Below are positions 1 through 64,000 of a stretch of DNA of 64,000 bases, one piece after another. Every line of letters begins with the position of its first letter. The first letter of the stretch is position 1. The notes below the pieces were generated by a model. The model saw only the letters and a list, made by a program, of their open reading frames with translations. It ran no database searches and was not told the DNA's origin. Position numbers and translations under genes: made by a program. The DNA lies in the NCBI RefSeq assembly GCF_016899855.1, contig NZ_JACJJG010000007.1, forward strand, positions 1 through 64,000. Reading direction: 5' to 3'. Origin of the DNA: Marseilla massiliensis. Its GTDB lineage: Bacteria > Bacteroidota > Bacteroidia > Bacteroidales > Bacteroidaceae.

Positions 1-93
1 TGAGGCCTTGCCTGTACACATTGAAAAAACTGCGCAACTGCAACTCTTTTAATGGTGCCTTATCCCGAACTCAAGTAAAATTAATACAAAAAA

Positions 94-143
94 GAAAAGT
101 GTCTCAGCACCACAGGATTGTCTCCGGTACCAAAACACTTTTC
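94..143 (-). terminator. Probable terminator of the rnf operon
   Basis: Nine-base arms GAAAAGTGT (94-102) and ACACTTTTC (135-143) can pair. Read on the minus strand, the hairpin is followed by a run of T. It lies just after the rnfA stop codon. The loop is long (32 nt), so the exact fold is uncertain. No gene is visible in the remaining bases 1-165. Confidence 0.5.
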
Positions 144-165
144 CATAATAAATATTTACACTATA

Positions 166-768
166 TCAGTTCAATCCGAACAATGCCTTCAAGCCTCCGT
201 CGACACCTGAAAAGCCCATGAAAGCAAGACTCAAAAGACCTGCCGTGACAAGAACTATCGCCATGCCGCGCATACCTTTAGGAATACTTACCATGGCAAG
301 CTGCTCACGTATACCTGCAAAAATAATCAATGCGACGGCAAAACCTACCGCTGTTGAAAAAGCATACACGACGCTCTGTATTAACGAATACTCCTTCTGG
401 ATAACAAGAATCGCAACGCCCAATACGGCACAGTTGGTGGTAATCAGCGGAAGATATATGCCTAATGCCTGGTAAAGCGACGGCGAAACTTTCTTCAATA
501 TAATCTCCACCATCTGCACCAAAGCGGCAATGACAAGAATGAACGCTATAGTTTGAAGATACTGCAGCCCCATAGGGTTGAGCACATATATCTGCACAAG
601 GTAGGTCACTATTGTTGAAAGTGTCAGCACAAACGCTACTGCCGCTCCCATACCGAGCGACGTCGATATCTTTTGCGAAACTCCAAGGAACGGGCAAATA
701 CCGAGGAATTGTGACAACACGATGTTGTTCACGAATATCGCCGAGATGAAAATCAATAAATACTCCAT
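166..768 (-). CDS. rnfA: Rnf complex subunit RnfA
   Basis: Integral membrane subunit of the ion-translocating ferredoxin:NAD+ oxidoreductase. The 200-residue protein has about six hydrophobic segments and begins with the family hallmark around residues 10-30 (FVNNIVLSQFLGICPFLGVS), including the conserved Cys of the RnfA/RnfE pair thought to hold a membrane-embedded iron-sulfur centre. Length is normal for RnfA/RsxA. It is the last gene of rnfBCDGEA, 3 nt after rnfE, and is followed by a hairpin. RnfA and RnfE are homologous inverted-topology partners. The alternative name RsxA applies where the complex reduces SoxR, but the gene order here is that of the respiratory Rnf of Bacteroidetes. Confidence 0.95.
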   Translation of the reverse strand: MEYLLIFISAIFVNNIVLSQFLGICPFLGVSQKISTSLGMGAAVAFVLTLSTIVTYLVQIYVLNPMGLQYLQTIAFILVIAALVQMVEIILKKVSPSLYQALGIYLPLITTNCAVLGVAILVIQKEYSLIQSVVYAFSTAVGFAVALIIFAGIREQLAMVSIPKGMRGMAIVLVTAGLLSLAFMGFSGVDGGLKALFGLN

Positions 769-771
769 ATA

Positions 772-1356
772 TTACGCCTTCTTAAATCTATTAACTATCG
801 CTATCAAAAATCCGAGAGTGATAAACGCTCCTGGAGGTAGAATAAAGAGAAGCATGTTGGCCGTCTCTGGTAAAAGCACCATGCCGAATATTGAACCGGC
901 ACCAAGCAGTTCGCGAACGGCACCGAGCAGTGTCAACGCAATACTGAAGCCAAGACCTATTCCGATACCGTCAAAAAGGCTCTCTATCGGCCCATGGCTG
1001 CACGCGAACGCCTCGGCTCGTCCGAGAATGATACAATTGACCACGATAAGCGGTATATAAAGGCCAAGTGTTGCATAAATTGCCGGTACATATGCCTGCA
1101 TAAGCATTTGCAGTATCGTGACAAACGATGCTATGACCACAACAAACACGGGTATTCGCACCATGTCCGGAGTCAAGTTCTTTATCAAGGATATTACCAG
1201 GTTGGAGCATATAAGCACGAACATGGTAGCCAGTCCCATAGACATCCCGTTCATGGCTGATGTCGTTGTAGCCAGCGTAGGACACATTCCGAGGAGAAGT
1301 ACAAACGTAGGATTCTCCTTTACAATGCCGTTGATTAATATTTTAATATAATTCAT
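772..1356 (-). CDS. rnfE: Rnf complex subunit RnfE
   Basis: Membrane subunit of the Rnf complex, paralogous to RnfA (same NQR2/RnfD-independent six-helix fold family). The 194-residue protein carries the conserved LLGMCPTLATTTSAMNG region near residues 21-37, with the Cys that pairs with that of RnfA. It is also similar to NqrD of the sodium-pumping NADH:quinone reductase, but the operon with ferredoxin-type RnfB and RnfC makes Rnf the right assignment. It lies between rnfG (15 nt upstream) and rnfA (3 nt downstream). Confidence 0.94.
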   Translation of the reverse strand: MNYIKILINGIVKENPTFVLLLGMCPTLATTTSAMNGMSMGLATMFVLICSNLVISLIKNLTPDMVRIPVFVVVIASFVTILQMLMQAYVPAIYATLGLYIPLIVVNCIILGRAEAFACSHGPIESLFDGIGIGLGFSIALTLLGAVRELLGAGSIFGMVLLPETANMLLFILPPGAFITLGFLIAIVNRFKKA

Positions 1357-1371
1357 GATAACATCTGTTTT

Positions 1372-1995
1372 TTAATTATTGTGTTTCCCCGTAGCTCCTG
1401 TATGTGCGTCAACAGGCAGCGACTTATAAGCCTGGTAGGCTTGGTTGACCGCCAACAGGAAAGCTCTGCTCGTTATTGTTGAAGCCGTTATCGCATCAAC
1501 CGTGCCTCCGTCTTTTGACACGGTGAGATTGTCAGTTGCCGGATGTTTCCCTACAATACATCCTTTACCATCTTTCTGGAACCACTTATCGGCTTTTGCG
1601 CCAAGTCCTGGAGTTTCTGAATGCTGGAGAATAGTATATCCCAAAATCTTGCCTTCGTTATCGAAACCGACCAATACCTTCAAGTCTCCACCAAAACCTC
1701 CAGATGTACTTTCAACAGCCGCACCTAAAGGCTGCTTGTCAGGTCCAACGGTTTCGTGTATAACGAAAAGCATTTCCTTACCCGCCACGTTTTGCCTTAC
1801 GGTATCATCTTTCGCAACGGTCAGTTCCACACCACCCATAACAGACTTTATGCCATCGGCAAGAGCCTTTTGCGCCTGCTGTCTTATGGGCGCTTCCGTC
1901 ACATGGTTTACATAAGCCAGGATTCCGCCCGTTATCAAAGCTACACCTACCAGAACAACAACCATGTTCGTTATCGTTGATTCAAGTTTCTTCAT
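1372..1995 (-). CDS. rnfG: Rnf complex subunit RnfG (covalent FMN protein)
   Basis: Electron-transfer subunit with one N-terminal membrane anchor (about residues 10-28) and an FMN-binding domain outside the cytoplasm. The flavinylation motif is seen as DAITAST at residues 167-173, so Thr173 is the likely FMN-phosphoester site. A second motif-like DAHTGAT occurs at 196-202 near the C terminus, which is unusual and could be a second site or chance. The start codon overlaps the rnfD stop (ATGA), indicating translational coupling. Attachment would require the flavin transferase ApbE, which is not in this window. Confidence 0.93.
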   Translation of the reverse strand: MKKLESTITNMVVVLVGVALITGGILAYVNHVTEAPIRQQAQKALADGIKSVMGGVELTVAKDDTVRQNVAGKEMLFVIHETVGPDKQPLGAAVESTSGGFGGDLKVLVGFDNEGKILGYTILQHSETPGLGAKADKWFQKDGKGCIVGKHPATDNLTVSKDGGTVDAITASTITSRAFLLAVNQAYQAYKSLPVDAHTGATGKHNN

Positions 1996-3002
1996 TTTCC
2001 ACCCTCCTTGTTTACTGTTTCACCAAAACGCTTGGGTTTCACATACGTGTTAATCAGCGGTGTAAACGCATTCATGATAAGAATAGCGAAAGACATACCT
2101 TCTGGATACGCTCCCCAATTTCTTATAACAACGGTAAGAAAACCTATTGCGACGCCATATATTATCTGACCTTTATGCGTCATCGGTGAAGTCACATAAT
2201 CTGTTGCCATAAAAATGGCGCCAAGCATAAGTCCACCACTAAGCAATGTAGCAACTGGATTGGCGTAAACAGGGTTTGCAAGATGCAGCAACCCACTGAA
2301 GACAAACACCGTGGCAAGTATGCTTACAGGGATATGCCAGGTTATTATTTTCTTCCATAACATATACGCCAAGCCTATAAGGAGCGCTAAAGCACACACT
2401 TCGCCTATCGCTCCCGCACCGTTGTTTAAACCTGGATCACCAAGTAAAAGCGACAAAGAGTCAGGAAGCTTATCGAGAACAGACGCATCTCCGCTCTTTA
2501 TTGCGGCTTTCATTATACTTAACGGTGTTGCCCCTGTCTGTGCGTCTACGTAAGACGCAACCTGTCCGGCTATCGGCCAAGAAGTCATCTGTACAGGGAA
2601 TGATGCTAAAAGAAAACAACGTCCGACCAACGCAGGATTAAACGGATTGCATCCCAAGCCTCCGAAAGTCATCTTTCCCACGCCAATTGCGACTAAGGCT
2701 CCTATTATAACAATCCACACAGGAATATTTGAAGGTAGATTGAAACCAAGAAGCAATCCCGTCAATATAGCTGAACCGTCAGTAATCGTAGGCTGGCGCT
2801 TAAGCATATATTTGGTTATCGCCCATTCAAAGAATACACAAGCTGCAACGCTCGATGCGCAGACTATAGCCGAACCGACGCCAAAATACAGGAACGACAC
2901 AAGCAATGCCGGCACCAAGGCTATAATTACACCGTACATATTGCGCTCAACACTATCCGTGCCATGCGCATGCGGCGACAATGATACTATCAGTTTATTC
3001 AT
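1992..3002 (-). CDS. rnfD: Rnf complex subunit RnfD
   Basis: Large membrane subunit (336 residues, NQR2/RnfD family) of the Rnf pump with about nine to ten hydrophobic segments. The conserved start SPHAHGTDSVERNMYGV is present, and the covalent FMN motif is DAQTGAT at residues 153-159 with Thr159 as the likely acceptor. GCNPFNPALVGR near residue 117 is also typical. It sits 33 nt after rnfC and overlaps rnfG by 4 nt. The family is paralogous to NqrB; the Rnf context decides the name. Confidence 0.94.
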   Translation of the reverse strand: MNKLIVSLSPHAHGTDSVERNMYGVIIALVPALLVSFLYFGVGSAIVCASSVAACVFFEWAITKYMLKRQPTITDGSAILTGLLLGFNLPSNIPVWIVIIGALVAIGVGKMTFGGLGCNPFNPALVGRCFLLASFPVQMTSWPIAGQVASYVDAQTGATPLSIMKAAIKSGDASVLDKLPDSLSLLLGDPGLNNGAGAIGEVCALALLIGLAYMLWKKIITWHIPVSILATVFVFSGLLHLANPVYANPVATLLSGGLMLGAIFMATDYVTSPMTHKGQIIYGVAIGFLTVVIRNWGAYPEGMSFAILIMNAFTPLINTYVKPKRFGETVNKEGGK

Positions 3003-3035
3003 CTTTAATTCGTTTGCAATTTCTTTAATTGTAAT

Positions 3036-4388
3036 TTATTTTTTCGCGTTACGCGCCTTAATCAAGCCCATAACGGTACTCTTGCCAAAACGTATGTTAT
3101 CAAGCATTGGCCTATGGGCAGGACAAGTAAACTGGCATGAACCACATTCGATACACGACGTAACTCCTGCCGCCTCAACTTTTTCCCAATCATGCAACGC
3201 ACTTGCAGTTGCCAACAAATAAGGTTCCAGTCCCATAGGGCATGCGCTTACGCACTTGGCACAACGTATACACGGTTGTGCAGGCTTACGCTTTGCTTCA
3301 TCACCGCTCAAAATAGTTACACTATTGGTTCCCTTACAAATAGGAACCTCGACTGAAGTCAGCGCCTTGCCCATCATAGGGCCACCAGCCAACAACTTAT
3401 TGTCGCCCTCCGGCATTCCGCCGCATTCATTGATTAAGTCTATCATGGGAGTACCCATGCGTACGAGAAAGTTTGCCGGGTGGGCAAGTTTCTTGCCAGT
3501 TACGGTTGTGTAACGCTCAAACAACGGTTTGTTTTTCATTACTGCCTGATATACAGCATACGCCGTTCCAACGTTCTGTACAACAGCCCCTACATTGACG
3601 GGGATGGCAGGCGGAGCCGGTACTTGACGGCGTATCACTGCGTCAACAAGCTGCTTTTCGCCACCTTGAGGATATTTCTTTGCCAATGGAACAATCTCAA
3701 CATTGGGATTATCTTTGGTCTTCTCCTCAAAAAGCCGTATCGCGGCAGGCTTGTTTTCCTCAATACCGATATATCCTTTGTTTACCTTTACCGCTTTCAT
3801 CAGCAGGTCTAAGCCAACAAGGATTTCGTCTGCATGTTCCATCATGAGCCTATAATCCGAAGTGATGTAAGGCTCACACTCTACACCGTTCAATATAACA
3901 CACTCGGCCTTGGCTGTAGGCGGAGGGCACAACTTTATAAATGTGGGGAAGCCTGCGCCGCCCATACCGGTGACTCCGGCTTTCTTCACACGCTCAATTA
4001 TTTCCTCTGGTGTAAGTTCTGGATGGGCGTCCAAAGTCTCAAGTTTATCCGAGCGGTCAATACTTTCCTCCCACTCGTCACCCTCAACCTTAACAATTAT
4101 CACCGGCTTACGGTATCCAGTCGCGTCGATGGCTTCATCTATCTTCATAACTGTGCCCGAAACCGACGAATATACAGGTGCAGAAACAAATCCTCCAGCC
4201 TCTGCCAACAAGGTTCCGACTTTTACCTTATCGCCTTTCTTAACTACAGGTTTTGCAGGCGCTCCAATATGTTGAGAAAGCGGAAATATTGCCTGCTGTG
4301 GAAGCTTTGCCACCTGAGTAACCGACTCAGAAGACAATTTATTTTCCTCTGGATGTACTCCGCCTATTCTAAAAGTTCTGAGTTTCAT
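3036..4388 (-). CDS. rnfC: Rnf complex subunit RnfC
   Basis: Peripheral NADH-side subunit of Rnf (450 residues). It contains an N-terminal biotinyl-like barrel, a flavin and NADH binding Rossmann-type region with GMGGAGFP at 141-148 and GGEK at 242-245, a SLBB region, and two [4Fe-4S] motifs with Cys at 373/376/379/383 and 412/415/418/422. Length is close to the compact RnfC of anaerobes rather than the extended E. coli form. Its start overlaps the rnfB stop by 4 nt (ATGA). Confidence 0.95.
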   Translation of the reverse strand: MKLRTFRIGGVHPEENKLSSESVTQVAKLPQQAIFPLSQHIGAPAKPVVKKGDKVKVGTLLAEAGGFVSAPVYSSVSGTVMKIDEAIDATGYRKPVIIVKVEGDEWEESIDRSDKLETLDAHPELTPEEIIERVKKAGVTGMGGAGFPTFIKLCPPPTAKAECVILNGVECEPYITSDYRLMMEHADEILVGLDLLMKAVKVNKGYIGIEENKPAAIRLFEEKTKDNPNVEIVPLAKKYPQGGEKQLVDAVIRRQVPAPPAIPVNVGAVVQNVGTAYAVYQAVMKNKPLFERYTTVTGKKLAHPANFLVRMGTPMIDLINECGGMPEGDNKLLAGGPMMGKALTSVEVPICKGTNSVTILSGDEAKRKPAQPCIRCAKCVSACPMGLEPYLLATASALHDWEKVEAAGVTSCIECGSCQFTCPAHRPMLDNIRFGKSTVMGLIKARNAKK

Positions 4389-5284
4389 GCTTTTACCTCC
4401 TCTTGTTTGAGTTCTACGTCATCTTTCTCCACGTCACTTACAACGGGTTTGGCCTTCGGCGCGGGAAAATTAATGGCCACGATGGCATGTGTAGGACAGA
4501 CCTCAACGCACTTTCTGCACAAACGACACTTGTCGGGGTCAATATATGAAAGATTGCCCTGTATTGTTATTGCACCGAAATTACATTCTTTCTCACACTT
4601 TCCGCAACCTATACAAGCGGCTTTACATGCCTTCATCGCTGCGGCCCCCTTGTCTTTATTGACGCAACGTACATAAACACGGCGGTTCTTCACGCCCCGC
4701 TTACGCAATTCGATAATATGGCGAGGACAAGAATTCACACATGCACCGCAGGCCGTGCACTTATCTTCATCAACCTCTGGCAATCCTGTTTCATCATTAA
4801 TCTTGATTGCTCCGAACGAACATGCGCTGACACAATCACCACAGCCGAGACATCCATACCCACATCCAGTTTCGCCGGCTCCGCATGAATTCATAGCCGT
4901 ACATGTACGCAACCCGCTGTATTCAGCTATACGTGGACGTAATTCACACGTCCCGTTACAGCGGACAACGGCAACTTTAGGCTCGGTATTGGCTACCGCC
5001 ATACCCAATAAATCGGCAACCTGCCCCATCACCTCAGCTCCTCCAACCGGACAGTAAAGCCCATCGAGCGAACCGGCATCGGCACCTTTGACCAAGGCTG
5101 AAGCCATACCCGAACATCCGGGATAGCCGCAACCGCCGCAATTGGCACCAGGCAACAATGCCGTCACCTGTCCCAAGCGAGGGTCTTCATACACAGCAAA
5201 CTTCTTGGAACAAACATATAGCACCACAGCCGACACCAGCGCAATGCCTCCAAGAACAGCCACTGCAATCAAAATAAAGTTCAT
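4385..5284 (-). CDS. rnfB: Rnf complex subunit RnfB, polyferredoxin
   Basis: Ferredoxin-accepting subunit of Rnf. One N-terminal membrane helix (about residues 3-25) is followed by the characteristic Fe-S domain with Cys49, Cys52, Cys57 and Cys78, then four ferredoxin-type Cys clusters around residues 145-155, 176-186, 224-234 and 253-263. E. coli RnfB has fewer clusters; the extended form is common in anaerobes. The C-terminal 30 residues are charged and lack motifs. It is the first rnf gene, 60 nt after the rseC-like gene, and overlaps rnfC. Confidence 0.95.
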   Translation of the reverse strand: MNFILIAVAVLGGIALVSAVVLYVCSKKFAVYEDPRLGQVTALLPGANCGGCGYPGCSGMASALVKGADAGSLDGLYCPVGGAEVMGQVADLLGMAVANTEPKVAVVRCNGTCELRPRIAEYSGLRTCTAMNSCGAGETGCGYGCLGCGDCVSACSFGAIKINDETGLPEVDEDKCTACGACVNSCPRHIIELRKRGVKNRRVYVRCVNKDKGAAAMKACKAACIGCGKCEKECNFGAITIQGNLSYIDPDKCRLCRKCVEVCPTHAIVAINFPAPKAKPVVSDVEKDDVELKQEEVKA

Positions 5285-5344
5285 AAGTTTTGTAATTTGT
5301 TTTAGTTATTGTTATTTGATTTTATCCCCACATTAATAATATAT

Positions 5345-5770
5345 TTATTCACGCTCGACGCGGAACGACAAACGAGCACGGATTTTATCACGGCACATAT
5401 ATATAATAAAGTAATATGGCACCAACGAGCCAAGACTTGCCAATGCCGCATTGACTTCATTGCCCGTCAACGACATCACGGCAAACAACACCACAACCAA
5501 CAAGAATAACGGAACGACAGAACTAAGCAATACGGCAAAAAGCCCTGAATTCTGTGAGGCTATGACTACAACCTCATCACCAACTCTATAGTCATGGCCA
5601 TCGCATTTACCGACGTCAATAATCTTTTCTTTACTTTCTGACGCATTACAATGTCCTGCAACCTTGCATGAAGCACACGCTGAAGTCTGGATGATTCGCA
5701 CCTTTATGCAGTCATCCGTTATTTCGTCAATTATACCTTGATGTTTAATATTCGCACTTATGTTGTTCAT
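5345..5770 (-). CDS. rseC: RseC/MucC-like membrane protein (SoxR-reducing system type)
   Basis: A 141-residue protein of the RseC_MucC family. It has a Cys-rich N-terminal part (Cys21, Cys32, Cys35, Cys41), a small beta-rich region, and two hydrophobic helices at about residues 70-115. A longer reading frame extends upstream, but the ATG at 5770 starts where family similarity begins and lies downstream of a promoter, so it is preferred. RseC-like genes commonly precede rnfB in Bacteroidetes and probably support Rnf assembly or cofactor chemistry (inference from context). Confidence 0.85.
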   Translation of the reverse strand: MNNISANIKHQGIIDEITDDCIKVRIIQTSACASCKVAGHCNASESKEKIIDVGKCDGHDYRVGDEVVVIASQNSGLFAVLLSSVVPLFLLVVVLFAVMSLTGNEVNAALASLGSLVPYYFIIYMCRDKIRARLSFRVERE

Positions 5771-5776
5771 GATGGT

Positions 5777-5798
5777 TTTGCAAACTCGAGTTTGCAAA
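5777..5798. promoter_or_regulatory. Perfect 22-bp palindrome, candidate operator of the rseC-rnf operon
   Basis: The 22 bases form a perfect palindrome with half-site TTTGCAAACTC. It lies between the minus-strand -7 box (5801-5808) and the ATG at 5770, so it covers the expected transcription start. A symmetric site in that position is typical of a repressor operator. The regulator is not known from the sequence. Confidence 0.5.
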
Positions 5799-5800
5799 TG

Positions 5801-5833
5801 CAAAGGTAATATTATATTTTCAAAGTAAGCAAG
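5801..5833 (-). promoter_or_regulatory. Promoter of rseC-rnfBCDGEA
   Basis: Minus-strand -7 box TACCTTTG (5801-5808) fits the Bacteroidetes consensus TAnnTTTG. A CTTG at 5830-5833 gives a -33 element at 21-nt spacing, one base off TTTG. Confidence 0.5.
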
Positions 5834-6038
5834 AAAAAAGAAAATTTTATACAAATAATTACGATTTTAACGTTTTTCCGTAACCACAAAAACAATATCC
5901 TGCCTTAATGCTCTATTTATGTGAATGCCGCAAAGTTTTCAGGTAAAGCAATACTATAATCCTACCAACATAAAAAAAGAATGGTAGCATAACACGTTAA
6001 ACGCCAACCTGTTAGACAGAACACATATTCTTTAAATA

Positions 6039-6128
6039 AAAAAGACTGTCTATCGACGATGAATTCACGGCCTTTTCGTACCGTATAGACGGTCTTTGGA
6101 ACATCTAAACACGGCCTTTTACATGCTT
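6039..6128. repeat. 22-nt-periodic intergenic array A
   Basis: Four degenerate units start at 6039, 6063 (after two extra bases), 6085 and 6107. Each has an A-rich head, a GACnGTC or ACGGCC core and a CTTT/TTTT block about 11 bases in. It occupies part of the 626-nt gene-free stretch 5771-6396, the rest of which (apart from the promoter and palindrome) shows nothing I can name. Confidence 0.5.
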
Positions 6129-6396
6129 GGCAATAAAGACACATTCAACATGTAAGAAAAAAAGAAACAGGTTTTCTATATCCCCTGTTATACAAGACGG
6201 CTCATGATGGTTCGTCATATCATTCTTTACTCATGGCAAACGGTTGTAAAAACATTTGCGTAATCCCATACCGGCAAGCAAAAAGTAAGTATGTAAGCTC
6301 CACAACCGGCCACAAGACAAATTTTACATGATTATCCATTGCTTGACGCCATAATACACCAATGCACTGGACATGAACCGACAGGCACTTCAAACA

Positions 6397-6834
6397 TTAC
6401 TTTAGAAGTTCATCAAGAAACTTGTCAAGATCTTCATCAAGTCCTTTCATCAAGTCGCCACCGATAATCTTAATATCGCTATCCACAAGATATAGCTCAG
6501 AGATATGCTCACGTTCGTCTGTCTCAAGAACAAAACTGTACGGTTTCAAAATGCTCATGTGCTCAACATTGTCCTGCATACCGCTAATCACCGAACGTAT
6601 TACGTCGGCAGCATTATCATAAAAATCAGTAGACGTATCGTTGATCCATTCACCTATAACACATCGTGTTATCTCGTTATCGTTATCGTCAAATGCCATA
6701 AGCTCCCCACTGTCCTGTGCAAGACTCAGGTGTATGTCTGTCATGACAGTAGGTTCCTCAACAGGAGGAAATTTCTGGGTAATCTTCCTGATGAACCGTT
6801 CAATCTGTGTTATCGTTGCTTCACTTGCTTTCAT
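6397..6834 (-). CDS. Conserved hypothetical protein
   Basis: Product of 145 residues, acidic, with no signal peptide and no membrane segment, so probably cytoplasmic. The sequence has alternating helix-like and strand-like stretches (a helix at 5-20, an acidic strand region at 35-60) and no catalytic motif that I recognise. It lies 66 nt after the GH10-like gene on the same strand and may share its transcript. The low-repetition, well-ordered sequence and normal codon use argue that it is a real gene. No function can be assigned. Confidence 0.75.
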   Translation of the reverse strand: MKASEATITQIERFIRKITQKFPPVEEPTVMTDIHLSLAQDSGELMAFDDNDNEITRCVIGEWINDTSTDFYDNAADVIRSVISGMQDNVEHMSILKPYSFVLETDEREHISELYLVDSDIKIIGGDLMKGLDEDLDKFLDELLK

Positions 6835-6900
6835 TTTATTTATATTTTCGAATTTCCGTCTTGATTCTTCATAAATAATAATACCGTCCGATCTCCTTGA

Positions 6901-8406
6901 TCAAAACTTTATCTTCTTATCTTTGGGCTTGCTTTCATTACTCATACGGTCAAGAGCCGTAACAGCAAAACGAATCTTACACCCTGGTTCAATATCACGT
7001 ACAGGAATTTCATAAAACTCGTCCGTAGTAACCGCTACAATTTTCGACGGATCATCTGTATTGACACGCTCGCCGTCCGAAAATCTATAAACCACGTAAC
7101 GCACAGCCTCATTCTTCCACCCATTGCCTTTAGGTTTCTTCCAGAAAAGAACTGGCTTACCGTCTATATCGACAATCTTGACCTTACGAACCTTTTTGGG
7201 AGCCTTACCGTCAATATATGGCATTGTAGGAACAAAAGCCGGATACTTCCAATAAACATTCTTCAGGAGTGAACGGTAATTGCCAACATTATCGACAACA
7301 GCCTTGGCATACCAAAGGACAGTGCCGTTTACATTATCCATCTCTGCATGTAATTTACGCTTTGCAGGCAGTTGGTTTATCCTGCTGTTGTTCAAGTCGG
7401 CATACTTTACAGTACGCTCAACGTCCTCACCTATATAAAGGTGTCTCTTGCCGGCATATTTATTCCACCATTTTATCAACGTTTCATAATCAGCCGCTTT
7501 ATTACCGATTTGCCAATATAACTGCGGCGCACAATAGTCCACCCAACCATTGTTTACCCACATCAAGACATCCGCGTACAGATCGTCATAATTCTGGAGG
7601 CCAGTGGTCATACTTCCTATCGAAGGCGCACTTCTCTTGTTTCGGTAAATACCGAAAGGCGACACCCCGAACTTAACCCACGGCTTTACATCATGGATGG
7701 TCTTGTAAAGCTGCTCCATAAACAAGTTGACGTTAAAGCGGCGCCAATCGTTAATATCCTTTATGCCATTATTATATTTTACAAATTCTTCATTGTCGTG
7801 TATGGACAGTCCAGCCACAGGATACGGATAAAAATAGTCGTCTATATGCAGTCCGTCAATATCATAACGTGCCACTATATCGGCCACAACCTTACATATA
7901 TAATCACGATTTTCAGGAATTCCTGGATTAAGTATCATTTGGCCGTCATAGGCAAATACCAACTCGGGATGTTTTATTGCTATGTGCTTGCGCGAAAGCT
8001 CCGTCGTAGTCTTGGTCTTGGCACGATAAGGATTGATCCACGCATGCAACTCCATTCCACGCTTATGGCATTGCTCCACCATCCACTCCAACGGGTCCCA
8101 ATAAGGAGATGGCGCCTGTCCTTGTTTTCCGGTTAGGAAACGGCTCCACGGCTCATAAGGACTATTATATAAAGCATCGCATTCCGGCCTAACTTGGAAT
8201 ATTATCGCGTTAACGCCACAATCCTTGAGAATATCAAGCTGGGACGACAATACATCTTGCATTTGGCGTGTCCCCATTCCGAGAAACTGACCATTAACAC
8301 ACTGTATCCATGCCCCCCTGAACTCACGCTTCAAAGAACCGTCGGAATAGGCTGAAATACTGCTCAAAAGAAGAAGGCAAACTGTTAAAAACAATTTAAG
8401 CCGCAT
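6901..8406 (-). CDS. Secreted glycosyl hydrolase-like 10 family protein (UPF0748/YngK type)
   Basis: Predicted TIM-barrel enzyme of the glycosyl hydrolase-like 10 group (PF02638, recognised by eye). The barrel starts with REFRGAWIQCVNG and continues with NAIIFQVRPECDALY, the HAWINPYR motif and DGLHIDDYFYP, which carries the acidic residues expected at the active site. A C-terminal fibronectin-like region (about the last 90 residues) follows. The ATG at 8406 is preferred over 8424 because it gives a clean signal peptide and the -7 box ends only 5 nt upstream of 8424. The related YngK family acts on bacterial cell-wall or other carbohydrates; the substrate here is unknown. Confidence 0.85.
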   Translation of the reverse strand: MRLKLFLTVCLLLLSSISAYSDGSLKREFRGAWIQCVNGQFLGMGTRQMQDVLSSQLDILKDCGVNAIIFQVRPECDALYNSPYEPWSRFLTGKQGQAPSPYWDPLEWMVEQCHKRGMELHAWINPYRAKTKTTTELSRKHIAIKHPELVFAYDGQMILNPGIPENRDYICKVVADIVARYDIDGLHIDDYFYPYPVAGLSIHDNEEFVKYNNGIKDINDWRRFNVNLFMEQLYKTIHDVKPWVKFGVSPFGIYRNKRSAPSIGSMTTGLQNYDDLYADVLMWVNNGWVDYCAPQLYWQIGNKAADYETLIKWWNKYAGKRHLYIGEDVERTVKYADLNNSRINQLPAKRKLHAEMDNVNGTVLWYAKAVVDNVGNYRSLLKNVYWKYPAFVPTMPYIDGKAPKKVRKVKIVDIDGKPVLFWKKPKGNGWKNEAVRYVVYRFSDGERVNTDDPSKIVAVTTDEFYEIPVRDIEPGCKIRFAVTALDRMSNESKPKDKKIKF

Positions 8407-8428
8407 GTATCCATATTTTTTCATACGC

Positions 8429-8460
8429 CAAAGTTACGATGTTTTATCCATAAAAACAAA
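8429..8460 (-). promoter_or_regulatory. Promoter of the GH10-like gene
   Basis: Minus-strand TTTG (8457-8460), exactly 20 nt, then TAACTTTG (8429-8436): a full match to the Bacteroidetes promoter. The expected start site falls near 8422, which decides for the downstream ATG at 8406. Confidence 0.75.
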
Positions 8461-8613
8461 TATATCAAACAAAAAATATCCATCAAGACAACAGGATAAT
8501 TAAAACTACTTGTAAAAACAAGAGCTATTTTTACGCTTATTTACTAATCAATGTTAAAATAATATTTTGTGTGGGCACACACTATTTTTACAAAAAATAA
8601 ATCTTTTATATTA

Positions 8614-8645
8614 TTTGGTTAATATAAAAAAAGTGGTTATATTTG
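8614..8645 (+). promoter_or_regulatory. Orphan plus-strand promoter
   Basis: TTTG (8614-8617), 20 nt, TATATTTG (8638-8645) is a full consensus match pointing rightward. No convincing plus-strand gene follows before the convergent ald gene; the only open frame (8712-8927) begins with TTG and contains array B. It may drive a small RNA. Confidence 0.55.
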
Positions 8646-8856
8646 CAACTGTTATCCTGAAAACAATCTTTTTACCTTAAAAAACTAATACCTATTGAAG
8701 ATATAGAGCGGTTGCCTGTGAAGGCCATCGCTTTATTTTTTGCCATAAATCACATACATTTAAACACTATTATACGGTTATACTCAAGCCCACGATTGCC
8801 ACAACTCTTAATCAATCACAACTGCCTAGGAAAAACGGTTTTGAAAGCCATGTTAC

Positions 8857-8922
8857 AATTTGACGCCTTTCAGTTTCTGAAACGCCGCCTTTTAGAAGAT
8901 AAAAAGCCATCTTTCGCTACCC
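8857..8922. repeat. 22-nt-periodic intergenic array B
   Basis: Three contiguous units of exactly 22 nt start at 8857, 8879 and 8901; the last two begin GAAACGCCGCCTTTT and AAAAAGCCATCTTT. A weaker fourth unit may precede them at 8835. The array lies in the gene-free stretch 8425-9073, between ald and the GH10-like gene. Confidence 0.55.
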
Positions 8923-9035
8923 AATAAAGCACATATTAAAAATACATCCCTATATGCTTGAAATTCAAGAATTTATACAACTACTGAGATATAGGGAATG
9001 CATGCCGGACATATATTATCCGTTATAAACAAAAA

Positions 9036-9066
9036 AACCGTCTGCCAAATAATTTGGCAGACGGTT
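9036..9066 (-). terminator. Rho-independent terminator of ald
   Basis: Perfect 15-bp arms (9036-9050 and 9052-9066, AACCGTCTGCCAAAT) form a tight hairpin; on the minus strand a run of seven T follows. It lies 7 nt past the ald stop codon. Confidence 0.9.
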
Positions 9067-9073
9067 ATCTAAA

Positions 9074-10180
9074 TTATAAATCCAAATGTTCGTATGGCAT
9101 ACCGAAAACATCGGCCACTGCCTTATAAACAATTTTTCCTTCAACGACATTAAGTCCCTTATACAATGCAGGGTCAGCTTTGCAGGCCTCTCTCCACCCC
9201 TTGTCGGCCAATGCCACTGCATACTTCAATGTCGCATTGGTAAGAGCCGTTGTAGATGTGTTAGGAACAGCACCAGGAATATTAGCCACGGCATAGTGTA
9301 CAATTCCGTCCACATCATAAGTAGGCTCACTATGTGTTGTTGGCCGGGACGTCTCAAAACATCCACCTTGGTCTATCGCTACGTCAACAAGTACCGTACC
9401 TGGTTCCATAAGCTTCAACATATCGCGGGTTATAAGTTTCGGAGCTTTGTCACCGGGAACAAGGACAGCGCCTATCACGATATCCGCATCCTTGATTTCA
9501 GTAATTATGTTATTAGTAGAAGAATAAACCGTATTGACGTTAGCAGGCATATTTATCGACAAATCATGCAACAATGGTAACGATATGTCTGTAACGACCA
9601 CATCGGCTCCCATTCCAGCGGCAACCCTTGCGGCAGCTTGGCCAACTACACCTCCGCCAAGAACGACAACCTTGGCAGGACGTACCCCTGGCACTCCGCA
9701 TATCAACTTACCCTTGCCCCCTTTGGTCTTTTGCAGATAATGCGCTCCGTTTATAGTAGCCATACGGCCGGCAATCTCACTCATTGGCGTCAACAACGGT
9801 AATGAACCGTCTGACAATTGCACAGTCTCATATGCCAGGCATACTCCACCGCTTTTTACCATCGCTTCAGTAAGTTCACGACTACATGCAAAATGGAAAT
9901 AAGTAAACACGAGTTGCCCGTTACGTATCAGACCATACTCAGGCTTAATTGGCTCCTTTACCTTTACTATCATTTCTGATATACGGTACACGTCCTCAAT
10001 CGTCGGCAAGATATTGGCACCTACCCCAATATACATCTCATCAGTAAATCCACTGCCCAAACCGGCTGTTGCCTGAACATAAACTTCATGACCGTGCTTT
10101 ACCAGTTCTGAAACACCCGCCGGGGTCATGCCTACACGATTCTCGTTGTTCTTAATTTCTTTTGGAATACCGATTTTCAT
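9074..10180 (-). CDS. ald: Alanine dehydrogenase
   Basis: NAD-dependent L-alanine dehydrogenase interconverting alanine and pyruvate plus ammonia. The 368 residues match the usual length. It begins MKIGIPKEIKNNENRVGMTP, typical of the AlaDH/PNT family, with Lys and His active-site regions (VKVKEPI, YFHFA), the NAD-binding VVLGGGVVGQAAARVAAGMGADVVV near residues 169-193, and the C-terminal AVANIPGAVPNTSTTALTNATL segment. Single-gene unit with a terminator just downstream and a TATATTTG -7 box at 10218-10225 upstream. Role: nitrogen assimilation or alanine catabolism. Confidence 0.95.
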   Translation of the reverse strand: MKIGIPKEIKNNENRVGMTPAGVSELVKHGHEVYVQATAGLGSGFTDEMYIGVGANILPTIEDVYRISEMIVKVKEPIKPEYGLIRNGQLVFTYFHFACSRELTEAMVKSGGVCLAYETVQLSDGSLPLLTPMSEIAGRMATINGAHYLQKTKGGKGKLICGVPGVRPAKVVVLGGGVVGQAAARVAAGMGADVVVTDISLPLLHDLSINMPANVNTVYSSTNNIITEIKDADIVIGAVLVPGDKAPKLITRDMLKLMEPGTVLVDVAIDQGGCFETSRPTTHSEPTYDVDGIVHYAVANIPGAVPNTSTTALTNATLKYAVALADKGWREACKADPALYKGLNVVEGKIVYKAVADVFGMPYEHLDL

Positions 10181-10287
10181 AGCTTGAAGTTTTTTGGTTA
10201 ATAATTATTGGATTTTGCAAATATACAAAATTTTCCGTTACACATACATCCCTAATAAAAAAATTGCTTCAAATACATATAAAAACA

Positions 10288-10325
10288 ATAAATCCTGTCA
10301 TATTGTTACATATGACAGGATTTAT
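10288..10325 (-). terminator. Rho-independent terminator after the DUF2461 gene
   Basis: Perfect 16-bp arms ATAAATCCTGTCATAT (10288-10303) and its complement (10310-10325) with a 6-nt loop. It is immediately downstream of the last gene of the nusB cluster and separates it from ald. Confidence 0.8.
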
Positions 10326-10326
10326 C

Positions 10327-11025
10327 TCATTCATAATCATCAATAACCGAATTTATAAAGTCCATCATCGGTTTCCCTACTTTCAAAATGTCAACGATAC
10401 CGTCAAGCCATCCGTCACCTTCGAAAAAAGAATCAGACACGCCATGCCAACAGCAATAATCTTTCATCCGCAAATATTGAATGAACTCATAGTCTCTCGG
10501 AAATCCTGACGGAGCAGTCTTTAAGTTTTCAAGACCAAACCCTTTCGCATCATCCCATGTATTTTCTCCAGGCCTTCCGAAAAATTTAATAAAACGATTA
10601 TCCTCAACAATACTACGCCATTGGTCTATGTTCGCCACTATTTCATTTCTACATGACGTTAAAATGTTAGTTGGCAACCAATAATTTCCACAAGAGACAA
10701 GACAATGCCCAGGCTCTAAATGAATATAATATCCACCATGAAGCGCTTTCTTGCCATGAGCTGCGATGTATGCGCCGAGATGTGTCTTATAAGGAGATTT
10801 ATCTGAAGAAAAACGAGTATCCCTGTAAAACCTGTAAGTAGTATCTTTTGCAGTAAGATGTTTAACAGATGGATCAAATTCCGCTATTCGGGCAATAGCC
10901 TTGCTTATACCATCCTCAAAATCACTTTTAACAGCCTGATACTCAGACTTGTTTGCAGCGAACCATTCACGGTTGTTGTTCTGCTTTATACCGCTGAGAA
11001 AATTCAAGATTCTTTGGGCCTGCAT
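10327..11025 (-). CDS. DUF2461 family protein
   Basis: Member of the DUF2461/TIGR02453 family of unknown function. The frame is open further upstream inside nth, but the ATG at 11025, preceded by AAGG, starts right at the family N terminus (RILNFLSGIKQNNNREWFAANKSEY). Further family features are TYRFYRDTRFSSDKSPYKTHLGAY, the HGGYYIHLEPG region and the tail GVSDSFF. The 232 residues fit the family. Last gene of the nusB-to-nth cluster, 40 nt after nth. No biochemical role is established for the family. Confidence 0.88.
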   Translation of the reverse strand: MQAQRILNFLSGIKQNNNREWFAANKSEYQAVKSDFEDGISKAIARIAEFDPSVKHLTAKDTTYRFYRDTRFSSDKSPYKTHLGAYIAAHGKKALHGGYYIHLEPGHCLVSCGNYWLPTNILTSCRNEIVANIDQWRSIVEDNRFIKFFGRPGENTWDDAKGFGLENLKTAPSGFPRDYEFIQYLRMKDYCCWHGVSDSFFEGDGWLDGIVDILKVGKPMMDFINSVIDDYE

Positions 11026-11065
11026 ACCTTCATAATTATTAAATCCTAAACTCGGTAATTCAATA

Positions 11066-11716
11066 TCACTCCAGCTTGGAACCTTCCATCTGTTTCGGAC
11101 AAAAAGATTCGAACTGGCATTTATCACAATGTGGTGCACGGCTGGTGCAAACATACCGTCCATGCAGCAATAACCAATGATGCGCATCTGCCACCATATC
11201 CAAAGGGATATTCCTCATCAGTTCCTTCTCTACCTTCAAAGGTGTGTCACAACTCTTAGGAACAAGTCCTAATCTATGGCTGACCCTGAAAACATGTGTA
11301 TCAACTGCTATCACGGAACGTCCAAAAGCAACAGCCTGTATTACGTTAGCCGTCTTCCGCCCAACTCCCGGCAACTTCATCAGGTCATCCATTGTATTAG
11401 GCACCTCGCCTCCATACTCAGCCATAAGCATTCGAGACATTTCAACTAAATGACGCGACTTTGAGTTCGGATACGACACACTCTTTATCAACTCATATAC
11501 TTCATCCGCTTCGGCTGCAGCCATTGACTTTGCATCAGGATAACACTCGAACAGTCGCGGAGTTATCATGTTCACGCGTTTGTCAGTGCACTGGGCACTG
11601 AGAATGACAGCGACTAATAGCTGATAGACACTGCCAAACTCAAGCTCAGTAGTTACTCTTGGCATTTCTTTACTGAAATACTCAAGAACAAAATTATATC
11701 TATCCTTCTTTTTCAT
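11066..11716 (-). CDS. nth: Endonuclease III (DNA glycosylase/AP lyase)
   Basis: Base-excision repair enzyme removing oxidised pyrimidines and cleaving abasic sites. The 216-residue product has the helix-hairpin-helix LPGVGRKTANVI with the catalytic Lys, the catalytic Asp in VDTHVFRVSHRL, and the C-terminal [4Fe-4S] loop with the spacing C-X6-C-X2-C-X5-C (CTSRAPHCDKCQFESFC). The ATG at 11716 (MKKKDRYNF), preceded by GGGG, matches family starts better than the upstream 11746; it overlaps the DUF5606 gene by 17 nt. Confidence 0.94.
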   Translation of the reverse strand: MKKKDRYNFVLEYFSKEMPRVTTELEFGSVYQLLVAVILSAQCTDKRVNMITPRLFECYPDAKSMAAAEADEVYELIKSVSYPNSKSRHLVEMSRMLMAEYGGEVPNTMDDLMKLPGVGRKTANVIQAVAFGRSVIAVDTHVFRVSHRLGLVPKSCDTPLKVEKELMRNIPLDMVADAHHWLLLHGRYVCTSRAPHCDKCQFESFCPKQMEGSKLE

Positions 11717-12131
11717 CCCCGTCGCCTGCATTCGCGGGATTATCAAAATCAGTTATCCCATTGTTCACCAGGATATCATACCACTGCATCAGTTTTTTTA
11801 TGTCACTGTCATGAACGCGATCACGGTCATACTCTGGTAAGACATTCGCAAAATAATCACGCAACTCCTTTGAACTACATTTCTTATAGTTCAAGGACAA
11901 AGCCTTCCCGTTTTCTCCTTTAAAAATATTGGAAAATACTTTTGTAAGGGGGATATCGTCGGATTCTGTATAAATTGCAATGTCATTCAAACTTGTAACA
12001 CTATCACTTGCGAATATAGGAAGACGTTTATGAGTTTCGTCAACCTTTTCAACTATTAAGTTTGTCTTACCTCTCGATACGAGTTTGTAAAGTCCCGGCT
12101 TTCCTGAAATAGAAAGAATTGTCTGTTCCAT
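11700..12131 (-). CDS. DUF5606 family protein
   Basis: Conserved Bacteroidetes protein of 143 residues, recognised as DUF5606. The N-terminal half is a small beta-rich domain (ILSISGKPGLYKLVSRGKTNLIVEKVD) and the C-terminal half is helical (SSKELRDYFANVLPEYDRDRV) with an acidic tail. No signal peptide. It is placed between coaE and nth as in other Bacteroidales. The domain arrangement suggests binding of another macromolecule, but nothing in the sequence shows a reaction. Confidence 0.85.
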   Translation of the reverse strand: MEQTILSISGKPGLYKLVSRGKTNLIVEKVDETHKRLPIFASDSVTSLNDIAIYTESDDIPLTKVFSNIFKGENGKALSLNYKKCSSKELRDYFANVLPEYDRDRVHDSDIKKLMQWYDILVNNGITDFDNPANAGDGDEKEG

Positions 12132-12199
12132 TTTATTAAAATAATTTTACTACTTAGATTTATATTTTATTCAAGATATCAATTAAACTTATACTGAAA

Positions 12200-12763
12200 T
12201 TATACCAAAGAAGCGCAAACCCTATCGACTTGGATTTCAAGATTTTGAATACCGTCATTCTCAATTATAAAATCGCTACGGCTCATCACTTCTTCTTGCG
12301 GCATTTGCCTTGCTATCCATTCAAGAGCTTTTTCCCGTGAAATCCCGTCACGCTTTATAATCCTATTAACTCTGGTCTCAAGCGGAGCTGTAACACAAAC
12401 AACCCTATCCACCAACTTGTCAAAACCACTTGAATACAAAATTGCACATTCCATCCATGTATATCCAGAATGGATGAAATCATCTGCCACAGCTGGATGT
12501 ACAATGGAATTAATCTTATGGGCATGTTCTTCACTTTCAAGCAAATAAGAAGCAAGTACAGCCTTTTGTAACACGCCATTAAAATAAACGTTTTTACCTA
12601 TAATTTCGGTCAATGCTGCTTGCAGTTCCTCTGATGTGGCCATTATGCGCTTAGCCGCCCTATCACAATCATATATCGCAACGCCACGCTTTTCAAACAA
12701 GCGGCAAACATAACTCTTGCCACTACCAATGCCTCCAGTCACGGCAACCTTAATCTTTGCCAT
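12200..12763 (-). CDS. coaE: Dephospho-CoA kinase
   Basis: Last enzyme of coenzyme A synthesis, phosphorylating dephospho-CoA at the ribose 3'-hydroxyl. The 187 residues carry the P-loop GGIGSGKSYV near the N terminus, the DCDRAAKRI segment, the INSIVHPAV motif and the RVNRIIKRDGIS lid region. It starts 1 nt after the YbbR-like gene, so the two are coupled. All active-site blocks are present. Confidence 0.95.
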   Translation of the reverse strand: MAKIKVAVTGGIGSGKSYVCRLFEKRGVAIYDCDRAAKRIMATSEELQAALTEIIGKNVYFNGVLQKAVLASYLLESEEHAHKINSIVHPAVADDFIHSGYTWMECAILYSSGFDKLVDRVVCVTAPLETRVNRIIKRDGISREKALEWIARQMPQEEVMSRSDFIIENDGIQNLEIQVDRVCASLV

Positions 12764-12764
12764 A

Positions 12765-13748
12765 TTACTGCTCCTCTATCAAATAGTCCACCTGGTCAAC
12801 ATTTATTCTTGCATTGCGCACTCCATGTGGAACAGAACGCAAATAAATATTGCATTTCTCAGACGGATTATCCACCACTTCATTATAGTCAGCCACCACC
12901 TTAAATAGTTCCGGACGAATTGAACGGAACATACTGGCCCCAACCGTAAAGGTTACTGTGACACGTGAGGGGAAGGTACGTAACACCTTACCTTCAGGCA
13001 TATTAACAGCAACTATGGGCACTTCACATTTTTCCTCGGTAAGAATATCCGGACAAATAGAAATCTTTACCTCTTCCGGAACATACTTCACTCCTTTCAC
13101 TTTACGCAAACCCACATTCTTTATTAAAGTATCCGTAAGATTAGTGACATTAACCGGTTGGGTATTAACACTCTTAATACTATCAAGCATTTCACTGCTT
13201 GCATATATATCCACCGAATCCGGAGAAACAAACAGCTTTGACACATAATAACTTTGGCCTGGAACAATACGGCCCAACAATTTAATAGGCACACGTTTCT
13301 TTAAGCCATAGTTGAAAAAATACTCAAACTTATCGGGTGTCATGCCGATAACCTGTGTCGAATTGAACAATTGACGAGTTATCATCTTCTGCAACTCTGA
13401 AGATGGTAACACGCCTGAACCTGTTTTCTTCGCATAATTCTTGAACTTCACTTTCACAGGCTGTATCTTGTTTCCATAAATATACGCCAACAAAGAGAAG
13501 CCCTTATCGCGAACAGTAATTCTTACATTAGTCGTCGTATCGCTTGTAAGCACCACGTTTTGCGGTATCTCAACAAGCTGTACCGGGACATCCAATTCCC
13601 GGTCGTATGTCTCGTTCAAGACCATAAGGAGCCAAAATGTTCCACTTAAAACCAAAAAGAACAAGAAAATCAAGAACTCCCTATTCACCCAACTGAATAG
13701 GAAGTTCCTCGTTAGTTTTAATATGTGAAACAATTTTGAGTCGCCCAT
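12765..13748 (-). CDS. YbbR-like domain protein (CdaR type)
   Basis: Membrane-anchored protein of 327 residues with one N-terminal helix (about 22-42) and repeated beta-rich YbbR domains outside the cytoplasm. In Firmicutes CdaR regulates the diadenylate cyclase CdaA; in Bacteroidetes the gene more often sits, as here, between yajC and coaE, so the regulator role should not be assumed. Its start overlaps the yajC stop by 1 nt. Identification rests on topology, context and the repeated VPVQLVEIPQNV / VPIVAVNMPEGK type strands. Confidence 0.8.
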   Translation of the reverse strand: MGDSKLFHILKLTRNFLFSWVNREFLIFLFFLVLSGTFWLLMVLNETYDRELDVPVQLVEIPQNVVLTSDTTTNVRITVRDKGFSLLAYIYGNKIQPVKVKFKNYAKKTGSGVLPSSELQKMITRQLFNSTQVIGMTPDKFEYFFNYGLKKRVPIKLLGRIVPGQSYYVSKLFVSPDSVDIYASSEMLDSIKSVNTQPVNVTNLTDTLIKNVGLRKVKGVKYVPEEVKISICPDILTEEKCEVPIVAVNMPEGKVLRTFPSRVTVTFTVGASMFRSIRPELFKVVADYNEVVDNPSEKCNIYLRSVPHGVRNARINVDQVDYLIEEQ

Positions 13749-14086
13749 TATTTGTTTTGTACATTTGCAGCGCCCATATTAGACGCTACGTCTGCAAATA
13801 CGTAATTCTTGTCTACACGAATAACGACTCCTTTAGAAATTTCTATGTCCACAATATTTGTCGTCAGATCTATCTTCTTTACAACACCGTAAATACCTCC
13901 TCCGGTTACGACATTAGTTCCTTCTTGAAGGCTGTTTTGGAATTTCCTTATCTCCTTCTGCCTCTTCTGCTGAGGACGAATCATAAAGAACCACATGATG
14001 ACAAATATTGCCACCATAAAAATAAGGAACATGCCACTGCCTCCTTGTGCGCCCTGCTGTGAGGCCAATAAAATAAATGTGTTCAT
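13748..14086 (-). CDS. yajC: Preprotein translocase subunit YajC
   Basis: Small membrane protein associated with SecDF. The 112 residues have one hydrophobic segment (about 20-38, MFLIFMVAIFVIMWFFMIRPQ), the RPQQKRQKE basic motif right after it, and the conserved cytoplasmic NSLQEGTNVVTGGGIYGVV. All are hallmarks of YajC. It lies 25 nt after nusB and overlaps the ybbR-like gene by 1 nt. Confidence 0.95.
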   Translation of the reverse strand: MNTFILLASQQGAQGGSGMFLIFMVAIFVIMWFFMIRPQQKRQKEIRKFQNSLQEGTNVVTGGGIYGVVKKIDLTTNIVDIEISKGVVIRVDKNYVFADVASNMGAANVQNK

Positions 14087-14111
14087 TTTCTGTTAAATAT
14101 AATATTGATGA

Positions 14112-15059
14112 TTATTTCTTTCGTGTCTTTTCCCCCATCGGCTTTAACAGGACTCCCGAAGATATTAGGTAACGTGCAATGGCGTCAAGCATGCCATTAA
14201 TATAACCTGAACTCTTTGGCGTGCTGTATATTTTTGCTAAATCAACATACTCATTAATGGTTACGTTTATAGGTATATTGGGGAAATTCAACATTTCGGC
14301 AATAGCAATCTGCATTATAACCACATCCATGTAAGCGAGGCGGGAAAAATCCCAATTACGTGATGTCTCGCTCATATAACGCTGATACTGGTCGGCGTTC
14401 AAGATCGTTGCACGGAATAATTTTCGGGCAAAATCCTTATCGTCTTCATCCTTGTATTCAGGTAAAAGCTCTTGCTTTACGCTATTTTCCGGTTCGAAGC
14501 GCTTTATTGTCTTCAATACAAACGTATCGACTATCTCCTTATCGTCATTCCAATACAAGCTTTTTTCCTCAAGAACGGTATCCAGCTCGTCATTATCCAT
14601 TATAAGGCTTTTATACAACTTACGCCAAACCTCACGATCAGCCTCATACGAGCAGTCGTCACTTTCTATATAATCTATATATATACGGCTTTGAGCTATT
14701 TGTGAATATAACTTTCTAACAAATTCAACATCATCATCCCATGTCTGCTTTTGGTTTGCGATAAAATCACACAATTGTTTGTTCTCCTCAAGCTGGGTCG
14801 CGAATTTATTATCCACAAATTTACTCGAAGGCAACGGCAAGCCTTCACGATTTGCCTTGGCAACTTCAACATCATAGTATTTCCGAGCCTCTTTTGAGAC
14901 TGCTACTATCAGCGCCAACAAATAATGGTATAGGTGATAAGCCTTGGAAAGACTAAACAACAGCTCCTTTTCTGCTGCATCCAAATTTCGGTTTCCGTTT
15001 TGATAGTATGCATAGGTTAACTGGACTATCTTTATTCTAATCAATTCCCTGTTAATCAT
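14112..15059 (-). CDS. nusB: Transcription antitermination factor NusB (long Bacteroidetes form)
   Basis: RNA-binding factor acting with NusE/S10 in rRNA antitermination. At 315 residues it is about twice the E. coli length. The N terminus (MINRELIRIKIVQLTYAYYQN) resembles a NusB first helix, and the recognisable NusB fold is in the C-terminal part, with FSRLAYMDVVIMQIAIAEML and INEYVDLAKIYSTPKSSGYINGMLDAI. The extra central helices are normal for Bacteroidetes. First gene of the cluster, with its own promoter at 15091-15122. Confidence 0.93.
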   Translation of the reverse strand: MINRELIRIKIVQLTYAYYQNGNRNLDAAEKELLFSLSKAYHLYHYLLALIVAVSKEARKYYDVEVAKANREGLPLPSSKFVDNKFATQLEENKQLCDFIANQKQTWDDDVEFVRKLYSQIAQSRIYIDYIESDDCSYEADREVWRKLYKSLIMDNDELDTVLEEKSLYWNDDKEIVDTFVLKTIKRFEPENSVKQELLPEYKDEDDKDFARKLFRATILNADQYQRYMSETSRNWDFSRLAYMDVVIMQIAIAEMLNFPNIPINVTINEYVDLAKIYSTPKSSGYINGMLDAIARYLISSGVLLKPMGEKTRKK

Positions 15060-15090
15060 TACTCAATGTACATTTTCTACTTTTACGTTG

Positions 15091-15122
15091 CAAAAGTATG
15101 CAAAAATTAATTTATCTGCAAG
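15091..15122 (-). promoter_or_regulatory. Promoter of the nusB cluster
   Basis: Minus-strand TACTTTTG (15091-15098) with CTTG (15119-15122) at 20-nt spacing. It is divergent from the rplY promoter. Confidence 0.6.
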
Positions 15123-15159
15123 AAATTCAGTATGTTTTTATCCGTTTTTTTTGTAATAA

Positions 15160-15191
15160 TTTGTGTGTTAAAATAAAAAGTAATAAATTTG
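15160..15191 (+). promoter_or_regulatory. Promoter of rplY
   Basis: TTTG (15160-15163), 20 nt, TAAATTTG (15184-15191): full consensus match. It leaves a leader of roughly 90 nt before the rplY ATG. Confidence 0.75.
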
Positions 15192-15282
15192 CACCGCTTT
15201 TTCAAAAGCATCACGTGAAGAATCATTCCGTGTGATGGCGAATTAAGCAACATTAATAACTTAATTTAGAGTAACACACATT

Positions 15283-15885
15283 ATGAAAGAAATTGATGTA
15301 AAAGGCCAGAAAAGAGTTGAAACAGGCAAGAAAGCTTCAAAATTGTTAAGAAAAGAAGGTCTTGTACCTTGTAACCTTTATGGCGAGAAAAAAGACGAGA
15401 ACGGAAATCCGGAAGCAATGTCGTTCGCTGTTCCGACTAACGAGTTGCGTAAAATCGTCTACACTCCTCACATTTATGTAATCAATCTGATTATTGACGG
15501 AGAGAGTCACACTGCCGTACTGAAAGAACTTCAGTTCCATCCTGTTACAGACACACTGTTGCATGTTGATTTCTACGAGATTAACGACCAGAAGCCTATA
15601 ACAATCGGCATTCCGGTAAAACTTACAGGTTTGGCTCAAGGTGTGCGTGACGGTGGACGTATGAACCTGTCTGTACGCAAGATCAACGTTACAGCCAAAT
15701 ACCAGGATATACCTGAACATCTCGACATCGACGTTACAAGTCTCCAGATTGGCAAGAGCATTAAGGTCGGCGACTTGCATTTCGAAGGACTCGAGCTCGC
15801 TACAAGCAAGGATGTTGTCGTATGCTCAATCAAGGCTACACGTAAGTCTATTGCATCAGCAAACGATGCCGCATCTGCTGAATAA
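15283..15885 (+). CDS. rplY: Ribosomal protein L25 (CTC form)
   Basis: 5S-rRNA-binding large-subunit protein. The 200 residues form the long general-stress (CTC/TL5) version: an N-terminal L25 domain (VKGQKRVETGKKASKLLRKEGLVPCNLYG, then the RKIVYTPHIYVI strand) plus the C-terminal beta domain ending in KDVVVCSIKATRKS. Head of a four-gene plus-strand run with pth 12 nt downstream, a classic rplY-pth pairing. Confidence 0.95.
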   Translation: MKEIDVKGQKRVETGKKASKLLRKEGLVPCNLYGEKKDENGNPEAMSFAVPTNELRKIVYTPHIYVINLIIDGESHTAVLKELQFHPVTDTLLHVDFYEINDQKPITIGIPVKLTGLAQGVRDGGRMNLSVRKINVTAKYQDIPEHLDIDVTSLQIGKSIKVGDLHFEGLELATSKDVVVCSIKATRKSIASANDAASAE

Positions 15886-15897
15886 CGACAGGCGATA

Positions 15898-16479
15898 ATG
15901 GACAAATATTTGATTGTTGGTTTGGGTAATCCAGGCGATGAATATGATGGAACCCGCCACAATACAGGATTTATGGTATTGGACGCCTTTGCGAAGGCGT
16001 CCAATATTGTTTTTGAGGATAAGCGTTACGGATTTATATGCGAGACAAGCCTGAAAGGACGGAAGGTGATCCTGCTAAAACCCACCACGTACATGAACCT
16101 CAGTGGCAACGCCGTCAGATATTGGATGAACAAAGAAAACATCGCATTGGAACATCTGCTGGTCATAGTTGATGACTTGTCACTACCTTTAGGCGCATTA
16201 CGCCTTAAAGGCAAAGGCAGCAATGGTGGACATAACGGACTTGGAAACATACAAAGCGTTATCGGCACACAACAATATGCAAGGCTTAGAGTCGGTATCG
16301 GCAATGATTTCCCAAAAGGCATGCAAGTTGACTGGGTTTTAGGAAAATACGATGAAGAAGACATGAAAGTCCTCGGTCCGAGCATAGACTCGGCTGTAGA
16401 TATAATAAAAAGCTTTGTCTTAGCCGGCCTCAACATAACGATGAACCAATTTAACAACAAGCACGCGAATGGCAAATGA
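15898..16479 (+). CDS. pth: Peptidyl-tRNA hydrolase
   Basis: Releases peptides from dropped-off peptidyl-tRNA. The 193 residues start [26 protein letters not shown], carrying the catalytic His of the TRHN motif and the conserved Asn. [13 protein letters not shown] and the [11 protein letters not shown] and [12 protein letters not shown] segments are also present. Complete in length. The downstream S4 gene overlaps its end by 11 nt. Confidence 0.96.
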
Positions 16480-16915
16480 TACTGCAAGAATAGATAAATG
16501 GCTCTGGGCCTCACGGATATTCAAGACGCGCTCAATAGCCGCTTCTGCATGCAAGAACGGGCGTGTAACCATTAAAGGTGTCAACGTCAAGCCATCACAT
16601 ATGATAAAAACCGGCGACATAATAAGTGTAAAAAAACCGCCCGTAACCTATTCATTCAAGGTGTTGCAATGCATAGAACAACGTGTCGGGGCAAAACTTA
16701 TTCCCGGTATATATGAAAACGTAACTGACGCAAAGCAGTATGAACTTCTGGAAATGAGTCGGATAAGCGGTTTTGTCAACAGGGCAAGAGGTACCGGAAG
16801 ACCTACCAAAAAAGAACGTAGAAGTCTTGACGCGTTCATTGAACCTGCCATGTTCGGATTTGAAGACGACGATTATGATGATGACACCGATTCTAACGAA
16901 GATACCGATTATTGA
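16469..16915 (+). CDS. S4-domain RNA-binding protein (HslR/Hsp15-like)
   Basis: Protein of 148 residues with an N-terminal S4 domain ([45 protein letters not shown]). The family binds ribosomal or tRNA-carrying 50S particles during recycling of stalled ribosomes (known of Hsp15). The C-terminal tail is strongly acidic ([16 protein letters not shown]), a feature seen in Bacteroidetes copies. It overlaps pth and lies in the same run as rplY, fitting a translation-quality role. Confidence 0.88.
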
Positions 16916-16965
16916 CTGTAGCCAACCTACTTTTTTTCACGCACCTATTATTTATCCTGAGCAAC

Positions 16966-17538
16966 ATGACCAATATTGCGATTTTCGTTTCCGGCAACGG
17001 AACAAACTGTGAAAACATAATAAAGTATTTCCGCGACAAAAAGGACATCAACGTTTGCCTGGTAATAAGCAACAAAGCCGATGCCTATGCCTTAATACGC
17101 GCCGCAAAATACGGTATCCCATCCAAAGTACTGACGAAACAGGAACTTTATGATGAGGAAAACACAATGAAAATACTTGAAACATATAATGTCAATTTCA
17201 TCGTGCTTGCAGGCTTTTTGCTCATGATACCAGATTTTCTCATCAACAAGTTTGACCATAGAATCATAAATATACACCCTGCCCTGTTACCGAAGTTCGG
17301 AGGAAAAGGCATGTATGGCCATCATGTACATGAAGCTGTTAAGGCTGCAGGAGAAACAGAAACGGGAATAACCATACATTACGTAAGCAACGTATGCGAT
17401 GGAGGAGAAATAATCGCACAATTCAAGACAAACCTATCGCCCACAGATACAGTTGAAGACATTGAGGAAAAAATACACATTCTTGAACAACAGCATTATC
17501 CACAGGTAATAGAAAATACAATTACCGAAAGAAAATAG
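16966..17538 (+). CDS. purN: Phosphoribosylglycinamide formyltransferase
   Basis: Folate-dependent GAR transformylase of purine synthesis. The product of 190 residues begins NIAIFVSGNGTNCENII, with the phosphate-binding loop, and has the catalytic signature block FDHRIINIHPALLPKFGGKGMYG with the active His and the TGITIHYVSNVCDGGEII segment with the catalytic Asp. An upstream in-frame start (16912) overlaps the S4 gene, but similarity begins at the ATG at 16966. Confidence 0.94.
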   Translation: MTNIAIFVSGNGTNCENIIKYFRDKKDINVCLVISNKADAYALIRAAKYGIPSKVLTKQELYDEENTMKILETYNVNFIVLAGFLLMIPDFLINKFDHRIINIHPALLPKFGGKGMYGHHVHEAVKAAGETETGITIHYVSNVCDGGEIIAQFKTNLSPTDTVEDIEEKIHILEQQHYPQVIENTITERK

Positions 17539-17588
17539 ACAAAACGCAGATACTCAACAACTTGGTAATACGCCATGTATTACCTCAC

Positions 17589-17654
17589 AAAAAACGGCAT
17601 ATTGCGTAACCAAAAGACACCTTTGACATCGCAATATGCCGTTAATCATAATAT
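17589..17654. repeat. 22-nt-periodic intergenic array C, also a bidirectional hairpin
   Basis: Three 22-nt units start at 17589, 17611 and 17633. Inside them AACGGCATATTGCG (17593-17606) pairs perfectly with 17630-17643, making a hairpin that can end both the purN transcript and the convergent esterase transcript. The ACGGCATATTG-n-GTAAC block followed by AAAAGAC recurs in array D. Confidence 0.55.
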
Positions 17655-17657
17655 TAT

Positions 17658-18647
17658 TTACAGCCACTTAGCGCCGGCACTCAAAACAAACTTTATCTTC
17701 TTGTTCTTCGGAATCGAAGGCTTAGCCCATTCTCCGTCACCGACAAGTATAGTAACACTGCGCCCTGGCTCGGCTGCATCTATTGCGCTTTGTAAATCAA
17801 AATACAATCCCGAGCCGTCGTTTGCCACAGACATATCATAATGCCTAAAATAATCCTTCAACTCTGGCACTTCATCCGCCACAGCTTCGGCCAAAAGTCC
17901 TGCTACAATATATGCGCCGTAGACATTATAATGAGTATTGTCTTGCCTCCCGTCAGGCAAGTATTCCACCTCACCCGGCCTGTACCACATGTGCAATTTC
18001 TTTGAACCATCCGGTCCGAGTCCCTCCTCCAAATCATGAGTTATCTTGTTGGCATCAACAAAAGGAACGTCCAACTCCACGGCTACATTACGCGGCGAAA
18101 GCAAATATGCTCCATGAGTATCCACCAAAGTGTCACCTTCAGCAAGATAATTGGATGAATTATCACGTCTGTCGTCATCTTCTACAGCAGTCTTGCTGTC
18201 TGCAAATGTACGCCTTACGACACTATTAAACAAGACCGGTATTCCCCCCTTGCGACGGGTCTCATTAACAAACCTGCGCAAATTGTCATCAAAAGACGTT
18301 CCAGGGTCCGTATGGCGCAAGGTGTCGGCTTTCTCGTCATTATGCCCGAATTGTATAAAAACATAATCACCCGGCCTTATCTGTTCAACGACCTTTTGCC
18401 AATGTCCCTCGGCGATAAAACTTTTTGACGACCTTCCGTTCAGCGCATGGTTGTTGACGATGACATTATCCGTAAAGAAATTCTTGAGCATCATGCCCCA
18501 TCCTCTCTCAAGTTTACCGCCACTGACATCTTTATTGGCCATAGTTGAATCGCCAATCATAAATATCCTGACCTTTTGTTCACTTTTGAAGGCAGATAAA
18601 ACCAGTATGCCTGCCACAGCCAAAAATATATACTTAACGAGTCTCAT
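17658..18647 (-). CDS. SGNH-hydrolase, rhamnogalacturonan acetylesterase type (CE12)
   Basis: Secreted esterase removing acetyl groups from pectic polysaccharide (family knowledge). A signal peptide (about residues 1-22) is followed by SGNH block I IFMIGDSTMANKD, the block II Gly/Asn region NNHALNGRSSKSF, block III FIQFGHNDEK, and block V DNTHYN with the catalytic Asp and His. The last 57 residues (from VANDGSG) resemble the opening strands of a pectinesterase beta-helix and then stop. It starts 9 nt after hisS and may be co-transcribed. Confidence 0.88.
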   Translation of the reverse strand: MRLVKYIFLAVAGILVLSAFKSEQKVRIFMIGDSTMANKDVSGGKLERGWGMMLKNFFTDNVIVNNHALNGRSSKSFIAEGHWQKVVEQIRPGDYVFIQFGHNDEKADTLRHTDPGTSFDDNLRRFVNETRRKGGIPVLFNSVVRRTFADSKTAVEDDDRRDNSSNYLAEGDTLVDTHGAYLLSPRNVAVELDVPFVDANKITHDLEEGLGPDGSKKLHMWYRPGEVEYLPDGRQDNTHYNVYGAYIVAGLLAEAVADEVPELKDYFRHYDMSVANDGSGLYFDLQSAIDAAEPGRSVTILVGDGEWAKPSIPKNKKIKFVLSAGAKWL

Positions 18648-18656
18648 ACCTAAACC

Positions 18657-20024
18657 TTATTTCTCATTGCAGATAATCGAGACAAGCTCGTCTGCGTCAA
18701 CAAGTTTCTGTTCACCGTCAACCATATTTTTCAACGTAATCTTGTTCTCTTTCATCTCGTTTTCGCCAGCAAGAGCGACATAACGTATTTTGTTATTATT
18801 GGCATAGGCCATCTGCTTTTTCATCTTCACCGCATCAGGATATATTTCCGTTGATATCCCGCACGAACGGGCTTTTGACACTATGGGCAAACAATATGCA
18901 GTCTCTCTTTCTCCGAAATTTATGAACAGAAGCTGCGTTCCCGATACAGCATTGTCTGGATATAAATCCAACGCATTAAGCACATCGAAAATTCTGTCGG
19001 CTCCGAACGAAATACCTACACCACTAAGGCCAGGCATTCCGAATATACCTGTAAGATTGTCATAACGCCCTCCGCCGGTTATACTGCCTATCTGTACATC
19101 CAAAGCCTTAACCTCAAATATCGCTCCTGTATAATAATTCAAGCCACGCGCCAATGTCAGGTCAAATTGCAACTCATTTTCAAGACCTATATTCTTAAGC
19201 ACGCCAAAGATGTAACGCAACTCCTCTACACCCTTTTGTCCAATTTCCGAATCCTTGAGCAGACCACTTATTACGTCTAACTTTTCTTCATTACTACCAG
19301 ACATGGATATTATCGGCTGAAGTTTCTCTATTGCTTCGGCACTTAGGCCGTCTGCCGCTAATTCCGCATTAACGTTGTCTATTCCGATCTTATCTAATTT
19401 ATCAATAGCAACCGTAATATCCACGATTTTATCAGCCTCGTCTATATATTCAGCTATTCCTGTAAGAATCTTACGGTTGTTAATCTTTATCTGTACACGA
19501 ATACCAAAACGCTTGAATACAGTGTCAACAATTTGCACAAGCTCAACTTCGTTCAGCAAAGAGTCACTTCCTACAACGTCTGCATCACATTGGTAAAACT
19601 CCCTGTAACGTCCCTTCTGCGGACGGTCAGCACGCCATACCGGCTGAATCTGATAACGCTTGAAAGGCAATTGTAATTCATCACGATGCATTACCACAAA
19701 ACGTGCGAAAGGAACAGTCAAATCATATCTCAATCCTTTCTCACAGAGTTTTGACGCAAGATGAAGCGAATCACCATTCTGCAACTCATTATCGCTTAAT
19801 TTGCTTAAATAATCTCCGCTATTCAATATTTTAAATAGCAATTTGTCGCCTTCTTCTCCGTACTTTCCAAGCAAAGTCTGCAATGTTTCCATAGCAGGAG
19901 TCTCTATCTGCTTATACCCATACAAAGCAAAAACCGACTTAATCGTATCAAATATATAATTACGCTTTGACATTTCTATAGGTGAAAAATCGCGCGTACC
20001 TTTAGGTATTGAAGATTTGTTCAT
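18657..20024 (-). CDS. hisS: Histidyl-tRNA synthetase
   Basis: Class II aminoacyl-tRNA synthetase of 455 residues. Motif 1 region [22 protein letters not shown], the [16 protein letters not shown] motif, motif 2 [29 protein letters not shown], the histidine A box [15 protein letters not shown] and motif 3 [13 protein letters not shown] with [11 protein letters not shown] are all visible. The C-terminal anticodon-binding domain is complete. The purA terminator lies just upstream, so hisS is transcribed separately. Confidence 0.97.
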
Positions 20025-20096
20025 CTTTATTGAGAATTAAATAAAAACGTAGATTAGAGATATTCTCTATTAAATTAATATCAATAAAAGCAATTA

Positions 20097-20150
20097 AAGA
20101 AATCAAGGATTATGCCATAAACAGTAAATATGCCATCTCCTTGATTTCTT
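20097..20150 (-). terminator. Terminator of purA
   Basis: Arms AAGAAATCAAGGA (20097-20109) and its perfect complement (20138-20150) with a 28-nt loop, 14 nt past the purA stop codon. The loop is long for a classical terminator. Confidence 0.5.
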
Positions 20151-20164
20151 CATTTTAACAATAA

Positions 20165-21445
20165 TTATTTCCTTATAATCGTTTGCTCACGGTCAGGCCC
20201 AATAGATATTATCTTGATAGGAGTATCCAACTGGGCCTCAAGAAATTTGATATAATCAACAAACTCCGCTGGAAACTCGTCTTCACTCGTCATTTTTGTC
20301 ATGTCGGTGTTCCAGCCTTTCAATTCTTTATAAACGGGCTCTATATCATGCTCTATGTCAAACGGGAATTCTGTTATTTCCCCTCCATTACGTTTATATG
20401 CCACACATGCCTTTATTGTATCAAAACCATCAAGCACGTCGCTCTTCATCATTATAAGTTGCGTAACTCCGTTTATCATTATAGCATAACGCAAAGCAAC
20501 CAAGTCTATCCATCCACATCTACGCTCGCGCCCCGTAACGGCACCGTACTCATGCCCTAACTGACGAATCCTTGCACCTGTCTCATCAAACAGTTCAGTC
20601 GGGAACGGCCCTGAGCCGACACGTGTACAATAAGCTTTCATAATGCCGTAAACTTCACCTATCTTATTCGGGCCTATACCCAATCCGGTACAAGCTCCCG
20701 CGCAAATTGTATTGGATGAAGTGACAAAAGGATAACTTCCAAAGTCAACATCAAGCATCGTGCCCTGTGCGCCTTCGCACAAAATGCTTTTACCTTCTTT
20801 CAAGGCATTGTTTATTGTGTGCTCGGAATCAATGACATGGAACTGGCGGATAAAATCGACCCCTTCCATCCACTTTTTCTCAACATCAGTTATATCATAA
20901 TCAGTATAACCCAAAGCCTTCAGCATTTTTTCATGCCGTGCCTTGTGGGCTGCATATTTTTCCTCAAAACCATCAAATATATCACCGACACGCAAACCAT
21001 TACGCGAAATCTTATCCGTATATGTAGGGCCTATGCCTTTACCGGTTGTACCTACTTTATCCTTACCCTTAGCCATTTCATAAGCAGCATCAAGCAGTCT
21101 ATGGGTCGGCATTATAAGATGAGCCTTTTTTGATATATAAAGTCTTTCTTTCAATGGATGCCCTGTTCGTTCAAGGTCTTTTGCCTCTTCCATAAAAAGA
21201 TCTGGAGCAATAACCACACCATTACCTATAATGTTGATTTTACCTCCCTGGAATATTCCGGAAGGAATACTTCTCAACACATATTTTTCACCTTCGAACT
21301 CAAGGGTATGACCTGCGTTCGGACCACCTTGAAATCTAGCGACTACATCATATCCCGGAGTAAGCACGTCAACGACCTTCCCCTTGCCTTCGTCGCCCCA
21401 CTGCAAACCTAACAGCACATCAACTTTGCCTTTTTCCATATTCAT
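20165..21445 (-). CDS. purA: Adenylosuccinate synthetase
   Basis: Catalyses GTP-dependent condensation of IMP and aspartate, the first committed step to AMP. The 426 residues carry the N-terminal LLGLQWGDEGKGKVVD loop, QGGPNAGHT with the catalytic His, GTTGKGIGPTYTDKISRNGLR, EGAQGTMLDVDFGSYPFVTSSN and the GRERRCGWIDL signature. The start (ATG at 21445 or 21439) lies within the end of the Fur-like gene, so the two are likely coupled. Confidence 0.97.
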   Translation of the reverse strand: MNMEKGKVDVLLGLQWGDEGKGKVVDVLTPGYDVVARFQGGPNAGHTLEFEGEKYVLRSIPSGIFQGGKINIIGNGVVIAPDLFMEEAKDLERTGHPLKERLYISKKAHLIMPTHRLLDAAYEMAKGKDKVGTTGKGIGPTYTDKISRNGLRVGDIFDGFEEKYAAHKARHEKMLKALGYTDYDITDVEKKWMEGVDFIRQFHVIDSEHTINNALKEGKSILCEGAQGTMLDVDFGSYPFVTSSNTICAGACTGLGIGPNKIGEVYGIMKAYCTRVGSGPFPTELFDETGARIRQLGHEYGAVTGRERRCGWIDLVALRYAIMINGVTQLIMMKSDVLDGFDTIKACVAYKRNGGEITEFPFDIEHDIEPVYKELKGWNTDMTKMTSEDEFPAEFVDYIKFLEAQLDTPIKIISIGPDREQTIIRK

Positions 21446-21929
21446 TATAATGTTTATTCTTGTTTGTACTTTCTTTCTTTTTCTGACGGGTCAGCATGGC
21501 TTGACACGTACTGCATGTACCATAAATATATACAGAAAAACTTTCCTTACGAAAGCGTTTCAGATGTATACCGTCCAAAGTTTCCGCAATTTCAGGAATC
21601 TTCACCTCCATTACCTTACCACAAACAGTACATACCTGAACACATCTGTTGTCACCATAACATGCTTTATAACGCATACCGTCATATAAGCGCTGACAAA
21701 CAACCAAGCGCAATGCCAACAATAATTTTATTGTATTATAAAGCGTGGCGCGGCTCACGGGGAAATTCATCTCCTCAAGTCGACCACTTAAATCCTGCAA
21801 GGAAAAATAAGAAGTAAAACCATACACCGCTTCCAGTATCGCAAACCTTTCTGGAGTTTTGCGACAATTGTTTTGTTCAATATAATTGTCCAAAACCTGT
21901 CTTGCGGCTTCGTATGAATTACCTTTCAT
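21420..21929 (-). CDS. Fur-family transcriptional regulator lacking the usual His-rich metal site
   Basis: Winged-helix regulator of 169 residues. Visible are the NNCRKTPERFAILEAVYGFTSYFSLQDL DNA-binding half with VSRATLYNTIKLLLALRLVV, and a C-terminal half with two CxxC motifs (CTVC and CSTC) that would hold the structural zinc. The normal HHDH-type motif before the first CxxC is replaced by CYGDNRCVQ, and the usual later His is absent. So metal sensing of the Fur/PerR/Zur type is doubtful. It overlaps purA and lies 63 nt after the AlkD-like gene. Confidence 0.85.
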   Translation of the reverse strand: MKGNSYEAARQVLDNYIEQNNCRKTPERFAILEAVYGFTSYFSLQDLSGRLEEMNFPVSRATLYNTIKLLLALRLVVCQRLYDGMRYKACYGDNRCVQVCTVCGKVMEVKIPEIAETLDGIHLKRFRKESFSVYIYGTCSTCQAMLTRQKKKESTNKNKHYNEYGKRQS

Positions 21930-21992
21930 TCCTCAACTTGTCGTATCGTGTTACAAAAATACAACAAATTCCCGTATTAGGTGCCTATTATA

Positions 21993-22613
21993 TTAAAAAA
22001 TATCCAAATCGTATGATTTAAATGCCGATTTCAATATTTTATTATGTCCCCCATCCATTTGGCCAAAACGAGTCAAGGCATTAACCACAGAATGCCGAAC
22101 AGAAACATTCTCATCACTCAAAGTAGCCTGAGCCTGGTCAATAAATTCATTTATTTCCCGCTCACTAAACTCCACATTCTTGGCAAATAACCGTGCAAGG
22201 ACATTGTATCCGCAAATCACTTCATTCACCTTATCTGCTGCTAACCATCTTAAAGCATAGTTCTTTGCATCATCCAAATATTGAAACAAATTGAAAGCAA
22301 GCATCTCTGCTATTTCCTGATTAGGAATCTGACTTATCCATAAATCAACAATATCAGGCTCCATCTCAGACGGTGGCATGATCATCGTCGCCAATATTTT
22401 ACATTCGCGAATATTCTCTTTCCATAATTCTATGGCAAGATTATAATCCTTGCCATATTCCTTGGCAATAAATTTTAGCAACGGAAGTCCTATTCCCCAA
22501 TTAATTTTATACCCTAACCCTTTGTCGCGCATCGACTGTGACGCAACACCATTCATCTGCAATCTAAAACTTGCTTTTATTTGCTTGAGCTTGTCTTGTG
22601 TATCCTGCTCCAT
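21993..22613 (-). CDS. AlkD-like DNA alkylation repair family protein
   Basis: HEAT-like helical repeat protein of 206 residues of the DNA alkylation repair family (PF08713, by eye). Typical blocks are the GINWGIGLPLLKFIAKEYG type N-terminal helix pair, LAIELWKENIRECKILATMIM, and DIVDLWISQIPNQEIAEMLAFNLF. Classical AlkD excises bulky or cationic alkylated bases; many members are uncharacterised, so the activity is inferred. It starts 3 nt after the dipeptidyl peptidase gene. Confidence 0.8.
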   Translation of the reverse strand: MEQDTQDKLKQIKASFRLQMNGVASQSMRDKGLGYKINWGIGLPLLKFIAKEYGKDYNLAIELWKENIRECKILATMIMPPSEMEPDIVDLWISQIPNQEIAEMLAFNLFQYLDDAKNYALRWLAADKVNEVICGYNVLARLFAKNVEFSEREINEFIDQAQATLSDENVSVRHSVVNALTRFGQMDGGHNKILKSAFKSYDLDIF

Positions 22614-22616
22614 TTT

Positions 22617-24578
22617 CTAAACCAGCGTTGAATAAAACTTGCTATAACGCAACATTTGTTGAGTATAAGTCTCTGAATAATCCACACAAATATCTATTAC
22701 ATTACCTGCATCGTCTGTAACAGGCAACAAGACTGGATTTATGAAACCTTTGTAAGGTGGGATTCCTAATCGTTCATATCTTGTAAGTATTTCATCATGA
22801 AGAATCGGATCTACTTTCACGGCATATTTCTCAACCAAATCTTTAGCAGATAAATAATCGCCTTCACTTTTTATACGCTGGATTTCTGCAAGTAGACATC
22901 CAAACAGAACTCTTAGCTTTTCATAATCATTTATACGCACAAAAGTCTTGCCGTTATTGCCTACCAACTCTATGACATTATCGTTTTTTCCTTGTTCATA
23001 ACACCATCTGGCTATAAGGGCCCTATCACGCATATGCGCTTCTTCTATATCATGCCCCTTATTTATACGTGCCAACTGCGTCAGCATGCCGTTCATTATA
23101 TACGAATAATACCCGGCCTTATATGCGTCTTTGTCTGGTAAAAGTCCCAACTCAACCATTTTTACATCAGCCGAATAATATAATCCGAATAAATCAGCAC
23201 GTGCCTCTTCTATCGTATTACCATATGCCTTTAACGCATCAGGATCTACGCCTAGCAACAATTGACCGCTGCCATGCCCAAGGCATTCATGTAGATCTGT
23301 ATGAATAACATCACACAAATCACCATATTTACGGATCATATCCTTCGTTTCTTCATCTATAACAAATTCATCATCAAAACCGTTTCCACGTGCAGCTTCG
23401 TTATATGCTGATATAATGTTACTTATCGTTACACTCTTACTTCCGTGGACAGCTCTTATCCAATCCGCGTTAGGAAGATTAATGCCTATTGCCGTTGACG
23501 GATACTCACCACCCCCTAACATTGCCGCACAAATTACATTCGCTGATACACCGTTGACTTGCTTCTTTTTAAATCTCGGATCTATTGGCGAATGATCTTC
23601 AAACCATTGGGCATTCTCACTTATTACCTTTGTTCGTTTAGTTCCTTCAATGTCACGATATTCAACAAGACCTTCCCATGTACCCTTAAGTCCCAACGGA
23701 TCGTCATAAACTTCTATGAAACCATTGATGAAATCAACCAACGAATCTTTTTCTTCCACCCATTCAATGCAATATTCATTAAAATCACGCAACAGACCTG
23801 ATTTATAATAACTTATCAGCAGTTCTATTACATTTTGCTGTTTATCGTTTTCCGCTACATTTAACGCTTGCTGAAGCCAAAATACAATTTTTTCTATTGC
23901 TGCGCCATACTTACCGCCCACCTTCCATACACATTCACTGACCTTACCATCGTTCTTGACAACAGTAGTATTAAGTCCATAAGATAACAGATCGCCACCA
24001 TCTGTTTTTTTCATGGAGGCATAATAATCCTCAACCTCTTTTTGGGTTACGTTTTCGTAAAAATTGCATGCTGACGATTGTACCAAATCAACATCTGACT
24101 TCTTGCAAACTTTTACGGGATATACATCAGAATCAAAAATAACAGGAACAAGTGTATCGCACAACTCATCTACAGATTGTTCGTCAGCCAAAGGCAGCAC
24201 ACGACAATCCAATGACTTTACAGCATTTATAAAGAACTGAGGGGTAAAACCCGGCTTGAATTTGTCACTTCCATAATGGTGGTATATTCCATTTGAGAAC
24301 CATACACGCTTCAAATAAACTTCAAAAGCCTTGAAATCATCAGTTTCACGAGAACCCTCATAATTCATATACACGGCTTCAAGAACGCTTCTTATAACAA
24401 GATTGTACTTACCAAACTGGTCAAAAGTAATATCACGGCCGAATAAAGCAGCTTGTGACAAACAATATACGAGTTTCTTTTGACGCAAAGACAAAGAATC
24501 AAAATTCTCCAAACGGTACCGTAACATCATGATATCAGCAAACCGTTCATCCGTGTATTTGAAATTATCAGAGTTCAT
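22617..24578 (-). CDS. Dipeptidyl peptidase III family zinc peptidase (M49)
   Basis: Metallopeptidase of 653 residues that removes dipeptides from peptide N termini (family M49). The zinc motif has the M49-specific longer spacing, HECLGH, within DLHECLGHGSGQL, and the third ligand lies in EEARADLFGLYY. No signal peptide is evident, so it is probably cytoplasmic. Length is close to the bacterial M49 enzymes. It begins 29 nt after the AraC-type regulator and is followed after 3 nt by the AlkD-like gene; this may be one transcript. Confidence 0.92.
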   Translation of the reverse strand: MNSDNFKYTDERFADIMMLRYRLENFDSLSLRQKKLVYCLSQAALFGRDITFDQFGKYNLVIRSVLEAVYMNYEGSRETDDFKAFEVYLKRVWFSNGIYHHYGSDKFKPGFTPQFFINAVKSLDCRVLPLADEQSVDELCDTLVPVIFDSDVYPVKVCKKSDVDLVQSSACNFYENVTQKEVEDYYASMKKTDGGDLLSYGLNTTVVKNDGKVSECVWKVGGKYGAAIEKIVFWLQQALNVAENDKQQNVIELLISYYKSGLLRDFNEYCIEWVEEKDSLVDFINGFIEVYDDPLGLKGTWEGLVEYRDIEGTKRTKVISENAQWFEDHSPIDPRFKKKQVNGVSANVICAAMLGGGEYPSTAIGINLPNADWIRAVHGSKSVTISNIISAYNEAARGNGFDDEFVIDEETKDMIRKYGDLCDVIHTDLHECLGHGSGQLLLGVDPDALKAYGNTIEEARADLFGLYYSADVKMVELGLLPDKDAYKAGYYSYIMNGMLTQLARINKGHDIEEAHMRDRALIARWCYEQGKNDNVIELVGNNGKTFVRINDYEKLRVLFGCLLAEIQRIKSEGDYLSAKDLVEKYAVKVDPILHDEILTRYERLGIPPYKGFINPVLLPVTDDAGNVIDICVDYSETYTQQMLRYSKFYSTLV

Positions 24579-24607
24579 AAAACGTATTTATGGATTTTTG
24601 GACTATT

Positions 24608-25024
24608 TCAGTTTTTTGTATTATCAAGCTTATACTGCCTCGGGGTCAATCCAGTGTATTTATAAAATGCCGCATAAAACGACTGTCGGTTAGAAAAGCC
24701 GACCAAATCGCTTATCTCCTCCATACGTAGTTTGGCATAACGCTTATCGGTTAACAGCAATTTGGCATTATCAACCCTGTATTTATTCACGAGCGATGTA
24801 TAGTTCATATCAAAACAAACATTAACCACAGCTGAAACATAACGCGTATTCGTATGCAAATCTTCAGCTAATCTTTTTGCCGAATATTCCTTATCCTTAT
24901 ATTTTTTCCTTTTCAGCAAAATACTTATTATCTGCCCCTTAAGCTCATTCATAAGTTTGGGATTAACAAGGGAACGGTATACAGCCTCCTTCTTGTTACC
25001 ATAATTAATGTTATACTTAGTCAT
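24608..25024 (-). CDS. Small AraC-type transcriptional regulator
   Basis: Protein of 138 residues whose C-terminal about 90 residues form an AraC/XylS DNA-binding domain: a first helix-turn-helix (LAEDLHTNTRYVSAVVNVCF), then YRVDNAKLLLTD, then the second one (MEEISDLVGFSNRQSFYAAFYKYTGLTPRQYK). There is no room for a ligand-binding domain, so it is a stand-alone DNA binder. A TACCTTTG -7 box lies upstream at 25118-25125. Possible targets include the downstream peptidase. Confidence 0.88.
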   Translation of the reverse strand: MTKYNINYGNKKEAVYRSLVNPKLMNELKGQIISILLKRKKYKDKEYSAKRLAEDLHTNTRYVSAVVNVCFDMNYTSLVNKYRVDNAKLLLTDKRYAKLRMEEISDLVGFSNRQSFYAAFYKYTGLTPRQYKLDNTKN

Positions 25025-25210
25025 ACCTGCCTCCTAAAATCAAATCTTTTTACTCTAAAACAAACAAACCGGACAACGACAATTCGCATCATCCAATTTG
25101 CGACTTTTACCTATATGCAAAGGTAATATTTTTTCGACAAATTGGTTTATAAAACAAAGATTTTAATATAAATTGCATTTATCCTTTACGGATAAACTAC
25201 AAAAAACACC

Positions 25211-25942
25211 TTATTCGACTAATTTGCCTTCTTTCTCCAAAGCATTCCAAACTGAATAACGTGCCCCATTATTCATCATCTCAATCTTTTTGAAGAATTC
25301 ACGCATGGAGGTTCTGTGTGAATCTGTTTCGTAAGGACAAAGCTTCACTTGCTTCTCATAGCCTTTATTAGCGGCAAATATACGCAAGTCTTCCTCAGCC
25401 TCAAGACACAACGGTCGGATGATGGTTATCGGCATTTTTCTCATCTTCAAGCACACAGGCATCGTGGAAAAACTGCCTTGAAAATAGAGGTTCATCATGG
25501 CTGTATGTATAATATCATCCATATGGTGTCCCAAAGCTATTTTATTACACCCCAACCTTTGCGCCATTACAAACATTTGCTTACGCCTGTTCCACGAACA
25601 AAGGAAACACGGGGACTTACGATTATCCGTAGAAGAATCAAAACATGTCGTAACGCAATGGAACCTCACTCCTCGGTTTTCACAGAAATCCCGCAAATAA
25701 GCCTCGTCCGACTCATACTTTATGTTTTCCATCCTTATATGCAATGCATCAACGGTGAATGACGGCTTTCGTATTTCCTGTCTTTTAGACAGAAGCTCAA
25801 CGAGGCATAACGAATCCTTACCACCGGACAGACCAATAAGTATATGGTCACCATCAGTAATAAGCTGATAATCATAAATCGCTTTTTGAAAGCGACTTAT
25901 GATTTTTTTCTCAAGTTTTTGTTCATTGGAGAGTAATGGCAT
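25211..25942 (-). CDS. TtcA-like tRNA thiolation PP-loop protein
   Basis: ATP pyrophosphatase of 243 residues, related to TtcA, which makes 2-thiocytidine in tRNA. The PP-loop is HILIGLSGGKDSLCLVELL, the central CxxC is in SPCFLCSWNRRKQMF, and the ALGHHMDDIIHTAMMNL motif follows. A final CxxC seen in E. coli TtcA is not evident; only the single Cys of KLCPYETD is near that place, so the iron-sulfur ligation may differ. Last of the Nfn-DMT-TtcA group, 30 nt downstream of the DMT gene. Confidence 0.85.
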   Translation of the reverse strand: MPLLSNEQKLEKKIISRFQKAIYDYQLITDGDHILIGLSGGKDSLCLVELLSKRQEIRKPSFTVDALHIRMENIKYESDEAYLRDFCENRGVRFHCVTTCFDSSTDNRKSPCFLCSWNRRKQMFVMAQRLGCNKIALGHHMDDIIHTAMMNLYFQGSFSTMPVCLKMRKMPITIIRPLCLEAEEDLRIFAANKGYEKQVKLCPYETDSHRTSMREFFKKIEMMNNGARYSVWNALEKEGKLVE

Positions 25943-25972
25943 TATGCAATCTTAAATCATTTATAAAAAGCC

Positions 25973-26341
25973 TTACTTCATAAATACAAGATATACCGCA
26001 CAAATGATTAATAAGAATGCAAGTATGTGATTCCAGTGAAGAGTCTGGCCTTGAAATAATATATTGATAATGACAGCGAACACACCAAGACTGATACATT
26101 CCTGTATTACCTTCAACTGAATCAACGAGAATGGACCTCCGTTACCCGTAAAACCTATACGGTTGGCAGGTACCTGGCAACAATACTCAAAAAAAGCAAT
26201 ACCCCATGAAAATGCGATAACGCCTATCAATGGCCATTTTGCAGATATTCCCGAGGTTTGCAGCTTTAAATGCCCATACCAAGCAAGGGTCATGAAGACG
26301 TTGCTTAGTACGAGCAATATTATAGTATAAAGTCCGTTCAT
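25973..26341 (-). CDS. DMT family protein (DUF486)
   Basis: Small membrane protein of 122 residues with four hydrophobic segments, recognised as DUF486. Characteristic blocks are VLSNVFMTLAWYGHLK, ISWGIAFFEYCCQVPANRIG-like text and QLKVIQECISLGVF. It resembles half of a drug/metabolite transporter. Substrate unknown. Its ATG overlaps the stop of the upstream Nfn-like gene by 4 nt, so the two are translated together. Confidence 0.85.
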   Translation of the reverse strand: MNGLYTIILLVLSNVFMTLAWYGHLKLQTSGISAKWPLIGVIAFSWGIAFFEYCCQVPANRIGFTGNGGPFSLIQLKVIQECISLGVFAVIINILFQGQTLHWNHILAFLLIICAVYLVFMK

Positions 26342-28710
26342 CTTACGTTTATACCTTGTAATTGTTTATCCATGTTTGCGGCAGCACGGCGACCGTCACC
26401 CATGGCGAGTATTACTGTCGCGCCACCACGCACAATATCTCCACCGGCAAAAATCTCTGGACGCGAGCTTTGCATTTCTTCATTGACCACGATAGTGTTC
26501 TTTCTACCAAGCTCCAAATCCTTTACCGATTTGGGAACAAGTGGATTAGGGGATACTCCGATGGACACGATTACCTGATCAACATCTATCGTAACAGTCT
26601 TCCCTTCGACAGGTACCGGACGTCGGCGGCCTGATTCATCCGGCTCACCAAGCTCCATAACCTGCAAGATTGCTTGCTTCACGGCTCCGCTTTCGTCCGC
26701 AACATACTCTATCGGGTTATGCAAACACAAGAAGTTAACACCTTCCTCCTTAGCATGTTTCACCTCTTCGATACGTGCTGGCATTTCAGCCTCTGAACGA
26801 CGGTAAACAATCGTCACGTCCGCGCCGAGTCGTTTCGCCGTTCGGCATGAGTCCATGGCGGTATTTCCGCCACCGACAACTAAGACTTTCGTTCCTATAT
26901 TAAGAGGAGTGTCTGTCGTAGGATTTGCCGCATCCATAAGGTTTACTCGAGTCAAGTATTCGTTAGACGACATTACGTTAATCAAATTCTCACCAGGTAT
27001 ATCCATAAAATTAGGCAAACCTGCACCCGAACCGATAAAGATTCCTTTGAAACCGTTTTGCTCAAGCTGGTCTACGCTTATAGTTTTACCTATAATACAG
27101 TCTGTCTGGAAATGCACGCCCATCTTGCGCAAGTTGTCTATCTCAACGTCGACAATCTTGTTAGGAAGACGGAACTCAGGTATTCCGTACTTAAGCACAC
27201 CACCAATCTCATGCAATGCTTCAAAAACATAAACATCATATCCACGCTTTGCCATATCTCCAGCAAAACTCAATCCGGCAGGTCCCGAACCTACAACTGC
27301 AACTTTCATGCCGTTAGAAGGAGCAAGGGACGGAACGGACATATTACCGCTTTCACGCTCAAAATCCGCAGCAAAACGTTCAAGATAGCCTATAGCAACA
27401 GCCGGTTCATTCATCTTAAGATGTATACAACGACTCTCGCACTGTTTTTCTTGCGGACATACACGGCCACAAACAGCAGGAAGTGCGGATGTATTTTTCA
27501 ACACTTTTGCCGCAGCCAAGAACTGTCCTCGTTCAATATTCTTAATGAAAGACGGTATATCTATATTTACCGGGCAGCCTTCCATACAAGTTGGTTTTGC
27601 ACAATCAAGGCATCGCTTTGCCTCAATAAGAGCCATCTGCTTGGTCAGCCCCTTGTTCACCTCCTCATATCTCGTCGTTATTCTGTACTCCGGTGACAAT
27701 TCAGGCATATTCACGCGTGGTATGGACATACGCTCCTTAGGCTTCATTGATTGTCTTAACGCCTTTCGCCAGTCTGCGTTACGGTCAATAAGCAACTCAA
27801 GAGGTTCATCGGTCGGCGATACGTCCATCTTCAAATCTTCAGCAGCCATACTGCCACCTGTATTGGAATGTCCTGCATTAACGGAAGCGAGGTGTTCCTC
27901 GAAATGCTCCATCTCTTCCTGCTCTGCACGCTTAAACGTTCCCATTCGCTTAAACATCTCGTCCCAATCAACGAGAGCGCCGTCAAATTCCGGGCCGTCT
28001 ATGCACACAAATTTAGTCTTACCGCCAATTGTCAAACGGCACGCACCACACATACCGGTTCCGTCAACCATAATCGTATTAAGAGAGACATCTGTCGGAA
28101 TACCATATTTTTTTGTAAGCAGACAGCAAAACTTCATCATCACCGGAGGACCGATAGCAAAAACTTTATCGACATGCTCCTGATTAATAAGCCTCTCAAT
28201 ACCTACAGTTACGACTCCTTTCTCTCCATACGAACCGTCATCGGTCATGATTATAGTTTCATCGCTATTAGCACGAACCTCATCCTCCAGAATCACGAGT
28301 TCCTTGCTTCGCCCTGCAATAACGGACAAAACTCGATTGCCGGCAGCCTTGAGAGCCTTGACTATCGGCAACATGGGAGCTATTCCAACTCCACCTCCGG
28401 CACATACCACTGTACCGAAATTCTCTATATGCGTAGGATTACCTAAAGGACCAACCACATCAGTGATATAGTCGCCTACATTCAACGAACAAAGTTTTAT
28501 CGAAGAAAGGCCAACCTCTTGCACAACAATAGTGATAGTGCCCTTGGCTACATCTGCATCAGCAATGGTCAACGGCATACGCTCGCCATTATCACCAACC
28601 CTCACTATCACGAAATTGCCGGCCTTACGGCTTTTGGCTATTAGCGGAGCCTCAACTTCAAAGAGGAATACTTTTTCCGAAAACTGCTCCTTACGTATTA
28701 TCTTGTTCAT
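26338..28710 (-). CDS. Fused Nfn-type ferredoxin-NAD(P) transhydrogenase / GltA-like oxidoreductase
   Basis: Single 790-residue chain joining the two subunits that are separate in NfnAB or SudAB. The first 270 or so residues are a ferredoxin-NADP reductase-like FAD/NAD domain ending in a [2Fe-2S] cluster (GTGMCGACRLTIGGKTKFVC). The rest is the GltD-like half with Fe-S motifs (CLDCAKPTCMEGCPVNIDIP; CGRVCPQEKQCESRC), a FAD site (VAVVGSGPAGLSFAGDMAKRGYDV) and a NADP site (VLVVGGGNTAMDSCRTAKRLGADV). ATG 28710 is preferred over 28764, since the latter only adds residues without family similarity. Together with Rnf it can balance ferredoxin, NADH and NADPH (inference). Confidence 0.9.
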   Translation of the reverse strand: MNKIIRKEQFSEKVFLFEVEAPLIAKSRKAGNFVIVRVGDNGERMPLTIADADVAKGTITIVVQEVGLSSIKLCSLNVGDYITDVVGPLGNPTHIENFGTVVCAGGGVGIAPMLPIVKALKAAGNRVLSVIAGRSKELVILEDEVRANSDETIIMTDDGSYGEKGVVTVGIERLINQEHVDKVFAIGPPVMMKFCCLLTKKYGIPTDVSLNTIMVDGTGMCGACRLTIGGKTKFVCIDGPEFDGALVDWDEMFKRMGTFKRAEQEEMEHFEEHLASVNAGHSNTGGSMAAEDLKMDVSPTDEPLELLIDRNADWRKALRQSMKPKERMSIPRVNMPELSPEYRITTRYEEVNKGLTKQMALIEAKRCLDCAKPTCMEGCPVNIDIPSFIKNIERGQFLAAAKVLKNTSALPAVCGRVCPQEKQCESRCIHLKMNEPAVAIGYLERFAADFERESGNMSVPSLAPSNGMKVAVVGSGPAGLSFAGDMAKRGYDVYVFEALHEIGGVLKYGIPEFRLPNKIVDVEIDNLRKMGVHFQTDCIIGKTISVDQLEQNGFKGIFIGSGAGLPNFMDIPGENLINVMSSNEYLTRVNLMDAANPTTDTPLNIGTKVLVVGGGNTAMDSCRTAKRLGADVTIVYRRSEAEMPARIEEVKHAKEEGVNFLCLHNPIEYVADESGAVKQAILQVMELGEPDESGRRRPVPVEGKTVTIDVDQVIVSIGVSPNPLVPKSVKDLELGRKNTIVVNEEMQSSRPEIFAGGDIVRGGATVILAMGDGRRAAANMDKQLQGINVR

Positions 28711-28839
28711 ATATATTTTTAGTTGACGAGAAAACAAAGGAATAATCACACACGTAACGAACACACAAGGAACTCCCGTTGTCGGTTATTCCTTGTTTAT
28801 CCGTCGACATGCCACCAGCCAAATGCCTGCAAAATTATA

Positions 28840-30129
28840 TTAGAAATTCTTGTCGTCAAGCATTTCGAAGCCACAATATGGCACGAGCACTTTCGGTACC
28901 CTGATACCCTCTGGTGTCTGGTTATTCTCCATAATGGCAGCCACGATACGAGGCAAAGCCAAAGCCGAACCATTAAGAGTATGGCACAACTCTATTTTCT
29001 TGGTCTCGGAATTACGGTAACGGCATTTCAAACGGTTAGCCTGGTAACTCTCGAAGTTGCTGACCGATGATACCTCAAGCCACTTTTTCTGAGCAGCACT
29101 ATAAACTTCAAAATCATAACAAATAGCAGAAGTAAAGCTCATGTCGCCACCACAAAGGCGTAATATATGATACGGAAGCTCCAGCTTCTGGCATAAGCCT
29201 TCTACATGGGCAAGCATTTCGTCCAAAGATTTATACGAATGCTCCGGCTTGTCAATACGCACAATCTCGACCTTGTCAAACTGGTGCAGACGGTTTAGTC
29301 CACGCACATCCTTACCATACGAACCGGCTTCACGACGGAAACAAGCCGAATATGCGCAATACTTGATGGGCAAATCCTTTTCGTCAAGTATTTCGTCACG
29401 GAAAAGATTTGTCACCGGAACCTCTGCGGTAGGAATAAGATACAGGTTGTCCAAGTTACAATGATACATCTGTCCCTCCTTGTCGGGCAATTGCCCCGTA
29501 CCATACCCTGAAGCTTCATTCACTACGTACGGAGGCTGTATCTCCATATATCCGCTCTTGCGGGCCTCGTCAAGGAAGAATGCCTCAAGCGCCCTTTGCA
29601 AGCGTGCCATTTTACCTATATATACAGGGAAACCCGCACCGGTGATTTTAACACCAAGGTCAAAGTTTATAAGATTGTATTTCTTGCACAAATCCCAATG
29701 GCAGAGTGCATCCTCCGGCAAGTCAGGAATATGCCCACCTTCCTTAACAACAACATTATCTGAGGCATCCTTGCCTTCCGGTACGTCGTCATTTGGTACA
29801 TTAGGAATGGTACACAACAGCTCGGTCAAACGGTTGTGGATATCAGACAATTCGTGTTCGAGAGTCTTGGCAGCCTCCTTTAGACCGGCCACCTCAGCCT
29901 TAATCGTCGCAGCCTCGTCGGCCTTGCCTTCTTTCATGAGCTGGCCTATACGGGCAGCCATCTTCTTACCCTCCTGCAGATTCTTGTCGAGCTGCTGTTG
30001 AGTGGCACGCCTCGTCTTGTCGAGTGCCAGCACGTTTTCAATAGCCTCCCTTGCCCCGTTGAAGTGTTTTTTCTCCAATCCTTTAATTACATGTTCAGTC
30101 TCTTCACTGATAAGTTTAAGCGTAAGCAT
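28840..30129 (-). CDS. serS: Seryl-tRNA synthetase
   Basis: Class II synthetase of 429 residues. It has the N-terminal antiparallel coiled-coil arm that grips tRNA-Ser (about residues 30-105), then ITGAGFPVYIGKMARLQRALEAF, the TAEVPVTNLFRDEIL motif, motif 2 YSACFRREAGSYGKDVRGLNRLHQFDKVEIV and motif 3 TLNGSALALPRIVAAIMENNQ. Complete. A TATTTTTG -7 box lies at 30291-30298. Confidence 0.97.
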   Translation of the reverse strand: MLTLKLISEETEHVIKGLEKKHFNGAREAIENVLALDKTRRATQQQLDKNLQEGKKMAARIGQLMKEGKADEAATIKAEVAGLKEAAKTLEHELSDIHNRLTELLCTIPNVPNDDVPEGKDASDNVVVKEGGHIPDLPEDALCHWDLCKKYNLINFDLGVKITGAGFPVYIGKMARLQRALEAFFLDEARKSGYMEIQPPYVVNEASGYGTGQLPDKEGQMYHCNLDNLYLIPTAEVPVTNLFRDEILDEKDLPIKYCAYSACFRREAGSYGKDVRGLNRLHQFDKVEIVRIDKPEHSYKSLDEMLAHVEGLCQKLELPYHILRLCGGDMSFTSAICYDFEVYSAAQKKWLEVSSVSNFESYQANRLKCRYRNSETKKIELCHTLNGSALALPRIVAAIMENNQTPEGIRVPKVLVPYCGFEMLDDKNF

Positions 30130-30331
30130 ATCTTTATGTTTTAATCAAATTTTCATTATACATTAATTATAGCATACGGTGGGTATAACCTACCTAAACA
30201 TTTCCGCCATCGAAGTATTTGTAAGTCAAGCATCTCCATCAATATCATTACTGACGGTCCTGCCATATTACACACTACGTTTTCGTCCTGCAAAAATACA
30301 AAAATATTCCTTACGAGTGTACATATAACGG

Positions 30332-30369
30332 CAAAAATCCCGATTCTCGCTTGAGAATCGGGATTTTTG
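30332..30369 (-). terminator. Rho-independent terminator of rplU-rpmA
   Basis: Perfect 17-bp arms with core ATCCCGATTCTC (30332-30348 and 30353-30369) and a 4-nt loop, flanked by A and T runs. It lies 34 nt past rpmA. Confidence 0.92.
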
Positions 30370-30403
30370 TTGTTTGTTTGGAATAAATAATTAAAAACTC
30401 TTT

Positions 30404-30667
30404 TTAGGCTTCCGTCTCAGGGATTACTGATACCACGCTCTTATCCCTACGGCCTTTGTGGAAATTCACAACACCGTCAACCAGTGCGTACAACGTATCA
30501 TCCTTACCTATACCGACGTTCTTGCCAGGGTTATGCTTCGTACCACGCTGGCGAACGATAATGTTACCTGCGATACACTTCTGGCCGCCCCAGATTTTAA
30601 CGCCTAATCTTTGAGAAGCTGACTCACGTCCGTTCTTAGAACTACCTACACCTTTTTTATGTGCCAT
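30404..30667 (-). CDS. rpmA: Ribosomal protein L27
   Basis: Large-subunit protein near the peptidyl-transferase centre. The 87 residues show [28 protein letters not shown] and [25 protein letters not shown]. It begins with Met-Ala-His, so there is no cleaved N-terminal extension like that of Firmicutes. It is 18 nt after rplU, the universal rplU-rpmA pair. Confidence 0.97.
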
Positions 30668-30685
30668 TTTCTGTTCCTCCTGAAT

Positions 30686-31003
30686 TTAAGCGATTACTTC
30701 CTTGATTTTTACCTCGGTGAACTGAGCGCGGTGACCGTTCTTCTTGCGGTAGTCCTTTCTGCGCTTCATCTTGAATACGATGACCTTGTCACCCTTGACA
30801 AGAGGATTCACAACCTCACACACTACTTTGGCGCCCTCTACTGTCGGCGCGCCGACTTGTACTGAACCTTCCTTGTCGACAAGCAGTACCTTGTCGAACT
30901 CAACAGCCTGGCCTTCCTCCACGTTCTTCATGTGGTGGACAAACAGCTTCTTACCAGCTTCAGCCTTGAACTGCTGACCGTTAATCTCTACAATTGCGTA
31001 CAT
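30686..31003 (-). CDS. rplU: Ribosomal protein L21
   Basis: Binds 23S rRNA domain I with L20. The product is 105 residues: [46 protein letters not shown] and the [23 protein letters not shown] signature. An open frame extends to 31054, but the family starts at the ATG at 31003. Confidence 0.97.
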
Positions 31004-31088
31004 TAATATATATGTTAAACGGGTTTTTCCGTAAGGCGTATGGCCACCTGCCACAACTTGAATCGGCCTTTGCGGACTAAATCGGCGG

Positions 31089-31120
31089 CAAAATTACAAC
31101 TTTTATTCGAAACACCCAAA
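31089..31120 (-). promoter_or_regulatory. Promoter of rplU-rpmA
   Basis: Minus-strand TTTG (31117-31120), 20 nt, TAATTTTG (31089-31096): full consensus match, giving a leader of about 80 nt. Confidence 0.78.
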
Positions 31121-31450
31121 TTTTATCAACCGAAATAATATAAGCATTAAGTAATTTTGACACGGCAAACCAAAACTTTCTATCGTTACATTCTTGTCTT
31201 AATGCCTACAGATTTACACATACAGAAATTAAGAATACAGAAATTTACTATATGCACCTATCCACAACCGATTTGCAACATGCAATTCCGAATAAAATAA
31301 TTGAATGGAATTACAAAATTTTCACGCTTACATAAACAACAAAAATGGAATGAAAAACAAAAAATCCGAAACAATTTGTCAAATTACAAATGTACACAGA
31401 AAAACTGAAAGTAGAACGGTAAAAGGACATTCTTTCGTATAACGGCATGA

Positions 31451-31604
31451 GACAAACGGCATATTGAGTAACAAAAGACGGTCAACAGAAATGTAAAAGG
31501 CCATGTTTTACAATGCGAAAGACCACTAATGACAAGCTAAAAAGCCGTCAAAAAAGCACGTTTAGGCCGTTAAAAGCATGCGTTTGGACGGCTTTTACTA
31601 ACAT
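31451..31604. repeat. 22-nt-periodic intergenic array D, seven units
   Basis: Seven contiguous units of exactly 22 nt start at 31451, 31473, 31495, 31517, 31539, 31561 and 31583. Typical unit: AAAAGGCC, 3-4 variable bases, TTTTACA, then a variable end. Units 5 and 7 contain AAAAGCCGTC (31540-31549) and GACGGCTTTT (31587-31596), which can pair. An additional unit-like AAAAGGACATTC begins out of phase at 31421. Largest array of the family in this window. Confidence 0.65.
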
Positions 31605-31628
31605 TACCGAGTACAGAATATTGCACAA

Positions 31629-31677
31629 ATAACAATGTACTACGCTTAATTTCATTGTTATCAACGCACTAGCGTTG
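31629..31677. repeat. Two adjacent small inverted repeats
   Basis: ATAACAATG (31629-31637) pairs with 31653-31661, and directly after it CAACGC (31662-31667) pairs with GCGTTG (31672-31677). With array D, these are the only structures I see in the 967-nt gene-free stretch 31004-31970, apart from the flanking promoters. Confidence 0.4.
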
Positions 31678-31906
31678 CACACTCAAAATGGAGATATTTA
31701 CGACCGGAAATTTATAAGTCGCAAAAACGCCCAGTATTTCATCCAACGAAAATCAATATGAAACCATTAGCGACAATTTTATTGCATTACGTAATATCTG
31801 CAACACGCCTCACGCAACGGGACTCATTGTACATAAAATTAGTTAAAACGTAAACTGTCGAAGCGAAAAAACAGGCATACACGGCAACCGTTTCGCCGAA
31901 AAACAT

Positions 31907-31914
31907 TATCTTTG
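31907..31914 (+). promoter_or_regulatory. -7 box upstream of the PD40 protein gene
   Basis: TATCTTTG fits TAnnTTTG and lies 57 nt before the ATG. No good TTTG at -33. Confidence 0.45.
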
Positions 31915-31970
31915 CAGATAGTCTGCGCCGCAAAAGCGCTTAACAATCAAACATTTAACAAAAACATAAT

Positions 31971-33134
31971 ATGCTGAAAACTAAATCCGTTATCCTCTCC
32001 ATACTGTTGCTCATGGCCGGTGTACAGTCACATGCCCAAGTAAAGAACAAACGCGCCAAGGGCAAGCCTAAAACAGAAATGACAGCCCAACAGGAAGCGG
32101 CCCAGGAATTATACGAAACGATGTTGCTCTCGACAGCGCAAGTAATGTTCATAGACAGCATAGTGGTTGACTCGGCAGATTTCATAAGCCGGATACCGCT
32201 CAACCGCGAGTCGGGCCGTATCGGCACCACTGCCGGCATTACAGGTGACACGGGACTGGCTGGCGGCGCTGCTTATATCAATGAATTCGGAAACAGGATA
32301 TACTTCTCAACAGTAGGTAATGACGGGCGTTACGCCTTATATTCTACGGACAAACTGGGCGGCGAATGGACTGCGGCAAGACTAATCGATGAATTCGGAA
32401 ACGAATTTGAGGACGTAAGTTATCCGTACATGATGGCAGACGGAGTGACATTGTATTTTGCGGCAAAGGGTAAGGAAAGCCTTGGCGGATACGACATTTA
32501 CGTAACTCGGTACGACACAGACTCTGCCCGCTTCTATCGTCCGGAGAATGTAGGGTTGCCATACAACTCTACAGCCAACGACTATTATTGCGCAATAGAC
32601 GAATTTGACAACATTGGATGGCTCGTGACTGACCGCCACCAGCCTGCCGGCAAGGTTTGCATATATACTTTTGTACCTGCTGATACACGCACGGCTTACG
32701 ACGTTGACGCTATTGGCGACGAAATGTTACGAAGCCTGGCCGATATCAGGTGCATTACCGACACTTGGACCGACAATGCCAAATTGCAGGCTGCACGCAA
32801 CCGAGTGAAAAACCTGCAAACAAGAAATACGGACATCAGCACGAACCGCATATCGTTCGTTGTCAACGACAACACCGTATATAATGATATCAACGATTTC
32901 AAATCACCCACCAACCGTGAACGCTTCGGAAAGCTACAGCAAATGAAAACAACGGCCAGAAATATGGATGAAAAGCTTGAAGCACTGCGCCGTACATATT
33001 CCACAAGTAACGCAACAAAAAAAAAACGGTTAGCCGACAACATCATGACAGCCGAAAAACAGCTTGAGCACCTTGATGCGCAAATACATGAAATGGAAAA
33101 GGAAATACGAAACGCTGAAAACCTGAGCATGTGA
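31971..33134 (+). CDS. Secreted PD40 beta-propeller repeat protein with C-terminal coiled coil
   Basis: Exported protein of 387 residues. A signal peptide (about 1-22, ending HAQ) precedes repeats of the WD40-like/TolB-like PD40 kind: FGNRIYFSTVGNDGRYALYSTDKLGGEW and ADGVTLYFAAKGKESLGGYDIYVTRYD are typical blades. Residues about 310-387 are highly charged heptad-like helices (MDEKLEALRRTYS onward), likely a coiled coil. Similar proteins occur in Bacteroidetes cell envelopes, but no specific role can be read from the sequence. Confidence 0.82.
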   Translation: MLKTKSVILSILLLMAGVQSHAQVKNKRAKGKPKTEMTAQQEAAQELYETMLLSTAQVMFIDSIVVDSADFISRIPLNRESGRIGTTAGITGDTGLAGGAAYINEFGNRIYFSTVGNDGRYALYSTDKLGGEWTAARLIDEFGNEFEDVSYPYMMADGVTLYFAAKGKESLGGYDIYVTRYDTDSARFYRPENVGLPYNSTANDYYCAIDEFDNIGWLVTDRHQPAGKVCIYTFVPADTRTAYDVDAIGDEMLRSLADIRCITDTWTDNAKLQAARNRVKNLQTRNTDISTNRISFVVNDNTVYNDINDFKSPTNRERFGKLQQMKTTARNMDEKLEALRRTYSTSNATKKKRLADNIMTAEKQLEHLDAQIHEMEKEIRNAENLSM

Positions 33135-33287
33135 AAACACGGTCGCTTCCTACATTAATAAAAAACGCGACAAGGAATAGGCGGATAGCTGCATTTCTAA
33201 TCCATCATTACGCTCTGCAGGCGTGAATAAATGACATAGGATTGTTGCTTCAATCCTCTATTTATAAACTCATAAACCAATAAAACT

Positions 33288-34169
33288 ATGGTAAAAAGAT
33301 ATTTCGCCGAATCAGAACTGATAATCAATCCTGACGGCAGCGTGTTCCACCTGCATGTGAAACCGGAATACTTGGCCGACAAAATAATCCTCGTAGGTGA
33401 CCCGGGGCGCGTAAACCTTGTAGCCTCACATTTCGAGACGAAAGAATGCGAAGTGGAGAGTCGCGAGTTCCACACTGTAACCGGACGTTACAACGGCAAA
33501 CGCATAACCGTAACGTCGACAGGTATCGGCTGTGACAATATCGACATAGTAATAAATGAAATGGACGCCCTTGCCAACATAGATTTCAACACACGCACGG
33601 AAAAAGACACATTACGCCAACTGGAAATAGTGCGCATTGGCACTTGCGGCGGACTACAGCCATACACGCCTGAAGGTACGTTCATTTGTTCGGTCAAGTC
33701 GGTAGGTTTTGACGGATTGCTGAATTTCTATGAAGGGCGCAACGCTGTATGTGACCTGCCAATGGAGCGTGCCCTGCTTAACCACCTTGGCTGGACTGGC
33801 AACATCTGCGCACCTGCGCCATACGTCGTAGACGCCGATGCCGAACTCGTTGACCGTATAGCCGACAACGATATGGTGCGCGGCGTGACGGTAGCATGCG
33901 GCGGTTTCTTTGGACCACAAGGCCGACAGCTGCGCATTCCGTTAGCCGACCCAAAACAGAACGAGAAGATTGAGAAATTCGAATATAACGGAATGAAAAT
34001 CACCAACTTCGAGATGGAAAGTTCTGCACTCGCAGGACTGGCACGTCTTATGGGACACAAGGCTACTACATGCTGCATGGTAATAGCTAACCGTGTGACA
34101 CAAAAAAGTGACACAGGATATAAAAATCACATAGACAACTTGATAAAACTTGTTCTCGACAGAATATAA
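33288..34169 (+). CDS. udp: Nucleoside phosphorylase, uridine phosphorylase type
   Basis: Phosphorolysis of uridine (or related nucleoside) to base and ribose-1-phosphate. The 293 residues have the phosphate-binding LVGDPGRVNLVA region, VTSTGIGCDNIDIVINE, IVRIGTCGGLQ and the substrate-binding KITNFEMESSALAGLARLMGHKA. It belongs to the PNP/UDP phosphorylase superfamily; length and the MESS motif favour uridine phosphorylase. The hydrolase gene follows after 6 nt. Confidence 0.88.
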   Translation: MVKRYFAESELIINPDGSVFHLHVKPEYLADKIILVGDPGRVNLVASHFETKECEVESREFHTVTGRYNGKRITVTSTGIGCDNIDIVINEMDALANIDFNTRTEKDTLRQLEIVRIGTCGGLQPYTPEGTFICSVKSVGFDGLLNFYEGRNAVCDLPMERALLNHLGWTGNICAPAPYVVDADAELVDRIADNDMVRGVTVACGGFFGPQGRQLRIPLADPKQNEKIEKFEYNGMKITNFEMESSALAGLARLMGHKATTCCMVIANRVTQKSDTGYKNHIDNLIKLVLDRI

Positions 34170-34175
34170 CATGAA

Positions 34176-35000
34176 ATGAAAAGACATATCATATTACTAA
34201 TATTCGCATTGTGCGCAATGCATCAGACTTTCGCACAATACGATTTTCTACGCCCGGTAAAAGACTCAATACCGGGCGGTTATGATTTCTGGATTTACAC
34301 TCCGCAGGATTATTACTACTCGTACGACAGTACACCGGTTATTATCTTCCTGCATGGCCGCAGCCTATGCGGCAACAACCTGAACAGGGTAAAACGTTAC
34401 GGACCGCTGGACGCCATAGTAAAGGGACGCCAAATAGAGGCTCTTGTAATAGTTCCGCAAAATCCTGGAGGAGCATGGAATCCAAAGAAAATCAACGATG
34501 TACTCGAATGGACAAAAAAACATTATGCCATGGACTCCACACGCGTATATGTCATGGGCATGAGCCTCGGAGGCTATGGTACACTTGACTTCGCCGCTAC
34601 ATATCCAGACAAAATAGCAGCAGCAATGGCTTTGTGTGGTGGTTGCTCATATAACGACGTCAGCGGACTTGGAAAACTTCCTTTATGGATAATGCACGGA
34701 ACAGCTGACCGTGCCGTTCCTATAAAGTATTCAAAAGTAGTTGTCGAGTCATTGCAAAGAGACGGAAACGACAAACGCCTGAGATTCACGTGGATGAAAG
34801 GTGCATCCCACGGCGCATTGGCAAGAATATTTTATCTGAAAAAAACATACGAATGGCTGTTTTCGCATTCACTGCTTGATAAAGAACGAATGGTTAACAC
34901 TGAAATAAACATTGACAAAAGCGATTTATCAGACGCCTATGACGACATGATAACAGGAGCTCCGGATCCTGAAATCATTTACGACAAGACCATTTACTAA
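34176..35000 (+). CDS. Secreted alpha/beta hydrolase (esterase or peptidase-like)
   Basis: Product of 274 residues with a signal peptide (about 1-20, ending FAQ). The fold is alpha/beta hydrolase: oxyanion region VIIFLHGRSLCG, nucleophile elbow VMGMSLGGYG with the catalytic Ser, the acid in MHGTADRAVP and His in KGASHG. Closest in style to the phospholipase/carboxylesterase and predicted-peptidase group (LpqC/XynE-like). Substrate unknown. It follows the phosphorylase after 6 nt and a strong terminator lies about 155 nt downstream. Confidence 0.82.
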   Translation: MKRHIILLIFALCAMHQTFAQYDFLRPVKDSIPGGYDFWIYTPQDYYYSYDSTPVIIFLHGRSLCGNNLNRVKRYGPLDAIVKGRQIEALVIVPQNPGGAWNPKKINDVLEWTKKHYAMDSTRVYVMGMSLGGYGTLDFAATYPDKIAAAMALCGGCSYNDVSGLGKLPLWIMHGTADRAVPIKYSKVVVESLQRDGNDKRLRFTWMKGASHGALARIFYLKKTYEWLFSHSLLDKERMVNTEINIDKSDLSDAYDDMITGAPDPEIIYDKTIY

Positions 35001-35155
35001 GCGGCATGATGCGTATTGAAATTAACAAGATGTAAATTTTATTACAAGAACGGATATAAAAGAATTTTTATCAATAATAAATACATCGTAAACAGACAGG
35101 AGACAACAGTTTATCGGAATTTTATTTCTTTGATTTTCATAAGGCACTTATTACC

Positions 35156-35225
35156 ATTAAGTATATTAAACAACAAAAAAGCACGCTAGGATTTGCGTGC
35201 TTTTTTGTTGTTTAATATACTTAAT
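35156..35225. terminator. Bidirectional terminator with 31-bp perfect stem
   Basis: Arms 35156-35186 and 35195-35225 are perfect complements with an 8-nt loop; the core is AAAAAAGCACGC/GCGTGCTTTTTT, so T runs exist on both strands. It sits between the convergent hydrolase and PpiD-like genes. The outer 15 bp beyond the classical core are unusually long. Confidence 0.9.
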
Positions 35226-35230
35226 TACAA

Positions 35231-37372
35231 TTAGAAGAACATGTAACGGTTATCTTTTACATTAGCTTTAATGTAAAGCTCCTGCATGAAGTTGCCAGCA
35301 TACTGCATCACTTTTTGGCGTTGACGCTGCTCATACTCCTTGGCATTGTACTTAACCGGACGTGTCTTTTTGTCTGTTACCTTGAACATATAAACACCTC
35401 CGTAACCCTTTACAGGCTGCGCACAGAACTTTCCTTTTGCGATAGCCGATACAGCACCACTAAGTGCAGGCTCGCTCATTCCGGTAGCCTGAACAAATAC
35501 AGGTGCAGCAAACGTAACCTGATTTACTGTAGAGACCTTAGCACCTTTAGACTTTGCACCGTTGACATCCTTGACACCCTTAACTTGTGCCATAAGCATT
35601 TCTGCCTTCTTGTCACGAATAACCTCGCTACGTACATAATTTTTTACGTTCTCGTCATCCAAAGTGCGATAGCCTTCTTTATTTATCTTCGTAAGTACAA
35701 CAACCAACAGACGGTCGTTCTCTCCACACTCATAAAGTGGAGAAACTTCATTCTCCTTAGCCTCAAACAGCCATTTCATAGCTTCACGAGTATCACTTAT
35801 ACCCACGAGATAATGCTCTGAATTACGAACGTCAGCACGCTCACGAACCGTAAATCCATACTTTGAAGCATTTTTCTGCATCGCCTCAAGACTCTGATTT
35901 TCGCTAACAAACTGGCTGAACTTGTTGTATGCGTCTGAATATGTATTCTTTGAGAACTCAATAGGTTTCTTTATCACTGCAGCTACGTACTTATCGGTCA
36001 TAGCTCTACGGTCAGTTACCTGAAGTATTATATTTCCTTGCGCCATCTTAATATTTTTGGTCTCGTTCACTCCCAAAGTATTAAGAGACTGGATGTATGA
36101 CTTGGTATCATTATCCATAGACGGCGCATTTTGATATTGTGCGGAAGTTATCCAATTCTTAGCGCCTGTCTGTCCATACTTCTTGGCAATAGTTTCAAAT
36201 TCCGCCCCTCCTTGTAATGCTGTATAAATACTGTCAGCACGCTTAGCAGCCTCATCAGGCGTGGTACCCATAACTTGAATTGCTCTAAACTGTACAGAAT
36301 CAGGCATTTGAGTCTTAGATATCAACCTTATTATATTCAATGTGTTATCTATCTTGTTCTCCACAGGAGTGGTTGTTGAGCCCACAGAAATAGAATCAAG
36401 TTTTGCTGCAATGTCTGACGGGAAGGCAGACTTTGTCTGCGGTATTCCCAAATAAGGAACGGTCGAGCCACTCTTTCTTATGACACCTGAAGGATCAGCC
36501 GTATCCCTAAGAGCAACCATATACTCGTTAACGGTCTTGTTCAACGCCTTACGGTCTGCCTGAGACGGTACGACCTGGTAATCAACATATTTGATTGAGC
36601 GGGTCTCCTCGTATTGCTTGAAACGCGGCTTAAGTTCATCATATTTAGCCTTAAGGTCGCTTTCCGTGATTTTTACCTTATTATCATTGATTGAAGAATA
36701 GGCAAATGAAGCCAACTGTATGTTGCTTTCCTGATTCTCGTCATTATATGCCATCTGGGCTGACACTGGATTAGAAAGCAGGCAACCAGCAAAGAGAACC
36801 TGATATTTCTGTGCAAGAAGCTGCTGACGCAATGACTTCTCAACAAATGTCCAGAAATTATAAAGATTACGGTACTGATCAGCCATCTGAGGATTTGCAG
36901 CCTGAGCCTGTTTATATTCTGCAAGGAACTGCTTTAACATGTTTGCGTCGAAGCGTCCTGTCTGCTGATTAACGAATGGTGTCTGAAGAAGCATCTGGTT
37001 TGTTCCAGCGTTAAGGACATTCTGCAACTCCTTATCTGTTACGGTCAAACCAAGTTTCTCAGCTTCATGGCTAATAATCTCAGTCTGGACAAAAGTATTC
37101 CAAACTACGTCCTTTACCTGGTTAAGCTCCTCATCGGTGAGATTGTCACGTCCTTGGGTCATCCTGATAACGTTGGTATATTCATCAACGAGTTTCTGGA
37201 AGTCCTGGACATTAACTTTGTCACCTAACACCTCGCCTACTTGCGCCCTTCTTTCATTACTTGCGGCATCGCAAGACCTGAAGAACTCTTCGGCAATAAA
37301 CGCAAAAAGGCCAAGTCCTATTATTACGATAAGGATTACGCCTTTGCTTCTAATTTTTCCTAATACTGCCAT
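35231..37372 (-). CDS. PpiD/SurA-like periplasmic peptidylprolyl isomerase
   Basis: Membrane-anchored folding factor of 713 residues. It has an N-terminal cytoplasmic tail and helix (about 11-29), a SurA_N-type chaperone region (QVGEVLGDKVNVQDFQKLVDEY onward), a parvulin-type domain around 340-460 and a second PPIase-like part toward the C terminus. This matches the large PpiD-type proteins of Bacteroidetes. A TAATTTTG -7 box lies upstream (37432-37439). Context with lptC and an outer-membrane protein supports a role in outer-membrane biogenesis. Confidence 0.88.
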   Translation of the reverse strand: MAVLGKIRSKGVILIVIIGLGLFAFIAEEFFRSCDAASNERRAQVGEVLGDKVNVQDFQKLVDEYTNVIRMTQGRDNLTDEELNQVKDVVWNTFVQTEIISHEAEKLGLTVTDKELQNVLNAGTNQMLLQTPFVNQQTGRFDANMLKQFLAEYKQAQAANPQMADQYRNLYNFWTFVEKSLRQQLLAQKYQVLFAGCLLSNPVSAQMAYNDENQESNIQLASFAYSSINDNKVKITESDLKAKYDELKPRFKQYEETRSIKYVDYQVVPSQADRKALNKTVNEYMVALRDTADPSGVIRKSGSTVPYLGIPQTKSAFPSDIAAKLDSISVGSTTTPVENKIDNTLNIIRLISKTQMPDSVQFRAIQVMGTTPDEAAKRADSIYTALQGGAEFETIAKKYGQTGAKNWITSAQYQNAPSMDNDTKSYIQSLNTLGVNETKNIKMAQGNIILQVTDRRAMTDKYVAAVIKKPIEFSKNTYSDAYNKFSQFVSENQSLEAMQKNASKYGFTVRERADVRNSEHYLVGISDTREAMKWLFEAKENEVSPLYECGENDRLLVVVLTKINKEGYRTLDDENVKNYVRSEVIRDKKAEMLMAQVKGVKDVNGAKSKGAKVSTVNQVTFAAPVFVQATGMSEPALSGAVSAIAKGKFCAQPVKGYGGVYMFKVTDKKTRPVKYNAKEYEQRQRQKVMQYAGNFMQELYIKANVKDNRYMFF

Positions 37373-37519
37373 TATTACAATTATTTATTTCTTTTATTTA
37401 TTTTCTTTTCGGGGTTGAACAATTTAGCGCACAAAATTACAAAAAAGAATATAAAAACAATTATATTTCAGTTAAAAACTTTCTTTCATGTTGATTTTAA
37501 GCGGTTTATCCAACTTTTC

Positions 37520-38182
37520 CTATTGTGTTTTCCTCGCAGACGGAGTTGTAGGTAAACGCTTTTTCGCCTTAACGGTATCAGGCGCCGTCAATATAGAGTC
37601 GCCTTCGCTCTCGCCCATTCCTCCCTTAACGAACGAACCTTTGGAGTTTGTGACCGTATAACGCGTCATCCGTTCGTCGCTACGAAAGTATGTACCCTCC
37701 ATTTCCCTCTCCGGAGTAATGAGTTTTGAATACTTAAAACTATAAAGCTCATGCTTATTCTGGTCCCAGAACAACTCTTCACTTGAGAATCTTAATCCGT
37801 CGACAGTCCTTACCCTAACCCGTCCACGCAATTCCCACAACTTCTGCTGATCATAATAATAAGCCGTGTCACTTTGTATATAAGCCTCAACGTGAAACTT
37901 AGGGTCAAACTGTTCCAAAAAGAGTCCTTTTTCGAAAATCCAACGTGAAGGATTGCGAACCTGGTTAACTTCCCAACACTCAGCAACAATACGGTATTTC
38001 ATCATTCCTGAATCGGACACAAGCGTGTTCACGCCGTATGACGTCATCATTGCCACCGAATCTCTCGGATTAACAGCAGGAGCCGTATGTTCACGCCTCT
38101 CCTCGCATGCCATCATCAGAGACACGCCACAAACTAACAATACAGGAGTCAGTTTCACTGCCAGTTTTGGGAAAAATGACAT
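37520..38182 (-). CDS. lptC: LPS export protein LptC
   Basis: Periplasmic bridge component carrying lipopolysaccharide from the LptBFG transporter to LptA. The product of 220 residues has an N-terminal hydrophobic segment ending in LMMAC, a possible lipobox, and a beta-jellyroll region with DTAYYYDQQKLWELRGRVRVRTVDG and the FSSEELFWDQNKHELYS motif common in LptC/OstA-like domains. Start at 38182, where the ATG shares its A with the upstream TGA stop. The basic C-terminal tail is poorly conserved. Confidence 0.85.
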   Translation of the reverse strand: MSFFPKLAVKLTPVLLVCGVSLMMACEERREHTAPAVNPRDSVAMMTSYGVNTLVSDSGMMKYRIVAECWEVNQVRNPSRWIFEKGLFLEQFDPKFHVEAYIQSDTAYYYDQQKLWELRGRVRVRTVDGLRFSSEELFWDQNKHELYSFKYSKLITPEREMEGTYFRSDERMTRYTVTNSKGSFVKGGMGESEGDSILTAPDTVKAKKRLPTTPSARKTQ

Positions 38183-39486
38183 CAATCGACTTTCCATTTC
38201 ATGAACCACCGTTCGTTGAACGTAATGCCGATATTTATGCGGAACGTGTTTTCAGTAAGCAATCCGTTTGCGGCCGAGTGAACCCATTGCCCGGAGATAT
38301 TCAGCACAGACCGGTTGTTATAGGCGTTCACTATTGGAATGCCGAAACCTATGCTCGCGCTGATTTCATCTGGACCGTCAAGACCGTTGATCTTATAATA
38401 TGAAGTAGCGTAAGAAACTCCGGCACGGAAACGGATTCGGTCAAAGAACCTACGACTCATCTCGTCGTTGCAGAACTCTCCACCGACCGTCACTTTATAA
38501 CGGTCTTTATAATAATCGTCAGTCAGCTCATACCTCGGTTCGTCATTCACGACACGATAAACCGGATATTGCAGAGAGCCCCACTGCTGGTATGAGAAAT
38601 CAGCGCCCAACTTAAGCTTGTTAGCATGATTCCACATCACGCCGGCACCGAATGATGTCGGAATCTCAAGACCATTGTTTACCGTGAATGAAGCAGTATC
38701 GGCCACAGCCGTCATCGTGTTTGTCGATATGATGTTACATGTCGGGTCCGTGCCAAGTTTGTGCCCGAGCCCGTAAGTCAGTCCTATAGCCAAAGCGTTT
38801 TTCTTGTCAAGGGCAAGCTGGTATTGCAGTCCTACATCAAGCTTGTAGCTCTTTACCGAGGCCGTATAATACTTTGACAGGGTATTTATCGAGCCGTCAC
38901 TGTAACTGTTGATCACGGAACGGTCAATGTCGCCCCACAGATATGAGATATTGGCTCCGACAGACAAGCCTTTCAAAAATTCCCATCCAGCGCCGAAATA
39001 CACTTGATGTATACCGCCGCTTCCACTGTAAGTGTTTGTGTATGCCACATCCCTGTCGTCATTAAGATAATCGGTTATTGCATAGTTATAACCCACATTG
39101 GTGAAAGGAACGATACCGAAACTTACTCCTACGTGTTTGAATGCACGGAAAGCTGCGACTGCATACTCGAAATCGGCGTTGTTCGCATTGATCTTATGGC
39201 CGTTCTCGTTAAAATTTGTGATTTGTCCAGACAAGCCGGCATCAAAGATAAACGTCAACGAGTCAAGCGCCGAATATGAAGCGGGGTTTATGTAATTCAC
39301 CTGGTTATGTTCCCTGAAAGCCAATCCCAGACCATTCATTCCTCTGTTAAAACCGCTCGACTGCTCGTTAAGCAAGCCGAGTCCGTATTGGCTATAAGGC
39401 GAATTAGTGCCACTTTGGGCCACCGCCGGAGTGATACAGACTGACGCTAAAATGCCTGCGCCTAATACTTTTTTATAAAAACCCAT
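38182..39486 (-). CDS. Outer-membrane beta-barrel protein
   Basis: Product of 434 residues with a signal peptide (about 1-23, ending VAQ). It then starts SPYSQYGLGLLNEQSSGFNRGMNGLGLA, a signature of a Bacteroidetes outer-membrane protein group related to the FadL/OmpP1 type. Amphipathic strands with many aromatic residues run to the C terminus (ITFNERWFMKWKVD). No hydrophobic helices except the signal. It overlaps lptC by 1 nt and probably belongs to the same envelope operon. Cargo unknown. Confidence 0.8.
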   Translation of the reverse strand: MGFYKKVLGAGILASVCITPAVAQSGTNSPYSQYGLGLLNEQSSGFNRGMNGLGLAFREHNQVNYINPASYSALDSLTFIFDAGLSGQITNFNENGHKINANNADFEYAVAAFRAFKHVGVSFGIVPFTNVGYNYAITDYLNDDRDVAYTNTYSGSGGIHQVYFGAGWEFLKGLSVGANISYLWGDIDRSVINSYSDGSINTLSKYYTASVKSYKLDVGLQYQLALDKKNALAIGLTYGLGHKLGTDPTCNIISTNTMTAVADTASFTVNNGLEIPTSFGAGVMWNHANKLKLGADFSYQQWGSLQYPVYRVVNDEPRYELTDDYYKDRYKVTVGGEFCNDEMSRRFFDRIRFRAGVSYATSYYKINGLDGPDEISASIGFGIPIVNAYNNRSVLNISGQWVHSAANGLLTENTFRINIGITFNERWFMKWKVD

Positions 39487-39742
39487 CTTTTTTCTTATAA
39501 TCTGTTATGCCCCAAAGGACGACAAAATCGCCTGCAAAGTTGGGGATTTTTTATGAAAATACCAAATCAATATGCGCCCTGGCAGTTAAATAAACCAAAA
39601 GTTAAGGATATTTTTCAAATACCCTACCCTACGCTCCTTTATCCAGGAGTGTGGAATGATTTATTTGCCTAAAAGGCATTTCCGGCACTCATTCCGGCAT
39701 TATATACGTACTTAATGGCAGCCTATAGACAAATCTCCTGAT

Positions 39743-39830
39743 AAAAGGAGGCCTTCTGCTGTGCAAAAGATGGCCTTCGACCGTGCAAAAGGTGCTTTTT
39801 CGGAACATAAAAGGCCACATTTTAAAACTT
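39743..39830. repeat. 22-nt-periodic intergenic array E, four units
   Basis: Four contiguous units of exactly 22 nt start at 39743, 39765, 39787 and 39809, every one beginning AAAAG. The first two read AAAAGGAGGCCTTC and AAAAGATGGCCTTC and both end GTGC. It lies in the gene-free stretch 39487-39990 between the divergent outer-membrane protein and DUF4105 genes; the rest of that stretch holds nothing I recognise. Confidence 0.65.
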
Positions 39831-39990
39831 CAGTAACAAACATCTGTTTTCCAGACAGTTACGGCATTATAAATAAACAAATGTATCGCATCCTGCAACA
39901 TTTCGTCTAAATGCATGCCATCGTACTTTACGAGCGATTGGTTTACGGCTTGCAAAATTATTGAAAATTTTTGGAATAAACGTACGCAAA

Positions 39991-41232
39991 ATGAGAAATA
40001 TAAGCTATTTTTGCACCGTGAAATGCTCAAGATACATTCCAATAGCAGTCATTGCGTGCTCTATAATGCTGATATTCAGCAATATACGGGCGTACGCACA
40101 AGAAAAGCAATCATTTGCAGACACTGATTCTGTAAGGATAAGCCTGCTAACCTGCGCACCAGGTACTGAAGTTTACAGCCTTTACGGACATACAGCCGTT
40201 AGATATACGGATTATGGCAAAAATATAGACGTTGCCATAAACTATGGCGTATTTTCGTTCAACAAGCCGTTTTTCGTATTGAGATTCATCTTCGGTATAA
40301 CCGACTACGAGATGGGAATAGTGCCTTTCGATTATTTCTGTGACGAATACAGGTCGGAAGGAAGATGGGTGTACCAGCAGGAACTGAACCTTACAAACGA
40401 AGAGAAAGCCGAAATGCGCAGGGCATTTGACAATAATTTCCTTCCCGAAAACAGGACGTACAGGTATAATTACTTCTACGACAACTGTACTACACGCCCG
40501 CGCGATATAATTATTGACAATATAAAAGGGGCAGTTGTATTTCCTGACGCAAAAGAAGAGTATCCTTCATACCGCGAGTTAGTACACTCGATGAACGGGA
40601 ACGCCCCATGGGCCCGTTTCGGCAACGACCTCCTGCTCGGCGTAAAGTCTGACAAAAAGACAGACCTGCAGGAACAACAATTCCTGCCGTTGCGGCTGAT
40701 GGAAGATTTTGAGCACGCTAAAATCAAGTCTCCCGACGGCACGACAAGACCGCTTGTCATCAAGAGCTCGTACATAATACCGGCTGGCGCACAGGAACAC
40801 AACAGCGGATTTCCACTTAGCCCAAGCGCATGTGCATGGATAATTTTCGCCTTAGTAATAATTATCTCGGCATTCGAGCTAATTACAAAAAGGAAATTAT
40901 GGCCGTTTGACACCTTATTATTAATATTAGACGGCTGCGTGGGAATAATAATCTTCCTGATGTTTTTCTCGGAACACCCGACCACAAGCACAAACTTGCA
41001 AATCCTCCTGTTCAATCCATTGCCTCTATTCTTTGCCTACGGCATTGCAAAACGGGCTATAAAGAAACGCTATGAGCCATTATGGAAATATGCGGCATGC
41101 ATGCTGGTAATGTTCCTTATCGGAGGATTTTTCCAAAGCTATGCCGAAGGAATGTACATCTTGGCATTATCTTTGCTGATAAGATGTGTATGGAATATTG
41201 TTTACCAAAATAGATTTTTACCCGGGAAGTGA
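39991..41232 (+). CDS. DUF4105 domain membrane protein
   Basis: The N-terminal half is the exported DUF4105 domain: LLTCAPGTEVYSLYGHTAVRY, then NYGVFSFNKPFFVLRFIFG and YNYFYDNCTTRPRD. These conserved His, Asp and Cys residues suggest a cysteine-hydrolase-like active site (inference). The C-terminal 150 residues contain about five membrane helices. The ATG at 39991 gives a signal-like segment ending AYA; a GTG at 40018 would give a shorter one. Overlaps the next gene by one base (TGATG). Confidence 0.82.
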   Translation: MRNISYFCTVKCSRYIPIAVIACSIMLIFSNIRAYAQEKQSFADTDSVRISLLTCAPGTEVYSLYGHTAVRYTDYGKNIDVAINYGVFSFNKPFFVLRFIFGITDYEMGIVPFDYFCDEYRSEGRWVYQQELNLTNEEKAEMRRAFDNNFLPENRTYRYNYFYDNCTTRPRDIIIDNIKGAVVFPDAKEEYPSYRELVHSMNGNAPWARFGNDLLLGVKSDKKTDLQEQQFLPLRLMEDFEHAKIKSPDGTTRPLVIKSSYIIPAGAQEHNSGFPLSPSACAWIIFALVIIISAFELITKRKLWPFDTLLLILDGCVGIIIFLMFFSEHPTTSTNLQILLFNPLPLFFAYGIAKRAIKKRYEPLWKYAACMLVMFLIGGFFQSYAEGMYILALSLLIRCVWNIVYQNRFLPGK

Positions 41233-42671
41233 TGATAAACAAATATATAACAGCCACAATCCTGGCCGTAGTTTCAAGCAGTCTGGCTGAAGCCCAGATA
41301 TCAAGGCCCGTGCCGCGACTTGTCGTCAACATAACAATAGACCAGTTGCGCACAGACTATATTGAGGCTTTCATGCCTTCATACGGCAGCAATGGCTTTA
41401 AAAAGTTGTTCCAAAACGGCGTTGTATATTACAATGCCCAATATACATTCGCCCCTGTCGACCGTGCATCATCCATAGCGTCGATTGCTACAGGCACGTC
41501 ACCGTCGCACAACGGCATTACAGGATTTAAGTGGCTTGACAAAAATTCACTCATACCGGTCAACTGTGTTGACGACAACGAGTATGATGGGATATTCACA
41601 AAGGAAAAATCCTCTCCAAAGAACATCGCGACGACTACTATCACCGACGAACTCAAGATAGCTACTGACGGTGATGGTAAGGTGTTCAGCATTGCCATGG
41701 ACCGCGATGCGGCCATCATTGGCGGCGGCCATGCGGCAGACGGCGCAATATGGTTCAACAAGGACAATATGTGCTGGTGCTCGTCGACATACTACTATAA
41801 AAAAGCTCCAAGCTGGCTCGAATCATACAACTTGTTGTACGTCAACTCATTTACAAATGACAACATCAACGCAAACATAACAAATGTAGCCCTGCAGTGC
41901 ATCGATTCAAACGGCATGGGAGCAGACAACGTGCCTGACATGCTGTCACTGACATACGATGCGCAGGTACCTATAGAAAAGGACGTCCTCAACAAGCAAC
42001 AACTGCAATATAAATATATCCAACTGGACAAGGAACTTGAAAAGCTCACTACAAAAATAGAGAACAAGCTTGGCAAGCATAATGTACTTTTCATCGTTAC
42101 CAGCACCGGATATTGTAACGAGAAAGAGGTAGACTACGCAAAATACAGAATACCGAGCGGAACATTCTACATGGACCGTACGGCAAATCTTCTTAACGTT
42201 TATCTCGGAGCCATTTATGGGCAAGACAAATACGTAGAGAACTGTTTTTACAACCAGATATTCTTTAATATAAGGCAAATTGAGCTGAAACGAATCAACC
42301 TCAGTGAGCTGCTTAGCCGTGCACAGACATTCATTATGCAGCTGTCTGGCGTAAGCAACGTATTCACCAGCAAAAACCTGCTTCTGTCTTCAGGTGACAA
42401 TGGCTCAAGACTTAGAAACTGGTACAACCCTAATAATTGCGGAGACATAATCATCGAAGTTTCCCCAGGATGGAAACTTCTGAACGAAGAGAATTTCCAA
42501 CAATACTTATCAAAGGAAAGCACAATGCCCTTTCCGCTTATATTCTACGGTACGGGCTTTGTCGCGAAAGAAATAACCACACCCATCACTATCGACAGGG
42601 TTGCACCAACGATAGCTAAATCAATCCGCATAAGGGCGCCAAACGCATGCACGGCCGCGCCTTTATATTAA
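41232..42671 (+). CDS. Alkaline-phosphatase-fold protein with degenerate active site
   Basis: Exported protein of 479 residues of the PafA-like alkaline phosphatase superfamily. The start follows the family (RLVVNITIDQLRTDYIEAF, with the metal-binding Asp), as does the end (FPLIFYGTGF, VAPTIAKSIRI). The nucleophile segment, usually P-T-x-T-x-x-G-H before TG, reads PVDRASSIASIATG, so the Thr is Arg and the His is Ile. The Asp-His metal pair is replaced by TSTG, and the later His is missing. It is probably a pseudoenzyme. Signal peptide about 1-20. Coupled to DUF4105 upstream; secA follows. Confidence 0.82.
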   Translation: MINKYITATILAVVSSSLAEAQISRPVPRLVVNITIDQLRTDYIEAFMPSYGSNGFKKLFQNGVVYYNAQYTFAPVDRASSIASIATGTSPSHNGITGFKWLDKNSLIPVNCVDDNEYDGIFTKEKSSPKNIATTTITDELKIATDGDGKVFSIAMDRDAAIIGGGHAADGAIWFNKDNMCWCSSTYYYKKAPSWLESYNLLYVNSFTNDNINANITNVALQCIDSNGMGADNVPDMLSLTYDAQVPIEKDVLNKQQLQYKYIQLDKELEKLTTKIENKLGKHNVLFIVTSTGYCNEKEVDYAKYRIPSGTFYMDRTANLLNVYLGAIYGQDKYVENCFYNQIFFNIRQIELKRINLSELLSRAQTFIMQLSGVSNVFTSKNLLLSSGDNGSRLRNWYNPNNCGDIIIEVSPGWKLLNEENFQQYLSKESTMPFPLIFYGTGFVAKEITTPITIDRVAPTIAKSIRIRAPNACTAAPLY

Positions 42672-42778
42672 CATATCATCAAACAACAGAATTAGGAAAC
42701 AACGTGCGGAATGAACGGCAGAACCGGTAATTTCTGCATAAATATATCACAATCAAGAAGAAAAGAAATTAAGATAAA

Positions 42779-45700
42779 ATGGGATTTAATAGTTTTTTAA
42801 AGTCACTTTTCGGTGACAAATCCGCAAGAGACATGAAGCAGATACAGCCTATAGTCGAACAGATCAAGGCTGAATATCCTGCAATAAAGGCTCTCGACAA
42901 CGACGCCCTGCGTGCAAAGACTAAAGAAATACAAAAATACGTACAGGACTCAGCTGCCGAACAGAAGAAAAAGATTGAAGAACTAAAGGCACAAATCGAG
43001 GATATACCTATAGACGAAAGAGAAGGCCTGTTCAACCAGATAGACAAATTGGAGAACGAGGTTCTCGAAATATACGAGAAAGCACTCAATGATGTCTTGC
43101 CCGTAGCTTTCAGCATAATGAAAGACACGGCACGCCGCTTTGCGGAGAATGATGAAGTTATCGTTACTGCCAACGACTTTGACCGAGAATTGGCTACAAC
43201 AAAAGACTTTGTCCGAATTGAAGACGATAAGGCTATCTATAGTAACCATTGGATGGCCGGCGGCAACGACATGAAGTGGGACATGGTGCACTATGACGTC
43301 CAGTTATTTGGCGGAGTAGTACTTCATCAAGGTAAGATTGCCGAGATGGCCACCGGTGAAGGTAAAACATTAGTAGCGACATTGCCGGTATTCCTCAATG
43401 CACTCACAGGCAACGGTGTTCATGTTGTCACCGTGAACGACTACCTTGCTAAACGTGACTCTGAATGGATGGGACCATTATATGAATTCAACGGCTTGTC
43501 AGTTGACTGCATAGACAAACACCGTCCGAACACCCCGCAAAGAAGAAAGGCATACCAGGCGGATATCACATTCGGAACAAACAACGAGTTCGGATTTGAC
43601 TACCTGCGTGACAACATGGCGATATCTCCAGCCGACCTTGTGCAAAGAAAACATAATTATGCCATAGTCGACGAGGTTGACTCTGTGCTCATAGACGACG
43701 CACGTACACCACTCATTATATCTGGTCCGGTTCCTAATGGTGACGACCAGATGTTCGAAGAGTATCAACCGCTTGTTGAACGGCTTGTTGACGTACAACG
43801 CAAACTGGCTACACAATACCTTGCCGACGCTAAACAGAAGATAACAGAAGGCCGCGAGAAAAACGACCAGAAGTTACAGGACGAAGGCTTCCTTAGCTTA
43901 TATCGCTCACACAAGGCTCTTCCTAAAAACAAGCCACTCATAAAATACCTTTCAGAAGAAGGTATAAAGGCAGGCATGTTGAAAACTGAAGAGTATTACA
44001 TGGAGAACAACAACCGCAAAATGCCCGAGGCTGTAGAGCCTCTGTATTTCGTTGTTGACGAAAAACTTAACTCCGTAGACTTAACAGACAAGGGCACCGA
44101 CTGGCTTGCGAAACAAGTCAACGACAAAGACTTGTTCGTCTTGCCGGACATAACCACACAATTATCGGCTCTTGAAAACGAGAAAGATCTTGACGACCAG
44201 CAGCGCCTTGACAAAAAAGACCAACTGCTCAATCACTATGCCGTACAAAGCGAAAGGGTGCATACATTGCAACAATTGCTAAAGGCGTACACTATGTTTA
44301 ACAAGGACGACGAGTATGTAGTCATGGACGGTGAGGTAAAAATCGTCGATGAACAGACCGGTCGTATCATGGAAGGACGCCAATGGAGTGACGGTTTGCA
44401 CCAGGCAATAGAAGCCAAAGAGCACGTAAAAGTGAAGGAGGCTACGCAGACTTTCGCCACTATCACCCTGCAAAACTACTTCCGTATGTACCATAAGCTG
44501 TCAGGTATGACAGGTACTGCCATCACTGAAGCAGGCGAATTCTGGGACATATACAAGCTTGACGTGGTTGAAATTCCAACCAACAAGCCTGTAATACGTA
44601 ACGACATGGACGACCGCGTGTACAAGACAGCACGTGAGAAGTACAATGCAGTAATCGAGGAAATTGAAGCAATGCGCAACTCTGGACGTCCTTGTCTTGT
44701 AGGTACCACGTCCGTGGAAATATCTGAATTACTGAGCAAAATGCTCCAGATGCGCCATATACCGCATAATGTCCTTAACGCCAAGCTCCACCAGAAAGAA
44801 GCTAATATCGTAGCTGAGGCTGGTCAAAGTACACTCGGCAAGGTAACCATCACTGACCCAGACGGAACCACCCATACCGAGGAACGTCTGCTTGGAGCCG
44901 TAACCATAGCTACCAACATGGCCGGTCGTGGTACTGACATCAAGCTGTCACCAGAGGTTAAGGCCGCTGGTGGTCTTGCTATTATAGGTACTGAACGTCA
45001 TGAAAGCCGCCGTGTGGACCGACAGTTGCGCGGACGTGCCGGTAGACAAGGCGACCCTGGAAGCTCAGTCTTCTATGTAAGCCTTGAAGATAAGCTTATG
45101 CGCCTGTTCGCAAGCGAGCGCATTGCCAGGGTTATGGACCGTCTCGGATTTAAGGACGGCGAACGTATCGAAAGCCCGATGATTACAAAAAATATCGAGA
45201 GGGCACAAAAGAAAGTGGAAGAAAACAACTTTGGTATCCGAAAACGCCTGCTCGAATATGACGATGTCATGAACAAACAGCGTACCGTTGTATACGAAAA
45301 ACGCCGTCACGCACTTATGGGCGAGCGCATTGGCATGGATATCACGAATATAATCTGGGACCGTGTGGTCGAAATTATCGACAAGAATGATTACGAAGGA
45401 TGCAAGGACGAGTTCTTGAAAGTGCTTGCAATGGAATGCCCGTTTACTTTCGAAGAGTTCACAAATGAGGACCATAACACATTGGCTGAAAAGGCGTTCC
45501 AGATGTCAATGGCCGACTTCAAACGCAAAACCGACCGCATTCAGTCTGTGGGATGGCCCGTCATTAAGGAAGTATATGAGAATCAAGGCGACCGCTACGA
45601 ACGTATCATGGTGCCGATAACCGACGGAAAACGAATATATAACATCCCATGTAATCTGAAAGAGGCTTACGACACTGAATGTAAAAGCGTTGTAAAACAA

Positions 45701-46153
45701 TTCGAGAAGGCCATCCTACTCAACACCATTGACGATTGTTGGAAGGAGAACCTACGTGCTCTTGACGAACTGCGCCATAGCGTACAAAACGCTTCATACG
45801 AGCAAAAAGACCCATTGGTAATCTTCAAGCTCGAAAGTGTCAAACTGTTCGATGATATGGTTAACCAGATGAATAATCGAATAGTAGGCGTGCTGATGAG
45901 AGCCCAAATACCGGAAATACAACGTGAGGAGGTTCGCGAGGCCGCTCCGGAGCAGAGAAGCCAGAGATACACAGAACAAAAAGCAGATCTCGACAATCCG
46001 GCACAGCGTGCCGCAGCAAACCAGGATACTCGACAGAATGCAGAGGTAAGGAGGCAACCCATCCGCAAGGATAAGTTGCCGGGACGCAATGATCCATGCC
46101 CATGCGGAAGTGGTAAAAAGTTCAAGAACTGCCATGGCAGAGGACTTGTATAA
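42779..46153 (+). CDS. secA: Preprotein translocase ATPase SecA
   Basis: Motor of Sec-dependent export. At 1,124 residues it has the longer Bacteroidetes form. Visible are [18 protein letters not shown] (Walker A), [32 protein letters not shown], the [19 protein letters not shown] box, a lineage insert (about residues 340-480), [45 protein letters not shown], and the C-terminal zinc-binding tail [17 protein letters not shown] that contacts SecB or ribosome. Single gene with 107 nt upstream. Confidence 0.98.
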
Positions 46154-46267
46154 CAACCATACATAAACACGACCAAGAGCCAGGAAAAAATGCATTGGCG
46201 TACAACCACGTCGGCAATAGTTTTCTTGGCTCTTGTTTTTATCCAACAATCCCATAAACCGAAAAAT

Positions 46268-46996
46268 ATGAAAATCGACATAAACGGCCTGAAAAAGGCA
46301 TTTGGAGATAAAACAGCCGTAGATATACCAACCTTTACCGTCTACGACGGCGAAATCCTCGGTCTTGTAGGCAACAACGGGGCTGGCAAGACCACACTGT
46401 TCCGCCTGCTGCTCGACCTGATAAAGGCCGACGGCGGAACGGTAACAATGACCATAAACAACGATGACGGAACGCAGGTGACCATCAACCCCTCAGAATC
46501 GGAAAATTGGAAACCCGTCACTGGGGCTTATATCGACGAGGGATTCCTCATCGACTTCCTCACGCCCGAGGAATATTTCAGGTTCATCGGCAAGGTCAAC
46601 GGCCTTACCGACAACGAAACCGACAGCCGCGTAGCCTCCTTCGAACACTTCATGAATGGTGAGGTACTCGGACAAAAGAAACTGATACGCAACTATTCAG
46701 CTGGCAACAAGCAAAAAATAGGGATAATATCGGCATTCATCAACAACCCACAACTGCTCGTACTCGACGAACCCTTCAACTTCCTTGACCCCACAAGCCA
46801 GAACATACTGATGCACCTTATCAAGGACTACAATGCCAAGACTGGCGCAACAATACTGATAAGCAGCCATAACCTGACACATACAGTTGAAATATCAACA
46901 CGCATAGCGCTGCTCGAAAGCGGCTTGATAATCAACGACCTGCCCAACACAGAGGGCAGTGCAGCCAAAGTACTTGAAGACTATTTCAACCGTTGA
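46268..46996 (+). CDS. ABC transporter ATP-binding protein without an adjacent permease
   Basis: Nucleotide-binding protein of 242 residues. Walker A GNNGAGKTTL, signature YSAGNKQKIGIISA (an SGGQ variant), Walker B LLVLDEPFNFLDP and the switch His in LISSHNLTH are all present. The ATG at 46268 is chosen over 46190 because the upstream part is not ABC-like. No membrane partner lies in the window, so it either works with a distant permease or in a non-transport role. Confidence 0.9.
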   Translation: MKIDINGLKKAFGDKTAVDIPTFTVYDGEILGLVGNNGAGKTTLFRLLLDLIKADGGTVTMTINNDDGTQVTINPSESENWKPVTGAYIDEGFLIDFLTPEEYFRFIGKVNGLTDNETDSRVASFEHFMNGEVLGQKKLIRNYSAGNKQKIGIISAFINNPQLLVLDEPFNFLDPTSQNILMHLIKDYNAKTGATILISSHNLTHTVEISTRIALLESGLIINDLPNTEGSAAKVLEDYFNR

Positions 46997-47155
46997 CACC
47001 CGACACAAAGCCCGCCGACTGAAATCCGAAATGCAGACAACTGTAGGTACCTTGAGATATTTGTAACCTACTCATTTAATCATAACTAATCACAAAGACT
47101 ACTCTGTGTATGCGGTTAAGCTGATTCTATACAACAGAACAGCGGATAAACATTA

Positions 47156-47243
47156 AATATACGGCAAATCACGTTGCAAAAGGCCCTATTTCGCATGCTA
47201 AAATGCCACCTTTTGCAACGTGATTTGCCGTATATTGTTAAAC
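47156..47243. repeat. 22-nt-periodic array F enclosing a 28-bp perfect inverted repeat
   Basis: Four units of 22 nt start at 47156, 47178, 47200 and 47222; the middle two begin AAAAGGCC and AAAATGCC. At the same time 47156-47183 is the exact reverse complement of 47209-47236 (loop 25 nt). It lies in the 496-nt gene-free stretch between the ABC ATPase and the GLUG protein. A TATCTTTG -7 box is at 47438-47445. Confidence 0.65.
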
Positions 47244-47492
47244 AGCTGACCACCAGACAATTACAGAGATATCTGTTTACGCAGTACATCTGACTCCTTA
47301 ATATTTACCCACAAATGACATGAATAACATCGACAAAACCCTGTTTTTGAAAGTAAAACACACAGAAAGTCAGACTAAATATAAAAATTTTAATTAAAAA
47401 CAGCGACAAAAAAAGTAATTTATTGTAAATAAAATATTATCTTTGCAAAAAACAAATCAATGTTTTTCTTTATTATTAACTTAATAAAATTA

Positions 47493-50400
47493 ATGCGTAT
47501 GAAAAGTATTACAAGATGTATTGCTTTGTTGTCATTGGCATTTGCCACTGTGTCCGCAACAACGATCACGGCACAAGAAAACAAAGTAAAGAGTCCCATT
47601 TTACAAAAATTAACGGGTGGGGGTAAACCTGTAGCCTTTGCCGCTCCACGGTCGGCAAAACCACTTGTTCCGGTGTTCGGAGCTGACAAATTCCGTGATG
47701 CACGATACATTGCGCCTCGAAATGAGTCCATAGACCCGTCGGTCACAATCGGTCCGACTACAAGTTGGGGCGTTATCAATGGTCCGGACAATTCTGAATG
47801 GTTGTTCAAGCAGTCGAACACCATTGAGGGATTTTCGAATATCAGGACATCGGAGATAACGATTTACAATAATGATTATCAAGAGGTTGGCACGTTTACA
47901 ATCAACATTCCCGCGGAAAGAAGAGTGAACGACATACAGGTGTTCGGTACGGTTACCAACAGGTTTTTCGATCTTGACGCCAACACATATGAGCTTACGG
48001 TATATCTCCATGAGATAGGAGCAGACTACTCACAAATAGGAACGATTGATGTATATTCGATAACTGACGGTACGCTCGTAACGTCATATTCAGCCTCAAA
48101 CGCCCTTTACTACAGCACTACAGAGAATTTCACCACCTACCAGCGTTACATTTTCGTCAATGAAGAACTACAAGACGACGGTTACTATCTCAACGCAAGC
48201 GTGTACGCCCCGGCATCTTACGCCTCAGACAAACCCGTGCTTGAGCATACGTTCAAGATTCCGTCTGACAATCTTCAATACAGTGACGGTCCTTACCTTA
48301 ATTATTACAACATCGACGGCGAGCCTTACTTCGTTGTTTCGCAATACGAGAAGCCTTACGTATCGGACTACGACGAAAACTGGAATCCTATCGCCACCGA
48401 AGACAACAATTACCTCATAACCGTATATGACAGGAAGTTCGACCAGGTAAGCCAGCTGAAGCTGCCCGTTGAACAGCAGGACGGTGCACTGTACACATTC
48501 TACACGTTCGGCTTCTTCTCGTATAACGACCTTTGCCGCGGCGACTATACCGGCGACGACCAGTTCAATTTCATCGTTACACGTTACGATTACACGGTAG
48601 GCAACGATGAAGACTACAAATACGACATTCTTGTTTATGATGAATCGGGCAAACTCGTCAACACCATCGGTTCAGACCTTACCACATGGATGCAGCTCAG
48701 CGACATAGATGGTCAGCCCAGGCAGTACGCACTCGTTCATATCGACGAACCAAGCGAGTCAATACAAATGGTCAACGTGCCGAGTTGTGAAACAGTAGTC
48801 ACATTCCCAGGCGTACTCAACGGTGACCTGCTGTCAACCAATCTCGACCGCTATCCGAAGGGTGACAGCTATCAGTATGTCATTGCTCTCGGCAACGGAT
48901 ACGACGACGGCAACGGCAATACGATTACGAAGATTGGCTGGTACAACCCCGATCTCACGCTCGACCACTTCGCAAACATCAATCTTGGCAGCAACGGAAT
49001 CTTCGCCCAGCACTATTTCGTGACAGGTTCACTCAACCCCTATCTGTTCAACACTGACGACCAGCATGAATACATATTGATAGGAACATTTGAGAATGCT
49101 GCCGGCTCCAACGACAACATACTCTGCATAGCTAACGACAATGGCGAACTGAAATACCAGTTTGCAGGCGACGACACTAAGGGTGCCTACAATTTCGGCT
49201 ATCTGAGCGGGGCTACAACTGACAATCCGAAACTGCTTGTAGGATTCATGAACGACGAGAGCGAGTTCACGCTTGATGCATACAACCTGCCGTTCAGCAT
49301 GTTTGCCGGCGGAAGTGGCCAAGAAGATGACCCGTATATCATCGAAACCCCGGGCGACCTTAACCAAATGCGTAAATCACCTTCGGCATATTACGCACTG
49401 GCCAACGACCTCGATATGAGTAAATTCTACGGAAAATTCAAGCCGGTAGACGCTTTTAGCGGAGGATTTGACGGCCGTGGCAACTCTATTGACAATCTTG
49501 TCATTGACGGAAGCCAGTCAAGCACCGGTATGTTCGGAAACGCTACGGAATGCGGCGAAATAAAGAACGTAACGTTCAACAGTCCCGTAATAGATGTAGA
49601 GTCAAACAGTTTCTATGCAGGAGTTGTAGCCGGTATGCTGTCGGGTGAAGCTGCTGCGATAAGCAACGTACAAGTAAACAACGCCTTGATCACAGGCGAC
49701 GAGACATACTCAGGCTACATTGGCGGCCTCGTGGGTCAAATAACCAGCAATTCTTCAGTGTCGCTGTGTAAAGTCAATAATATTACTATAAACGCTCCCG
49801 AAGCAAAAGGCGTAGGCGGCCTTGCTGGTGATTCGCGTACAGGCACGTCGTTTACTGCTTCGTCTGCAAGCGGAAGCATAACCGCAGCCAGCAATATTGG
49901 AGGTATCGTCGGATCTGCCGGTAACGACGTTACGGTAACCAACTGCCATGCTGACATGACCCTTAAGGGCAAAAACACGATAGGCGGTATTGCAGGTGAA
50001 TCGTCAAGAGGCCTGATAAGCAATAACTACAGCCGAGGCAGCATAACAGCGACTGAGGCTGACCGATGGAGCGGTAACTATAACGTAGGCGGAATAATAG
50101 GCGACCTGAAAACCGACTGGAGCGGCTCAACGACTATTGTTGCGACCGGCAACCTTGCCGCAATAGAGTCTGTAACCCTTCCCGAGAATGCGGAGGCAAA
50201 GGCCGTACACCGTATCGTAGGCCGCAGCATTGCCGACGAAGAGTGGATGGAAGGCGAGGAACCGCGCACGGAAGTAGGTCTGGCCAACAACTATGCAATA
50301 GTAGAAATGACGATAAACGGCACTACGACGACATCACAGGACGCTACCACTGTTGAAGGCGCAGATGTTGCAGGTGCCGATCTGAGCGACGACTTCTTTA

Positions 50401-50981
50401 AAGAAACGCTCGGCTTTGCATACGGCACTACTGCCGAAGAGCCTTGGAAGGCAACGGAAACAGCGTTCCCGATACTGTTCTTCGAAAACGTGGCAACAGA
50501 CATAACACTTGACAAGACTACGGCCGAGATGGTTGCGGATGACGAGATTAGTCTCACTGCCACCGTTGAGGGCTCGTCAGCCGAGAGGGTCGAGTTCACC
50601 TCGAGCAACCCAGCTGTAGCACAAATAGTATCTGTTGAAGCTGAAGGCAACACTGCCGTTGCCGTAATACGCTGCATGGCAGAGGGAACAGCCACCATTA
50701 CAGCTTCGATAGACGGACTGAGTGCCACCTGCCAGATAACAGCCACATCAACAGGTATAGAGGACGTAACGGCAACACGCGATACGGGCATACATGTAGC
50801 AGGTGGTGTCGTTACTGCTGACAACGCCGTACGTATTGAAGTGTTCGGCATTAACGGCAACAAGGTTGCTTCCGCTGGAGGCAGCCGTGCCGAGGTAGGT
50901 TCACTGCCTGCAGGTGTCTACGTTGTTGTGGCAACTGACGCAGCCGGGAAGCGTTCTACCGTAAAGGTTGTATTGAGATGA
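47493..50981 (+). CDS. Giant secreted GLUG-repeat protein with Ig-like domain and probable T9SS sorting tail
   Basis: Exported protein of 1,162 residues. Signal peptide about 1-26 (ends TITAQ). Residues about 60-610 form a beta-rich region without a family I can name. From GGSGQEDDPYIIETPGDL a GLUG-type section follows (LANDLDMSK, GGFDGRGNSIDNL, repeated GGLVGQ / GGLAGD / GGIVGS / GGIAGE), then an Ig-like Big_2-type domain (TDITLDKTTAEM to CQITAT), and a tail ending GVYVVVATDAAGKRSTVKVVLR in the style of type IX secretion sorting domains. Likely a cell-surface adhesin or binding protein. Start at ATG 47493 or 47499. Confidence 0.82.
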   Translation: MRMKSITRCIALLSLAFATVSATTITAQENKVKSPILQKLTGGGKPVAFAAPRSAKPLVPVFGADKFRDARYIAPRNESIDPSVTIGPTTSWGVINGPDNSEWLFKQSNTIEGFSNIRTSEITIYNNDYQEVGTFTINIPAERRVNDIQVFGTVTNRFFDLDANTYELTVYLHEIGADYSQIGTIDVYSITDGTLVTSYSASNALYYSTTENFTTYQRYIFVNEELQDDGYYLNASVYAPASYASDKPVLEHTFKIPSDNLQYSDGPYLNYYNIDGEPYFVVSQYEKPYVSDYDENWNPIATEDNNYLITVYDRKFDQVSQLKLPVEQQDGALYTFYTFGFFSYNDLCRGDYTGDDQFNFIVTRYDYTVGNDEDYKYDILVYDESGKLVNTIGSDLTTWMQLSDIDGQPRQYALVHIDEPSESIQMVNVPSCETVVTFPGVLNGDLLSTNLDRYPKGDSYQYVIALGNGYDDGNGNTITKIGWYNPDLTLDHFANINLGSNGIFAQHYFVTGSLNPYLFNTDDQHEYILIGTFENAAGSNDNILCIANDNGELKYQFAGDDTKGAYNFGYLSGATTDNPKLLVGFMNDESEFTLDAYNLPFSMFAGGSGQEDDPYIIETPGDLNQMRKSPSAYYALANDLDMSKFYGKFKPVDAFSGGFDGRGNSIDNLVIDGSQSSTGMFGNATECGEIKNVTFNSPVIDVESNSFYAGVVAGMLSGEAAAISNVQVNNALITGDETYSGYIGGLVGQITSNSSVSLCKVNNITINAPEAKGVGGLAGDSRTGTSFTASSASGSITAASNIGGIVGSAGNDVTVTNCHADMTLKGKNTIGGIAGESSRGLISNNYSRGSITATEADRWSGNYNVGGIIGDLKTDWSGSTTIVATGNLAAIESVTLPENAEAKAVHRIVGRSIADEEWMEGEEPRTEVGLANNYAIVEMTINGTTTTSQDATTVEGADVAGADLSDDFFKETLGFAYGTTAEEPWKATETAFPILFFENVATDITLDKTTAEMVADDEISLTATVEGSSAERVEFTSSNPAVAQIVSVEAEGNTAVAVIRCMAEGTATITASIDGLSATCQITATSTGIEDVTATRDTGIHVAGGVVTADNAVRIEVFGINGNKVASAGGSRAEVGSLPAGVYVVVATDAAGKRSTVKVVLR

Positions 50982-51008
50982 CAAACAACTGTTTATAGCT
51001 GATAATAC

Positions 51009-51096
51009 AATACATGGCCTTTTGCTTCATGAAAGGCCATGTATTACACGCTAAAATGCCGCCTTTTGTATTCCAAAAGGCGACATTTTACAATGG
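51009..51096. repeat. 22-nt-periodic intergenic array G, four units
   Basis: Four contiguous 22-nt units start at 51009, 51031, 51053 and 51075, beginning AATACATGGCC, GAAAGGCCATG, AAAATGCCGCC and AAAAGGCGACA. Neighbouring units are partly complementary (ATGGCCTTT and AAAGGCCAT), so hairpins can form. It fills the gap between the GLUG protein and feoAB. Confidence 0.65.
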
Positions 51097-51234
51097 CAGG
51101 CATGACGTGTTACCAACACGTTGGTTTCCAACGGGGACATTCATCAGATTATATATCTATCCGTTAGCAAGCCCCGCACAGACGCAATAACAGAGTACAC
51201 ATCATCATTATTAGGTATTTTACGGGCTGACATA

Positions 51235-51263
51235 TTGTAAGTCCGTATTTTTTGTTACTTTTG
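51235..51263 (+). promoter_or_regulatory. Promoter of feoAB
   Basis: TTG (51235-51237) and TACTTTTG (51256-51263) at 18-nt spacing; the ATG is 25 nt downstream of the -7 box. Confidence 0.55.
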
Positions 51264-51287
51264 CATTGCACTTTAATAGAACCATAA

Positions 51288-53717
51288 ATGAGACTATCTG
51301 AACTGAAGACTGGAGAAAAAGGCGTTATAGTAAAAGTACTGGGGCACGGCGGCTTCCGGAAACGCATTGTGGAAATGGGTTTCATACGCGGCAAAATCGT
51401 CACTGTTCTGCTCAACGCTCCACTCCAAGACCCCGTAAAATATAAGATAATGGGGTATGAGATATCATTACGGCATACTGAAGCCGCAATGATAGAAGTG
51501 ATGTCTACAAACGAGGCACGACAGCTGGAAGAAGAGGAAGCACGAAAACTTGGCATGACGGAAATATCAGATAGTGTAGGCACGGAAGACGGCAACGTTA
51601 CAGACGAGCAGTTGCACAGGGCAGCCATAAAAAAAAGCCATACTATAAACGTGGCCCTTGTAGGCAATCCTAACTGCGGAAAAACCTCTTTGTTCAACTT
51701 CGCCTCCGGGGCACATGAACGGGTTGGCAACTATTCCGGGGTAACAGTAGACGCGAAAGAAGGACACGCACAATTTGAAGGCTACCAATTCAACCTTGTC
51801 GATCTGCCAGGTACATACTCTCTATCGGCATACAGTCCTGAAGAACTTTATGTAAGAAAACAAATCATAGAAAACACTCCTGACGTCATCATCAACGTAA
51901 TCGACGCAAGTAATATCGAACGAAACTTATACCTAACCACGCAATTGGTCGACATGAACCTCAAAATTGTAGGTGCGCTCAACATGTTCGACGAATTTGA
52001 ATCACGTGGAGACAAACTCGATTATAACGTGCTGGGCGAGTTGTTCGGCATACCCTTAGTCCCAACAGTATTCAAGAGCGGACGTGGAGTTGAGGAACTG
52101 TTCAAGACTGTCATAGACATATACGAAGGCCGTCCTGTACCAGGTAAAAGCGGAATACGCCACATTCACCTGAATCACGGGAAATACATCGAGCAGTCAA
52201 TAGAGGATGTTAAAAAGGAAATTCAAAAAAACGAACAGATCAGATACAAGTATTCAACCCGCTTTCTATCAATAAAGCTACTTGAAAAAGATGCAAAGGC
52301 AGAAGAGCTGGTTATGTCATTACCCAACGGACGGGAAATAATATCCACACGTGACAGCGCCGCCGAATACATCATGAAGGAAACAAAAGAAGATAGTGAG
52401 ACTGCCATCATGAACGCTAAATACGGCATAATACACGGCGCATTGCATGAGGCGGGCTGCGAGGAAGGAACAAAGACCGACACATATCAGACAACACATG
52501 TCATTGACTCGATAATAACCAACAGATACATAGGCTTTCCTTTGTTCTTCCTGTTCCTATATATAATGTTCGAGGTGACGTTCACTCTCGGCCAATATCC
52601 TATGGACTGGCTCGACGCAGGAGTAGGAGCACTGGGCGACTGGATTAAATCCACACTGCCGGACGGTCCATTAAAAGCCATGCTTGCCGACGGCGTAATA
52701 GGCGGCGTCGGCTCGGTTATCGTATTCCTGCCACAAATCCTGATCCTATATGCATTCATCTCTTTCATGGAGGATTCAGGATACATGGCACGTGCAGCAT
52801 TCATTATGGATAAGCTCATGCATAAAATGGGATTACATGGAAAATCATTCATTCCACTTATCATGGGTTTCGGATGCAATGTACCAGCTGTCATGGCCAC
52901 ACGTACCATAGAAAGCCGTCGCAGCCGACTAATCACAATACTTGTATTGCCGCTGATGAGCTGCAGCGCGCGTATGCCTATATACATAATGATAATAGGC
53001 ACTTTCTTCGCCGCCAAGTACCAATCGTTAATCATGATATCACTCTATGCTGCCGGCATACTGTTAGCTGTGCTTATGAGCCGCATATTCAGCCGTTGGC
53101 TCGTGAAAGGAGACGACACCCCGTTTGTCATGGAACTACCCCCCTACCGCTTCCCTACGGCCAAGGCTATGGCACGCCACACATGGGAGAAGGGGCGACA
53201 ATACCTAAAAAAAATGGGAGGCATAATCCTCGTGGCAAGCATAATTGTATGGGCGTTAGGATATTTCCCCCATAATGACAGTCTCCCGCCACAGGCCCAA
53301 CAAGAACAAAGCTACATTGGACACATCGGCAAGGCAATAGAACCTGTATTCCGCCCACAAGGATTTGACTGGAAACTTGACGTAAGCCTCATTGCAGGAG
53401 TCGGAGCAAAAGAGATAGTAGCATCAACAATGGGAGTGCTTTATGCCGATGATGAAACCGTAGCCGATGAGACAGCAGACAACACAAAAAAATACGAACT
53501 GTTAAGACAAAAAATGACAGCGGACGGAATAACGCCACTTATCGCCTTTGCCTATCTTCTGTTCGTCCTAATCTATTTCCCATGCATAGCGACAATAGCA
53601 GCCGTCAAGGGTGAGACCGGCAGTTGGCGTTGGGCTGCATTCGCTGCAATATATACCACGGCGTTAGCCTGGGTTGTATCAGCCTGTGTTTACCAAATAG
53701 GTTGCCTCTTGTCGTAG
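51288..53717 (+). CDS. feoB: Ferrous iron transporter, FeoA-FeoB fusion
   Basis: Fe(II) uptake permease of 809 residues. Residues 1-75 are a FeoA-type SH3-like domain (RLSELKTGEKGVIVKVLG, RKRIVEMGFIRGKIVTVL). A G domain follows with G1 GNPNCGKTSLFN, the G2 region YSGVTVDAKEG, G3 DLPGTYSLSAYSPEE and G4-like NMFD in place of NxxD. The membrane part has the Gate motifs (MEDSGYMARAAFIMDKLMHKMGLHGKSFIPLIMGFGCNVPAVMATRTI). FeoC is absent, as normal in Bacteroidetes. Iron regulation is likely, but no Fur box is evident. Confidence 0.96.
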   Translation: MRLSELKTGEKGVIVKVLGHGGFRKRIVEMGFIRGKIVTVLLNAPLQDPVKYKIMGYEISLRHTEAAMIEVMSTNEARQLEEEEARKLGMTEISDSVGTEDGNVTDEQLHRAAIKKSHTINVALVGNPNCGKTSLFNFASGAHERVGNYSGVTVDAKEGHAQFEGYQFNLVDLPGTYSLSAYSPEELYVRKQIIENTPDVIINVIDASNIERNLYLTTQLVDMNLKIVGALNMFDEFESRGDKLDYNVLGELFGIPLVPTVFKSGRGVEELFKTVIDIYEGRPVPGKSGIRHIHLNHGKYIEQSIEDVKKEIQKNEQIRYKYSTRFLSIKLLEKDAKAEELVMSLPNGREIISTRDSAAEYIMKETKEDSETAIMNAKYGIIHGALHEAGCEEGTKTDTYQTTHVIDSIITNRYIGFPLFFLFLYIMFEVTFTLGQYPMDWLDAGVGALGDWIKSTLPDGPLKAMLADGVIGGVGSVIVFLPQILILYAFISFMEDSGYMARAAFIMDKLMHKMGLHGKSFIPLIMGFGCNVPAVMATRTIESRRSRLITILVLPLMSCSARMPIYIMIIGTFFAAKYQSLIMISLYAAGILLAVLMSRIFSRWLVKGDDTPFVMELPPYRFPTAKAMARHTWEKGRQYLKKMGGIILVASIIVWALGYFPHNDSLPPQAQQEQSYIGHIGKAIEPVFRPQGFDWKLDVSLIAGVGAKEIVASTMGVLYADDETVADETADNTKKYELLRQKMTADGITPLIAFAYLLFVLIYFPCIATIAAVKGETGSWRWAAFAAIYTTALAWVVSACVYQIGCLLS

Positions 53718-53820
53718 TGAAATAATCAGGACTAACCGATAACACCCATATAACGTCGTATCAAAAAAGACTATATAAATAAAACAACGCCAAGTAACAA
53801 CAAGACTTGTCATTGAACTA

Positions 53821-53878
53821 TCAAAGGGCGTATATCGCTATTATAGCACCAAGCAAAATAGCATTATGCGCCCTTTGA
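53821..53878. terminator. Long imperfect hairpin after feoAB
   Basis: TCAAAGGGCG (53821-53830) pairs with 53869-53878, and inside it GCTATT pairs with AATAGC. No T run follows directly, so termination is uncertain. Together with the promoter at 54032 it is the only structure seen in the 372-nt gap before the BASS-like gene. Confidence 0.4.
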
Positions 53879-54031
53879 AGTTTGACTTGATTAGAACCCA
53901 ATAAAAAAGGAAACTATAATTACCAGCTTCATAATCCTTTTTTTATTTTTTATAATTCATTTATCAGCCAACCATCGTCTACCATCCAGTTTTCTGCGTT
54001 GAAATTGGTGGTATAATCTGTAATACGTGTA

Positions 54032-54062
54032 TTGACTAATACAACAATACGGCGTAACTTTG
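54032..54062 (+). promoter_or_regulatory. Promoter of the BASS-like transporter gene
   Basis: TTG (54032-54034), 20 nt, TAACTTTG (54055-54062). The ATG at 54090 lies 27 nt downstream, ruling out the in-frame start at 54060, which overlaps the box. Confidence 0.7.
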
Positions 54063-54089
54063 CATTTGAAAATACAACGTTACACTGTT

Positions 54090-55067
54090 ATGAACAAAGC
54101 TATTAGAATATTAAAAAACTGGACTTTACCTCTCGGCATGTCATGCGGTCTTTTGGGATTTCTTGCCTTTCATTATATCAAGGCATTGTCACCTATAAAA
54201 CCGGCGACACAGGCTACAGCGGAATTTCTCATGCCGACGGTACTGTTCATTATGCTGTTCGCAACATTCTGTAAGGTCAATCCACGCGACATGCGCATTA
54301 CAGGATGGCACGTATGGCTTGTATTGTTCCAATTAGCGGCATGTACATGCATTGCGCTATTGCTGCATTTTGAACCTAACTTAAGTTTTGTGTTACCGGC
54401 AGAAGGGCTCATGGTATGCCTGGTATGCCCAACAGCAGGGGCTGCCGCGGTAATAACAGGCAAACTCGGTGGCAGCGAAACATCATTAACCACGTACACA
54501 ATACTAAGTAATTTAGCGGCTGCGGTGATAATACCATTGGTCTTTCCACTGGTCGAAAAACACGCTTACGCCTCCTTCCTTAGCCAGTTTATAACCATAC
54601 TGCGTCATGTATTCCCGCTATTGGTGTTCCCCTTTCTCCTGGCATGGGGACTGCGCGAGTTCTTCCCGAATGCGCATAAGCAAGTGGTTGCCTATTGCCG
54701 CAACCTAGCTTTCTACTTATGGGGCTTCGGCCTGATATTGTCTGTAGGGCAAACATGCCGTTTTCTTGCCGACAGTCCTGTTAGCGCAAACGTCAAATGG
54801 ACACTATCTCTCGTAAGCCTTCTTGCCTGCATCCTGCAATTCTGCCTTGGGAAAAGCATTGGGGCTGCGTACGGAGAACGCATAGGTGGCGGACAGGGCC
54901 TTGGGCAGAAGAACACAATCTTTGCCATTTGGGTGACATATACGTATCTAACGCCCGTATTGTCAGTAGCTCCAGGCACGTATATAATTTGGCAAAACAT
55001 ATTCAACTCGTGGCAAGTTTGGCGCAAACAAAGGGCTGAAGAAAAGAACAACCGACAAACATATTAA
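54090..55067 (+). CDS. BASS-like membrane transporter (bile acid:sodium symporter superfamily)
   Basis: Integral membrane protein of 325 residues with about nine to ten hydrophobic helices. The central VCLVCPTAGAAAVITGKLGGSETSLTTYTILSNL and the later GGGQGLGQKNTIFAIWVTYTYL have the shape of the two crossover motifs in the BASS family. Substrate cannot be inferred. Start fixed by the promoter. A broken aldo/keto reductase follows directly. Confidence 0.72.
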   Translation: MNKAIRILKNWTLPLGMSCGLLGFLAFHYIKALSPIKPATQATAEFLMPTVLFIMLFATFCKVNPRDMRITGWHVWLVLFQLAACTCIALLLHFEPNLSFVLPAEGLMVCLVCPTAGAAAVITGKLGGSETSLTTYTILSNLAAAVIIPLVFPLVEKHAYASFLSQFITILRHVFPLLVFPFLLAWGLREFFPNAHKQVVAYCRNLAFYLWGFGLILSVGQTCRFLADSPVSANVKWTLSLVSLLACILQFCLGKSIGAAYGERIGGGQGLGQKNTIFAIWVTYTYLTPVLSVAPGTYIIWQNIFNSWQVWRKQRAEEKNNRQTY

Positions 55068-55084
55068 TAACGACGGTAGAATGC

Positions 55085-55381
55085 TGGTTCACTTTAGGAA
55101 GCGCAACGAGCGAAGGAGCCCTGTTCAAGGATCCAGTAATCAAAAAGATTGCCGAAGCACACGGTAAGATTCCGGCACAAGTCATACAGTGCTGGCACAT
55201 ACAAGATGTATTCTCCATAATACCCTGTGCGTCAACCCCCGACTACATAAAAGAGAACATCAGGATTTTCGACTTCGCACTGACCGACAACGAAATGCGG
55301 CAAATGCGCTCGCTCAACAAGGAAAAAAGATTCTTCAACATGCCACTGAAAGACAAAGAACGCATTTACTTGAACACCTAA
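55085..55381 (+). pseudogene. Aldo/keto reductase, C-terminal fragment
   Basis: This frame encodes about 98 residues that match the end of an aldo/keto reductase: WFTLGSATSEGALFKDPVI, KKIAEAHGKIPAQVIQCWHIQ, SIIPCASTPDYIKENIRIF and DFALTDNEMRQMRSL. The N-terminal 180 or so residues, with the catalytic Tyr, are missing. Reading back, the frame shifts by one base near 55079 (VEC-WF requires deletion of an A) and then runs into the transporter end. It is a decayed remnant, probably left by a deletion. Confidence 0.8.
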
Positions 55382-55568
55382 ATGAACGATTGAACTATCG
55401 TAAACAGAACATTTCGGAGGAACAACAAGAATAAGAAAAGATGCGTTCGAAATGCTTATAAACAGGCAAGCACTGTGCTTTGACAGTATAACTCGGCGCA
55501 TCAGAATGCATTAATTTGCCTTACCGTTAATATATTAATTCGTATAAGGAAATGGACGGCCACACAAA

Positions 55569-55642
55569 ATGTCTTGTCCTGGCAAAAGTTGACACATTTA
55601 TGAACAATAAAAAATGTGTCAACTTTTGCCAGGACAAGACAT
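55569..55642. repeat. 31-bp perfect inverted repeat (hairpin)
   Basis: 55569-55599 is the exact reverse complement of 55612-55642, with a 12-nt loop. The stem starts ATGTCTTGTCCTGGC. It is too long and too perfect for a usual terminator and has no T run. It lies in the 400-nt stretch between the aldo/keto reductase remnant and the glutaredoxin-like gene. Confidence 0.8.
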
Positions 55643-55783
55643 AACGTTGAAATATGTAAACAATATTAATTCACCACATTCATAAATTTTATATTTTTTC
55701 TGCCATCGTACCATAAATAATGCGTATATTTGTGAGCATTTGGATATATTATAGTTTTTCAACCATTAGAACTGAATACAAAT

Positions 55784-56083
55784 ATGATTAAAATTTTCGG
55801 AATGAGTACCTGTCCGGATTGTACGTATGTAGAAGAACAGGTTAAAAATAATGACAACTACGAGATTATCGATATCGGTCGACACGTTAAAAACCTTAAA
55901 ACATTTTTACGTCTGCGAGACAAGGAACCGGCGTTTAATGTTATGAAAAGAGTTGGGGCAATAGGAATCCCATGCTTCGTGTTAGAAGACGGAAGAGTAA
56001 CACTTAGACCAGAGGAAGCCGGTTTGAAATCACGCCCCAAGGTGGACGGTTCTTCATGCAGCATCGATGGAAGCGGATGTTAA
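55784..56083 (+). CDS. Glutaredoxin-like protein
   Basis: Small thioredoxin-fold protein of 99 residues. The active-site motif CPDC is in FGMSTCPDCTYVEEQV, and the cis-proline loop is AIGIPCFVLEDGRV. The tail is Cys-rich (SSCSIDGSGC), which is unusual and may bind metal or act in relay. Related to the YruB/NrdH-like glutaredoxins of anaerobes. Single gene with a TATATTTG -7 box at 55725-55732. Confidence 0.85.
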   Translation: MIKIFGMSTCPDCTYVEEQVKNNDNYEIIDIGRHVKNLKTFLRLRDKEPAFNVMKRVGAIGIPCFVLEDGRVTLRPEEAGLKSRPKVDGSSCSIDGSGC

Positions 56084-56325
56084 AAACAATTCCGCCATTG
56101 GATTTGAGGCTTATCATTGATGACTGAACTAAATTGTACACCTTATAAACAATAAAAACATATAATAATAGGGAAACTTTTTATTGCTAATAAATTAGAT
56201 AAAAGCTAAAGATTGCCTTATTATCATATAAGGCAAATTAAAGTCGACAAAAAATATCACGAAACCAAAGAAAATTCATCAAAAACACAAAAAACAACAT
56301 TTTTTCAAAAAAAGTTCGCAAAACA

Positions 56326-56357
56326 TTTGGTGGATAAAAAAAAAGTGCGTACCTTTG
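56326..56357 (+). promoter_or_regulatory. Promoter of tRNA-Arg
   Basis: TTTG (56326-56329), 20 nt, TACCTTTG (56350-56357): full consensus, ending 18 nt before the mature tRNA. Confidence 0.8.
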
Positions 56358-56375
56358 CATCGCAATTAAGGGAAA

Positions 56376-56449
56376 GGCCCCGTGGCTCAACTGAATAGAG
56401 CATCTGACTACGGATCAGAAGGTTACAGGTTTGAATCCTGTCGGGGTCA
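56376..56449 (+). tRNA. tRNA-Arg (ACG)
   Basis: Cloverleaf of 74 nt. The acceptor arms GGCCCCG and CGGGGTC pair, the anticodon stem TCTGA/TCAGA encloses loop CTACGGA with anticodon ACG, and the T arm ACAGG TTTGAAT CCTGT is standard. Discriminator A; CCA is not encoded. It reads CGN codons (A34 becomes inosine). Mobile DNA begins about 70 bp after its 3' end. Confidence 0.95.
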
Positions 56450-56460
56450 CTTAAGAGAAC

Positions 56461-56496
56461 GCTAAATAGTTGAAATCCAACTGTTTAGCTTTTTTC
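56461..56496 (+). terminator. Terminator of tRNA-Arg
   Basis: Arms GCTAAATAGTTG (56461-56472) and CAACTGTTTAGC (56478-56489), pairing with one G-T, followed by seven T. Confidence 0.85.
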
Positions 56497-56543
56497 TTTT
56501 GTTAGAATTGGCGTGTTTTGGCGTTATTATAAGGTTTTGCAGA

Positions 56544-56789
56544 ATGGAAAACGATTATTTGAATTTGCTGGCCAGTATAGTACTGCTAATCCGGATATTG
56601 GATTATTTCTCAATAGTGGGCGTATATCCCAGAATTCTATGGAAATACACATCGTCTGGACTAAAAGATGTATCCGGAATTAAGCAATACGTACACTTTA
56701 AATCCAATGGCTTTATTGAAGCCGTAAGCGTGACAGACTTCCCCATACGTGACCACAAAGTGATTCTAGAGATTCGTCGCAAGCGTTGA
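56544..56789 (+). pseudogene. N-terminal-region protein of an ISAon1/ISL3-type element, remnant
   Basis: Frame of 81 residues from the ATG at 56544. The first half resembles LLDYF-type beginnings of the first ORF of ISAon1-like elements, and the end is typical: FKSNGFIEAVSVTDFPIRDHKVILEIRRKR. In intact elements this small protein is followed directly by the transposase. Here the second frame is defective, so this copy has no function. Confidence 0.65.
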
Positions 56790-56893
56790 ACAGACATACG
56801 CACGGCAAAGGCTTAAGCATTCCGATAGACCTTGACACCGCAGCCAATGACTCCTGTTACTCCAAAGAGTTTGGAGCTTTTTAAAAGAGACGT

Positions 56894-57469
56894 ATGGAGG
56901 CGTCCCCAATGACCTGCCGTACGCTTGAGGCTTTCTACCACATAGACGGTCATACGTTCGAGAAGCAGTACAAGGAAGTACTAAGCGGTTTCTGTCAGTG
57001 GGAGCAGTTAGAACATGCGGACGAAAGGCTGCTGTTCCCGTACTATGTCGGCCCTCGTCTGTCTATCGACGAATCCTCGCTTTCCAACGGTGAGATGCAC
57101 ACGTTTGTAACTAACCATGAAGCTCTTGCGCTCGCGTTACCTGTTGTTCAAGTTGCAGACAAATGGACCGGCAGACAAAAGCACAGGGCCAAAATATTGT
57201 TCGAAGAATACCCTGACATCAAGACTGCATACGTGCTGTGCCATTCACTGCGGACAATCTTCGCCAAAAACACAATCAAGGATGCCGTACGCCTATCCAT
57301 GGCACGCTGGTACAACAAAGTCGAAGAAGCGGGATTCCGCTCCTTTAATGTCATCGCAGCCACCTTCTATGAGCATTATGATGAGATACTCAACTTCTAC
57401 AATAAGCACTTGCTAAATCAGCCAATGCAAAAATCAAAATCTTTAGAGCGACCCCCATGGGGTTATTGA
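56894..57469 (+). pseudogene. ISAon1/ISL3-type transposase, internally deleted
   Basis: 191 codons with the transposase start (LEAFYHIDGHTFEKQYKEVLSGF, EHADERLLFPYYVGPRLSIDESSLSNGEMHTFVTN), which carries the first DDE Asp. The text then jumps to the C-terminal part (IKDAVRLSMARWYNKVEEAGFRSFNVIAATFYEHYDEILNFYNKHL). The middle part with the second Asp is lost. After residue 172 the frame shifts: KIKIFRA in another frame is the true continuation, and the usual N-A-S-A-E-S-F segment is missing. Non-functional. Confidence 0.75.
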
Positions 57470-57629
57470 CAAGAAGTTTTTCTTATTTCGTATTGCTAAC
57501 TTAGAGCTTATCCACACTAAATTTACGTGAGTTCGGTATAAGAAAACGATTGAAAAAGTTGTGGGGATGAGATGTTTTTAGTACCTTTATAGTTGACAAT
57601 CAATAAGTTACATAAAAACATCCATTCCC

Positions 57630-57674
57630 ATGACTGATACAAATATAATAGAAATTTTCTGTAAATCTGTATAA
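57630..57674 (+). pseudogene. Possible IS982-family transposase start, remnant
   Basis: ATG followed by MTDTNIIEIFCKSV and a stop, resembling the first residues of Bacteroides IS982-family transposases (MTDTKITEIF type). The following 170 bases to the MFS gene hold no open frame of note. Short, so the call is weak. Confidence 0.3.
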
Positions 57675-57850
57675 GGAATATACCTCTTTGAAATCAAGAG
57701 AGTTAGAAGAATTACTTCGTTTTCAGGTAATGAGTTGGCAACCGTCCTAATTGCCGTGGTCTACATCGCTTTGCTTGTTTGGGAAACTCTTACGGTACAA
57801 AGGTATGAAAAATATTCAGACTGAAAGGATCATTCCAAAAATTATTTTAG

Positions 57851-59056
57851 TCAGAATATTGAGCATTCATCCTTATGCAGTCTTGGTTGGAAGCAATTAA
57901 CGAACAAGGAAGCCACGGTAAAGGCAACTCCTACTCCTACCACGCCTGCCCATCCGTAATGTTGCCAAAACAGACCTGAAACGAACGTACCAGCAGAACC
58001 GCCCAGGAAGTAGATGGTCATATAAACGGTATTGACACGGTTGATGGCGGATGCATCGAGGGCTACCACGCTGGTCTGATTGGACAGATGGATGCATTGC
58101 ATTCCTGCATCAATCAACAGGATAGCGACTATCATCCACCCATAGCTGGCATTCCCCCAAAATGCCAAGAACCATGCAGCCAATACCACACATCCTCCGA
58201 CAATAGAGAAGAACCTTGCGCCATACTTTTGGATATAGCCGCTGATGAAAACCACCGTGGATGCACCTGCCAGTCCGCACAAACCGAGTGCCCCGATAAT
58301 ATCGTCATCCGCAAAGAATGGCTCTTGCTTCATCCGGAAAGCAAGGCAACTCCACAACGCAAAGAACGAGCCATAAGCCAATGCCGCCCTCAACGAAGCG
58401 ATACGCAAGTATGGGTATTTGGAGAGCAGACGCAACAATGATTTCATCAACTCAGCATAACTGTCTTGAGAACGTGCAGACAGCACAGGCAGCATCCTGT
58501 GAATCATCAAAAAGCACCCGAGCATAAACACGCAAGCCACGAAATAGACGGAACGCCATCCCCACACATCAGCCAGAAAACCACTGAACACCCGTGAGCC
58601 GAGAATGCCAATGAGCAGGCAGGATTGTATAATCCCCACGTTGCGTACCTTGTGTGCTGGTGCTGAATGGAAAGACACCAACGGGATGAAGAACTGCGGC
58701 ATAACCGAAGAGGCTCCGGCAAGCAAGGATGCGCCCCACACCCAATAGATGTTAGGGGCAAGTGCTATGGCAAGCAATGCGCACGATGAAATGATATAAT
58801 TGGTCAATATCAGCTGCTTTCGTGAAACCAAATCGCCAAGCGGAATGACAAACACAAGTCCGACTACATAACCTATCTGGGTCAATGTCGCAACCATGCT
58901 GGCAGAAAAGTCGCTTACCCCAAAATCCTTTGCCATGCTGCCCAACAAAGGCTGGTTGTAGTAGCAGTTGGCAACGGAAAGCCCGGTAGCGACTGCCATC
59001 AGAGCCAGCAGAGGTGCCGGAATGCCGTGGTTTTCTCTCAATTCATATTTCATCAT
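57851..59056 (-). CDS. MFS transporter (drug efflux type)
   Basis: Membrane transporter of about 400 residues with twelve hydrophobic segments. The start (SVANCYYNQPLLGSMAKDFGVS) and the loop 2-3 motif A variant (IPLGDLVSRKQLIL) place it with YgaY-like MFS proteins that export small molecules. Second gene of a two-gene unit with the SMR gene (12 nt apart). The start could be at 59056 or 59053. It lies within the accessory region between IS remnants and mobilisation genes, so lateral transfer is likely. Confidence 0.85.
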   Translation of the reverse strand: MMKYELRENHGIPAPLLALMAVATGLSVANCYYNQPLLGSMAKDFGVSDFSASMVATLTQIGYVVGLVFVIPLGDLVSRKQLILTNYIISSCALLAIALAPNIYWVWGASLLAGASSVMPQFFIPLVSFHSAPAHKVRNVGIIQSCLLIGILGSRVFSGFLADVWGWRSVYFVACVFMLGCFLMIHRMLPVLSARSQDSYAELMKSLLRLLSKYPYLRIASLRAALAYGSFFALWSCLAFRMKQEPFFADDDIIGALGLCGLAGASTVVFISGYIQKYGARFFSIVGGCVVLAAWFLAFWGNASYGWMIVAILLIDAGMQCIHLSNQTSVVALDASAINRVNTVYMTIYFLGGSAGTFVSGLFWQHYGWAGVVGVGVAFTVASLFVNCFQPRLHKDECSIF

Positions 59057-59068
59057 TTATTCCTCCTT

Positions 59069-59395
59069 TCAGTATGACACAACTTTCAATCCAATCAAGG
59101 AGGCAATGAGCGTGAACAGGAAGAAAAGCCGTATGGGAGTGGCCGGCTCTTTGAAAACGAATATCCCAATCAAGACCGTGCCGACCGCTCCGATACCCGT
59201 CCAAATGGCGTATGCCGTGCCCAAAGGCAAAGTCTGAACCGCTTTGGCAAGTAATGCCATACTCAATACCGTGGAAGCCAAGAAACCGCTTCCCCACAGA
59301 TAAAAACCAATACCTGATGCCTCTCTCGTTTTTCCCAAGCAGAATGTAAGGCTTACCTCAAACAATCCTGCCAAAAATAAAATTATCCAATTCAT
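59069..59395 (-). CDS. Small multidrug resistance (SMR) family efflux protein
   Basis: Membrane protein of 108 residues with four helices. The essential Glu of helix 1 lies in FLAGLFEVSLTFCLGKT, and QTLPLGTAYAIWTGIGAVGTVLIG is the family signature. Length is right for EmrE/SugE proteins; the subgroup (quaternary-amine or guanidinium export) cannot be told. First gene of the pair with MFS; minus-strand -7 box TACTTTTG at 59421-59428. Divergent from the Crp-like regulator, which may control it. Confidence 0.9.
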   Translation of the reverse strand: MNWIILFLAGLFEVSLTFCLGKTREASGIGFYLWGSGFLASTVLSMALLAKAVQTLPLGTAYAIWTGIGAVGTVLIGIFVFKEPATPIRLFFLFTLIASLIGLKVVSY

Positions 59396-59448
59396 ACCTA
59401 TGATTTATTAAATTCGGGTGCAAAAGTAAGCAAGTAATTTCTAACCGT

Positions 59449-59467
59449 TTTTTACATTTGGTAAAAA
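59449..59467. promoter_or_regulatory. Candidate operator between the SMR/MFS pair and the Crp-like gene
   Basis: TTTTTAC (59449-59455), 5 nt, GTAAAAA (59461-59467): perfect inverted repeat with Crp/Fnr-like half-site spacing in the divergent region. The regulator gene is 85 nt away. Confidence 0.45.
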
Positions 59468-59552
59468 CGGATTTTGCATTTGACAAAAAAACAGCCGTTA
59501 GCAGCTGTTTCTGTGCGCTATTTTATAATTTTGTACCACAACAAAATGACTT

Positions 59553-60116
59553 ATGGATATAAAGGAAATCATCAACCAGAGATATGCCATGCCAGATGCG
59601 TCTTTGGACAAGTTGCGGCAATGCCTGACGGAAGTCTCATACCCAAAAGGATTCCAAGTGTTGGAATATGGCAAGATAGAAAAAGACATCTTTTTCATCA
59701 AGAAAGGCATTGTCCGCGCCTATACTTCGGTAGAGGGGAAAGAAATTACCTTTTGGGTCGGCAAGGAAGGGGCGACTATTGTTTCCATGAAAGGATATGT
59801 GAATGACGAACCGGGGTATGAAACAATGGAGCTGATGGAAAATTCTGTCTTATATGTATTGGAAAGGAAAAAACTGAAAGAGTTATTCTTGAAGGATTTG
59901 CACATAGCCAATTGGGGACGGCGTTATGCGGAAATGGAACTGCTTGCTGCCGAGGAACGGCTGATTTCCATGTTGTCAGCCGTCGCCTCGGAACGGTATC
60001 ACGAGTTGTTGGAGAAAGAGCCTGATTTGTTACAGCGGTTGCCGTTAGGAAGTATCGCCACCTATTTAGGCATCACACAGGCAAGTTTGAGTAGGATTCG
60101 GGCACAAATAAAATGA
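59553..60116 (+). CDS. Crp/Fnr family transcriptional regulator
   Basis: Protein of 187 residues. The cyclic-nucleotide-binding-like barrel occupies about 20-115 (PKGFQVLEYGKIEKDIFFIKKGIVRAYTS, KEITFWVGKEG), and the helix-turn-helix is at the C terminus (LPLGSIATYLGITQASLSRIRAQI). No Cys cluster of Fnr type is present and the phosphate-binding cassette is not conserved, so the ligand is unknown. A TAATTTTG -7 box lies at 59526-59533. Divergent from the SMR/MFS pair, its likely target. Confidence 0.88.
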   Translation: MDIKEIINQRYAMPDASLDKLRQCLTEVSYPKGFQVLEYGKIEKDIFFIKKGIVRAYTSVEGKEITFWVGKEGATIVSMKGYVNDEPGYETMELMENSVLYVLERKKLKELFLKDLHIANWGRRYAEMELLAAEERLISMLSAVASERYHELLEKEPDLLQRLPLGSIATYLGITQASLSRIRAQIK

Positions 60117-60124
60117 CGTTTCAA

Positions 60125-60187
60125 CCAACTGAGGATAGCAAGCGGTTTTGGTCTGCCCCAAACACAAACTTGCTATTCTTCCGTTGG
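60125..60187. terminator. Imperfect hairpin between convergent Crp-like and mob genes
   Basis: ATAGCAAG (60135-60142) pairs with 60169-60176, extended by CCAAC (60125-60129) with GTTGG (60183-60187). Placed between two converging genes. Confidence 0.4.
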
Positions 60188-60193
60188 TATTGT

Positions 60194-61564
60194 TTATAAT
60201 CCCATGCCCTTGCCTCTCCTAAGCGGTTCAACCGTCCTTTTAACGGATGAGAACAGCCTGCCAAACTGCTCCTTGAACCACTCTCCAATCACTTGCCCGT
60301 TGATGGCAAGTGCAAGCTTGGACTTGTCTTTCGGGTCTTTTACCACTTGGAAGCCTGCTTCCTCGGTCGTGAACTTCCGCCTGTGCTCTTCCGAATAGAG
60401 CTCGCCCTCGTAGAACAGCGGTTTGCCGCTGATGAGCGTGGCAGTCTGCCTTTCGTTGAAGCCGACTTTAAGGCAGAACTTCTCCATATACACCAGCTCT
60501 TGAAACAGCGGAAACCATTTCTTGGCTTTTTGGATAATGGATTTTAGGAATGACACTTCCTCTTGGTGTGCCGCTTCCTTGTCCGCCATTTCCCTGCGGT
60601 GCTTGGCTTGCAGTTCCATCAATTGGCGGCTGTGTTCCTCCTGCTGCCGCTCCATCTGCTTTTGCAATAATTCGATACTCTCGTCACGGGCGGCAACCTT
60701 GCCTTGCAAGGTTCGGTTGTCGGCTTCCAACTCTTTCAGTCTGCCGCTACCCAAAAGAGAACCTACTTTTGCCACGAGTGCCGCTTTCGCCTCGGTCTTG
60801 GCGGCTTCCAGCTTCTCCGACTTGATTTCTTTTTTGACTTCGTCAAGTTCCTGCTTTGCCTGTTGGCGTTCGGTCTGCAACTGCTGCACGTTGGCTTCAA
60901 GCTATCCCGTCTGCCGTTTCAGGTCACGGTAGTATTGGGCGGTGGTTGTGTGCCGTGCTTCCGAACCTCGTATGCCACGCTGCAATCCGTACTTCGCCAT
61001 CGCTGCGGCATAGCTGTCGTGGTAGGCGACAAGCCTTTCACGGGTCAGGAGGTCATCGGCACACAAACGCACGGCATTGGCTTTCTTGCGGTAGGTGCGT
61101 TTGCTGTCCGCTTGTTTCTTCTTGGCTTTCCTGCGCTCTCCCGTCACTATCGGTACGACCGTTGCATGGATGTGCGGCGTGTGTTCGTCCATGTGCAGCA
61201 CTGCCGAAACGGTGTTCTCCCTACCGAATGTGCGATGCAGCCATTGCAGGTTGTCATCGCACCATTCACCCAGCCTGCCTTCGTCCTGCACTCTCACCAT
61301 ATCTTCATGCGTGCCCGAAAGCACGATGCGGATTGCCCGTACTTGGTCGGGCGTTATCTTCCGTCTGATGTCTGCCGTGCGGATACGGTGGCTTATCGCT
61401 TCGGTGCGGTCTGCCACGCCGTCGAGGAATTGCACCAACTCACGGTTGAGGTGGGTGCGTGTGGGGTCTGCGTTCTTGGGCGTGGTCTTGCGTTCTATAT
61501 GGTCGGATGCGCCCGTGTCTGCCGACCCTTTCGCCTTGTTGATTTGGATGCTGATATATCCCAT
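60194..61564 (-). pseudogene. mob: MobV-type relaxase interrupted by an in-frame amber codon
   Basis: Mobilisation protein of the MobV (Pre/Mob) group. The N-terminal part (from ATG 61564) has MGYISIQINKAKGS, and the metal-binding motif HMDEHTPHIHATVVPI. The C-terminal part (frame from 60904 down) is a coiled coil (QQLQTERQQAKQELDEVKKEIKSEKLEAAK) and a globular tail. The two parts are in the same frame and are separated only by TAG at 60904-60902, in context Q-T-G-stop-L-E-A-N. Without it the protein would be about 456 residues. Truncation after residue 220 keeps the relaxase domain, so some function may remain. Confidence 0.82.
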
Positions 61565-61656
61565 GTTCTTTCCTTGTTTTTGAGGTTGTACAAACTTGTT
61601 TGTCGGTGTCCGTCTGCCTGCGGTCATAGCCGCACGGAATAGACGGGGTGTCCAGA

Positions 61657-61669
61657 GGGGTGCAACCCC
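61657..61669. other. Small inverted repeat upstream of mob, candidate oriT region
   Basis: GGGGT (61657-61661) and ACCCC (61665-61669) form a short GC-rich inverted repeat about 90 bp upstream of the relaxase start, where MobV elements keep their transfer origin. The remainder of the 582-nt gap up to 62147 holds no convincing gene. Weak. Confidence 0.25.
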
Positions 61670-62146
61670 GCTGGCTCATTGGGGTGTTTTTAGTATTAGC
61701 GTCAGCGGTGCGTAAAGAAAACGCCCTAATAAGCTATGGCTTTTTGTTTTCCAAAAGCCTGCTGCGGTGTCAGCGGCGATGTCGGCGGACATTGGTTACC
61801 ATTTTCTTTTCGTCAGCGATGAGGGTTTCCCTTTGTCAGTCGGCAGGACGGAAGTCCGTCCGACCAGCCTGCGGATAGCGGTGCTCACCTTTGTTGCTTT
61901 CCCTGCGGACTTGTTGAAGGGTGAAAATCCGATGAATTGATGATTAGATAGTCTAATATACTGATAGCTAATGAAATAATCTTTCATCAGCGTTTCATCA
62001 AACCGCTCGCCAAAAGAAAAGTGATGTGTGGGGCTGCATCTGTTTTCTCTTTTCATCAGCCCAATCCTTTTGTTGAACGTTTGATGAGTATGTAAGTTGC
62101 TGTCATTCTTTATGTTTATATATGCTTTCATCATTTCATCAAAATA

Positions 62147-63289
62147 TCAGAGTGTTTCCAACTGTTCCTTACTTACCGTATAGTAGCGTCCAATCCTCCT
62201 TACGGGTGAGTAACGGCACTCGCGGTTGTAGTCGTATTGGTAGGTGGTGTAGGAAAGCGAATTGGATGCAGGAGCCAGCTTCCAACACTCCTGCACCACT
62301 TTCCGAACCTGTGACTTCTCCACCTTGACTTGTGAGCAGACAAGCAACGGGATAATGTCATTGAGGCAAAAAGAAACAGAACTGATGCCCACGCTTGCCA
62401 TGATGTCGAGCAGCAGTTCCGCCATTTCTATCTCCAATCGGTTGCGGTTGCTTCGGATTATCTTCCGCAGGGCATCCGTTTCCAGCCGCTTCGGGTTGAA
62501 CCACATACGGCTTTCTTTCTCGGTGGAGAGTGTACGGTTGCATAGGAAGTGCAGGAAAGCGGGGATTTCCGCTTTCAGCTTTTGCAGGAAGTCGGTGTCA
62601 TCACTCCGTAGCGGCACAATCTTCCGCACCCAATAGCGTGTCTCGCCAGCGTCAATGATGACGGGCAGGTGCTCGTTGTTAGAGCAGAGTACGAACTTGG
62701 CGAAGAAGCCTATCTCGTCACGGTCTTTCCCTTTCGCCTCCACCTTGTAGGATAGCGTGGTGCTGAGGTTCTTCAACCGTTCGCTGTCCTCACAGCGGTT
62801 GAGCAGCACCTCGTCCACCATGATGAGCAGCTTGCCAGCCCAATCTGAATTGAACTGGCTGCGGAAGTCCTCGTTGGTGTTGAAAGTCACGTTGTTCTGG
62901 AATACGGCTTTCAGGAAGTTCAGGAACGTGCTTTTGCCCGTGTTCCTCTCTTCGGACACAAGCAGGAGTATGGGCAGTTTCTGAACGGGGTAAAGGTAGA
63001 GCAGTTGCAGGTAGTCCATGCCCAACTCGTACTGTTCGCCGAAGATGTGTCCCACTAACGAGCGGATACAAAGGAAGTCGCCTTGTCGGGGAACATGGCT
63101 TATCGGCTCGTAAAGGTTGAGGAACTTGCCGACTACTGGCTTGTAGCCCACATGGTCGGGTACGGTGCAGAAGCCGTCATACTTCGGAACACTTGCCATG
63201 TAGTCCTTGCCGTAGTCCTGCCGCAGGGTCTCGGAGTTCCATTTGTAGAGCGTTGTGCCTACACGGATAAATTCTTCTTTCTTTTCCAT
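62147..63289 (-). CDS. Primase-helicase / SF3-like helicase of a mobilizable element
   Basis: Product of 380 residues. Walker A lies in LLLVSEERNTGKSTFLNFLKAVF and Walker B in LLIMVDEVLLN, and a sensor-like KFVLCSNNEHLPVIID segment follows. This matches the primase-helicase proteins (DUF5906-like) of Bacteroides mobilizable elements and satellite phages. The N terminus lacks a primase catalytic domain, so it is a helicase part only. The C-terminal region has a winged-helix look (VEKSQVRKVVQECWKLAP). Confidence 0.82.
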   Translation of the reverse strand: MEKKEEFIRVGTTLYKWNSETLRQDYGKDYMASVPKYDGFCTVPDHVGYKPVVGKFLNLYEPISHVPRQGDFLCIRSLVGHIFGEQYELGMDYLQLLYLYPVQKLPILLLVSEERNTGKSTFLNFLKAVFQNNVTFNTNEDFRSQFNSDWAGKLLIMVDEVLLNRCEDSERLKNLSTTLSYKVEAKGKDRDEIGFFAKFVLCSNNEHLPVIIDAGETRYWVRKIVPLRSDDTDFLQKLKAEIPAFLHFLCNRTLSTEKESRMWFNPKRLETDALRKIIRSNRNRLEIEMAELLLDIMASVGISSVSFCLNDIIPLLVCSQVKVEKSQVRKVVQECWKLAPASNSLSYTTYQYDYNRECRYSPVRRIGRYYTVSKEQLETL

Positions 63290-63313
63290 GTTTCAAATAT
63301 AGGTTTTTGTGCC

Positions 63314-63330
63314 GCCGACACCTTGTCGGC
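63314..63330. repeat. Short inverted repeat upstream of the primase-helicase gene
   Basis: GCCGACA (63314-63320) pairs with TGTCGGC (63324-63330), 25 nt before the ATG. It may be a regulatory hairpin. Confidence 0.35.
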
Positions 63331-63476
63331 AGGCTGGTTGAACATGGGTGCAAAGCTACGGCATGACGGTTAAAACCTTGATACGTAAAACGATGCAGAA
63401 CGGCGCAAAAGAAACCGACGGATAAGAAAATGCAGTAAGATGGGCAATATCAGTCATCAAAAGGCGAAAAGAAAAA

Positions 63477-63510
63477 GCCCGAAGAAGCGGAAAATGGTAC
63501 TTCTTCGGGC
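63477..63510 (-). terminator. Rho-independent terminator after the small element gene
   Basis: Perfect 11-bp arms GCCCGAAGAAG (63477-63487) and 63500-63510; on the minus strand a T-rich run follows. It lies about 50 nt past the stop at 63561. Confidence 0.8.
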
Positions 63511-63560
63511 AGACTTGGATTGTGTGAGTGCATGGGCGTAGTGACACGCAACCGCACTCG

Positions 63561-63932
63561 CTAACACTTACACGATATGCTGTTACCTAACGAAAGCCAA
63601 AGCATTTGTCTGTCTTTTCGCAAGCACAGCCTTTCCAGCAAGACATTATGCACTCTTGCGGCATTGGATGTGTTGATACGGAAAGCCAGTGCCATTACCA
63701 TTGGCAGCGCATACACTTCCAAATAATAACCGTTTGGCAGCCTGATGAGCCTTTCCACTTCGCAAGGTTGCAACACTCCACTTTTGTACACGGCTCGGAT
63801 GGCGGCATGGAGTGTCGGGGCAATAACACCGAAAAACTCCACCAACTCCATTTCGCTCATCCATACGTTGGCGGTATCGGACGGTACGGCAACCCTGCCG
63901 TACCCGTCCATCGTGATTGTTGCCCGTTTCAT
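63561..63932 (-). CDS. Conserved hypothetical protein of Bacteroides mobilizable elements
   Basis: Protein of 123 residues without signal peptide or membrane segment. It opens with KRATITMDGYGRVAVPSDTANVWMSEMELVEFFGVIAPTLHAAIRAVYKSGVL, which could be a small beta region plus a helix-turn-helix-like pair of helices. The later part (YYLEVYALPMVMALAFRINTSNAARVHNVLLERL) is helical. Proteins like this accompany mobilisation and replication genes on conjugative and mobilizable elements; no activity is known to me. Its ATG overlaps the stop of the gene upstream (ATGA). A strong terminator follows. Confidence 0.7.
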   Translation of the reverse strand: MKRATITMDGYGRVAVPSDTANVWMSEMELVEFFGVIAPTLHAAIRAVYKSGVLQPCEVERLIRLPNGYYLEVYALPMVMALAFRINTSNAARVHNVLLERLCLRKDRQMLWLSLGNSISCKC

Positions 63933-64000
63933 ATCCCTGCCACCTTGATGTTACCGAATGACTTGCTCAACTTGTCGCCCAGCATCGTGAGGTCGTTATC
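63929..64000 (-). CDS. Partial hypothetical gene, C-terminal end only
   Basis: The last 23 codons of a gene that starts beyond the window: NDLTMLGDKLSKSFGNIKVAGI then TGA, overlapping the next ATG by 4 nt. This coupling shows that it belongs to the same operon of the mobile element. Too short to assign. Confidence 0.6.
   Translation of the reverse strand, partial: DNDLTMLGDKLSKSFGNIKVAGI

Follow-up and report, generated by a model that had tools for sequence, protein, structure and literature searches.

A conserved palindrome at the rnf start as the probable operator of a Bacteroidales fermentation and energy regulon, with an AAA_14-winged-helix ATPase as its candidate regulator

A perfect 22-bp palindrome at the start of the rseC-rnfBCDGEA operon of Marseilla massiliensis is, in our judgement, probably the rnf operator of a Bacteroidales-wide fermentation and energy regulon that would be run by a self-regulating AAA_14-winged-helix protein. 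The operator and the regulon of Bacteroidales fermentation and energy genes, in bacteria of the gut and rumen, are well supported by the comparison of sequences between genomes, and we infer from such comparison that the regulator is the AAA_14 ATPase. The result names an operator, a regulon over much of the glucose-to-propionate pathway and one candidate regulator gene. In Prevotella glucose-to-propionate fermentation, Rnf balances ferredoxin and NAD (PMC10542786). Searches of the open-licence literature returned no account of how Bacteroidales set Rnf expression and no description of an rnf operator or of AAA_14/DUF4143 regulators, in keeping with the remark of the first-pass annotation that no Rnf operator of this sequence was known to have been described in Bacteroidales.

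The palindrome (TTTGCAAACTCGAGTTTGCAAA; Table 1) is the only perfect one of 22 bp in the window, by which we mean the whole 64,000-nucleotide stretch that was analysed, where 0.018 would be expected from the base composition; a second copy with up to 3 mismatches was not found in the window (0 expected from 100 shuffles). On the minus strand, TACCTTTG is followed by CA, the palindrome, ACCATC and the ATG of rseC. The palindrome lies exactly at the coordinates given in the first-pass annotation, which had placed it 3' of the -7 box and 5' of the rseC start codon. TACCTTTG is presumably a -7 box of the Bacteroidetes type, and the rnf transcription start is placed, provisionally, from the position of this box. 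Profile searches confirmed rseC, rnfB and rnfC as well as the domains of rnfD, rnfG, rnfE and rnfA. In two motif models that were both built with the rnf palindrome among their sites, it scored 23.8 bits (R1) and 23.6 bits (R2). That the palindrome arose by chance is scarcely credible, given the expected number above and the conservation across families described below, which together refute it.

Table 1. Features at the rnf start of Marseilla massiliensis (positions in the window).
Feature	Position	Strand	Basis
Perfect palindromic operator (putative), 22 bp, TTTGCAAACTCGAGTTTGCAAA	5777..5798	.	Top-scoring site of own genome
-7 promoter box (presumed), TACCTTTG (TAnnTTTG)	5801..5808	-	Sequence; TAnnTTTG-operator layout also in relatives
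rseC (RseC_MucC), first gene of the operon	5345..5770	-	PF04246, 99 bits
rnfB	4385..5284	-	NF005504, 473.6 bits (cut-off 437); TIGR01944, 99.4 bits (cut-off 68.7)
rnfC	3036..4388	-	TIGR01945, 524.6 bits (cut-off 245.95)
rnfD	1992..3002	-	PF03116, 391.7 bits
rnfG	1372..1995	-	PF04205 (FMN_bind), 74.8 bits; gene order
rnfE	772..1356	-	PF02508, 225.7 bits; gene order
rnfA	166..768	-	PF02508, 206.6 bits; gene order

Upstream regions of rseC in relatives carry a degenerate palindrome at the same position, the consensus of these forms across Bacteroidales being WTTGYnAWSTSNASWTnRCAAW. We scored the sites with a PWM trained on Prevotella-type rseC sites and on the ATPase-gene sites of the genus. A site over PWM 12 was present at rseC in 32 of 50 genus upstreams and absent from the other 18 (these upstreams overlap the training set and are the best RseC matches, with no random draw, among 52 genus loci of which L019 and L123 were left out as too short), and 1 of 500 shuffled upstreams reached the same score. 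Among the named loci L075-L114, which mostly belong to other genera and lie outside the training set, 20 of 33 passed, including loci of Bacteroides, Phocaeicola, Parabacteroides, Massilibacteroides and Coprobacter; one Bacteroides locus (L094) and one Phocaeicola locus (L112) failed at rseC. The motif is also kept at rseC in Prevotella, and many Prevotella rseC upstreams hold no trace of the palindrome. In several Bacteroides the rseC site reads TTTGTAATGTNNASTTTGCAAA and lies immediately 5' of the ATG, and the succession of TAnnTTTG and then the operator recurs at rseC in relatives. What is not kept is the perfect symmetry, the sites of relatives being imperfect palindromes. The first-pass annotation would have been refuted by a lack of conservation at rseC in close relatives; the comparison made here did not refute it. 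A second conserved motif, GCAAACGWTTRCG, was observed in 26 of the 50 genus upstreams, some tens of bases 5' of the rseC -7 box, more commonly where the palindrome is absent (14 of 18, versus 12 of 32 with it). This motif looks LacI/PurR-like by eye (examples in L007, L010, L014 and L021) and also adjoins the nhaD sites of L148 and L154.

Further copies, which the first-pass annotation had suggested looking for, were found in degenerate form at many other genes. Searched for WTTGYAAASTSSASTTTRCAAW with up to 3 mismatches allowed, 8 close genomes yielded 40 palindromic matches (8 at rseC and 32 elsewhere), and the reversed control pattern yielded 9. Within the own genome by itself, TTTGCAAA-N6-TTTGCAAA with 2 mismatches was no more frequent than its control (6 versus 10), and the regulon emerged only with a motif learned from relatives. 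For the genome-wide scans, model R1 was made from rseC sites only and R2 from all kinds of sites, and they were run over 14 and 18 genomes, respectively, some of which had supplied sites to the models; the best 150 candidates per genome were scored, so the site lists are lower bounds. The degenerate motif lies upstream of pckA, pta, pgk, gapA, fba, ppdK, mdh, nhaD and others. Neighbours of sites that exceeded curated profile cut-offs were pckA, phosphotransacetylase, class II aldolase, GAPDH and phosphoglycerate kinase (Pfam), as well as methylmalonyl-CoA epimerase, rubrerythrin, NhaD, a DASS sodium symporter, MetA and uracil phosphoribosyltransferase; the mdh-like neighbour exceeded the cut-offs for malate/lactate dehydrogenase domains, and a pyruvate phosphate dikinase (truncated where its locus ends), a FabI-like and a GltD-like neighbour fell below theirs. 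In the own genome, the other sites that we read lie at the AAA_14 ATPase gene (C255), pckA/upp (C61) and pgk (C266), with a weak site at a gene that resembles phosphate butyryltransferase by eye (C26) and one with no clear target (C277). Matches within genes (L174, L201, L216) are probably due to chance.

The first-pass annotation pointed to a dedicated repressor or redox regulator of Rnf, and of this proposal the conserved operator of a protein-binding type at the rnf start stands. A repressor dedicated to Rnf would suit the perfect symmetry of the site and its position at the rnf start, but the motif occurs at many other genes of the same genomes, and this regulon refutes such a repressor, leaving it very improbable. 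The obvious choice for a redox regulator would be Rex, which responds to NADH and represses genes of central carbon and energy metabolism. The content of our regulon (mdh, gapA, pta, pckA, rnf) does resemble that of Rex regulons, with targets in glycolysis, fermentation, malate dehydrogenase and rnf-type electron transport and with palindromic operators over promoters, and the Rex N-domain was detected in the control genome of Bacteroides ihuae. However, none of the 398 genus genomes has a Rex gene over the PF06971 cut-off (5 sub-threshold matches, 21.0-25.2 bits), though the motif is well kept there, the half-site spacing and the motif itself appear to differ from the Rex consensus, and our candidate has an ATP-binding domain and not an NAD-binding one. 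That the site is an operator of Rex, the NADH/NAD+ repressor, is accordingly most unlikely and is refuted for the genus, and the redox part of the first-pass proposal is not supported here, our best candidate being an ATP-binding protein and not a known redox sensor. We also rejected Cur (BT4338), the CRP-family regulator of Bacteroides, as the regulator on account of motif mismatch. Cur shares with the present system a 22-bp palindromic operator and a link to carbon metabolism, but its published motif is wwwTATGTTnTAnAACATAwww and its described targets are mainly genes for the use of sugars (PMC3878776), and its TATGTT-N4-AACATA core is absent from the rnf-operator motif when the two are compared by eye. 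The main text of the BtModulome study mentions neither rnf nor rex nor pckA (PMC12596196).

The most consistent of the additional sites is that in the promoter of a gene coding for an AAA_14 ATPase. All 30 best-matching genus loci carried a site in the promoter of this gene (PWM 16.3-30.8), 27 of these 22-mers having been in the PWM training set. Order-level loci, which were chosen by protein and not by motif and contributed no sites to training, gave the same picture for orthologs (at least 54% identity), of which 18 of 19 scored over PWM 12 and the 19th scored 10.0; the site was over PWM 12 in 2 of 4 intermediate homologs (43-48%), G487 and G523 being without a good own-promoter site, and in 0 of 6 more distant ones. 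Five loci fetched for their motif (L186, L192, L194, L195, L199) were left out of these counts. The site overlaps the -33 box of the ATPase gene, its right half-site TTTG lying about 19 nt before TAnnTTTG. Between the site and TAnnTT[TC]G there are 15-16 nt at each of the 30 genus loci and 14-17 nt at each of the 19 order-level orthologs. Because it overlaps the -33 box and lies 5' of the -7 box, the site at the ATPase gene is not transcribed from its promoter. This arrangement decides against an RNA hairpin in the 5' untranslated region as the functional element: the rnf transcript would carry the site at its 5' end, with halves able to pair, but the site precedes the -7 box at the ATPase gene and at several others. 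With so many sites upstream of -7, we rejected the hairpin, which we regard as a highly improbable account of the palindrome. In several genomes (e.g., L001:243-1322, minus strand), a conserved hypothetical protein without a Pfam match at 1e-5 is encoded divergently from the AAA_14 gene, and the two have the intergenic operator in common.

We then compared the distribution of the gene with that of the site. A match to the ATPase gene at E<=1e-40, which in some genomes is to a paralog only, was present in 352 of 398 genus genomes and in 171 of the 176 of good quality. The order-level test was made on genomes at least 92% complete, 88 of 101 with an RseC match being used (our own genome and 12 with weak RseC matches were left out): an ortholog was accompanied by the rseC site in 9 of 16 genomes and an intermediate homolog in 1 of 4, and none of the 68 genomes with neither had the site (Fisher 3e-8, a value that overstates independence, as the ortholog-bearing genomes probably share ancestry); 7 of the 16 ortholog genomes had no rseC site over PWM 12. 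Three genus genomes of 98-99% completeness (G084, G168, G149) have no match to the ATPase gene at E<=1e-40; they retain rseC and its -7 box without the palindrome and gave 0 model matches genome-wide at E<=2, versus 9-21 strand matches, drawn from the best 150 candidates per genome, in 5 gene-bearing genus genomes. By their near-identical rseC upstreams, these three look like one lineage and, together with the probable shared ancestry of the bearers, this means that the co-occurrence counts few independent events. Two more genus genomes of good quality likewise lack a match to the gene. Four further genomes of good quality (G310, G347, G357 and G375, the last 99% complete in one contig) have only paralog-level matches to the ATPase gene. 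A counter-case is G019 (91% complete), which has paralog-level matches only (best 9.1e-63), yet carries an rseC site of PWM 23.4. Among less complete MAGs (56-88%) without a gene match, 6 of 8 keep the rseC site over PWM 12, which missing sequence could explain.

The faithful site at the ATPase gene can be read in another way, namely that the operator and regulon are the same and that what binds there is a different conserved Bacteroidales factor, of the winged-helix or CRP type, the AAA_14 ATPase being only its most conserved target. A regulon member may conserve its site no less faithfully than a gene that regulates itself, the GYAAA-N6-TTTRC geometry would suit several helix-turn-helix families, and G019 keeps the rseC site without a detected ortholog. 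Nevertheless, no other conserved transcription factor was recognised among the site-adjacent genes, in so far as these neighbours were identified, the three genomes G084, G168 and G149 without the gene are also without model matches, and in one genome (G488) the ATPase promoter was the only place matched genome-wide at E<=2 among the best 150 candidates. We consider such a factor unlikely, if by no means negligible, and what weighs most against it comes from distant relatives of the ATPase.

DNA binding by AAA_14 proteins at their own promoters would predict palindromes of similar build at their paralogs. A TTG-N14-CAA palindrome with 5 or more of the 7 inner positions paired was found upstream of 12 of 60 distant paralogs (a fetched subset of those listed), compared with a mean of 0.15 and a maximum of 2 in 300 shuffles. 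When the spacing was varied from N8 to N22, N14 gave 12 palindromes, N13 gave 3, N8 and N16 gave 1 each and the others none. The frame was absent from all 77 rseC upstreams without a known site (88 order-level upstreams minus 11 with a site or its remnant). Upstreams of 866 other ORFs contained 12 matches that are the known motif and, in the remaining 854, 2 others, one of which is at the G523 ATPase gene (12/60 versus 2/854, Fisher p=1.7e-13), and a general palindrome score likewise favoured the paralogs over the controls (Mann-Whitney p=7.6e-6). The TTG-N14-CAA frame is exactly that of the rnf operator, and the inner bases vary from paralog to paralog, a pattern that a single unrelated factor would leave unexplained. 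In our view, no other single observation argues as strongly as this shared frame for the ATPase itself as the binding protein. Canonical DUF4143 loci of the phylum had the frame in 0 of 18 cases (12 of 30 loci were dropped as no P-loop ORF was found). Canonical DUF4143 genes of other Bacteroidota (L464, L465, L466, L467, L468, L472) were observed to carry palindromes (8-11 of 11 pairs) some 9-15 nt 5' of the start codon; that of L467, for example, includes GATTCGGAATTGAATTCCGAATC, and their frame differs from that of the rnf operator. Upstream of an AAA_14 paralog on a viral contig (L494; IMGVR_UViG_3300026484_000420), TTGTCCTGTATATAAGACAA lies 11 nt before the start, with 5 of 7 inner pairs.

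The candidate regulator is a protein of 395 residues with an AAA_14 domain (PF13173, 88.8 bits; cut-off 27), a DUF4143 match below the cut-off (22.5 bits; cut-off 28.1) and a match to PDC-S01 of PADLOC (83.8 bits), and it contains a winged helix-turn-helix at about residues 238-287. The segment spanning residues 215-305 exceeded the Pfam cut-off for HTH_11 and/or HTH_5 in 3 of 10 proteins (3 of 7 orthologs, 0 of 2 intermediate homologs and 0 of 1 distant one) and fell below it in the others. Within the recognition helix, all 54 orthologs, the five loci fetched for their motif included, have the same residues R268, A269, T270 and N273, which vary among 10 other homologs (4 intermediate and 6 distant). 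The Walker A motif is intact (G-x-R-G-x-GKT) in 54 of 54 orthologs; by alignment column, the acidic partner of Walker B, Glu, is replaced by Gln in 54 of 54, and a count by regular expression found the Glu kept in 8 of 10 distant paralogs. A C-terminal E-h-G-G-K motif is absent from 58 of 58 members of the core clade and present in 9 of 10 paralogs (6 distant and 4 from viral contigs), and the split between core clade and paralogs has 100/100 support in a 32-row tree. PDC-S01 is said to fuse the ATPase to a PD-(D/E)XK domain (PMC12988326), and we infer that the E-h-G-G-K motif may be the nuclease core of this domain. The candidate would, by these changes, be a catalytically eroded and domesticated regulator. 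It shares the AAA_14 domain and the PDC-S01 match with the AAA_14/DUF4143 ATPases, which PADLOC places in the candidate defence family PDC-S01; unlike them, it is a conserved core gene of the genus with Gln at Walker B and no E-h-G-G-K motif, and its link here is to a regulon of metabolic genes and not to phage defence.

An AAA+ domain followed by a winged helix is also the build of DNA-binding proteins of the Orc1/Cdc6 type. Foldseek, run with a poor model of a viral-contig paralog, matched 2qby (E 2.2e-5) at a TM-score of only 0.31, many other AAA+ chains being equal or better; the likeness rests on fold, and we saw no relation at the sequence level. The model is poor in the helix-turn-helix region (10-residue means of about 37-57 pLDDT), and for this we rejected the fold of this paralog as evidence. 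Sequence searches of the PDB returned only weak P-loop and unrelated matches. Judged by listings, the literature gave no functional study of DUF4143 or COG1373. A transposon screen in B. thetaiotaomicron for resistance to injected toxins had the predicted AAA+ ATPase BT_RS24785 among its strongest hits, and one of the toxins needs Rnf in its target (PMC12718326).

If the AAA_14 protein is the regulator, we picture its mode of action as follows. A dimer, or another symmetric oligomer, of the AAA_14-winged-helix protein would hold the palindrome, repressing its own promoter from the site over the -33 box and repressing rnf from the site over the presumed +1 or start region; at some genes, e.g., pckA and the fabI-like gene, activation would be possible from a site further upstream. 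Because Walker A is kept, Gln stands in for the Walker B Glu and the C-terminal nuclease-like motif is lost, we propose that the protein, when bound to ATP, may act as a switch that governs steps linked to ATP and sodium (pgk, pckA, pta, ppdK, rnf, nhaD). ATP/ADP as the signal is speculative, and is put forward since many targets are ATP-yielding and sodium-linked steps of succinate-propionate-acetate fermentation. A broader proposal, which we hold tentatively, is that AAA_14/DUF4143 ATPases may be self-regulating DNA-binding switches with family-specific palindromic operators, the Bacteroidales one being a core, hydrolysis-poor, nuclease-dead ATP sensor that sets the genes for substrate-level phosphorylation, Rnf and the sodium cycle. 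Should the AAA_14 protein be the regulator, a large family of thousands of members annotated as unknown or as defence would gain a function, and the palindromes would allow targets to be predicted for each member.

Several further occurrences of the motif were observed. A 233-aa protein (MxYSxEVxxMCVVxKGPNHGPAPIPEEGKW) is linked to the motif at L443:1682-2380 and L196:653-1351, the L443 copy having no NCBIfam match at 1e-20 and no Pfam match at 1e-5. At L450 and L452 the motif lies 5' of a GltD-like NAD(P)-binding gene, which could belong to glutamate synthase or to an Nfn-type electron-bifurcating enzyme. In three genomes (L175, L213, L456), a copy lies directly 3' of the stop codon of a gene that is groEL-like by eye.
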